In this document: positions 1 to 34,708 of the stretch, in pieces
Numbering within the stretch: the first letter of the stretch is position 1
Layout: the number at the start of each line of letters is the position of its first letter
Assembly: GCA_025361645.1 (NCBI GenBank)
Contig: JANYKI010000029.1
Span: 1-34,708 of the forward strand
DNA: 34,708 bases
Origin: Methanothrix sp.
GTDB lineage: Archaea > Halobacteriota > Methanosarcinia > Methanotrichales > Methanotrichaceae
Direction: 5' to 3'
The notes under the pieces: model-generated
Databases searched by the model: none
Told to the model about the DNA's origin: nothing
Seen by the model: only the letters and a program-made list of their open reading frames with translations
Made by a program: the position numbers and the translations under genes

Positions 1-121
1 AACGACCGGACTTCCCGGAAAACCGACTGGAAAACGGCTAAATAGTTTGAGAGGTATAATCGCAAACAAATATTTAGAATTTGTAAGGGAGATAAAACAG
101 ATTAGCAATGAGGTGGATTGG

Positions 122-883
122 ATGAAATTTAAGAAATTGGAGAATAGATCGGTGTCTCTTGGAAAGATGCTGCTTTTTTGCTGCATCACGCTTGGCCTGA
201 TGACTGTGTTTTCTGCGGCAGCTGCACAGGAAAAAGACGTTTGCACGGGAGCGGAGATGGGCAGCTATGCCAAACTTGTCTTCTGTCTTCCCCCAGAGGT
301 AGTTGTGGAGCCAGAAACCATGGCAGAAGCAAATTATACCGGCGGAAGAGAGGTTGCGGCATCAATGCTGCTGGACGGAAACAGGGTCGAACTGCATCTT
401 CTCTACCCCTGCCAGGCGCCTTATGAAGAGCTGGAACCCGCAAAGCTGAAGCCTTATCTGGAAGCTTTTGATCCTATTCTGGCCCAGACCGTGTATAACG
501 AATCGGAGATCGGACCGGTTCTCCTGGGGCAGATAGGAAATCGGAACCTCATCGCTTACCAGCCGAACAATCTGACCGTTGCCCTGGTACTGACGGATAT
601 AAACATGAGCGCGAATATGATGGCGACCTTCCTGGGCAATTTGAGCATAGCTGTAAATGAGGGCATTGCACCCCCCAGCAATTGTCCGGATACCACGGAT
701 ACAGTCGCTCCTGCCGTGGCCGCGATCCAGAATGATACAACTCCCAGCCTGGTTACAGATAATGAGGTAACTCCGGCCAAGACAGGAAAGGAGGATATTG
801 CCACCGGCAGAGAGAAGATGGCCTTGGATAGGGAGGCTGCCCTGGCAAAAATGAAGGCGGCAAGGGAGAATATGAGAAGATAA
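122..883 (+). CDS. secreted hypothetical protein with charged C-terminal tail
   Basis: I do not recognise this family. The ATG at 122 is chosen because a GAGGTGG Shine-Dalgarno-like site lies about 6 bases upstream; the frame stays open back to a TTG at 47, but that extension has no such support. The 253-residue product begins with a basic stretch and a hydrophobic segment ending in AAAA (about residues 12-37), a typical signal peptide. The mature part carries three Cys residues and several NxT/NxS sites. The last 35 residues are rich in Lys, Glu, Ala and Arg and could form a helix or coiled coil. The gene stands alone ahead of another secreted protein. Export is inferred from the signal sequence; the function is unknown. 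Confidence 0.7.
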   Translation: MKFKKLENRSVSLGKMLLFCCITLGLMTVFSAAAAQEKDVCTGAEMGSYAKLVFCLPPEVVVEPETMAEANYTGGREVAASMLLDGNRVELHLLYPCQAPYEELEPAKLKPYLEAFDPILAQTVYNESEIGPVLLGQIGNRNLIAYQPNNLTVALVLTDINMSANMMATFLGNLSIAVNEGIAPPSNCPDTTDTVAPAVAAIQNDTTPSLVTDNEVTPAKTGKEDIATGREKMALDREAALAKMKAARENMRR

Positions 884-1039
884 TTCCATCTGGGCCATCC
901 TGACCGGTGGCTTTTATCATAACCTAATTTTTTAAACAAGACAAAGCTAACCTTTTTCCGTGTATTTTTCTTGAAAAGAGGCGAAGGTTCATATGCAAGC
1001 ATCTCAATTTGCTCATGAAATATCGCAGGGGGATTTAAC

Positions 1040-2302
1040 ATAAAATTAATCGCGATTTATCTGATTGCATGCTTTTTGTTGCTGGCTCCGGGGGCAGCAG
1101 TGGATAACAAATCCGAATCAATTGATGATCTTCTGGCAATGAATTTAAGCAACCAAACGACACAAAATCACACTGCATTAAATTACATGACCATTAACTC
1201 GTCAGACTTTAATTCTTCAGAATTCGCATTTAAAGATCTTAACTTTTCAGACAACTATTATGATTATTCCCAGATCCAAAGTGAGCCGGAAGTTATCAGC
1301 CTGGCATTTCCCGCAACAGATCTCAACGGGGACAATGCCACAGACCTTCTGGTCATGAACCTCAGCAGTGATGCCGACACGGGAGCCTTTAATTCAGAAA
1401 TATCGGCTTTCAGCGGCGGCGACGGCAGCACTTTATGGCAAAAGGATTATCCCGGCTCCCTGGTCTTTGCCACAACGGCGGGAGACCTCAATGGCGATGG
1501 CCAAACGGATATCATGATAAATGAAATTCTGTCTGCCGCGAGCTTCATTCCTTACAGCAGCGTTTCCGTCCTTGACGGCAGCAACGGCACTGTAATTTGG
1601 AGCCGGCCCCAGTTGCTGGCCATGACCTTTGCCTATCCCGTCCAAGATACCAGCAAAGACAACGCCACAGAGTTTCTGGTGCACGTATTCGGCTTGGACA
1701 GCATGAACAATAGTATATTCACCAGCATTTCCCGGGTAAGCGGTTCCAATGGCACAAATCTGGATGAGAGAATCTTTTCCGGTGCTCTGGCAATCGAATA
1801 TCCGGCCGGCAACCTCACAAACGACCTTGTGCAAGACAGCATTGCCGCAATTTATAAATTGAACGGATCGATGACGAGCGAGGGCGTTGGTGAAGAGTCT
1901 CTTCTGAACATCACGGCCACCATATTTGAGGCCAGAGACGGCCAAGAGCACAAAATGCTCTGGAACCACAGTTTTGCCGGCCCGGCCCTGGCCGTACCAG
2001 TAATAGATCTGACCGGCGACGGGCGGGGCGAACTGGTAGTCTATCTCATGAAGTATGCAAAGAACGGTTCAATTAGTAGCGATATCGCCGTTCTTCAGGG
2101 CTCTAATGGAAAGTTGCTCTGGCAGCAATCCTTTTCCTGCCTGGTCTACGTCGTGGCCGGCCCGGACCTGACTGGAGAAGGACAGCGAGACCTGATCGTC
2201 TACAAGCTAGGAGAATCTGAGAGCGCAGAGGTACTGGCCGTAAAGGGTGACGATGGAAGATTGCTGTGGAGCCGGGAAGGGATGATATTCATTCCTCCCT
2301 GA
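1040..2302 (+). CDS. secreted FG-GAP/VCBS-like repeat protein, probable non-standard start codon
   Basis: Repeated units such as DLNGDNATDLLVMN (about residues 95-110 of the product), DLNGDGQTDIM, DLTGDGRGELVVY and DLTGEGQRDLIVY match the calcium-binding blades of FG-GAP/VCBS beta-propellers, which usually act in adhesion or the cell surface. The only standard start is TTG at 1076, which would cut the leader in half. Translating from ATA at 1040 gives a clean signal peptide (KLIAIYLIACFLLLAPGA) preceded by a GGGGGA site 4-5 bases upstream; the frame is closed by TGA at 1016 and contains no ATG, GTG or TTG between 1019 and 1075. I therefore place the start at 1040, accepting that this requires a rare ATA start or a mutated ATG. 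Many Asn-x-Ser/Thr sites fit an exported glycoprotein. Confidence 0.7.
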   Translation: MKLIAIYLIACFLLLAPGAAVDNKSESIDDLLAMNLSNQTTQNHTALNYMTINSSDFNSSEFAFKDLNFSDNYYDYSQIQSEPEVISLAFPATDLNGDNATDLLVMNLSSDADTGAFNSEISAFSGGDGSTLWQKDYPGSLVFATTAGDLNGDGQTDIMINEILSAASFIPYSSVSVLDGSNGTVIWSRPQLLAMTFAYPVQDTSKDNATEFLVHVFGLDSMNNSIFTSISRVSGSNGTNLDERIFSGALAIEYPAGNLTNDLVQDSIAAIYKLNGSMTSEGVGEESLLNITATIFEARDGQEHKMLWNHSFAGPALAVPVIDLTGDGRGELVVYLMKYAKNGSISSDIAVLQGSNGKLLWQQSFSCLVYVVAGPDLTGEGQRDLIVYKLGESESAEVLAVKGDDGRLLWSREGMIFIPP

Positions 2303-2379
2303 TCCCAAAACCTTTTAACCAGGATCTTCATAGTAAGCTGGTTATCAAAAAGCTCAAACATTGACAGGAGGTGTATTTG

Positions 2380-2685
2380 ATGCCATTCGAGAGCATAAGC
2401 GAGCTGCCCAAAAGCGTGCGAAATTTGCCCAGCCGCGCCAAGGCCCTTTACATGAAGGCTTATAACGGCTGTTGGGAGGATTTGGAGAGTACTGAGGACG
2501 CAGATCGCGAGAAGGCATCTCACGAAACTGCCTGGTCGGCCGTGAAAGAGCAGTACGAAAAGGACGACGAGACGGGTGAGTGGGTAAAAAGCGAAGAGGT
2601 CGCAGGAAGACGCTCGCGCCATGTCATAAGGCACCGCAAGAGCAGGTCCAGTGGGACTGCCTCGCAGGCAAAGGCAAACGCATGA
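2380..2685 (+). CDS. ChaB family protein
   Basis: The N-terminal 65 residues match the ChaB domain: MPFESISELPKSVRNLP, then a helix ending in Y-x-x-AYNGCWE, then HETAWSAVKEQYEKD. ChaB was named as a regulator of the ChaA cation antiporter in enterobacteria, but its biochemical role is not established. The ATG at 2380 follows a perfect AGGAGGTG site (2367-2374), so the in-frame GTG at 2371, which lies inside that site, is rejected. The 101-residue product ends in a basic tail (RRSRHVIRHRKSRS) beyond the usual ChaB length, which may bind nucleic acid; that is only a guess from composition. It is a single-gene unit followed by an inverted repeat. Confidence 0.8.
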   Translation: MPFESISELPKSVRNLPSRAKALYMKAYNGCWEDLESTEDADREKASHETAWSAVKEQYEKDDETGEWVKSEEVAGRRSRHVIRHRKSRSSGTASQAKANA

Positions 2686-2700
2686 TGTCTTCAGAGCAAT

Positions 2701-2753
2701 GCTGATGAGGAATTGAGTCGCGAACGAAACTTAAAAATTGGCTCCTCATCAGC
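2701..2753 (+). repeat. 11-bp inverted repeat downstream of the ChaB gene
   Basis: GCTGATGAGGA at 2701-2711 is exactly complementary to TCCTCATCAGC at 2743-2753, leaving a 31-base loop. It lies 16 bases after the ChaB stop codon and may stabilise or end that transcript. There is no T-tract directly behind it, so a classical terminator is not proven. Confidence 0.45.
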
Positions 2754-2868
2754 AAGTCTCGTGACGTATATTCTCTTGTCTATTCGATTCTTCAATTCTT
2801 GCTGCGATTTTTCTCGTGATTTGGTTCTGCAAATAATCTGATTCTTTTGCCGGTGGGGTGACCACACC

Positions 2869-2885
2869 ATAAATTAGTTATAAAA
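2869..2885 (+). promoter_or_regulatory. TATA-like promoter of the flavodoxin-sulfite reductase operon
   Basis: The AT-rich stretch ATAAATTAGTTATAAAA lies 31-47 bases before the flavodoxin start, at a distance suited to an archaeal TATA box with a short leader that keeps the GGAGGA site at 2904-2909. Confidence 0.45.
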
Positions 2886-2915
2886 TGCGAGTCTGATTGA
2901 TATGGAGGATTTCGT

Positions 2916-3350
2916 ATGCCTAAGATGGCGATAATTTATGCCAGTGGTATGGGAAGGACCAAGACGATGGCAGAGGCCATTGCTAACGGTGCATTAACCA
3001 TTCCAGGCATCGAGGTGGTAATTAAAGACGCCTATGATGCCTCGCCCGATGATGTATTAAATGCCGCAGCCATAGCTTTGGGCGGCTCAACTTACAACTA
3101 CAAGCTTATTAAGTCCATGGACCCTTACCTGAAGGAGCTTGCCAAGCTTGATTTAAAGGGAAGAGTAGGGGTGGCCTTCGGTTCGCATGGATGGAGCGGA
3201 GAAGGCGTTCCTACCATCATTGCTCGAATGAAGTCCTTCGGCATGCTGGTGATTGAGCCAGGGACCACATCCATTCAGGTTCCAAGCAAAGAGGACATTG
3301 AGAAATGCTTCTTGCTGGGAAGAACCGTGGCTATGGGACTGGTGAACTAA
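2916..3350 (+). CDS. flavodoxin domain protein
   Basis: The 144-residue product is a single flavodoxin fold. The FMN phosphate loop is seen as IIYASGMGRTKTMAEAI (residues 6-22), followed by the middle motif IALGGSTYNYKLIKSMDPYL and the third loop VAFGSHGWSGEGV (about residues 87-99). It resembles the C-terminal flavodoxin part of FprA-type proteins but lacks the metallo-beta-lactamase half. The ATG has a GGAGGA site 6 bases upstream. The stop codon is four bases before the start of the siroheme sulfite reductase gene, so the two are very probably co-translated; the likely role is electron delivery to that reductase, which is an inference from the gene pair. Confidence 0.85.
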   Translation: MPKMAIIYASGMGRTKTMAEAIANGALTIPGIEVVIKDAYDASPDDVLNAAAIALGGSTYNYKLIKSMDPYLKELAKLDLKGRVGVAFGSHGWSGEGVPTIIARMKSFGMLVIEPGTTSIQVPSKEDIEKCFLLGRTVAMGLVN

Positions 3351-3354
3351 AACC

Positions 3355-4014
3355 ATGTCCAAAGATATTCTGGAAAAGGGCGCAATTGTGCAGAGGGACA
3401 AAGAGACCTATGCCATAGCACCACATATCCCAGGCGGCATAATAGATCCGGCTGGTCTACGCAGGATCGCCGATGTGGCTCTGAAATACAATGCCAAAGT
3501 TCTCAAGATCACCTCGGCACAGAGAATCGCCATCGTTGGAATTGATCCCAAGGACATCGATGATGCCTGGAAGGATCTGGGAATGAAGGCAGGGGCAGCC
3601 ATTGGTCTATGCGTTCGAAGCATCAAGATATGCCCCGGAACCACCTTCTGCAAGCGCGGCCAGCAGGATTCCGTGGGCGTAGGCTTGAAGCTGGATGAGC
3701 TATATCATGGCATGCTTCTTCCCTGGAAATTTAAAATTGGTGTATCCGGATGCGCAAACTCCTGTGCCGAGCCGGCCGTAAAAGATATCGGCTTGATAGG
3801 TTTGTCCAAGGGATGGAGGCTTCTGGTAGGGGGAAGCAGCGGAGTCAAGCCTCGACTGGGAGTGATACTGGCCGATAATCTTTCCGATGAAGAGGTCTTT
3901 TCGCTCATCAATAAGATAATCAACTACTACAAGGACCACGCCAAAAAGCAGCGTCTGGGCGAGTTCATAGAAGAGATCGGCTTCGAGAAATTCAAGCTGG
4001 ACCTCCTCTCATAA
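3355..4014 (+). CDS. small siroheme/4Fe-4S sulfite (nitrite) reductase-like protein
   Basis: At 219 residues this is about the size of the low-molecular-weight assimilatory-type sulfite reductase described from Methanosarcina barkeri, and of the small dissimilatory-sulfite-reductase-like proteins of methanogens. The siroheme-4Fe-4S ligand pattern is complete: C93-x5-C99 (ICPGTTFCKRG) and C133-x3-C137 (GVSGCANSCAEP). The N-terminal region (residues 8-75) is the ferredoxin-like half-repeat, with IPGGIIDPAGLRRIADVA. Expected reaction: six-electron reduction of sulfite (or nitrite). No extra ferredoxin domain is present, so electrons must come from a partner; the flavodoxin gene directly upstream is the obvious candidate. 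The physiological substrate is not readable from sequence. Confidence 0.85.
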   Translation: MSKDILEKGAIVQRDKETYAIAPHIPGGIIDPAGLRRIADVALKYNAKVLKITSAQRIAIVGIDPKDIDDAWKDLGMKAGAAIGLCVRSIKICPGTTFCKRGQQDSVGVGLKLDELYHGMLLPWKFKIGVSGCANSCAEPAVKDIGLIGLSKGWRLLVGGSSGVKPRLGVILADNLSDEEVFSLINKIINYYKDHAKKQRLGEFIEEIGFEKFKLDLLS

Positions 4015-4035
4015 AATTAAATGGGATGGTAGGTG

Positions 4036-4060
4036 ATTTTTCCCCCCTTCCCCCTTTTAT
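4036..4060 (+). terminator. pyrimidine-tract terminator
   Basis: A run of T and C (ATTTTTCCCCCC, then TTCCCCCTTTTA) begins 21 bases after the sulfite reductase stop codon. Archaeal transcription often ends at such T-rich tracts without a hairpin. The convergent gene ends at 4082, so the tract sits between two converging units. Confidence 0.4.
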
Positions 4061-4081
4061 TGGTTATCGTTCCCACGATTA

Positions 4082-4450
4082 CTACATGCCATATCCCTGT
4101 GCATAAGTTGGCCGATAGTAATAGGGGTAATTATTCGGGTACATATTAGGCATTGGGCTGTATCCCCAGTCGCTGTAAAGGAAGTTGTAGGCCTCTGTCA
4201 TCCACATGGCCTGCTCGTAGTATTCTCGTCCCGGACAGGTGCCGTTGTAAAAGGAGCGAAGCTCACAGAAGCTGCCGTCCGGAAAATTGCAGTATCCGTC
4301 TTTAGGACATCCGCCATGATTCACGCAATAGGCTTCTATTGCATTTCTCGCCTCGCAGGGGCCGGACCCGTAAAATCCTAGGGCGTAGACCGGTGCGGCC
4401 AGTATCAATGCAAAGAGGCCAGATAGCATCCATAATTTTCTTGTTTTCAC
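4082..4450 (-). CDS. small secreted Cys-rich protein, DUF333-like
   Basis: The 122-residue product has a signal peptide (MKTRKLWMLSGLFALILAAP, cleavage expected near residue 24). Residues 40-72 carry the pattern YCVNHGG...CNFPDGSFCEL..FYNGTC, which resembles the DUF333 domain of small exported proteins (YC...GG...C.FPDGS.C..w.fy.G.C). The last 40 residues are rich in Tyr, Asn, Pro and Met, a low-complexity tail. The start is GTG (4448-4450 complement), with a GGGGGAT site upstream. Six Cys in the mature part suggest disulfides outside the cell. Function unknown. Confidence 0.65.
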   Translation of the reverse strand: MKTRKLWMLSGLFALILAAPVYALGFYGSGPCEARNAIEAYCVNHGGCPKDGYCNFPDGSFCELRSFYNGTCPGREYYEQAMWMTEAYNFLYSDWGYSPMPNMYPNNYPYYYRPTYAQGYGM

Positions 4451-4508
4451 AAATATCCCCCAAAATAATCATTAACTTCTTATCCTTCAACCTATGAAAG
4501 ATTATTGG

Positions 4509-5711
4509 GTCAACTACCCCACCCTAAAGGATGGGGCTTGTGACTGCACAAAAAATCGCGTCACAATAGGCTGGCTGACAACAGCCCTAAAAGCTATGTT
4601 CATAGCAGCGATGTAGTCCGCCGCACCAGCGAAACCGCAAGACTCACATCTAAATTCGTCTCTGGTAGGTCTATTCTCCTTCGATATATGTCTGCATGAA
4701 GGGCAAGTCCTAGAAGTGTTTTGGGGATCTACAAAGACCACAGGGACACCTGCAATCTTGGCTTTGTAGTCCACAAACATTCTAAGCAACCCAAAATTCC
4801 AAGTATGCAAGTTGCGACGCTGTGCCTTCCTAACCGTAACTCTGTCTCTAATGCCCTGGAGATCTTCAAGAGCAATAGACCTGAGAGTGCCTTTGGCTTT
4901 CGTAACAAGCTTCTTGGAAACGCAATGGTTAACGTCTTTGGAGAATCGAGCCATCCTACCCGAGAGCTTCTTAAGATGACGTTTAGCGGATTTAGTGCCT
5001 TTGGATTGGAGTCTGGATTTGAGGGAATCAAGTTGCTCTCTGGTATTGGTGATCTGCTCACCAGAATGGACTTCTCCATCGCTATCTACAGCCAGGTTCT
5101 TGATACCAAGATCGACACCAAGAACCCCTTTAGGATCATAAGGAGACTCTTCGGAGGCTCCGACCACAACGCACAGGTAAAAGATCCTTTTAACAAGGAT
5201 CAAGTCTGCCTGTCCTCTGATCCGATCCATTCTAGCTCTCTGATAGTCTCCAAACTTGGTAGGGACAATTTGTCTGCCGTGCAGAGTTGCCATAGATACT
5301 TTATCAAGCCCCTTCCAAGAAAGAACTCTCTGATCGTAGACCAAAGCACCATCGAGCCTAAACTCTGGTTTAATGGACTAATCTCGCTTGTAGGCTTCGC
5401 AGACCTTACGAATAGCAAGAATAGTGAGTTGTGCAGAGAGGCCGAATTTCTCCCTGATAGGATAATACACCGTCTTTTGGACTTCTATCTTGTTGGCACT
5501 ATGGATAGCAAAGACCGTTTCAGCTATCTCATTACAAGCTTCGTTAAACCTCTTCATTGTTTCAGATAGCATCTTGTATTGCTCTTGGGAGGGATAAGCT
5601 TAACCAACAATGTCTGAAGCATAGTATTGTATGTATCATTCAATAGTTAATATACTTATCGCACGGGACCGCCTAATTCCTCTCCACCCTGAAGAGATGG
5701 GGACTCCTTGG
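4509..5711 (-). mobile_element. IS605/IS1341-type TnpB-only element, decayed copy
   Basis: The element holds one tnpB-like gene and no tnpA. Ends were placed by comparison with the second copy at 12196-13404. Both begin with CCAAGGAG (here the complement of 5704-5711) followed by a hairpin and the shared sequence GAGGAATT; both end with a hairpin that overlaps the tnpB stop and then TAGTTGAC (complement of 4509-4516). The right-end hairpin here is CCCCATCC-TTTA-GGGTGGGG (complement of 4518-4537). Subterminal hairpins rather than inverted terminal repeats are typical of the IS200/IS605 superfamily. The two copies share layout but have diverged in sequence, so they are not recent duplicates of each other. 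Confidence 0.75.
4514..5622 (-). pseudogene. tnpB: tnpB pseudogene (RNA-guided nuclease family), frameshift plus amber stop
   Basis: Aligned by eye with the intact copy at 12287-13399, this gene starts at ATG 5622 as MLQTLLVKLIP, shifts frame near 5585-5598, continues as QEQYKMLSETMKRFNEACN, and reaches a TAG at 5378-5380 exactly where the intact copy has Lys (AYKRD-K-SIKP). After the stop the frame runs unbroken to 4514. The downstream part still has the RuvC-like Asp (GVDLGIKN), Glu (ALEDLQGI), the zinc ribbon CPSCRH...CESCGF and the last Asp (ADYIAAMN). Two separate lesions make a pseudogene the simplest reading. Pyrrolysine read-through is unlikely because many genes in this window use TAG as their normal stop. 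A shortened product from an internal start is conceivable. Confidence 0.8.
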
Positions 5712-5734
5712 GCAACGAGTTGAATGGCGCGAAG

Positions 5735-5770
5735 GAAAAACGAAAAGAGGGACCCTGGAGAACCAGGGTC
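5735..5770 (-). terminator. hairpin terminator of the secreted SdrD-like gene
   Basis: GACCCTGG at 5751-5758 and CCAGGGTC at 5763-5770 form a perfect 8-bp stem with a 4-base loop. Read on the minus strand it is followed by CCTCTTTTCGTTTTT, and it lies about 30 bases after the stop codon of the gene at 5801-6646. Confidence 0.6.
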
Positions 5771-5800
5771 ATGATTCATTAGATTGCTTTTTTGCCGATC

Positions 5801-6646
5801 CTACACAGTGGCATTGATCGTTTCAGTAGCGTTGATGAGTGTAGTGCCATTGGCTGGAGTTGTTAAGTTCTCTGCAACCACGGGCACGACTACCTCTGGT
5901 ACAGCTACAACTGGCAGGAGCTGATTGACGAATACCAGATCTGTCACGCTGGCATTGGTGATGTTCAATACAGACTTGCCCTCTGCCGGGGAGATTACGC
6001 TCCAGCCCTGCATGAGGACCTCGGAGACGGTGTACTCGCCAGCAGCCAGGTCTGGGAAGGCAAACTTGCCGTCCGCGGCTGTGGGAACGCTATTGATAAC
6101 AACTCCACCCGTTGTCAGGTTTATGGTCCAGCCGGCCAAGCCGGTTTGATTATTATCCACGATCATCCCTTCGATAGTGAATTTGGTCTCATTCACCTGC
6201 GTAGCTACGGGTTCAACCACGGGTGTGGCTACCGTCTCATTCACCGGCGTAGCTATGGGTTCAACCACTGATGTGGCTACAGGCTCAACCACTGGCGCAG
6301 CCACTTTCACCTTATTGATGCTGCCCAGCTTTAAGACCGGCTTCATGCCCTGTGAACCAGCATTCACCAGCTTAACTGAGTAGGGTGTGGCAGCTCCCGA
6401 CTGGAACGAGTAGGGCATCCTGGTACTCTGAACGGCGGCGGACTTGAAAGAATACTTGTTTGCCATCATATCCGGAGTCAGGTTATGGGCGGGAACATTT
6501 AATGTTTTGAAGCTGTGTTCGACTTGATTTCCCGATTTTGCAGTGTAAGACTGATTTCCTGCAGCTTGATTAGTGTACCCCAAAGCAGGCATTAAAACGA
6601 TGGCTGCGATCATGAGGGCCACAGTGATAGCCAAAATTTTCCTCAT
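5801..6646 (-). CDS. secreted surface protein with Pro/Val/Glu/Thr repeat linker and SdrD/Cna-B-like domain
   Basis: The 281-residue product has a signal peptide (residues 1-23, ending LMPALGY). Residues 118-154 are a degenerate repeat of units such as VVEPVAT and PVNETVAT, a flexible extracellular linker. Residues 155-243 read FTIEGMIVDNNQTGLAGWTI, then DGKFAFPDLAAGEYTVSE, and end LVFVNQ: the pattern of SdrD B/Cna-B-like beta-sandwich domains. The last 35 residues are rich in Val, Thr, Asn and Ala with no membrane anchor. The ATG has a strong AGGAGGT site about 7 bases upstream, so expression may be high. The expected role is in the cell envelope or sheath; that is inference from architecture. 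Confidence 0.7.
   Translation of the reverse strand: MRKILAITVALMIAAIVLMPALGYTNQAAGNQSYTAKSGNQVEHSFKTLNVPAHNLTPDMMANKYSFKSAAVQSTRMPYSFQSGAATPYSVKLVNAGSQGMKPVLKLGSINKVKVAAPVVEPVATSVVEPIATPVNETVATPVVEPVATQVNETKFTIEGMIVDNNQTGLAGWTINLTTGGVVINSVPTAADGKFAFPDLAAGEYTVSEVLMQGWSVISPAEGKSVLNITNASVTDLVFVNQLLPVVAVPEVVVPVVAENLTTPANGTTLINATETINATV
6185..6295 (-). repeat. degenerate tandem repeat encoding VEPVAT/VNETVAT units
   Basis: About five related 21-24-base units encode the linker at residues 118-154 of the secreted protein. Their DNA is similar (GGTTCAACCAC and GGTGTGGCTAC recur on the plus strand), so unit number may vary between strains by slippage or recombination. Confidence 0.55.
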
Positions 6647-6744
6647 ATTGAATACCTCCTATTCCACTAGCGCATAGCATTTATGACTGTAGCTTGAACA
6701 TCCTCCCCTTTGAGAAGAATTATCGTCAAGTCTAGTTATTCTTC

Positions 6745-6752
6745 ATATAAAT
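6745..6752 (-). promoter_or_regulatory. TATA-like box upstream of the SdrD-like gene
   Basis: On the minus strand TCTATTTATATGAAG contains a TATA box about 100 bases before the ATG at 6646. It would give a leader of roughly 75 bases carrying the AGGAGGT site. Placement rests on the motif alone. Confidence 0.35.
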
Positions 6753-6828
6753 AGACTTTCATGGACGAAGACCACAATTAAGGGACCGCATCTCATTTAT
6801 GCCCTCGTCCTCCTCGGCAGGGACGACA

Positions 6829-7698
6829 TTACGGGCTGGCGGCAAAAAAAGACAATAAATGCGACCCATCGCAGTTTGTTCCCGGAACTGTTGCCCATCC
6901 TTCCCGGCAAGAGGAGAAGGTCACGCCCTCTCGCTCTGCACTCTCTTTCCCCCTCTGCATCAGATCGCGCCTGGTCTCTACCGGAAGGTAGCAGCTTCCT
7001 GCAACTTTGCCGCCTCTGGCAAAAAGGCTCTCTAAAGCCGCGCCCTCTTCTGGAAAGGCGGAGATGATCTTATTCATATTTCCCGGCCGGGCCTTATAAG
7101 TGGACGAGGTTATGTGCCCGGCTCCGGCCCGTGAGACGGCAAGTACCAGATCATCGATCTCCTCATCGTTGATGCCGGGGATGATGGGATCAATTCTGGC
7201 CGAGACCGCCACACCCTTTTTTGCCAGCTTTGTCATGGCATCAAGGCGTTTTGCTGGCAGTGGCGCTCCCGGCTCCAGCCGGCGGCAAATTGAGTCCTGC
7301 AGCGTAGTGACGGTTATGGCCACGCAGGCTCTCATGTCAGCCAATAGCTCAGCATCCTGGGCCACCAGATGCGACTTGGTCACCACCTGGACACAAAGAC
7401 CCCGCTCTTTTAAGATCTGCAAACAGCCCCGGCTGAGCTGAAGCACCTTTTCCTGGGGTGGATAGGGATCGGAGCTATTAGACAATGCCACCAGGGTGCC
7501 GGGCTTGACCTTGGCCGCCTCTCTGGCCAGGCGTTTTAAGAGATCGACCTTGGGGCGGCACTCTGCAAAACGGGGGATGTAGGACGAAGCGTAGCAGTAA
7601 AGGCAGCCGTGCGGGCATCCCGTGTAGGGATTCAGACTCAGCTTGGCCGGGCAGGTGCATAGCGGGCTCTTCCAGGGATCAAAGGGTCCGAGGATCAT
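6829..7698 (-). CDS. SPL-like radical SAM protein (SplB/COG1533 family)
   Basis: The radical SAM cluster motif is C28-x3-C32-x2-C35 (YTGCPHGCLYCYASSYIPR begins at residue 25), the form used by the spore photoproduct lyase-related family. The following ALSNSSDPYPPQE, ITVTTLQDSICRRLEPGAP and ARIDPIIPGIND stretches are also typical of that family. Members in archaea are predicted 4Fe-4S/SAM enzymes of unknown substrate; true spore photoproduct lyase activity should not be assumed. The ATG overlaps the TGA that closes the shifted frame of the DNA ligase gene upstream (ATGA), so translational coupling is likely and the gene is the last of the ftsZ operon. Length (289 residues) is normal. Confidence 0.85.
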   Translation of the reverse strand: MILGPFDPWKSPLCTCPAKLSLNPYTGCPHGCLYCYASSYIPRFAECRPKVDLLKRLAREAAKVKPGTLVALSNSSDPYPPQEKVLQLSRGCLQILKERGLCVQVVTKSHLVAQDAELLADMRACVAITVTTLQDSICRRLEPGAPLPAKRLDAMTKLAKKGVAVSARIDPIIPGINDEEIDDLVLAVSRAGAGHITSSTYKARPGNMNKIISAFPEEGAALESLFARGGKVAGSCYLPVETRRDLMQRGKESAEREGVTFSSCREGWATVPGTNCDGSHLLSFFAASP

Positions 7699-9163
7699 TC
7701 GCGGCAGATCTTCTCCAGCCCCTGCAACTCATCCGCATCCCCTAGGGAAGCGTTGAGCCTGAAGCCTTCAATCACAGGCTCAAGAATGCTGTATTTCCCT
7801 CCACTTTTATGCGCACCTCTGATCTTAAGGTTCAGGATAACCTCTGCATTTGATATCTTGCCGAATTCTTCTCTATATTTCCGTGGCCCCACGACGCCCG
7901 CACGACCAGGGCCGCGAGATTATGCTCGGCTCTAATGATGAAATCCTGCTCGGCAACTATGCCGGGGCGATAGGCGGCCTGAAGATCTCGCTCTAGCAAT
8001 GCCCTGGCTCCGTCAATCTCTGCCTTGCTCCGAAATTCATCTACGGCGCCTTTATCCATAAGGACTTCTTCATAGGCCGGAGATATTCCCTGAAAAGGCA
8101 TGGCTTTGGGCTCGCCAAGTATTGATAAAAGCCTCTTTCGTCGATCCTGATAAGGCATACTGCAAATGTCTTCTCCTTGCAGGGCGATGAGGTCATAGGC
8201 CAGGAGAGCTGGATGAATGTTGCTTTTTCGAGAGAGGCGACGGCGATTGATATACCTTAGCATTTCTGCCTGGCTGCAAATCCCTTTCTTCTTATCATGA
8301 AAGCCTATAAGGTCGGCATCTGCAACAAAATCCGATTCTATTTTTCCAAGTAACCGAGGTATGTCGTTCAGGACAACTGTGATATTTCGGAGTTGTGATG
8401 TGAAGATCAGAACTTCCTTTTTTATTTTATGAATCTGCACCCTCAAGCCGGGGTATTTAGGTAGAAAGGCACCGGGAATCACGGGCTTGCCGGTGCGAAT
8501 GACCATGAACCGGATTGGGACCTTGGGCTGAATTGCTATCCTCTCCAGCTCCCGGTCGCACGCCAGAGTGGCAATGCTGCCCAGATCCGGCATGAGGCCG
8601 TAAGCACGGCGAATTTTCTTAATGTCGCAGTGCAGTGAGGAAGAGAGTGCGGCAATCATGGTCTTATGCCCGATGCCGGCCTGCATGTTTCGCAGAGCCG
8701 TGCGTGCAATGTACTTTCCTTCCAGGGGCGTGGCTTCCAAAAATAGGCCTCTAAGCAAAGCATTCTTGCGCTGCTCCGATTCCTTGCCGTTCATGGCAGA
8801 GATGTGCCGAAGCTTTTCATAAACCGATAATGCTTCGAGAGGCCCCGGAAAAAGGGAATGCTGCCCTTTCTGCCCCAGCGCCACCTCGGCCACCATCCCC
8901 ATATCACGGTATCTCTCTCGCAGAGAAGGTAGATCTTGGTCAGATACCTCTGTCAATGCCGTCATGAGGGCCTCTGGGCCTATGCCCATCTCCCTTCCCT
9001 CCCAGGGTGGCCACAGTTCCCCTAAAAGCAGCCGCACGACTGGACAGAGCATCTTTGGCGTAGACGTAATCTCAGCCAGAAGGCCCGTCGCCAGATCGAC
9101 CTTGAGGCTACGCGGGGCCTGGGAGATCTCTTGCAAGGCCTGTGCAATTCGAGAATAACGCAT
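7695..9163 (-). pseudogene. decayed ATP-dependent DNA ligase
   Basis: The N-terminal domain is clear (LLRGLFLEATPLEGKYIART at residues 136-155). The adenylation domain follows but its motifs are damaged: motif I, normally KYDG-x-R, reads K236-Y-P-G-L-R; motif III has ADLIGF instead of GEVVA; motif IV reads DGARALLERDL, without the usual EG and Lys; motif V (normally WLKIK) reads DFIIRAE. Right after RASWGHG the frame shifts: the first frame ends at 7832, while the normal ligase C-terminus (ILNLKIRGAHKSGGKYS, then GDADELQGLEKIC) is in another frame ending at 7695. Some 70 residues of the OB domain also appear to be missing. The first frame starts directly after the stop of the upstream gene. 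A ligase-derived non-catalytic protein of 443 residues is an alternative to a pseudogene. Confidence 0.75.
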
Positions 9164-9472
9164 TTACCTCGCGATCTTGATCTTTAACAGATCCTCTGTC
9201 CGCTTGGCCAGATTCTCAATCATGCCGTCCAGCTCTTTTAGAAAAGATTGGGTTTCCTCCGTGGTCACCGCTCCTGGAGCGGAAGCCTTGATTAATCCTT
9301 CCTGTTCTAAAACCCGCAGGGAATAACGTACCTTGTGGCTGGGTATCTTTGTTTCCTCTGCCAGCTTGAGGATGCCTATGGGCTCGTTCTCCACCACTTG
9401 CTTGAGGATGACCAGGTGCCGTTGCAGCATCTCAAGCTCACCGCTCACCTTCTCGGTCAGAATAACTATCAC
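9164..9472 (-). CDS. small winged-helix DNA-binding protein in the ftsZ operon
   Basis: The 102-residue product has a helix-turn-helix/winged-helix core at residues 25-70: ILKQVVENEPIGILKLAEET, then IPSHKVRYSLRVLEQEGLIK. The C-terminal 30 residues form an acidic-basic helix that may dimerise. The start is GTG at 9472, 8 bases after the ftsZ stop; its stop TAA is directly followed by the ATG of the ligase frame. Similar small regulators are annotated as predicted transcriptional regulators in methanogens. Position suggests control of, or co-expression with, cell division, which is inference. Confidence 0.7.
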   Translation of the reverse strand: MIVILTEKVSGELEMLQRHLVILKQVVENEPIGILKLAEETKIPSHKVRYSLRVLEQEGLIKASAPGAVTTEETQSFLKELDGMIENLAKRTEDLLKIKIAR

Positions 9473-9480
9473 ATCCGCTC

Positions 9481-10599
9481 TCAGTAGCGCGCCCGGCGAG
9501 GGAGGAAGTCTATGCCATGTCTGGATGTAACACGCCTGTTCAGGTCCTTTCCCAGTATTTGCGGGGACGATACACCAGTGACCACAAGCATGGTTCGCAG
9601 AGTATGCTCCAGGTTCGGGTCTATCTGCGCTCCCCAGATTATGCGAGCATCAGGATTGATCTTCTGGTAGACCTCATCTACCACAGTTTCGGCATCGGTG
9701 ATGGTCATGTCCGGGCCACCCACCACGTTTACCAGGGCCGAGGTCGCGCCCGATACATCCACATCCAGGAGTGGGCTTCTTAGAGCTTTCCTGACGGAGT
9801 CTCGGGCCTTTTCCTCACCTTCTGCCTCGCCCATGCCGATCATGGCCACGCCGCCGTTGGTCATGACCGTTCTGACATCGGCAAAGTCCAGATTGATCAG
9901 TCCGGGCCGGGTGATCAACTCAGTGATGCCCTTGACGGAGCGCATCAGCACCTCATCGGCGACTTTGAATGCGGCCTGCAAGGGGAGGTTGGGGACCACA
10001 TCTAAGAGTCGGTCATTAGGCACCACAATTACGGTGTCCGAAACCTCTCGCAGTCTTTTCAGGCCGGCTTCGGCATTCTGCATTCTGATGGAGCCTTCTG
10101 CACTGAAGGGGATAGTGACGATGGCAATGGTGAGAGCCCCTGCCTCGCGGGCGGCTTCCGCTACTACGGGGGAGGCTCCTGTGCCCGTGCCACCGCCAAG
10201 TCCACAGGTAACGAAGACCATATCTGCTCCTTCCACGGAGGCTTTAATCTCATCGATATCCTCCAGGGCTGCCTCCTCTCCGATGGCGGGCAGGCTTCCT
10301 GCCCCCAGGCCACGTGTGGTGCGTCTGCCAATGAGGAAACGTCGGTCGGCATTGATGTGCAAAAGATGCTGGGCATCGGTATTGATGGCAAACAGCTCCG
10401 CACCCTGGATGCCGCACTCTGCCAGACGGTCGATAGTATTCGAGCCGCCTCCACCGCATCCTATAACTCGGATAACCGTGGTCAGCTCTTCTAAAACCAT
10501 AACCAGCTCTTCATCGCTCTGGATCATGCTGGAAGGCTTGATCCTGCTCTCGGCCTCAGATCTGCCCAGGGCTTCGTCGATGATGTACTTAATCTCCAT
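9481..10599 (-). CDS. ftsZ: cell division protein FtsZ (FtsZ1 type)
   Basis: The tubulin signature GGGTGTG is at residues 135-141 ([14 protein letters not shown]), the N-terminal GGGGSN phosphate loop at 49-54, and the T7 catalytic loop as [11 protein letters not shown], so a GTP-binding, GTP-hydrolysing FtsZ is expected. The C-terminus ends [11 protein letters not shown], the conserved tail peptide region found in archaeal FtsZ1. It polymerises at mid-cell during division. Length (372 residues) is normal. The ATG directly follows a GAGGGG sequence with almost no spacer, and a TATA box (complement of 10641-10648) lies about 45 bases upstream. It is the first gene of a four-gene minus-strand unit with a winged-helix gene, the ligase remnant and a radical SAM gene. 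Confidence 0.95.
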
Positions 10600-10640
10600 C
10601 CCCTCTACTTTTGTTCTGCCTTATTCTAGTAATCAATCAG

Positions 10641-10648
10641 TATATAGT
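10641..10648 (-). promoter_or_regulatory. TATA box of the ftsZ operon
   Basis: The minus strand reads AAAAACTATATACTG, a good TATA element preceded by the A-rich stretch expected for the TFB recognition site. Transcription would begin near 10618, giving a leader of about 19 bases. Confidence 0.5.
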
Positions 10649-10681
10649 TTTTGGCATATAGAAAAGAAAATGTTGTGCGGT

Positions 10682-11077
10682 TCAATTGGACCTCAAGGAT
10701 TTGAGCTTTTCAATCTGTCTCATCACCCTTTCGGATTCCTTTGACTTCTCATTCTCCAGGTAATCGACAATTTCAGGAAGGCTTCTATTTAACTTGTAAA
10801 TGCGATATGGTCGTCCCTTTCCTGGATTTTTCTCGTCCCTCTCTGCAATCCAGTCAAGTTTTCGAATCTCCCGCATGGCAATGCTCACTTCCGGTTGGCG
10901 AAGATCCGATCCAATCTCTATCTCGCGGGATGTTGCCTCTTGCATCCCTGCCAGATAGGTCAAAACTTTGGCCACGTTCCTTTTCAGGCCTACCTTCATG
11001 AGTATGGATGCAAATTCATCGCGCTCTACTTTCAGGTCTGAGGCGGTTGATGTAATCAAAGCGGTCACCAGGCGCAT
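10682..11077 (-). CDS. winged-helix transcriptional regulator
   Basis: The core KRNVAKVLTYLAGMQEATSR, EIEIGSDLRQPEVSIAMREI and a wing containing RPYRIYKL form a winged helix of the TrmB/ArsR-like group. The C-terminal 35 residues (EKSKESERVMRQIEKLKSL) are a predicted coiled coil. The open frame extends upstream to 11251, but a strong TATA box on this strand at 11093-11101 places transcription start near 11070, so the far N-terminal residues cannot be translated from it. I use ATG 11077; a leaderless GTG at 11068 fits the box spacing even better. The gene is transcribed toward ftsZ but has its own promoter. The target is not known. Confidence 0.7.
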   Translation of the reverse strand: MRLVTALITSTASDLKVERDEFASILMKVGLKRNVAKVLTYLAGMQEATSREIEIGSDLRQPEVSIAMREIRKLDWIAERDEKNPGKGRPYRIYKLNRSLPEIVDYLENEKSKESERVMRQIEKLKSLRSN

Positions 11078-11092
11078 AAAGAGTGATAACAT

Positions 11093-11101
11093 ATATATAA
11101 G
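11093..11101 (-). promoter_or_regulatory. TATA/BRE promoter of the winged-helix regulator
   Basis: The minus strand reads CGAAACTTATATATATG: an A-rich TFB element followed by a nearly ideal TATA box. It overlaps the upstream part of the longest possible open frame and decides the start codon choice. Confidence 0.6.
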
Positions 11102-11331
11102 TTTCGTCGAAAATAATTCCATTGAGGTGAAAAACCTGGGTGTCTTATTAATTATTTTTTTATATGTATGACATTTCTTTTTATCTCGTTGGGGTACTGG
11201 TGTAGAGAAGACCCCCGACTTCAGGCAGGAGATGAATCGTACCCCTGTCATGATTACTAATTGACTTAATATAGCAGGGAACTGCTCATGTTAAGAACAA
11301 TCGAAGGGTCTACTTCTCCCTGGAGGACTAA

Positions 11332-12177
11332 ATGCACATAATGGAGCTATTAGGCAAATCTCGCGTCAAAGTGGAAGGCGAAAAGGTGCTGGATGCCAGC
11401 GAGCCCATGATTGAATGGTGCCCCCTCTTCGACAAGATCAGGGGCATAAAAAAGGTGACTGCCGAGTCTGCCACCGCAAATATGGAGTTTAGAATAAAAA
11501 ATCACGGTATGTTCTCAGCGCGGCGCAAGCTGCAGATGGGCATCTTCGTGGGCTTTGGGGCCTCCGAGTCCATGATGACCGGCATAAAGACAGGAATTAT
11601 AGACGCCGCAGTTACGGTTTGCGATGGTGCGGGCAGCGTGATAACTGCCAATGCCGATCTGGTTCAGGGCATGGGCGGCTACATCTCCGGACTTGTTAAG
11701 ACCGATCCCATACCTGAGGTAATCGAAGGCATCCGGGCCAGGGATGGGCATGTGCTCTCCCCCCAGGACGGCAAGATCGACCAGATAGAAGGAGCGGCCT
11801 ATGCGGCAGCGGCCGGGTACAAGAAATTTGCCGTTACTGTAGCCGATGCTGTAGCCGCGGAAAAGCTGCGAGAGCTGGAGAAGACGGCAGGAGTTCGGAT
11901 AATGATTGTGGGTGTTCATCTCACCGCTCTAAGCAGAGAAGATGCAACGAGGCTTTTGGCGGTAGCCGATATTGTTACCGCCTGCGCCTCAAAGCACATT
12001 CGTGAGCAGGTAAAGCCTCTGGTGCAGGTGGGAACCGCCGTGCCGCTCTTCGGCCTGACTCGCTGGGGCAAGGAACTGCTGGTGGAGAGGGCCAAGGATG
12101 TAGAACAGCCGCTTCTGATAAACACCATGCCTCTGCCCGTTCTGCCCGAGAAGAAGCAGCCTTCGCCATTGGTTTAA
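11332..12177 (+). CDS. methanogenesis marker protein 8-like (DUF2099)
   Basis: The sequence (IEWCPLFDKIRGI near residue 28, GFGASESMMTGIKTG near residue 75, and DIVTACASKHIREQ near residue 216) agrees with my memory of the DUF2099/methanogenesis marker 8 family, which occurs almost only in methane-metabolising archaea. The biochemical role is not established; conserved Cys residues and phylogenetic distribution suggest a part in cofactor or enzyme maturation for methanogenesis. The ATG has a GGAGGA site 5-6 bases upstream. The gene stands alone, followed immediately by the intact TnpB element, whose left end begins only about 19 bases past its stop codon. Length, 281 residues, suits the family. 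Confidence 0.7.
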   Translation: MHIMELLGKSRVKVEGEKVLDASEPMIEWCPLFDKIRGIKKVTAESATANMEFRIKNHGMFSARRKLQMGIFVGFGASESMMTGIKTGIIDAAVTVCDGAGSVITANADLVQGMGGYISGLVKTDPIPEVIEGIRARDGHVLSPQDGKIDQIEGAAYAAAAGYKKFAVTVADAVAAEKLRELEKTAGVRIMIVGVHLTALSREDATRLLAVADIVTACASKHIREQVKPLVQVGTAVPLFGLTRWGKELLVERAKDVEQPLLINTMPLPVLPEKKQPSPLV

Positions 12178-12204
12178 GAACTCACGATCGATCGTCCAAG
12201 GAGG

Positions 12205-12224
12205 CCCACGAATTTATTCGTGGG
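12205..12224 (+). repeat. left-end hairpin of the intact TnpB element
   Basis: CCCACGAA-TTTA-TTCGTGGG is a perfect 8-bp stem with a TTTA loop and is identical to the hairpin at 13377-13396. It probably marks the left end recognised by the HUH transposase. Confidence 0.75.
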
Positions 12225-12286
12225 AGGAATTGGACACCCCCGGACGTTAAGTATTTATGCCATTGATCATATATGTCTATACTATC

Positions 12287-13399
12287 ATGATGCAAACTCT
12301 CAAAGTCAAAGTTGTAGTTGAACCAGAGCAAGCGAAGGCTCTCCATGAGACTATGCATCAGTTCAATGCTGCTTGCAACTATGTAGCTGAAATTGCTTTT
12401 CAAATGCATACAGCCAATAAAATCAAGTTGCAGCCCATTGTTTATCATGATATCCGTGAGAAGTTTGGTATATCCTCCCAAATGGCAGTTAGAGCCATTT
12501 CTAAAGCTTGCGAAGCCTATAAACGAGATAAGTCTATCAAACCAACCTTTGATCTCAATGGAGCCGTCATCTACGACCAAAGAATCCTCTCTTGGAAAGG
12601 GCTGGATACGGTTTCGTTGTTGACTGTCCATGGTAGGATCAAGGCTCCTGTTAAGATCTGCGATTACCATGCTCCGAGATTGGACAGGATCAGAGGTCAA
12701 GCTGATTTGATTTTCAGAAACAAAGAGTTCTATCTTTGTGTCGTCGTTGAGGTCCCTGAACCTGTCATTATCGTTCCGACGAACGTCCTTGGTGTTGATC
12801 TCGGAATTAAGAATATCGCGGTAGATTCGATGGGTGAAGTATTTTCTGGTGAGAAGATCGAAAAGACCAGAGCCAAACTTGATAATCTCAAAGCTGATCT
12901 TCATAGTTGTGGTACGGATAGTGCCAAAAAACATCTGAATAGACTTTCTGGTCGTGAATCCCGGTTCAAGAGAGACACCAATCATTGCATTTCCAAGAAG
13001 CTTGTCAAGAAAGCCATAGACACCTCTTCTTTGATCGCCCTTGAAGATCTCAAAGGCATCCGAGAGAGGACAACGGTCCAAACTAAGGTTCAGAGACATA
13101 GACATAGCTCTTGGAGTTTTGATCAGCTCAGACAGTTTATCGGCTACAAGGCAGCCATTGCTGGTGTACCAGTTGCTTACATTGATCCTGCTTATACATC
13201 TCAAGAATGTCCGATCTGCCATCAGATCTCTCGATCCAACCGTCATACTCGGGATGAATTTTGCTGTATCTGCTGTGGTTTCTCTGATCCAGCAGACATA
13301 GTTGCAGCTCGGAATATAGCTGCACGGGCATCAGTCAATATGCCCATCGTGGCCCGATTTTTTGCGGAGCCGCAAGCCCACGAATTTATTCGTGGGTAG
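12287..13399 (+). CDS. tnpB: TnpB, RNA-guided DNA endonuclease of an IS605-type element
   Basis: The 370-residue protein has all RuvC-like catalytic residues: D171 (VLGVDLGIKN), E253 (IALEDLKGI) and D337 (DPADIVAARNIA). A zinc ribbon is inserted as C308-x2-C311 and C327-x2-C330. The N-terminal region (residues 1-130) is the usual wedge/REC-like part. TnpB proteins use a right-end-derived RNA to cut DNA at the matching site next to a short adjacent motif, which helps the element stay at its donor site. The start at ATG 12287 is chosen because the decayed copy begins at the equivalent MLQTL; the frame is open to ATG 12257. The stop codon sits inside the right-end hairpin, the usual arrangement when the guide RNA overlaps the gene. 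Confidence 0.9.
   Translation: MMQTLKVKVVVEPEQAKALHETMHQFNAACNYVAEIAFQMHTANKIKLQPIVYHDIREKFGISSQMAVRAISKACEAYKRDKSIKPTFDLNGAVIYDQRILSWKGLDTVSLLTVHGRIKAPVKICDYHAPRLDRIRGQADLIFRNKEFYLCVVVEVPEPVIIVPTNVLGVDLGIKNIAVDSMGEVFSGEKIEKTRAKLDNLKADLHSCGTDSAKKHLNRLSGRESRFKRDTNHCISKKLVKKAIDTSSLIALEDLKGIRERTTVQTKVQRHRHSSWSFDQLRQFIGYKAAIAGVPVAYIDPAYTSQECPICHQISRSNRHTRDEFCCICCGFSDPADIVAARNIAARASVNMPIVARFFAEPQAHEFIRG
13377..13396 (+). repeat. right-end hairpin of the intact TnpB element
   Basis: The same 20-base hairpin as at 12205-12224, here encoding the last residues of TnpB (HEFIRG), followed at once by the stop codon TAG at 13397. It should be part of any guide RNA scaffold. Confidence 0.75.
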
Positions 13400-13404
13400 T
13401 TGAC

Positions 13405-14088
13405 AAAATAGCATAATCCAAGTCTCTGGGCAGGCCAGCGTCGATCCGCAACGCCCTAATCGGCTGGAGCCAACTACCGAAGTGATGGCCTGACCCGCCC
13501 GAAACTCGACATTAAACCGGGCTCGAAGGCGGCACAGAGCGCTGGAATCCCACACAGCGTCCTTTTTACAGGAACCCTTTTCTCATGGGGCCTCGTACTT
13601 GCCTCTCGCCTTCTACTTCTTTCTACTTGCGCCGCAACATGCCCCGACCGTGTATTAGCGTGAGACTCCCGGCAGATTACTGCGCTAATTACAGCGCGCA
13701 ACTTTTTGAGCCAGCCGGAGTTTCAGCCTCACAGACTCGTAACCAAATGCAGTGCCACGAAGGCATGCATCTCCTGTACCAAGGAAAAAGCTTCCTTGTC
13801 ATCAGAGCATTATCGGATACGTTAAGCCCACGGCACGCCCGCCACCCTATCATGGCATGAAGCGACTAATTACTCTTATAATCATTATAGATATTTGTAG
13901 TTGGCGGTAGAGGGCCCGACATAGTACTCTTGCAGTTCAAAGCATATCAAAAAAAGAGTGAGGGATTACAGGTCACCCGCACTACTCGGAGCTAGTATTG
14001 GCACGCATAGCCCAGCTCATTGGCTTCGGTGGTCTTTCCGAGGGCTCCGAGAGCGATGCATTTGATTATGGCTTTCCACAAAAGAAAT
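13405..14088. other. non-coding region with several stable hairpins; possible structured RNA on the minus strand
   Basis: No convincing gene is present. Open frames at 13585-13860 (plus) and 13474-13701 (minus) look like chance frames: both have odd composition and no start signals. The part from 13430 to 13800 is GC-rich and holds clear stems: CCAGCG/CGCTGG (13435-13440 with 13540-13545), GCGCT/AGCGC (13682-13697), ATGCA-TGCC/GGCA-TGCAT with one bulged base (13747-13770), and CAAGGAA/TTCCTTG (13780-13798). On the minus strand the third stem is capped by TTCGT, a UUCG-type loop common in structured RNA. I could not match it to RNase P, SRP or rRNA signature motifs. Confidence 0.35.
13992..14087 (-). 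pseudogene. possible gene remnant, 31-codon fragment
   Basis: The minus strand reads FLLWKAIIKCIALGALGK, then TTEANELGYACQY and a TAG stop. The wording looks protein-like in contrast to its surroundings and codon choice is normal for this genome, but an in-frame stop lies just upstream and there is no start codon. It could be the 3' end of a lost gene, or chance. Confidence 0.2.
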
Positions 14089-14100
14089 AACTATATATTT
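14089..14100 (+). promoter_or_regulatory. TATA box of the PsiE-like gene
   Basis: AACTATATATTT lies about 66 bases before the ATG at 14161 and would place transcription start near 14121. Confidence 0.5.
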
Positions 14101-14160
14101 AACATCTAACATTTTATCGCATGGTACATGTCGCGAGATTGAAGTGATGGGCTCAGATTT

Positions 14161-14568
14161 ATGAAATACCTTGAACGTTTTCAGAATATAATATTGGCCC
14201 TATTGACCTGGACAATGGCACTTGTAACGCTTGTAGCCACTTTAGATGTGATCTACACCCTGGCCAAATACCTAATATTTCCTCCTTTAAGCCTGCAGAC
14301 TGCCGAGCTATTGAGCTTTTTCGGAAGCATCCTATTAGTGCTCATCGGAGTGGAGCTTCTGGAGACCTTCAAGACCTTTCAACAGGATAAGACGGTTAAT
14401 GTCCTGAGTGTATTGCTGGTGGCCTTGATCGTTATGGCCAGAAAAGTCATCATCATGGAGATAAATGACGGTACGAATGATATGGGACTGCTCGGGCTTT
14501 CAGCTATCATAATATCGCTATCTTTGGGGTACTATTTAATCAAGAGAAGCAGATCTCTCGAAAAATGA
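14161..14568 (+). CDS. PsiE-like (phosphate-starvation-inducible E) membrane protein
   Basis: The 135-residue product is a four-helix membrane protein: segments at about 10-34, 46-68, 80-98 and 107-126. The pattern LSFFGSILLVLIGVELLET (residues 51-69) and VARK-like VMARKVIIME (about 91-100) match the PsiE family, named for phosphate-starvation induction in Escherichia coli; its mechanism is unknown. Start at ATG 14161 has no strong ribosome site but lies after a TATA box. The stop is 75 bases before mfnD, which seems to have its own start signals. Whether it responds to phosphate here cannot be seen. Confidence 0.7.
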   Translation: MKYLERFQNIILALLTWTMALVTLVATLDVIYTLAKYLIFPPLSLQTAELLSFFGSILLVLIGVELLETFKTFQQDKTVNVLSVLLVALIVMARKVIIMEINDGTNDMGLLGLSAIIISLSLGYYLIKRSRSLEK

Positions 14569-14642
14569 TCGAGAAATTGCATTTTTTTTTAACAGCGCAT
14601 ATACAGCTTAGGATTAAGTACATTTGGGCCGCAATTGTACCC

Positions 14643-15551
14643 ATGAAGATTCTTATTGCCGAGTACGCCTCCGCTCTTGGCCTTTGCGGGACATGCGAGC
14701 TGGAGGGGCGGGCCATGCTGGCCACCCTGGCGAGCAGCTTCGAGAAAGCCGGGCATGAGGTGCTCTATCCCACATGCGGGCCAGTCGTAGAAGCGGGCCG
14801 GCCCATTCTCATGAAGGGAGAAGAGGAGTTTGAAGGCGTCCTGGACGGCAAGGCGGACGCCGGTCTCTTGATCGCGCCGGACGGCCTGCAGTCGCATCTT
14901 TTGGAGATCCTGGAGAAAAACACTGTGAACCTGGGGGCAAGTCCCGACGCGGCGCGGCTATGCGCCGACAAGCTGCTCTGCACCCGGGCACTGGCGCAGG
15001 CGGGCGTTCCCGTGGCCGAGATCGTGGACAGGCCCGATCCTGTGGAGCAGGGTTGCCATCGCTATGTGGTAAAGCCGCGCACGGGCTGCGGCTCAGAGGG
15101 CGTGCGCGTCACCTCTTTTGCCCGGGCGGGTTTCGGGGAGATCGTCACTCGCTACCATGAGGGGCTGCATCTGTCCGCCAGCTTCATCGTGGGGGTTGAG
15201 GGCTTTTTGCCGCTTACCATCAACCGTCAGCTCATCGACTTTCAGGGAGAGGGCATGAGCTATCAGGGAAGCCAGGTGCCCTACAACACGCCTCGCGCCG
15301 ATGAGATCTGGGCTGAAGCGAGAAAGGCGGCTGTGGCGCTGGGGCTCTCCGGGTATGCAGGAATCGACTTTGTGTTGGGGGAACGACCTATGGCAGTGGA
15401 TGTGAACGCCCGGCCAACCACGTCCATCATCGGCATTGCCAGGGTGATGAAGGAGGAGATAGGGGAGCTGATCCTTGGGGCGAGGTTTGGAGGGATGGCA
15501 AAGAAGGTGACGCTGGAAGGGGTGTGGACGTTTCGGAAGGAGGATCTCTAA
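14643..15551 (+). CDS. mfnD: tyramine--L-glutamate ligase (methanofuran biosynthesis), ATP-grasp
   Basis: MfnD joins glutamate to tyramine with ATP in the building of the methanofuran side chain. The 302-residue product has the family start MKILIAEYASALGLCGT, an ATP-grasp core with YVVKPRTGCGSEGVRV (about residues 140-155), and the metal-binding end AGIDFVLGERPMAVDVNARP followed by TTSIIGI. The frame is open to 14565, but the residues before 14643 look non-coding; a weak TATA-like ATTAAGTA (14613-14620) lies 26 bases before the ATG and there is no Shine-Dalgarno site, so the transcript may be leaderless. Other ATP-grasp ligases are less likely given the start and end motifs. Confidence 0.85.
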   Translation: MKILIAEYASALGLCGTCELEGRAMLATLASSFEKAGHEVLYPTCGPVVEAGRPILMKGEEEFEGVLDGKADAGLLIAPDGLQSHLLEILEKNTVNLGASPDAARLCADKLLCTRALAQAGVPVAEIVDRPDPVEQGCHRYVVKPRTGCGSEGVRVTSFARAGFGEIVTRYHEGLHLSASFIVGVEGFLPLTINRQLIDFQGEGMSYQGSQVPYNTPRADEIWAEARKAAVALGLSGYAGIDFVLGERPMAVDVNARPTTSIIGIARVMKEEIGELILGARFGGMAKKVTLEGVWTFRKEDL

Positions 15552-15639
15552 AATGCAAAAGATCATATTGCCTACATAAGATCCATATGAACGTACGTCT
15601 TTTTATTTGTTTGATCACAGGTACTCTCTAGTGGAGGAA

Positions 15640-16215
15640 ATGACTTTGAGATATTTGTATGCGCTTATGGGCATATTCCTGCTTCTGGCCGCGACTGCCG
15701 CCGCAGGGAGCTTTAAAGCAGAGATGGATGTTGAGACCTATGTGGACGCGAACAATGCCAATCAGAGTTTTGAAGATAGCGATTTACTCTGGGCAGCTTC
15801 TGAGGGCAAAGAGCCCACAAAACAGGTCTATTTGAGCGTTATCAATATGTTCGGCACGCAGGGAATCTTCAATCCAGAGCAGATCGCTTCGGCATCATTG
15901 GCTCTTGATGCCTCAAAGGTAGACAAGCCCGGCAAGATCACAGCTTACTTCTTACATGGAGCGACCTTAGAAGGAACGAGCTGGTATGATAAATCGGACT
16001 ACGATGCCGAGGTTTACTCTCCTGCAGTGGATATTGGTGAAGCGGGGAGCTACACCATTGATGTGACATCGATTATCAAGAAGGCGGTAGAGACCTGCAC
16101 AGAAGGGTGCCCATTCACCATCGTATTGGTGGCAGAGGATGACGCTACCGTAGGATTCGCATCCAGTAAGGCTTCCGGGAATAAGCCGACCCTTGTGTAT
16201 GTCACGGATGAGTAA
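15640..16215 (+). CDS. secreted DNRLRE (CBM96)-type domain protein
   Basis: A signal peptide covers the first ~23 residues (YLYALMGIFLLLAATAAAGS). The mature domain has the beta-sandwich pattern of DNRLRE/CBM96-like domains: ETYVDANNANQSFEDSDLLW near the start, KQVYLSVINM, ASASLALDASKVDKPGKITA, TSWYDKSDYD and SYTIDVTSIIKKAVE, ending in GFASSKASGNKPTLVY. Such domains bind carbohydrate or form surface structures. A disulfide between the two Cys of ETCTEGCPF is possible. The ATG at 15640 follows TGGAGGA, so the TTG at 15607 is rejected. Length 191 residues, one domain. Confidence 0.7.
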   Translation: MTLRYLYALMGIFLLLAATAAAGSFKAEMDVETYVDANNANQSFEDSDLLWAASEGKEPTKQVYLSVINMFGTQGIFNPEQIASASLALDASKVDKPGKITAYFLHGATLEGTSWYDKSDYDAEVYSPAVDIGEAGSYTIDVTSIIKKAVETCTEGCPFTIVLVAEDDATVGFASSKASGNKPTLVYVTDE

Positions 16216-16242
16216 ATTCAAAACGAATGATGGATTTTAATT

Positions 16243-16273
16243 GGCAGGGAGATTATGGATTCATTCCCCTGCC
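16243..16273 (+). terminator. possible terminator stem after the DNRLRE gene
   Basis: GGCAGGG (16243-16249) pairs with CCCTGCC (16267-16273), followed within a few bases by GGCTTTTGC. It lies 28 bases past the stop codon at 16215. The loop is 17 bases, so it may be weak. Confidence 0.35.
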
Positions 16274-16329
16274 AAGGCCCGGCTTTTGCAATCAAGGGGG
16301 TTTTATACCTCTTCTGTCTCTTAGGGTAG

Positions 16330-17493
16330 ATGATGCGTTCTATCATGCCTCGCATTGCGGTTGTCAGTCTCGTTCTTGCGCTCATTCTGCTTTTTAGCGT
16401 AGCTCTGGTATCCTCCAATGGCGTCGCAACTATTGGGAAGAATGATACAGGTGCCACCGAAGTCATAATAATCAAGTCCCCAGGATGCACGAAATGCGCT
16501 GCGGCGGAGAGGGCTTTAGAGAAGATCGGCCAAGAGGTGCCGATCAATGTCACCGAGTACTACTATTATTCGGAGGATGGGCACCGCATCATCAAGCAGT
16601 ATCGAGCCAGGGATGTTCCTGCCATCATAATCGGCGTGCAGGTCATAAATTATAGGGATTATGAGGGAGACAACGCCTTGCTGGAAAGCCTCATTAAAGG
16701 TGCCCTGGCCAACCAGACTCCCAATCTTCCTGCTGCTTTCACCCTGCCCGGCAATGAAAGCACAACGCAGAACCTCAGTGCGGCTGCCAATGGCCAGAGC
16801 TTGAATTTGCAAGAGATATCCCTTTACACCATCTCTGCCGTCCTGGTAGCGGGCCTGGTGGCGGGCTTCAACCCCTGCTTGCTTGGCATCCTGGTCTTCC
16901 TGGCGGCATCGGTCCTCTCCTCCAAGGGGAAGAGGCGGGAGCTGGTGATGATGGTGGTTTTCTTCTCCTTTGGCATCTTTACCATGTATCTACTCCTTGG
17001 GCTGGGCATGCAGCAACTGCTACAGACGGAGGCGATAGCCAGTGCCTTCCGCTATATCCTGACAGCCTTTCTCCTGCTGGCCGGCCTCTCTCAGGTCTGG
17101 GATGCGCTGCGACTTTCGCAGGGACGGCCCTCCCTCTTTCGTACCGACTGGGCGCTCAAGTACTTCCAGGCAGGGATTGATAAGAACCGCTTCAGCTCGT
17201 ATTTCTTGATTGGGGCGCTCTTCTCCCTGGTCAAGGCCCCCTGTCTGGTCGGCATCTACTTCGCGATACTGGATCTTCTCTCGGCCAGAAGCTACTTTGA
17301 GGGGGCTGCCTATCTGTTTTTCTTCAATCTGGGAGTAATTTTGCCCATCATTATCCTGGGCGGGGCCATTGCTCTGGGCATGAGCCCGGAGCAGGTGGAC
17401 ACCTTCCGCAAGGATCATAGAGTAGGGATGAGGCTGGCCACGGGCCTGGCCCTGCTGGCGCTGGCCCCTCTTATCTACTGGCAGCTTATTTAG
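16330..17493 (+). CDS. thioredoxin-like domain fused to CcdA/DsbD-type membrane thiol transporter
   Basis: Residues 8-30 form a signal/anchor helix. Residues 43-125 are a thioredoxin/glutaredoxin-like domain with the redox pair C53-x2-C56 (SPGCTKCAAAE) and the cis-Pro region RARDVPAIII. From residue 155 a CcdA-like six-helix core begins, with its two conserved Cys in GFNPCLLG and VKAPCLVG. Such proteins pass reducing equivalents from the cytoplasm across the membrane to exported thiols. Here the donor side (CcdA) and an external thioredoxin-like acceptor are on one 387-residue chain, so the protein may act alone on secreted disulfides such as those of the Cys-containing secreted proteins in this window. 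That partner idea is inference. Confidence 0.85.
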   Translation: MMRSIMPRIAVVSLVLALILLFSVALVSSNGVATIGKNDTGATEVIIIKSPGCTKCAAAERALEKIGQEVPINVTEYYYYSEDGHRIIKQYRARDVPAIIIGVQVINYRDYEGDNALLESLIKGALANQTPNLPAAFTLPGNESTTQNLSAAANGQSLNLQEISLYTISAVLVAGLVAGFNPCLLGILVFLAASVLSSKGKRRELVMMVVFFSFGIFTMYLLLGLGMQQLLQTEAIASAFRYILTAFLLLAGLSQVWDALRLSQGRPSLFRTDWALKYFQAGIDKNRFSSYFLIGALFSLVKAPCLVGIYFAILDLLSARSYFEGAAYLFFFNLGVILPIIILGGAIALGMSPEQVDTFRKDHRVGMRLATGLALLALAPLIYWQLI

Positions 17494-17563
17494 GATTGCA
17501 GATTCATGTGAGAAAGGATTAAAATAGAGAGATTGCTCAACCTCCTTTTCGAGGTGAATCTTT

Positions 17564-18751
17564 TTGTTTTTAGTTGGAGAGGCTCTCATAGGAAAGGAGC
17601 CTGAGATTGCTCATATCGATCTGATCATCGGAGATAAGGAGGGGCCGGTAGCCACGGCTTTTGCCTCCGCGCTTTCGCAGCTTTCGGCAGGGCACACGCC
17701 CCTTTTAGGTGTTATCCGGCCCAATCTGCCGGCCAAGCCGTCCACTCTCATAGTGCCCAAAGTTACTGTGAAGAATATGGATCAAGTCGCCCAGATCTTC
17801 GGCCCGGCCCAGATGGCGGTGGCCAAGGCAGTGGCGGATGCGGTAGCTGAGGGCATCATTCCCAAGGATAAAGCTGAGGAGCTGCTGATAATAGTATCCG
17901 TGTTCATTCATCCCCAGGCAAAAGACTACGACGCCATCTATCGCTACAATTACGGCGCAACCAAGCTGGCCCTGGAAAGAGCCATGACCGGATTCCCGGA
18001 TGTAGATCTGATGCTCTACGAGAAGGACCGCTCTACTCATCCCATCATGGGCTTCCGGGTCACCCGACTCTGGGACCCACCATACTTGCAGGTGGCCTTC
18101 GATCTGGTGGATGTGGCCGAGGTGCGCCGCGTGCTCACGGCTCTCCCCGAGAGCGATCATATTCTCATTGAGGTGGGAACGCCCCTGGTCAAGATGCTGG
18201 GCATCAGTGTGGTCAAGGAGATTCGCGCCATTCGGCCGGGTGCCTTTGTCATCCTGGATCTGAAGACTCTGGACACGGGTAACCTGGAGGTTCGCCTGGC
18301 AGCGGACTCCACAGCTGACGCCGTGGTCATATCCGGCCTCGCCCCCAAGAAGACGCTGGAGCTGTCCATTCGAGAAGCCAGAAAGACCGGCATCTACTCC
18401 ATCATCGACATGCTCAATGTGCCCGATCCGCTGACCGTCCTGAAGGGCCTCGAAGTTTTACCGGACGTGGTCGAGCTGCACCGGGCCATCGACAATGAGT
18501 TGAGCGCGCACGCCTGGAATAACATTCGTGATATTCAGGCCCTTGCCAAAGATGGAAGAAGACTGCTGGTGGCTGTGGCGGGCGGCATTCGCGTGGATAC
18601 CGAGGGTGCGGCTCTGGCGGCAGGCGCGAACATTCTCGTCGTCGGTCGGGCTATCACCCGTTCCAAGGATATTCGCGACATGGCCGAGCAGTTCCTGACG
18701 GGTCTCAAGCAGACAGAGATTGACCAGTACCGGGTCATGACGGACTTCTGA
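17564..18751 (+). CDS. fae-hps: bifunctional formaldehyde-activating enzyme / 3-hexulose-6-phosphate synthase
   Basis: The N-terminal ~165 residues are Fae ([20 protein letters not shown] with the catalytic His18, then [20 protein letters not shown]), which condenses formaldehyde with tetrahydromethanopterin. Residues ~170-395 are the Hps domain ([64 protein letters not shown]), which converts ribulose 5-phosphate plus formaldehyde to hexulose 6-phosphate or the reverse. In methanogens without the oxidative pentose phosphate route the fusion is thought to make ribulose 5-phosphate while trapping formaldehyde. The start is TTG at 17564, supported by the perfect GAGGTGA at 17551-17557 and the family start FLVGEAL. 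Length 395 is normal for the fusion. Confidence 0.93.
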
Positions 18752-18800
18752 AGATAGCAGATCTTGGATGATCCGCCCTTTTTTCTTTTTGTTGACAATA

Positions 18801-18845
18801 TTGTGCGTACTTTGTGAGCTTTGTGTCTTTTTGGTTGATGGTCGC
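18801..18845 (+). repeat. dispersed TGTGCGTACT...GTGTCT repeat, copy 1
   Basis: TGTGCGTACTTTGTGAGCTT and the following GTGTCTTTTTGGTTGATGG resemble the stretch at 22918-22962 at roughly 70 percent. It lies between fae-hps and the next gene and argues that the open frame upstream of 18921 is not coding. Confidence 0.45.
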
Positions 18846-18920
18846 GATCGGTGCTTTAGTTGCAACGGGCGACGACTTTTCACCACAAAGGCATTTTATT
18901 TTTGTTCTCGTTTTGCGCTC

Positions 18921-20255
18921 TTGCGCCATTTTAAACAGCAATTCTCGTTATTATTACTAACATTACTCTTATTATTACTACCAACAGGAATCGCCGGTGC
19001 CATTGATGTGCAGGTGGGGCCCGTGGCCCAGCCCACCGGAGCAATCATCCTGGTGGTGGATGGTCTGGGCGCTTCTTACGTCTATCCGGAGCATCGCGCC
19101 TATGCCCTGGACGGCACGGCGCTGGAAGGCGCCATTCTCTTCAATTTGACCGGCGGCGGGGCGAGGGCGGTGGACGTGCGGGTGCCCGTGCCTGAGACCA
19201 CCCAGAGTCACAGCATTCTCATCACCGGAAATTCGAGAACCGACCCCGACCATCTCGGTCCCACAGTCTTCGACGCGGCTCGCGCCAACGGCTATCTTTG
19301 CCTGGCCGTGTTGGAGCGGGGCGACAGCATGACGGTCTTGCAGGAGATGGACGGCGTCCTTTATCTGGGCGACAACTCCCTGCACGGGGCACAGCCTATT
19401 CCCGGCTTTCGGGCCAGCGCACCTGCGGGCCTGAGATACCGCTTTCAGGTGTGGCGGGACAGATTTGCCGGCTACACTGCCCTGCAGGGCCAGGCGGGCT
19501 ACCAGGGCTACAATGCCTGGGCCCTGGACGTCGCGGCGGACACCGTCCAGAATCTCTCCGGACAGCGTTTTCTCATGCTGGTGAATGTGGGCGCGGTGGA
19601 CAGCGCCGGGCAGAACCTGGGCGCGGACGGCTACCGCCGGACGGTGCAAGCCCTGGATGCGCCACTGGGCCGCCTGGCCGAGATCTGCCGCCGGAATAAC
19701 GTGCTGCTGGTCGTCACCGCCGACCATGGCATGGTCTTTCCTTCCGCGACGGGCAAGGGCGGGCACTCCGCAGAGAAATACGCCGCCCACCCTGAGGCCC
19801 TGCGGGTTCCTTTGGTTTTCCTGGGGCCGGGTGTGGAGGAGCTGAACCTGGGTGGCCGCTGGTCGGAGGTGGACATCGCTCCCACGGTGCTCAGCATCCT
19901 GAACATCTCCGGCAACCTCAGCTCAGAATGCAAGAGCCTGCCCATCCGCGCGGGCTTTGACTTGCGGGTCACGGGCGCGCCCGCGGGCCTGGAGCTGTGG
20001 CACGATGGGGCGTGGCTGGCCAACGTCACCGCGGCGGGAGAGTGCCGCTTCCGGGGACTGCCGCGCGGGCTGTACAGGCTCAAGGCGGGCGGGAAAGAAT
20101 GGGGGGTGCTGGTGAACGGGGACGCGGCGATGGATCTGACAGGGAAGGCTGAACCACAAGGAGATTGGAAGAGAATAATCGGAATCATACTTATCCTGGT
20201 CATTAACCTGGCAGGAATTGCCATCATTGTGAGGATCTGGAAGAAAGGCGACTGA
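18921..20255 (+). CDS. exported, membrane-anchored alkaline phosphatase superfamily protein
   Basis: After a signal segment (FSLLLLTLLLLLLPTGIAGA) the protein shows the fold pattern of the alkaline phosphatase/phosphoglycerate mutase superfamily: AIILVVDGLGASYVYP with the first metal-binding Asp, TTQSHSILITGNSRTDP with the likely nucleophile, VNVGAVDSAGQN, and VVTADHGMVFPSATGKGGHS with the Asp-His and later His ligands. A beta domain follows (residues ~350-415), and a C-terminal helix (IIGIILILVINLAGIAIIV) plus KKGD anchors it. It should act outside the membrane on a phosphate or sulfate ester of unknown kind. The frame is open to ATG 18768, but that part overlaps a dispersed repeat; TTG 18921, 24 bases after a TTTTATTT box, is my choice. 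Confidence 0.75.
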   Translation: MRHFKQQFSLLLLTLLLLLLPTGIAGAIDVQVGPVAQPTGAIILVVDGLGASYVYPEHRAYALDGTALEGAILFNLTGGGARAVDVRVPVPETTQSHSILITGNSRTDPDHLGPTVFDAARANGYLCLAVLERGDSMTVLQEMDGVLYLGDNSLHGAQPIPGFRASAPAGLRYRFQVWRDRFAGYTALQGQAGYQGYNAWALDVAADTVQNLSGQRFLMLVNVGAVDSAGQNLGADGYRRTVQALDAPLGRLAEICRRNNVLLVVTADHGMVFPSATGKGGHSAEKYAAHPEALRVPLVFLGPGVEELNLGGRWSEVDIAPTVLSILNISGNLSSECKSLPIRAGFDLRVTGAPAGLELWHDGAWLANVTAAGECRFRGLPRGLYRLKAGGKEWGVLVNGDAAMDLTGKAEPQGDWKRIIGIILILVINLAGIAIIVRIWKKGD

Positions 20256-20299
20256 AGCGGCTATTCCCATTGCGGGAAATCATTCGCAACGCTTAGGCC

Positions 20300-20368
20300 C
20301 TATTTGAGAAGATCTTCGACAGAAAGGCCCGATTGGTTCAGAATCGCCTTCAATGTACCTTTGTGAAC
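20300..20368 (-). pseudogene. HicA toxin C-terminal remnant
   Basis: The minus strand encodes VHKGTLKAILNQSGLSVEDLLK then TAG. HicA mRNA interferases end in just this way (GTL-x-x-IL-x-x-A/SGLSVEEF). The upstream frame is not HicA but palindromic repeat DNA, so only the last third remains. The short frame running to 20488 is therefore a remnant joined to repeat sequence. Confidence 0.6.
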
Positions 20369-20379
20369 GGCTGATCGTT

Positions 20380-20450
20380 CTTCGCGCCTTCGCGACTTCG
20401 CGTGAGATTCAACCGGGTCCGGTTTCACGCGAAGGCGCGAAGCCGCGAAG
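20380..20450. repeat. palindromic GC-rich repeat, copy 1
   Basis: Two 26-base arms, 20380-20405 and 20425-20450, pair with a few mismatches around a 19-base core (GATTCAACCGGGTCCGGTT at 20406-20424). The left flank TTGTGAACGGCTGATCGTTC (20361-20380) is shared with copy 2 at 21485-21540, but the core there is in the opposite orientation. It separates two HicA remnants. Confidence 0.75.
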
Positions 20451-20459
20451 TTCCGATAA

Positions 20460-20504
20460 TTAAAGAAGATCTTCCACAGAAAAGCCATTTCTGACCAGGA
20501 TCGC
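20460..20504 (-). pseudogene. second HicA C-terminal remnant
   Basis: The minus strand encodes AILVRNGFSVEDLL then TAA, a near copy of the end of the HicA remnant at 20300-20368 (AILNQSGLSVEDLL). It follows the HicB remnant directly, so a deletion removed the end of hicB and the start of hicA. Confidence 0.5.
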
Positions 20505-20505
20505 C

Positions 20506-20589
20506 CTAGCTTATGGCTCCCGGTAATTCAAGGCACCGAACCGTGAAACCTCCCCCGTCCTGCGGTTCAAGGATGACTGTGTATTTCAT
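20506..20589 (-). pseudogene. HicB antitoxin N-terminal remnant
   Basis: ATG at 20589 starts MKYTVILEPQDGGGFTVRCL followed by ELPGAIS and a TAG. This is the first strand-loop-strand of HicB-family antitoxins (normally about 70 or more residues, continuing with a GET-x-EEA helix). A GAGGAGA site 7 bases upstream is still present. The gene is cut short and joined to HicA sequence. Confidence 0.65.
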
Positions 20590-20613
20590 GGTGAGGTCTC
20601 CTCTAATTGGACA

Positions 20614-21276
20614 TTATGTTGGGCTGCACACTTTGCATGGCACATACCCTTGGTTTCGAGCGTCCTGAGAGCTGTTGAACTTGATCACGTTTGCCGGACT
20701 TATTTTCTTAGCCCACTGGCAGCAAGAATAGTGATATTTGCGGGATGATGCATTGCCAACAAGCGAACCATCAGAACATGACCTAGAATCGTTGTTGCCT
20801 GGAGCATCTATTTTGCAGGCAGTTGATGGGATGGTCCCATTCCACCAGGTGGCCGGATCAAATTCATTATTCGTGAAATCCCAAATACAGGCATGACCGG
20901 AGTCAACCAGCATCCTGTTAAAGTTCGCTGTCGTTCCATCTTGCTTTTGGAGAAATACAACGGCCACCCAACGGCAGAACCTATCCATTCCGGTCACGTC
21001 ATCGAGGTCCAAGGAGACGAAGCTGCCATTCAATACCTGAAACGTATAATTCCTCGAATCTGGGCCTTCCGGAGTGTCCATTTCAGGAGAATCAACATCA
21101 GCTAGCCGAACTGTGATATTACCGATCCTGCTATCGTAGCCTTGGATCTGGACGTGGATTGTATCGCCATCCACAACATTGGTCACAATGCCATAGGCTT
21201 CTCCGGGCGCTGCGAAAACCAGTGGCGACAGCAATAACGCCGGCAGAATCGAGATAATGATTATTTCATTTCTCAT
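20614..21276 (-). CDS. secreted staphylococcal-nuclease-like thermonuclease
   Basis: A signal peptide (residues 1-22, ending FAAPG) precedes an SNase-like OB fold: GIVTNVVDGDTIHVQI, then VRLADVDSPEMDTPE with R57 and E65, and RFCRWVAVVF with R102, matching the Arg-Glu-Arg catalytic set and the calcium-binding Asp residues. The C-terminal 50 residues (KYHYSCCQWAKKISPANVIK, then ARNQGYVPCKVCSP) form a small Cys-containing domain similar to the Ada-type metal-binding end seen in some secreted nucleases. The enzyme would degrade external DNA or RNA. No Shine-Dalgarno site is seen. Gene remnants of HicBA lie on both sides. Confidence 0.85.
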   Translation of the reverse strand: MRNEIIIISILPALLLSPLVFAAPGEAYGIVTNVVDGDTIHVQIQGYDSRIGNITVRLADVDSPEMDTPEGPDSRNYTFQVLNGSFVSLDLDDVTGMDRFCRWVAVVFLQKQDGTTANFNRMLVDSGHACIWDFTNNEFDPATWWNGTIPSTACKIDAPGNNDSRSCSDGSLVGNASSRKYHYSCCQWAKKISPANVIKFNSSQDARNQGYVPCKVCSPT

Positions 21277-21309
21277 TAGGAGTCTTTCCCTTTCTCTAAA
21301 TCCGTTTAC

Positions 21310-21408
21310 CTATCTCATGAAAAACATTACAAAATATGGCTCGTCCCCATTATCGATGATTTTGTATTGCGCCTTCTCCAGAGCCGCCTGAATGTATTCC
21401 GCGAACAT
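21310..21408 (-). pseudogene. HicB-like antitoxin remnant
   Basis: The minus strand encodes MFAEYIQAALEKAQYKIIDN followed by GDEPYFVMFFMR and a TAG. The first 26 residues match the start of HicB/UPF0150 antitoxins (YIQAAL-x-x-A-x-Y-x-II-x-D-x-E-P-Y-x-G). The normal continuation GEIPG.. is lost by a frameshift or substitution. It is a different HicB subtype from the remnant at 20506-20589. Confidence 0.55.
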
Positions 21409-21484
21409 ATCAAGATCCTATTTGAGTTCAAAGGATATGAAATATGCGATTCAGATTTCATGAGCTTGTGAACGGCTAATCGTT

Positions 21485-21540
21485 CTTCGCGGCTTCGCGT
21501 GAAACCGGACCTGGGTTGAATCTCACGCGGAGTGGCGAAG
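21485..21540. repeat. palindromic GC-rich repeat, copy 2 with inverted core
   Basis: Arms at 21485-21502 and 21523-21540 flank a 20-base core (AACCGGACCTGGGTTGAATC). The left flank TTGTGAACGGCTAATCGTTC (21466-21485) matches copy 1, but the core is the reverse complement of the core of copy 1 (with one extra base and one change). The arms are shorter than in copy 1. Confidence 0.75.
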
Positions 21541-21559
21541 TCAAAACATTGGCTTATTT

Positions 21560-22114
21560 CTATCTTGCTTCTTTCTGCCCCTTCAGTTGAATCATCGTCC
21601 CCACAATTTCGTCATGCTCTGAACAATTGACCGCGAAATTCAATCGGTCGGGATAAATGGAGAAGAGAACCTGCGGGATGTGGGAGTTGCAGTCATCCAA
21701 TGCCATCTGCAGTTCACGATACTCGCGATTGGTGACCAGGAGCTGATCGCGATACTCTTCTTCCTGGTCCAGCGACTCCAGGGGGTTCTTTTCGTCAATC
21801 GTGCTGTCAACAACCAGATCGCACTGCCACTCCAATACCAGGGCCCGGTTCTCCCAGTAATATGTATCAGGCGGGATCAAATCCTGCAATATCTTCAGAT
21901 CCTCCAGGGGCACAAGCCACTCTCTCGCCTGTACTTCTTCCGGCAATTTCCCTTCGATGCTTACCAGCGAAGAGACAGCCCCCGAGGTTAGATTCAGATC
22001 GCCCATGTCAAACGATATCTTAACCGGCGAGTTCCTCATGGCTTTGAGGGCAAAATAAAGCCGGCCGGGATTGAGTATTTCGACTGCCTTCTCATAAATT
22101 ATATCGTCTTCCAT
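21560..22114 (-). CDS. hypothetical cytoplasmic protein
   Basis: I do not recognise the family. From ATG 22114 the product has 184 residues with no signal peptide or membrane segment. It is acidic overall, with the stretch YEKAVEILNPGRLYFALKAM, two hydrophobic patches and an acidic linker (KNPLESLDQEEEYRDQ). The TATA box at 22138-22144 is centred 27 bases before this ATG and there is no ribosome site, so a leaderless transcript is likely; the longer frame to 22156 would start upstream of transcription. It is transcribed away from the lamin-tail gene. Confidence 0.55.
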   Translation of the reverse strand: MEDDIIYEKAVEILNPGRLYFALKAMRNSPVKISFDMGDLNLTSGAVSSLVSIEGKLPEEVQAREWLVPLEDLKILQDLIPPDTYYWENRALVLEWQCDLVVDSTIDEKNPLESLDQEEEYRDQLLVTNREYRELQMALDDCNSHIPQVLFSIYPDRLNFAVNCSEHDEIVGTMIQLKGQKEAR

Positions 22115-22137
22115 GGTTTCTGTATTTGTTGCAACTG

Positions 22138-22144
22138 ATATATT
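22138..22144 (-). promoter_or_regulatory. TATA box of the hypothetical gene, leaderless type
   Basis: The minus strand reads CACTTCAATATATCAG. The centre at 22141 is 27 bases before the ATG at 22114, the standard distance to a transcription start in archaea. Confidence 0.55.
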
Positions 22145-22155
22145 GAAGTGGCGCA

Positions 22156-22198
22156 CCGGGGCAGGGCTGGCAAAGCTGTGGTCCGCCCTTCGCCCCGG
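22156..22198. repeat. strong GC-rich hairpin between divergent genes
   Basis: CCGGGGC (22156-22162) plus AGGGC (22163-22167) pair with GCCCT (22185-22189) and GCCCCGG (22192-22198), giving 12 base pairs interrupted only by a two-base bulge. It lies just upstream of the promoter for the gene at 21560-22114. Confidence 0.5.
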
Positions 22199-22345
22199 CC
22201 CGCCATTTTGCGACCTTCCCCGTCTTCGTTGGCATGGGTCCGCGGATTCGACAGGTGGCGAGATGGGCGGTTATAATAAAGTGCACAGTTTATGGTTATT
22301 AATTATAATATACTACCACATCCGCAGCTCAACTCTTTAGAAAAA

Positions 22346-22353
22346 TTTATATT
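22346..22353 (+). promoter_or_regulatory. TATA box of the lamin-tail gene
   Basis: TTTATATT after an A-run (GAAAAA) would place transcription start near 22376, 40 bases before the chosen ATG. Confidence 0.5.
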
Positions 22354-22415
22354 ACTGAAGTGTGATCAGTACTAAAAATACTAAATTGCGGAAAAGTAAA
22401 TCTGGAGAACTAAAG

Positions 22416-22841
22416 ATGAATAACCGAATATTTGCAGGGGCGCTAATCTCCCTTGCCGTCCTAATTCTGGGGGCGGCATTGGTGCAGGGCGCAGCAGAGA
22501 GCGGTATCGCCATAACAAATGCCAATTTTGCGGCCCCAAGCCCGGAGAAAGAGAACTTGGATAAGGAATGGGTGGAGATATCCAATCTGGGCACCGCGGA
22601 TGTCAGCCTGGCTGGCTGGACGCTGGAGGATGCGCAGAATCACACCTACAAGTTCCCGGATTTCAGCCTGACGGCCGGGGCCAAGGCCAAGATTCGCACG
22701 GGAATAGGAAATGACACTACCGAAGATCTATTTTGGAACCGCAGCTCATCCATCTGGAACAATGATGGCGATGTGGCTACCTTAATGGATGCTTCAGGCA
22801 ATATCGTCTCTCGCTATCCAGAGGAGGTAAAAGCAGCTTAA
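22416..22841 (+). CDS. secreted lamin-tail domain (LTD) protein
   Basis: A signal peptide (MNNRIFAGALISLAVLILGA, cleavage near residue 27) is followed by one lamin-tail domain: GIAITNANFAAP, DKEWVEISNLGTADVSLAGW, TLEDAQNHTYKFPDFSLTAG and WNNDGDVATLMDASGNIVSR. Outside eukaryotes LTD domains occur in secreted and surface proteins, often next to nucleases. The ATG at 22416 is chosen over ATG 22362 because it gives the signal peptide and has a GGAG site upstream; the first 18 residues of the longer frame are mostly Lys and Ser. The product, 141 residues, is the domain alone, so it may serve as a binding or structural surface module. Confidence 0.75.
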   Translation: MNNRIFAGALISLAVLILGAALVQGAAESGIAITNANFAAPSPEKENLDKEWVEISNLGTADVSLAGWTLEDAQNHTYKFPDFSLTAGAKAKIRTGIGNDTTEDLFWNRSSSIWNNDGDVATLMDASGNIVSRYPEEVKAA

Positions 22842-22917
22842 ATATTTTTTTTGGCTCGTCACCATTTTCAGGACTAATCTCAAGTTACTATGTTTTTCCA
22901 GTTGTTAGTTAGTCGCT

Positions 22918-22962
22918 CTGTGCGTACTCTGTGAACTGTGGTGTCTCTGTGGTGGAAACGTC
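22918..22962 (+). repeat. dispersed TGTGCGTACT...GTGTCT repeat, copy 2
   Basis: TGTGCGTACTCTGTGAACTG and the following GTGTCTCTGTGGTGG resemble the copy at 18801-18845. It lies in the gap before the DUF169 gene. The origin is unknown; such pieces may be relics of an old mobile element. Confidence 0.45.
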
Positions 22963-23077
22963 GTTAGCCCCTGGTTATTATTAAGTGGCTGACGATACTA
23001 CCACAACCGATCAATTTTCGTAGGAAGAGCGCAAGTGTGAAATGCCATTCCAGCCTCCTGTTATGCGGTGTATTGAG

Positions 23078-23779
23078 ATGAATCTTGAAGAAATGTCGGA
23101 TATATTGAAGTCCTCCTTAGGCATTCGCGACAATATCGTTGGCGTAAGACTGTTCAAGAGCGAAGCGGAAATTCCCAAAGATCTCAAATCTGTGGAGAAG
23201 CCCTTCCATTACTGCGGCATGATTCAGGGAGCGCGACAAGAGGGGAAAAGCTTCCTGGCGCGGGCCGACTATCACGGATGCAAGGGCGGGGCCTCGGGCC
23301 TGGGCATTGTGCAGTGCCCGGAGAACATCGCCTCAGGATCTTTGTACTTCGACAAGCTGCATAAGTGCGAGACCCCGGCGATCGGCACCAGCATCGCCTC
23401 CAATATGCCGCGCCTCCTTCCCGGCAGCACAGTTGCTACCTACGTGGCCCCCTTGGACAAGATGGTCATGAACCCGGATGTGGTGATATTTGTAGGCAGT
23501 CCGCTTAACGCCCGGCGCATTGTGCAGGCGGTCATGTTCAAAGAGGGTGGCCGGGCCGGCTTCAACACGGCGGGAATCCAGTCCTTCTGCGTGGATGCCA
23601 CAGCCTCGCCCTACCTCAAAGGAGAGGTGAACATCTCTTTAGGCTGCGACGGATCTGCGAAAAACTCCGGCCTGGCGGATGAGGATGTCGTGGTGGGCAT
23701 TCCCTTCGCGATGATGGAGAATATCTGCACCGTCCTCAAGACGCTATATCAGGGCTGGGATAAGTTCATGAGAGGCTAG
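23078..23779 (+). CDS. DUF169 family protein
   Basis: The sequence (MNLEEMSDILKSSLGIRDNI, HYCGMIQGARQEGKSFLARA, CKGGASGLGI, YVAPLDKM, PDVVIFVGSPLNARRI, GCDGSAKNSGL) fits the DUF169 family, which is common in methanogens and strict anaerobes and has conserved Cys residues (C59-type, C-x-GG) that might hold a metal or react as thiols. No function is established. The ATG at 23078 is chosen from the usual family start; ATG 23042, 36 bases upstream, is an alternative. A UspA gene follows 5 bases after the stop, so the two are probably one operon linked to stress response. Confidence 0.75.
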   Translation: MNLEEMSDILKSSLGIRDNIVGVRLFKSEAEIPKDLKSVEKPFHYCGMIQGARQEGKSFLARADYHGCKGGASGLGIVQCPENIASGSLYFDKLHKCETPAIGTSIASNMPRLLPGSTVATYVAPLDKMVMNPDVVIFVGSPLNARRIVQAVMFKEGGRAGFNTAGIQSFCVDATASPYLKGEVNISLGCDGSAKNSGLADEDVVVGIPFAMMENICTVLKTLYQGWDKFMRG

Positions 23780-23784
23780 GAATC

Positions 23785-24285
23785 ATGTTTGAAAGGATCT
23801 TGATTGCAACCGACGGCTCCTTGCATAGCGAGAGGGCCGCAGAAGCAGGAATAGAAATGGCCAAGCTCTACGGCTCAGCCGTCACCGCTCTTTTTGTTGT
23901 CGATATCGGCAAAGAGTATGGTCCTCTGGGGGACCTGATCTCAAAGGTTGCCGACGACCTGATCGCAGGCATAAGAAGCAATCTGCAAAATCAGGGCGGT
24001 GAAGCCACAAAAAGAGTAGAAGTGATGGCAGAGAAGGCGGGCATTGCCGTGACCAGAAAGATCACGGAGGGCTATCCGGCTGAGGACATCATCCGCATCG
24101 CAAAGGAAGGCGATATGAACCTCATCGTCATGGGCGGAATCGGAGTCACTGGCCTGGAAAGGTTCCTCCTGGGCAGCGTGGCCGATAAAGTGGTCAGAAG
24201 CTCCAATATTCCCGTGCTGGTGGTGAGAAAGAAACAAGGCCCGGTGGGCACTTATTGGAACGTCTCACCTGGGGCTCGCCACTAG
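23785..24285 (+). CDS. universal stress protein (UspA family)
   Basis: The 166-residue product opens MFERILIATDGSLHSERAAE and carries the ATP-binding pattern G-x2-G-x9-G-S as MGGIGVTGLERFLLGSVADK (about residues 117-136), so it should bind ATP. Usp proteins modulate survival under stress through unknown partners. It follows the DUF169 gene directly and is similar to the Usp encoded at 26118-26555 (same start and same ATP loop), which suggests duplication within this neighbourhood. An extra 15-residue tail (PVGTYWNVSPGARH) distinguishes it. Confidence 0.9.
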   Translation: MFERILIATDGSLHSERAAEAGIEMAKLYGSAVTALFVVDIGKEYGPLGDLISKVADDLIAGIRSNLQNQGGEATKRVEVMAEKAGIAVTRKITEGYPAEDIIRIAKEGDMNLIVMGGIGVTGLERFLLGSVADKVVRSSNIPVLVVRKKQGPVGTYWNVSPGARH

Positions 24286-24324
24286 TACAATTTCGGCCTC
24301 GCTGTACTTGTGCTCCCATAATCG

Positions 24325-24999
24325 TCAGGGCCGTTCGCTTGGCAGGCTCCACTTGATAAGCACTCCCTCGTCTAACCGCTGCACGTCGCGAAGGGTCAGC
24401 CGGGGGAAATTATCTTTGAACCCCGGCCCGTCCACCAGGGTGGGTGCTTTCGCTCCACCGATGAGCATCGCCCCCATGTAGACATAAAGCTCATCCACCA
24501 GGCCGAGCTTGAGAAGCGACCAGTTGAGCGTAGCCCCCCCCTCCACCATGAGGCGCTTGACGCCCCTATCAAAAAGCCGGGAAAACAGCTCTGTCAGATC
24601 GACCCGCTCTTTTCCGCATACTATTATCTCACAATTTGAGGAGAGCCTATCCAGTCGTTCCTGCGGCGCAGAGTCGGTGACGGCCACGATGCACCCTGGT
24701 CCCAGGACCCTGGCATAGGACGGCGTTCTTGCCCGGCTGTCGGCAATAATGCGAAGCGGGTCTTCCGGCCAACCTTTCGCCCGTCTGGCCTCGCGCAGAT
24801 CTGCCGATTTCACCCTCAGGCTGGGATCGTCTGCCAGCACCGTCCCCACTCCTACCATGACAGCGTCGCTCTCTGCCCGGAGAAGGTCGACCCGGGCTCT
24901 GTCATCCGGGCCGGAGATGCTCACCTGGCAGCGCTCAAAGGAGCTGATCTTGCCATCTGCGCTCATGGCGCTATTGATGAATACGAAGGGCCTGGTCAA
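24325..24999 (-). CDS. arfC: 2,5-diamino-6-(ribosylamino)-4(3H)-pyrimidinone 5'-phosphate reductase
   Basis: The RibD C-terminal/Rib7 reductase fold is clear: PFVFINSAMSADGKISS at the N-terminus, ESDAVMVGVGTVLADDPSL, RIIADSRARTP and LMVEGGATLNWSLLKLGLVD. In archaea this stand-alone reductase acts in riboflavin and F420 (deazaflavin) biosynthesis, using NADPH or NADH to open the ribose to ribityl. The start is TTG at 24999, dictated by the family N-terminus; a TATA box centred at 25026 is exactly 27 bases upstream and no ribosome site is present, so the message is likely leaderless. It is divergent from the amidohydrolase gene and shares that TATA element. Confidence 0.88.
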   Translation of the reverse strand: MTRPFVFINSAMSADGKISSFERCQVSISGPDDRARVDLLRAESDAVMVGVGTVLADDPSLRVKSADLREARRAKGWPEDPLRIIADSRARTPSYARVLGPGCIVAVTDSAPQERLDRLSSNCEIIVCGKERVDLTELFSRLFDRGVKRLMVEGGATLNWSLLKLGLVDELYVYMGAMLIGGAKAPTLVDGPGFKDNFPRLTLRDVQRLDEGVLIKWSLPSERP

Positions 25000-25021
25000 T
25001 GCTTCTAATTAGACAAAGAGA

Positions 25022-25030
25022 TACTAAATA
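25022..25030. promoter_or_regulatory. shared TATA element for two divergent leaderless genes
   Basis: TACTAAATA (25022-25030, centre 25026) lies exactly 27 bases from the ATG of the amidohydrolase (25053, plus) and 27 bases from the TTG of arfC (24999, minus). Neither gene has a ribosome site. On the minus strand it reads TATTTAGTA, also acceptable as a TATA box. Confidence 0.5.
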
Positions 25031-25052
25031 GCTTGCCTGCCCATTTCATGAC

Positions 25053-26108
25053 ATGCCTCAAGCACGCGAGATCCTGCTGCAAGGAACCGTAATCTATGGA
25101 GATGATTTCCAAGCAGAGGATGGCTACATCAGCATCCGGGATGGCATCATCCGGGAGTTTGGCTTTGAGCATGTAGACGCCGACTACGAGGGCATTGTCT
25201 GCCCGTGCTTCGTGAACGCACACGTTCATGTGGGCGACTCTGCCTTTAAGGACCCACCTTTTCTGCCGCTCTCTCTGCTGGTCGGCCCGGATGGACTGAA
25301 GGCACGAATGCTGGCCCAAATGCCGCGCTCTGTTCTCGTAGAAGGCATGAGAAGAAGCCTGCAACAGATAGCTGCGTCGGGTACGTGTGCTTTTGCCGAT
25401 TTTCGGGAGGGGGGGGCAGATGGTGTAAGCATGCTGGAAGAGGCCGTGCAGGGCCTGCCCCTTCTTGCCAGAATCCTGGGACGGCCAAGCCAGGGCCAGA
25501 TAAATATCCCGGAGAGCTGCTGGGGCCTGGGGATAAGCAGCACCCGAGACCATGATCCTGGCCAAATCCATGCGGCAGTGGCGGCAGCCAGAAAGGGGGG
25601 CCAGACGGTGGGAGTGCACGCCGGCGAAGCCGGTAATGACGATATCGGCGACGCTCTTGCTCTTCATCCGGATTTCCTGGTGCACATGAACCGGGCAAAC
25701 GAAGCGGATCTGAGGGAAGTGGCCCACGCTGGCATTCCGGTCGTGGTCTGTCCCAGATCCAATCTGGTGACGAACGTTGGTCTGCCCAATGTGAAAAGAA
25801 TGGTAGAATTGGGCATTACAATTGCCGTTGGAACAGATAACGTTATGATGAACTCGCCGGACATCTTTGAGGAGATGCATTTCCTTGCCAGGGCTCTGCT
25901 GCATGACGATAGACAGGTATTTAAGATGTGCACGCTAAATGGTGCTAAAATAACAGGGCTTGATCAGAGGCTGGGGTCCATTCGGGAAGGGAAAGAGGCA
26001 AGAGTGATGGTTATAGATAAAAAATCGAATAATATGTGGGGGTCGATGGCCCCTCTTTCCAGCATTGTGAGACGGGCCGGGCAGTCTGACATAATAGCTA
26101 TCTTTTAG
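25053..26108 (+). CDS. amidohydrolase superfamily deaminase-like enzyme
   Basis: Metal ligands of the cytosine/adenosine deaminase-like amidohydrolases are present: H57-x-H59 (FVNAHVHVGD), H189 (VGVHAGE), H211 (FLVHMNR) and D262 (AVGTDNVMMNSPD). The typical C-terminus LGSIREGKEARVMVID places the flanking beta-sandwich. The enzyme would hydrolyse a C-N bond in a purine- or pyrimidine-like or related compound, but the substrate cannot be named. The 351-residue length is slightly short for the family. Next genes, UspA (10 bases on) and a CBS protein, appear co-transcribed. The start is ATG 25053, leaderless from the TATA box at 25022-25030. Confidence 0.82.
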   Translation: MPQAREILLQGTVIYGDDFQAEDGYISIRDGIIREFGFEHVDADYEGIVCPCFVNAHVHVGDSAFKDPPFLPLSLLVGPDGLKARMLAQMPRSVLVEGMRRSLQQIAASGTCAFADFREGGADGVSMLEEAVQGLPLLARILGRPSQGQINIPESCWGLGISSTRDHDPGQIHAAVAAARKGGQTVGVHAGEAGNDDIGDALALHPDFLVHMNRANEADLREVAHAGIPVVVCPRSNLVTNVGLPNVKRMVELGITIAVGTDNVMMNSPDIFEEMHFLARALLHDDRQVFKMCTLNGAKITGLDQRLGSIREGKEARVMVIDKKSNNMWGSMAPLSSIVRRAGQSDIIAIF

Positions 26109-26117
26109 AGGTTAATC

Positions 26118-26555
26118 ATGTTTGAGAAGATTCTAGTTGCAACCGACGGATCAGAGCACGGATACAGAGCGGCCAAGGTGGCATTGGAGTTGGGAAAGAT
26201 ATCTGGTGGAAAGGTCACTGCGATCTATGTGGCCGACACCAACAGGACGAGCCATCTGCCGGATGATATGTTACTATTCAGCATCCGAGAGCTTCTGCTC
26301 AAAGAAGGAAAAGAGGCCTTGAAACATGTGGAAACGCTGGCCAAGGATATGGGCGTTGCCTTTGCGAGTGTTGTGGCGGAGGGCAATCCAGGCAGCGAGA
26401 TCATCAGCTATGCAGAGTCAGAAGGCATGAATATTATCATCCTGGGGGCTGTAGGGCGCACCGGTCTCGATAAGTTCCTGCTGGGCAGTGTGGCTGAAAA
26501 GGTGGTAAGAAGCTCCAAGATTCCTGTACTGACCATTCCGAGGGAAAAGACGTGA
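26118..26555 (+). CDS. universal stress protein (UspA family)
   Basis: The 145-residue product begins MFEKILVATDGSEHGYRAAK and has the ATP loop GAVGRTGLDKFLLGSVAEK (about residues 114-132) with the G-x2-G-x9-G-S pattern, so it should bind ATP. It lies 10 bases after the amidohydrolase and its TGA overlaps the GTG start of the CBS protein by four bases (GTGA), so the two are translationally coupled. That pairing suggests a joint adenylate-sensing function; this is inference from family properties. Confidence 0.9.
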   Translation: MFEKILVATDGSEHGYRAAKVALELGKISGGKVTAIYVADTNRTSHLPDDMLLFSIRELLLKEGKEALKHVETLAKDMGVAFASVVAEGNPGSEIISYAESEGMNIIILGAVGRTGLDKFLLGSVAEKVVRSSKIPVLTIPREKT

Positions 26556-27412
26556 GCATTCTCGTCAGGGACATAATGGTCCGGGATGTGGCTCATGTCG
26601 CCATCCCCGGCAGCAGGGACGATGTTTTAAAGACTCTGCAGGACCACAAGGTCTCCGGCGTTCCTGTAATAAAGAAGGGCGAGGTCGTGGGCATGATAAC
26701 CAGGACCGATCTGCTCCGCAATCGCGATGAGGACCAGACGGCTCTGCTCATGACTCGCGATCCTGTCGTGATAAGCCCGGAGAAGAGCATAGTCGAGGCC
26801 TCAAGGCTGTTGATCAAGCACGACATCCGGCGGCTTCCTGTGGTGGAGGGCATTAAGCTGGTAGGCATCATCACCATTGCCGATATCGTCCGGGTGGCTG
26901 CTGACTTGGGAATAAAAGAGAGCATTGAGCCCTATTTAGAGAAGGAGACCGTGGTTCTCTGGAGCGAGATGCCCCTGGCGGTAGCCGGATCAATTATGGA
27001 GTTTGCCGCAGTGGAGGCCTGCCCCGTCATCGATAGCAGCCTCAAGCTGGTGGGCATGATCTCGGACCGCGATCTCATCAAGACCAGTGTCATCGAGGAT
27101 ACGGTCGAGAAGACGGATATGTCTGCCAATGATGGAGAGGACACCTGGATGTGGGACCGGGTGATGCAGACCATCAGTAAGTATTACACTGTTTCGCGGA
27201 TCAAGCTGAAAAATATTCTGGTCTCCGAGGCTATGGTGCCGCCCATCACGGCTTATAAAAAAGATGAGGTGGGCAAATGTGCGGCGACAATGTACAAGAA
27301 TAGAATCGACCAGATGCCTGTGGTCACATCCAGCGGAAAGCTGATGGGGATGCTCAAGGATAAGGACATCCTGATGGCACTGGTGGATTATAGCCAAAGG
27401 GCGACGGTGTGA
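26552..27412 (+). CDS. four-CBS-domain protein
   Basis: Four CBS motifs are visible: VRDIMVRDVAHVAIPGSRDD with GVPVIKKGEVVGMITRTDLL (residues ~4-55), MTRDPVVISPEKSIVEASRL with RLPVVEGIKLVGIITIADIV (~67-115), VAGSIMEFAAVEACPVID with LVGMISDRDLI (~140-180), and ILVSEAMVPPITAYKKDEVG with QMPVVTSSGKLMGMLKDKDI (~222-278). Two CBS pairs (Bateman modules) usually bind adenosine nucleotides or S-adenosylmethionine. There is no attached enzyme or channel domain, so it may act as a regulatory partner. The start is GTG at 26552, inside the UspA stop. It is the third gene of the amidohydrolase-Usp-CBS unit. Confidence 0.9.
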   Translation: MSILVRDIMVRDVAHVAIPGSRDDVLKTLQDHKVSGVPVIKKGEVVGMITRTDLLRNRDEDQTALLMTRDPVVISPEKSIVEASRLLIKHDIRRLPVVEGIKLVGIITIADIVRVAADLGIKESIEPYLEKETVVLWSEMPLAVAGSIMEFAAVEACPVIDSSLKLVGMISDRDLIKTSVIEDTVEKTDMSANDGEDTWMWDRVMQTISKYYTVSRIKLKNILVSEAMVPPITAYKKDEVGKCAATMYKNRIDQMPVVTSSGKLMGMLKDKDILMALVDYSQRATV

Positions 27413-27963
27413 TCGAGATCTCTTGGCTAAGTAGATGACGGCGACGCACCCCTGCGGCAAGGGCGCCGGAACGGGTAATATCTCAACAAGCTCTTAAAAT
27501 TGAAAAAAGCCATCTCGCCTTAGCTCCATCTACTTTTCTATTCCTTGGCTATCCTTATTTTTGGCTTCAAGCAGCGGACCAATATTTAGCCATGAAAGGG
27601 TCGTAGTTTCCCAATTACTAACCCTCTAAGTTTTTGACAGAAAATAAAATATACAAGCTTTAACCAGCATAGCTAGAAAATCGCTATCATTTGACAATAT
27701 AATTTTGGACACGTCTTTGGAAATGCGTAAATTATTTCTAATGATAGATTTTTTCCAGGGCCACATGCCAATGGCTGGAATGAATATACGCTGAGGCGAG
27801 TCCACAGAAATGCAACCATCAATAAAAATATATAGGTTTAGGAAGAAAAGGCGGATATAAGTCCTCAAAGAATTTGCAGACATATTTGGAGACTTAATAT
27901 GATGATAAAATTAAATAAAAAAGTAAGTTAAAACAATAGGTTAAAAAGGTAATTCAGAAGGGG
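27413..27963. other. 551-base AT-rich intergenic region
   Basis: No convincing gene is seen. The first 65 bases hold a GC-rich patch (GACGCACCCCTGCGGCAAGG) that may end the CBS transcript. The rest is AT-rich. An 85-codon open frame on the minus strand (27626-27883) is rich in Ile, Phe and Lys with no ribosome site and looks accidental. The final 80 bases before the TPR gene (AATATGATGATAAAATTAAA) probably contain its promoter. Confidence 0.5.
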
Positions 27964-27969
27964 TTGACA

Positions 27970-29211
27970 TTGCGGTTTAAACTTTGTATCTTGATTTGCT
28001 TATTACTGGCCAGTCCAATTGGATGTCAGTTGACTTTAAAAGAGAAAATACACGTTTACGGCGATGGGAGTATATATGCTAGGACAAATACCGATGAAGC
28101 CAAAGATCTAGCATCAGGCTCAGGGGATCAGATCTATAAAAGAGTTCTTAATTTAAAAGATGATGCATCGAGCCTACAAACGAGTTATCTTTATAATAAG
28201 GACCCGTCTATCGTATCCAACATATCTAATCAATACTTCGCCCTGGCTAGTGCCGTTGGTGGATCGCAACATATGATCTCCGTTTATTCCAACACCAACA
28301 TCAACTCCCAGAGCAAAATAGAACGCGTGGGAAACAGCCTATCGACGGACTACAATATTAATTCAAGCAACGGCAACTTATCAGAGGCCGTTATTAATTC
28401 TCTAGGTGGGCACTCTCGGTACATCGCTGAAGCTAAACTTGAGGGCAAATTTACTTTAAGCTCCCAGTTGTCAGAAAGAGTGGATATCTCCAGAGGATTT
28501 GATGCGGCAAATCTGCTTGCCAATCTGCAGTCCGTGGATATAAAAGGGTCTCGGGGTGTGGAAGAGGACGATACAATAGAGCCGCCTCTAATGCTCATAG
28601 GAGGAAAAGAAGCATCTGATCAAGATACTGCGGCTATTTTAACCAAGAGAGGGAAGGATCTTGCAACTAGCGGTAATCATGATGATTTAGATAAAGCCCT
28701 CAAGCTCTACGATCAAGCACTGGAACTCGATCCCGAGAATCCGGTGATATGGAATAACAAAGGTACCGTCCTCGTAAGGGAGGGCAAGTATGAAGATGCA
28801 TTAGATGCATATGATAGTGCACTGGAATTGAATTCGGAGTACCCAGAAGCAATGATTGGCAAAGGCAGTGCTCTGAATAGACTTAACAGGTCTGCTGAAG
28901 CCGTAGGTTTATTCGAAATGGCAATTGCTCTGGACACAAGCAATGCAAAAGCTTGGAACAACAAAGGCGTGGCTTTAGCGAGGCTCGGCAGATACGATGA
29001 TGCTATAAATTCATTTGACAAGGCCATCGAGATAGATCCGGAATACGAGGATGCCTTCTTCTCAAGAGGCAGGTTATTCTATACACACCAACATTATCAA
29101 GAGGCCTTACAATCCCTGAACCGAGCACTCGAATTGAATCCAAACGACACGAGTGCGTCAGATTTAAAAGTATTGGCAGAGAAAGCGTTGAATCAAGGAT
29201 TAACGCCCTAA
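27970..29211 (+). CDS. secreted TPR-repeat protein
   Basis: The start is TTG at 27970 (GAAGGGG site upstream), giving a signal peptide (MRFKLCILICLLLASPIG) that ends near a Cys. Residues ~25-220 are an Asn/Ser-rich beta-type region of no known family with many glycosylation-type NxS/NxT sites. Residues ~228-400 hold TPR units: ALKLYDQALELDPENPVIW, NNKGTVLVREGKYEDALDAY, NNKGVALARLGRYDDAINSF, DKAIEIDPEYEDAFFSRGRL and the last ALQSLNRALELNPND. TPRs mediate protein contacts; secreted TPR proteins are abundant in Methanosarcinales. Function beyond surface interaction is not readable. A TTG at 27964 is the alternative start. Confidence 0.8.
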   Translation: MRFKLCILICLLLASPIGCQLTLKEKIHVYGDGSIYARTNTDEAKDLASGSGDQIYKRVLNLKDDASSLQTSYLYNKDPSIVSNISNQYFALASAVGGSQHMISVYSNTNINSQSKIERVGNSLSTDYNINSSNGNLSEAVINSLGGHSRYIAEAKLEGKFTLSSQLSERVDISRGFDAANLLANLQSVDIKGSRGVEEDDTIEPPLMLIGGKEASDQDTAAILTKRGKDLATSGNHDDLDKALKLYDQALELDPENPVIWNNKGTVLVREGKYEDALDAYDSALELNSEYPEAMIGKGSALNRLNRSAEAVGLFEMAIALDTSNAKAWNNKGVALARLGRYDDAINSFDKAIEIDPEYEDAFFSRGRLFYTHQHYQEALQSLNRALELNPNDTSASDLKVLAEKALNQGLTP

Positions 29212-29258
29212 TTGGCTTTATGTCGTATGGAAGACGCGCATCTCTTCTGGAGGAAGAG

Positions 29259-29288
29259 GCAGGGGTTCTGAAGCCCCTGCTTAATTTG
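29259..29288 (+). terminator. hairpin terminator of the TPR gene
   Basis: GCAGGGG (29259-29265) pairs with CCCCTGC (29274-29280) over an 8-base loop, followed by TTAATTTG. It lies 48 bases after the stop codon at 29211. Confidence 0.6.
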
Positions 29289-29409
29289 TCGGTTGCCAGG
29301 GGAAAGCAAATACCAAAATGAAAGGGAAACGCCTTCCGAGAGATGCATAACATTAAGATTAATTTTCGTTTGCAGAAAAACTGCAAGAATGGAATGGAGA
29401 GATGGTCTT

Positions 29410-29856
29410 ATGGCTGAGCAAGATGTGAGATTCACATGCAAGAATTTGGATTGCGGTATGGTGAATAATGTAAGGCTTGATACTAGCCTGGTGGGACGAC
29501 AGAAGATACTCATGTACTGCTGCAATTGTGGCTTTGTAAATATGCCTCAAAGTGTGGAAAAAAAGAATAATGAAAACTGGCTTCCATGCATATTATTTGA
29601 TGGCATTGAGAAAGACCTTCCCGCGGGCTTTGTAAAATCCGCAACAGGAGAACGTTGGACGGATGTTAATGGAAAGCACCTAACGAGGGCAGAATTTGCC
29701 CAACTCCACGGAGTGGACCCATGGACTGTTTTTTGCAGCGCAGAACGTAATAAAGGTAAGGATATATGCAAGAACTACCCCAATAGGTGCCAAGAAAAGA
29801 GAAGAACAATTTTGAATCCCCAAACAGATAGTGATGTGCCATCTGACAGGCTATAA
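29410..29856 (+). CDS. zinc-ribbon hypothetical protein
   Basis: From ATG 29410 (GGAGAG about 10 bases upstream) the 148-residue product has a likely zinc ribbon: C10-x4-C15 and C37-x2-C40 (FTCKNLDCG and YCCNCGF). A second part contains KSATGERWTDVNGKHLTRAE, EFAQLHGVDPWTVFCSAER and two more Cys (KDICKNYPNRCQEK), perhaps another metal site. No signal peptide. The frame is open to 29293 but the earlier residues overlap the terminator hairpin's downstream DNA and look non-coding. I do not recognise the family; nucleic-acid or protein binding would be usual for such ribbons. Confidence 0.55.
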   Translation: MAEQDVRFTCKNLDCGMVNNVRLDTSLVGRQKILMYCCNCGFVNMPQSVEKKNNENWLPCILFDGIEKDLPAGFVKSATGERWTDVNGKHLTRAEFAQLHGVDPWTVFCSAERNKGKDICKNYPNRCQEKRRTILNPQTDSDVPSDRL

Positions 29857-29928
29857 TTACTTTTCCACAAAATTTTTTAAACCTAATTTTTGTATTGCAT
29901 GATTCGAGCAAATGGTGCGAGATGTGCT

Positions 29929-30145
29929 AGAAAAACCTCACCTTCCAAAAGGCAAATAAACCTGGCTAGCCTTCCCCCACCCCATGTCCCGCTTTCTCGT
30001 GGTCCTCGGCACCACCTCCCATTCCGGCAAGAGCACTCTTGTCGCCTGCTATCCGATCGCGGCTTTCGGATCGCGCCCCAGGTCTGAGAACATGAGCCCT
30101 AACTCCTGGGGAGGCTGAGAACGGCTCAGAGATCGGTGATATCTC
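29929..30145 (+). pseudogene. decayed 5' fragment of cbiP, with its promoter
   Basis: This stretch matches 31200-31430 closely, including the TATA-like GGCAAATAA, the ATG (29984) and the P-loop coding sequence (FLVVLGTTSHSGKST). After that, deletions of 13 and 2 bases restore frame (SENMSPNSWGG) before a TGA at 30116-30118, leaving 44 codons. Similarity stops near 30145, where the nucleotidyltransferase gene of the toxin-antitoxin pair ends. It is a partial duplicate, not an independent gene, though the Walker A loop is intact and a short peptide could still be made. Confidence 0.8.
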
Positions 30146-30154
30146 AATTGGAGT

Positions 30155-30583
30155 TCAATCGAAGCTTATCACCGCCCCGAGGTCGTCTCTCGGAATCATC
30201 CACCCCGATTTCAGGCGTCTCGCCTTCAGCCTCTTCAGCGACGCAATCAGTCTTTCCTGCGCTCCTGCCACCGTCCCATCGTCCTGCAACACCTGGCCTT
30301 CCAGCAGCGCATCCACCACGAATGCCGTCTTTGCTATGACCATGTCTTCCAGCTCTTCCGGTGTCATCCAGATATCCTGAATGCGAGAGGGCTTTGGGAA
30401 GGGCGGCAGCACATCTCTTCTCTTCAGCTCCGGAAGGCCTGAAGCCACGATGATGAGGTCTACATCGCTGTGCTCCTTTGCCTGGCCTCGAGCCACAGAG
30501 CCGAAGAGGATCACACTCTTAACATCATATTCTTTGCATTCTTTCAGCCTGACAAGATAGCTCTCGATCATCTCTTCAAACAT
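30155..30583 (-). CDS. MNT-type nucleotidyltransferase, MntA-like antitoxin
   Basis: The minimal nucleotidyltransferase motif is complete: LFGSVARG (G28-S29...G33) followed by SDVDL with D40 and D42 as metal ligands. The 142-residue product is of the type paired with HEPN toxins; in the HepT/MntA system the enzyme adds AMP units to the HEPN toxin and silences it. The start codon lies inside the end of the HEPN gene (16-base overlap) with a GGAGAGG site upstream, so the two are one operon in toxin-antitoxin order. A C-terminal basic stretch (RLKARRLKSGWMIPRDD) is additional. The assignment to MntA is by family and context. Confidence 0.85.
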   Translation of the reverse strand: MFEEMIESYLVRLKECKEYDVKSVILFGSVARGQAKEHSDVDLIIVASGLPELKRRDVLPPFPKPSRIQDIWMTPEELEDMVIAKTAFVVDALLEGQVLQDDGTVAGAQERLIASLKRLKARRLKSGWMIPRDDLGAVISFD

Positions 30584-31074
30584 TGCTCTATCCTCTCCAG
30601 GACTTCATCCAACTCCTCCGCGCCAAGCGTCGCGAAAAAGCCCAGAGCTGCTGCTAAAACAGTCTCCGATCTGCCCATTATCTCCCTTGCCTTCTCCTCA
30701 TCATAAATCTCCGAAGGTTTGATAATTCTATCTCTGGTCTCCCATCCGTATCGGGGCATGCTTCGCTGTTTTTCGATAGATGCAGCATTATCTGCCATGG
30801 CCAGCAGAAATCCTATTTGATCTCTGGATAGACTCAAGTCTCGCGTTGTCTCTGGATTATTCAGTATTTCCCCTACAAGCACGTCCGATGGAAAATGCGT
30901 CTTTTCGTGAAAGATTCCAAAAAAATACAGAACCGATTTCAATAGCTTTTCTGCACATTGCTGAGCATGAAAAACGCTGCTTGGATATCTCTCGTCGCTA
31001 AAGTCTGCAATGGCATCCTTCATATCATCTATTGCCATCTCTATCCAGTCCTTGGTTTTCTGGATGTTCTTCAT
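30568..31074 (-). CDS. HEPN-domain protein, HepT-like toxin
   Basis: The four-helix HEPN pattern is seen in DWIEMAIDDMKDAIADF, YPSSVFHAQQCAEKLLKSVL and the C-terminal RYGWETRDRIIKPSEIYDEE with KAREIMGRSETVLAAA. Many HEPN proteins are RNases, but this type has no clear R-x4-6-H active site, so toxicity is not guaranteed. The 168-residue protein is encoded first, ahead of the nucleotidyltransferase that overlaps its end. The pair lies between the decayed and the intact copies of the cbiP start and is transcribed against cbiP. It may be a toxin-antitoxin module or a relic of a defence island. Confidence 0.85.
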   Translation of the reverse strand: MKNIQKTKDWIEMAIDDMKDAIADFSDERYPSSVFHAQQCAEKLLKSVLYFFGIFHEKTHFPSDVLVGEILNNPETTRDLSLSRDQIGFLLAMADNAASIEKQRSMPRYGWETRDRIIKPSEIYDEEKAREIMGRSETVLAAALGFFATLGAEELDEVLERIEQCLKR

Positions 31075-31224
31075 AGTTCAAATCCTCACGGAAAATGTCT
31101 CCAATGATTGAAGAGATTATTGATATGATCATATGCAAAAAAGCTAATATATCTTTCCGTTCATGCTACAATCCGCTCAAACTGGCTCTACGGTTGGGAT
31201 CAGAAAACTCCACCTTCCAAAAGG

Positions 31225-31231
31225 CAAATAA
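31225..31231 (+). promoter_or_regulatory. TATA box of cbiP, leaderless type
   Basis: AAATAAG within CAAAAGGCAAATAAGC is centred 27 bases before the ATG at 31255, with no ribosome site between. The same box and spacing (28 bases) are kept in the decayed copy before 29984, which supports its importance at the time of duplication. Confidence 0.5.
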
Positions 31232-31254
31232 GCTTGCACGGCTTCGCCATTCCC

Positions 31255-32733
31255 ATGTCCCGCTTTCTCGTGGTCCTCGGCACAACCTCCCATTCCGGCA
31301 AGAGCACTCTTGTCGCCGCCCTTTGCCGCCTGCTCTCCGATCGCGGCTTAAAGGTCGCGCCCTTCAAGTCCCAGAACATGAGCCTCAACTCCTGGGTCAC
31401 CCAAAACGGCTCGGAGATCGGCATCGCTCAGGCGGTGCAGGCCTGGGCGGCCAGAGCGGAGCCCAGCGAGTTCATGAATCCCATCCTGCTCAAGCCAAAA
31501 GGGGACCGCACCTCCCAGGTCATCGTCCTGGGCAGGAGCGTGGCCGACAAATCGGCAGAGGAGTACTATCGCGAGATCGACGGGCTCAAGGGGGTGGTGG
31601 ATCGATCCCTGCTGGAGCTGGAGAAGGACTACGACTACATAGTAGTAGAAGGCGCGGGCGGAGCGGCAGAGATCAACCTCTACGATAGGGATCTTGCCAA
31701 TATCTACGTGGCCCGCTACCTGCAAGCACCCATAATCCTGGTAGGGGATATAGAGAGAGGTGGCGTCTTCGCCAGTCTTTTCGGCACGGTGCAGCTTTTG
31801 CCCGAGGACATCCGGCCTCTAGTTATGGGCCTGGTTATCAACAAATTCCGGGGCGATCCTGCCATCTTGGGCAGCGGCCTGAAGACGCTGGAAGAACTCA
31901 CCGATGTTCCCGTGCTGGGCGTCCTGCCTTACCTGGATCTGGACATACCATCTGAGGACTCTGTCTCTTTAGGCGACAAAAAGACCCAGCCAGCGGCAGA
32001 TGCGGTCGATATCGCGGTGATAAGGCTGCCGCGTATCAGCAACTTCACCGACTTCGAGCCCTTGGAACGGCTGGCGCGCGTTCGCTACGTTGGCCTCTCG
32101 GAAGAGCTGGGCTGTCCGGATGCGGTGATCATTCCCGGCACCAAGAACACCGTCTCCGACCTCTTGGAGATGCAGGAAAAGGGCATGGCCGATCAGATAA
32201 AATCCCTGGCAAAGACGCCCATTCTGGGCATCTGCGGAGGCTACCAGATGCTGGGCCGGGAGATCATTGACTGCGGCATTGAGGACACCGTGGGAACAAT
32301 CCCCGGCCTGGGTCTGTTGGATGCGGTGACCCGCTTCGACCTTTATGAGAAGAGGACGGTGCAGGTGAAAAAGACAGTTACGGGCGGCGGCCCCATCCTG
32401 GAGCCGATCCGCGGCCAAATCGTCACAGGCTACGAGATTCACATGGGTGTGACCCGTTCCGGTGGTGAGGCAGCCTTCGGAGACGACGGCGCTGTATCGG
32501 AAAGCGGAATGGTGATCGGCACCTACCTGCATGGAATCTTCGAGAACGAGAACTTTTGCAATGCTTTTCTCGATTTCCTGCGCCGCCGCAAAAATCCCGG
32601 CCGGGACCAAAAATTGTTGCCCAAGACGGAAGTAGGGACGAAGGCAGCGAAGGGAGATGGCTTTGCGAAGCTTGCCGCGGCTGTAGAGGCAAACTTGGAT
32701 ATGGAGAGGATCTGGCGGATGCTTGCTCTGTGA
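31255..32733 (+). CDS. cbiP: cobyric acid synthase (adenosylcobyric acid synthase, glutamine-hydrolysing)
   Basis: CbiP/CobQ amidates four side chains of adenosylcobyrinic acid a,c-diamide using glutamine and ATP in corrinoid synthesis. The P-loop-like start FLVVLGTTSHSGKSTLVAAL, KVAPFKSQNMSLNSWVT, EGAGGAAEINL and VGDIERGGVFASL mark the dethiobiotin-synthetase-like ATPase domain (residues 1-240). The C-terminal glutamine amidotransferase domain has the nucleophile in TPILGICGGYQMLGREI and the His in GTYLHGIFEN. The ATG at 31255 matches the family start; TTG 31234 is rejected. The product, 492 residues, is full length. Corrinoids are essential to methanogen methyl transfer. Confidence 0.95.
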   Translation: MSRFLVVLGTTSHSGKSTLVAALCRLLSDRGLKVAPFKSQNMSLNSWVTQNGSEIGIAQAVQAWAARAEPSEFMNPILLKPKGDRTSQVIVLGRSVADKSAEEYYREIDGLKGVVDRSLLELEKDYDYIVVEGAGGAAEINLYDRDLANIYVARYLQAPIILVGDIERGGVFASLFGTVQLLPEDIRPLVMGLVINKFRGDPAILGSGLKTLEELTDVPVLGVLPYLDLDIPSEDSVSLGDKKTQPAADAVDIAVIRLPRISNFTDFEPLERLARVRYVGLSEELGCPDAVIIPGTKNTVSDLLEMQEKGMADQIKSLAKTPILGICGGYQMLGREIIDCGIEDTVGTIPGLGLLDAVTRFDLYEKRTVQVKKTVTGGGPILEPIRGQIVTGYEIHMGVTRSGGEAAFGDDGAVSESGMVIGTYLHGIFENENFCNAFLDFLRRRKNPGRDQKLLPKTEVGTKAAKGDGFAKLAAAVEANLDMERIWRMLAL

Positions 32734-32786
32734 GTCCTCCCTCGCGCTCTGTGTATACGTTTCAACTATCCCGCTCGCCAATATCT

Positions 32787-32793
32787 TTTATTA
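32787..32793 (+). promoter_or_regulatory. TATA box of the Dph6-amidotransferase gene
   Basis: TTTATTA is centred 29 bases before the ATG at 32819 and no ribosome site is present, again suggesting a leaderless transcript. Confidence 0.45.
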
Positions 32794-32818
32794 GCTTGCC
32801 GTATTCTTCTTAACCCTG

Positions 32819-34132
32819 ATGAAACTGGGCGTGCTCTTCTCAGGCGGCAAGGACTCGGCCTTTGCCTGCCGCCTGGCCATGGAAAAGAACCAGGTAGCCT
32901 GCCTGATTACTCTGGTCTCGGAGAACCCGGACAGCTACATGTTCCACACGCCCAACATTCGCCACACCGACCTGCAAGCGAAGGCTATGGACATTCCCCT
33001 GCTCACCTGGCCCACGAACGGCATCAAAGAGGAGGAGCTGGCGGACCTGGCGGCGGCCATTGCCGCCGCCCGGGAGAGATATGCCGTTCGTGGAATCGTC
33101 ACCGGAGCCATTGAGTCCGTCTACCAGGCGGCGCGTGTACAGAGGATCTGTCGCGACCAGGATCTTTGGTGCTATAATCCCCTCTGGCAGACAAATCAGA
33201 TCGATTACCTCCGCAGACTTTTAAAGGAAAACTTTTCCATCATCATCTCCGGAGTCTATGCCTATCCCTTTGATGCCTCCTGGTTGGGCGCAGAGTTGAC
33301 GGAAGAGCACATACAAATTCTGGAGCGTCTATCGCAAAAATACAAGATTAATCCCTCAGGCGAAGGCGGGGAACTGGAGACCTTCGTCCTGGACGGTCCC
33401 CTTTTCCAGAAGAGAATCGAGATCATGAAGGCATCCCAGAGCTATGCCAACTATCGGGGGCAGTTTGTCATAGAAGAGATGCAACTGGTGGGGAAACCGG
33501 GGAAGGCAATGAGTCAGGAAATGGACGGGAAAATTCCGTACGAAGAACAAAATCCAACGGAGATGATGCATAAGAGGTCGTGCATCCTCTTGGTTGACCT
33601 GTGCTATGAAAAAGACTCCTTATCCCAGTACGAATTTGTCCACCCCATTAGAGATACGCTGCAAAAATTGGGCTTTCTCTGCAATATTTTGCATTATATC
33701 GAGGTCAAGCCGCTGGATCTTGCCAACCACGATAAAATTATCCTCTGCGGAACGGCCCTGATGGACAATGTTTATGCCGGGCATTTAGAGCTCTTCTCCT
33801 GGATAAAGGATTTCAAAAAGCCCATTTTAGGAATCTGCGCAGGCATGCAGGTCATCAGCGCCGTTTATGGCGGATCGATAGTGCCAAATCAAGCAATCGG
33901 CCTGGAAGAGATAGATGTCGTCATGGATTCATCGCTGCTGGGCGAGCCGCGGCAGATAGAAGGCTATCACCTTCATAACTATGCAGTGACATTGCCGGAG
34001 AGATTATCGCTTCTGGCCGGAAGAATTGATGCAATCGAGGCTTTCAGGCACCGCACCCATCCCACTTACGGTATTATATTTCATCCTGAAGTGCGAAACC
34101 GCTGGATATTGGAGCGTTTTGCCAATCTCTAA
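32819..34132 (+). CDS. dph6: diphthine--ammonia ligase fused to a class I glutamine amidotransferase
   Basis: Residues 1-225 are a Dph6/MJ0570-type ATP pyrophosphatase: the PP-loop LFSGGKDSAFA (S8-G-G-K-D-S13), SENPDSYMFHTPN, VTGAIESVYQAARVQ and the hallmark SGEGGELETFVLDGP (residues 180-194). This enzyme makes diphthamide from diphthine on elongation factor 2, normally with free ammonia. After a short linker (225-253), residues 254-437 form a class I glutamine amidotransferase: C340 in PILGICAGMQVIS, and H422 and E424 in GIIFHPEVRN complete the triad. The frame is continuous over 437 codons. Family members usually have only 220-230 residues, so the fusion suggests glutamine as nitrogen source; that is inference. 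Confidence 0.85.
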   Translation: MKLGVLFSGGKDSAFACRLAMEKNQVACLITLVSENPDSYMFHTPNIRHTDLQAKAMDIPLLTWPTNGIKEEELADLAAAIAAARERYAVRGIVTGAIESVYQAARVQRICRDQDLWCYNPLWQTNQIDYLRRLLKENFSIIISGVYAYPFDASWLGAELTEEHIQILERLSQKYKINPSGEGGELETFVLDGPLFQKRIEIMKASQSYANYRGQFVIEEMQLVGKPGKAMSQEMDGKIPYEEQNPTEMMHKRSCILLVDLCYEKDSLSQYEFVHPIRDTLQKLGFLCNILHYIEVKPLDLANHDKIILCGTALMDNVYAGHLELFSWIKDFKKPILGICAGMQVISAVYGGSIVPNQAIGLEEIDVVMDSSLLGEPRQIEGYHLHNYAVTLPERLSLLAGRIDAIEAFRHRTHPTYGIIFHPEVRNRWILERFANL

Positions 34133-34164
34133 AATTGCCGGAAACCCCTTTCCTTCGAAACCGA

Positions 34165-34172
34165 TTTATGTA
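34165..34172 (+). promoter_or_regulatory. TATA box of the terminal synthase gene
   Basis: TTTATGTA is centred 28-29 bases before the ATG at 34197, with no ribosome site between. Confidence 0.45.
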
Positions 34173-34196
34173 ATGAATTATCACTATTAGCGCGCT

Positions 34197-34708
34197 ATGC
34201 AAGACTACTCTCTCAATCAATTCTTGGCCCCAGCCAAGACACCACCCCTGGACATCGAGATATGCGATGTAACCCTTCGCGACGGTGAGCAGATGCCGGG
34301 AGTAGTCTTTCGCGCTGATGAAAAATTGGATATTGCTCTGCGGCTGGACGAGATCGGCGTCGAGGTTATAGAAGCCGGTTTTCCGGTCGTCTCCGCGGCC
34401 GAGATGAATGCCGTAAAAGAGGTCTGCAATCTGGGACTTGATGCCAAGATCTCAGCGCTCTGCCGATCCGTCAAGAAGGATGTCGATGCGGCCATTGAAT
34501 GCGGTGCCGACATGGTCAGCGTCTTCATCGCTACCTCTGATCTTCATCTCAAGTACAAACTGCACATGAGCTGTCCCGAGGCGATTTCCTGCGCGCTGCA
34601 GACTGTGGAGTACGCCAAGGATCATGGCCTGATTGTGCGCTTCTCAGCCGAAGATGCCACACGCACCGACTTTGAGATTTTGAAGAAGCTTTACAAGAAG
34701 GCAGAGGA
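34197..34708 (+). CDS. LeuA/AksA-type acyl-CoA-acetyl transferase (isopropylmalate or homocitrate synthase), partial
   Basis: Only the first 170 codons are inside the window. The sequence LDIEICDVTLRDGEQMPGVV (from residue 18) is the metal- and substrate-binding start of the HMGL-like TIM barrel of 2-isopropylmalate, homocitrate and citramalate synthases. It continues with EVIEAGFPVVSAAEMNAVKE, ISALCRSVKKDVDAAIECGA and VRFSAEDATRTDFE. Methanogens carry several paralogues: LeuA (leucine), AksA (homocitrate for coenzyme B and biotin) and CimA (isoleucine); the substrate-deciding C-terminal part is outside the window, so I do not choose. The ATG at 34197 is supported by a TATA box 28-29 bases upstream. 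Confidence 0.88.
   Translation, partial: MQDYSLNQFLAPAKTPPLDIEICDVTLRDGEQMPGVVFRADEKLDIALRLDEIGVEVIEAGFPVVSAAEMNAVKEVCNLGLDAKISALCRSVKKDVDAAIECGADMVSVFIATSDLHLKYKLHMSCPEAISCALQTVEYAKDHGLIVRFSAEDATRTDFEILKKLYKKAE

Follow-up and report, generated by a model that had tools for sequence, protein, structure and literature searches.

The fusion gene and its domains

The window, by which we mean the whole stretch of 34,708 nucleotides analyzed here, belongs to a Methanothrix genome of 2.43 Mb that is 97% complete. An open reading frame of 437 codons on its forward strand starts with ATG, runs in a single frame without internal stops, and encodes an N-terminal Dph6 domain and a C-terminal class-I glutaminase domain joined by a linker (Table 1). 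Profile searches revealed that residues 5-221 matched the archaeal Dph6 equivalog TIGR03679 (Dph6_archaeal) over positions 2-218 of 218, with a score of 271.8 bits against a cut-off of 197.3, and residues 1-222 matched PF01902 with 206.5 bits; residues 273-426 matched PF00117 (GATase class I) with 70.5 bits (cut-off 22.8). The unbroken Dph6-amidotransferase frame described in the initial annotation was thus confirmed as one ORF of 437 amino acids with both profiles above their cut-offs.

A full set of archaeal Dph6 motifs and a Cys340-His422-Glu424 triad had also been reported, and both were borne out by the comparison. In addition to the equivalog score, the Dph6 domain contained the PP-loop motif SGGKDS and kept all nine likely EF-2 contact residues of PF0828 (9/9; list from PMC3541065), and the fusion and PF0828 were identical at 15/15 compared positions, which covered the PP-loop and the EF-2 contacts. 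The triad residues were present in the motifs GIC340AG and FH422PE424, with the refinement that the oxyanion-strand motif is CGT instead of the GGP of typical class-I domains. The genome contained one other PF01902 match, which was far weaker and below the cut-off, and it encoded an EF-2 with the diphthamide His motif LHEDAVHRG, Dph2, Dph5, a separate GuaAa candidate, and TrpG. Elsewhere in the window (30155-31074, reverse strand), overlapping genes for a nucleotidyltransferase (PF01909) and a HEPN protein (PF05168) had the gene composition of an MNT-HEPN toxin-antitoxin module.

Table 1. Features of the Dph6-glutaminase fusion gene, in window coordinates.
Feature	Position	Strand	Basis
Dph6-glutaminase fusion gene, 437 aa plus stop	32819..34132	+	ORF; homologous fused ORFs in 12 further genomes
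Dph6 domain, residues 1-222, N-type ATP pyrophosphatase	32819..33484	+	TIGR03679, PF01902, PDB 3RK1/2D13
PP-loop motif SGGKDS, residues 8-13	32840..32857	+	Alignment with SGGKDS 12-17 of PF0828
EF-2 contact/catalytic motif E182-E185-E187 (within GEGGELE)	33362..33379	+	Equivalent to E183/E186/E188 of PF0828, named in PMC3541065
Interdomain linker, approximately residues 223-254 (about 30 residues)	33485..33580	+	Low pLDDT; dN/dS
Class-I glutaminase domain, residues 255-437	33581..34129	+	PF00117; separate ATGA-overlapping gene in unfused relatives
Family signature EFVxP, residues 272-276, start of helix alpha1	33632..33646	+	Conservation among 95 members
Oxyanion-strand motif CGTxLxD, residues 310-316	33746..33766	+	Conservation among 95 members
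Nucleophile Cys340	33836..33838	+	Cys in 76/95 members; Ser/Ala in two lineages
His422 and Glu424 of the triad (H-P-E)	34082..34090	+	H422 in 75/76 Cys-containing members; E424 in 95/95

Distribution and selection of the fusion

A search for the same two-domain architecture among 50 genomes of the family recovered the intact fusion in 13 genomes, all from one Methanothrix-type genus and with sequence identities of 60-100%; in one of them (G017), the Dph6 part was interrupted by Ns. Most of the other family genomes contained Dph6 and the glutaminase as neighbouring genes. In the glutaminase tree, the fused sequences formed one clade (SH-aLRT 91) adjoining their unfused relatives, which implies a single fusion event. 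A search of public genome contigs revealed close relatives (Methanothrix sp., 78-88% identity) and one bacterial DUF71 protein, and nothing else.

Among the fused genes, the median pairwise dN/dS was 0.15 for the Dph6 part and 0.22 for the glutaminase part, and about 1.1 for the linker (residues 227-253), the latter value being based on few pairs. Both fused domains are under purifying selection, and the linker, which varies in length among the fused genomes, drifts freely while the frame is nonetheless kept.

A two-gene system in unfused relatives

The glutaminase domain alone was used as a query against 393 genomes of the window's phylum, and a family member was found in 72 of them, with six more matching through GuaAa-like hits only. 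Together, the family search, the 393-genome search and direct fetches supplied the loci for a set of 95 distinct family members. In all 82 distinct unfused loci, the glutaminase gene was located downstream of dph6 on the same strand, and it was the next gene in 81/82, the sole non-adjacent locus (L094) having one ORF between the two. The start of the glutaminase gene overlapped the dph6 stop by exactly four bases (ATGA-type) in 67/82 loci, an arrangement that is the usual sign of coupled translation. Adjacency was no selection criterion for most of the unfused loci, which were retrieved using only the glutaminase domain as query. The family was found almost only fused to or adjoining dph6. The 82 loci span Methanotrichaceae, five Methanomicrobiales-like families, Archaeoglobaceae and one more family; we take the families coded f9, f27 and f8 to be Archaeoglobaceae, Methanomicrobiaceae and Methanoculleaceae, respectively, and genome G004 is presumably M. 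soehngenii GP6.

Several loci deviated from this pattern. One Methanothrix genome (G011, locus L108) kept the gene order cobQ-dph6-HMGL-like with the intervening glutaminase absent, and dph6 can therefore be kept without its glutaminase partner. In three Methanotrichaceae genomes (G034, G028 and G036; loci L109, L110 and L111), we found a divergent stand-alone Dph6 of approximately 36% identity and no dph6-linked glutaminase, as if both had been replaced together. A partial glutaminase match in G428 was located approximately 72 kb from dph6 (C1:366701-367381 and 439252-439614), a separation that may reflect rearrangement or assembly. At L099 and L102 (G258 and G140), open frames of 236-286 amino acids were present in which the query match breaks after approximately residue 115 of the domain, which suggests that these dph6-linked glutaminases carry an insertion.

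Phylogenetic analysis placed the dph6-linked glutaminases in a clade of their own (SH-aLRT 98), apart from GuaAa (93), although GuaAa is the named family with which they score best and the one that provides the nearest solved structure. In the Dph6 tree, the glutaminase-linked Dph6s grouped together, with a single loss inside the group (G011). Two signatures characterize the family. The first, EFVxP, lies where GuaAa has GQ(Y/F)xHLI and was highly conserved (E272 in 95/95, P276 in 94/95), and the second, CGTxLxD, was conserved to a similar extent (G311 and T312 in 95/95, D316 in 94/95). We also observed that Gln344 of GICAGMQ was replaced by Glu in four members with an otherwise intact active site (L054, L078, L079 and L082) and by His in three others.

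Predicted structure of the fusion protein

The AlphaFold2 model of the fusion, calculated from an input alignment of 133 sequences from the loci of this study, had a mean pLDDT of 94 and a pTM of 0.91 for both domains together, and its only weak part was the centre of the linker, with a pLDDT of about 52. As the two domains are nearly equal in size, this pTM implies a defined relative placement, and the two domains are confidently predicted to be docked. Foldseek comparison of the Dph6 part revealed the P. furiosus and P. horikoshii Dph6 structures (PDB 3RK1 and 2D13) with TM-scores of 0.92-0.95 normalised by target, and the glutaminase part matched GuaAa chains (1WL8, 2D7J and 2A9V being the best solved relatives) with TM-scores of up to 0.79, again normalised by target. 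None of the 50 Foldseek matches listed covered both domains.

Members lacking the catalytic cysteine

The catalytic Cys was missing in 19/95 family members, which retained the linkage to dph6 and both the EFVxP and CGTxLxD motifs. In genus g28 of family f8, Ser replaced Cys in 14/14 members (L053, L056, L058, L060, L061, L063, L064, L066, L067, L073, L075, L076, L081 and L083), and in genus g5 of the window's own family, Ser or Ala replaced Cys in all five sampled members (L048, L050, L051, L055 and L065), in which His422 was lost too. We assume that g28 is a Methanoculleus-like lineage and g5 a thermoacetophila-like one. The two groups formed separate clades with support of 99 and 100 and had dN/dS values of 0.30 and 0.28, respectively, as expected under purifying selection. 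From their sequences, the Cys-less members are probably pseudo-glutaminases in which the catalytic site was lost twice. Because the nucleophile was lost and the gene still lies beside dph6, glutamine hydrolysis is not the sole reason why the subunit has been kept.

These members are natural controls with which ammonia supply can be separated from other roles of the subunit, and they bear directly on an alternative in which the glutaminase-like domain serves Dph6 chiefly as a structural or regulatory subunit, acting for example in EF-2 docking or gating, with glutaminase activity being secondary or dispensable. The retention of linkage, signatures and purifying selection in two separate Cys-less lineages speaks for such a role. 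However, 76/95 members across seven families retain Cys, His and Glu jointly, mostly with Gln344 as well, which docking alone does not require, and the loss of Cys is accompanied by the loss of Gln344 in 19/19 Cys-less members. We therefore consider a mainly structural role unlikely.

Proposed function in diphthamide synthesis

The fusion is most likely a diphthamide synthetase that depends on glutamine and operates in the manner of GMP synthetase; its use of glutamine, the transfer of ammonia and the identity of the acceptor as diphthine are inferred. The C-terminal glutaminase would hydrolyse glutamine at Cys340 and pass the released ammonia on to the Dph6 domain at the N-terminus. There, the diphthine carboxylate of EF-2 would be activated with ATP as an acyl-adenylate and then amidated. 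By the logic of GMP synthetase, the glutaminase would probably become active once the ligase site is occupied. Most relatives would make this enzyme from two subunits encoded by translationally coupled genes, and these genes would have become fused in one Methanothrix clade. The initial annotation had predicted glutamine-dependent diphthamide synthesis from the dedicated glutaminase, and the comparative evidence, namely the dph6 linkage, the Dph6 clade, the pathway genes and the separate GuaAa and TrpG, strongly supports this prediction. The channelling of ammonia between the domains, which the initial annotation also predicted, is a putative part of the mechanism. Three observations were counted against glutamine dependence: the nucleophile is missing in 19/95 family members whose genes still lie beside dph6, the G011 locus lacks the glutaminase, and yeast Dph6 works with ammonium (PMC5354562).

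As GuaAa and TrpG are encoded separately, the fusion glutaminase does not do their jobs, and a GMP-synthase subunit fused to Dph6 by accident was ruled out by the GuaAa cut-off, the tree and the separate GuaAa candidate. We also considered that the fusion might amidate something other than diphthine, such as a substrate in cobalamin biosynthesis, given that cobQ lies upstream in the window and in the genus Methanothrix and that DUF71 proteins are not isofunctional, some being thought to act in B12 salvage (PMC3541065). However, this neighbourhood was found in this genus only, whereas the dph6-glutaminase linkage extends outside it, and a B12 role was accordingly not accepted on the basis of cobQ. 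A B12-type DUF71 protein was ruled out by the profile scores and contact residues, as the fusion passed the Dph6 equivalog cut-off and scored just 57.6 bits with the PAB0415-type model (cut-off 250), and the nine EF-2 contact residues are kept. The fusion is also the only strong PF01902 match of a genome in which Dph2 and Dph5 are present, and we regard another substrate as very improbable. Finally, the initial annotation would have been refuted by separate genes in close relatives that a sequencing error had joined here. The genes are indeed separate and overlapping in close relatives, and a minor insertion or deletion might in principle merge them, but a sequencing or assembly artefact can be dismissed with near certainty, since the 13 fused genomes form one clade, are 60-88% identical to the window and differ in linker length, and drift is confined to the linker while selection acts on both domains.

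Under glutamine-dependent diphthamide synthesis, the nitrogen source in these archaea is probably glutamine rather than free ammonia. Digesters with high ammonia are a known source of Methanoculleus strains (PMC12776343), and it is a guess on our part that free ammonia made the glutaminase dispensable in the Methanoculleus-like lineage. A broader scenario, which we put forward tentatively and without favouring it, is that Dph6 of Methanomicrobia and Archaeoglobi was ancestrally two-subunit and that its GuaAa-related partner became part of an EF-2-amidating machine beyond ammonia supply. On this view, the glutaminase site could be given up in two lineages, which would have gone back to using free ammonia, while the subunit stayed on as a pseudo-glutaminase. 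With a dedicated class-I glutaminase fused to or beside Dph6 in several archaeal families, the glutamine hypothesis becomes directly testable with one protein, and what makes the system valuable is how widely the pair is conserved, together with the natural Cys-less members, which make the question of the nitrogen source testable.

Comparison with known systems

Class-I and class-II glutaminases are unrelated in fold and mechanism. The ammonia source of Dph6 has been proposed to vary, and GAT-II/AsnB and RidA fusions have been cited in this respect (PMC3541065, 2012). The GAT-II/AsnB-DUF71 fusions were described in the Methanosarcinaceae Methanohalophilus mahii and Methanosalsum zhilinae (PMC3541065), and in this sister family we found GAT-II and Asn_synthase domains ahead of Dph6 at one locus (L118) and an Asn_synthase domain with a weak GATase_7 match ahead of Dph6 at another (L112). 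These proteins likewise combine a glutamine-hydrolysing module, the proposed source of NH3, with Dph6 in one chain. In contrast to their arrangement, in which a class-II domain with an N-terminal nucleophile and an extra AsnB PP-loop domain precede Dph6, the window fusion has a class-I triad domain after Dph6 and no second PP-loop; the domain search of the fusion protein (P0001) found neither a class-II glutaminase nor an Asn_synthase domain. Two related lineages thus appear to pair one and the same ligase with different, unrelated glutaminases, which suggests that a common need was answered in sister families by glutaminases of two unrelated classes.

The initial annotation had presented the fusion as a variation not known to be described. 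This holds only in part, as the GAT-II/AsnB-Dph6 fusions have been described and read alike (PMC3541065), and the class-I fusion is a second solution and not the first glutaminase-Dph6 fusion. The class-I partner resembling GuaAa, and the fact that it occurs so widely as a gene of its own, do appear to be undescribed; we found no paper on a class-I partner of Dph6 in the open-access literature, which was the scope of the search.

Stand-alone archaeal Dph6 proteins (P. furiosus PF0828 and P. horikoshii PH1257) have the same ligase domain and fold (3RK1 and 2D13), but unlike the window fusion, their chains are without a glutaminase domain. Eukaryotic Dph6 has C-terminal RidA (YjgF) domains, which are likewise proposed ammonia suppliers (PMC3541065), although RidA deaminates imines and is not a glutaminase.

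GMP synthetase offers a parallel in module pairing, as it combines a class-I glutaminase with an ATP pyrophosphatase of the PP-loop type; in many archaea, the two are separate subunits (PMC10526850). Its pyrophosphatase half alone is able to work with ammonia supplied from outside, and helix alpha1 of its glutaminase is involved in cross-talk (PMC10526850). The modules are the same whether GMP synthetase occurs as GuaAa and GuaAb or as a two-domain protein, and GuaAa is the nearest known family of the fusion glutaminase. There are nevertheless clear differences: the fusion glutaminase scored 69.5 bits with the GuaAa equivalog, far under the cut-off of 198, the tree places its family outside the GuaAa clade, and it has EFVxP and CGT where GuaAa has GQ(Y/F)xHLI and GGP. 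Furthermore, the glutaminase is C-terminal in the window fusion and the proposed acceptor is a protein, unlike in GMP synthetase. This comparison points to a second use, in protein modification, of a combination already known from GMP synthetase, namely a class-I glutaminase working with a PP-loop ligase.
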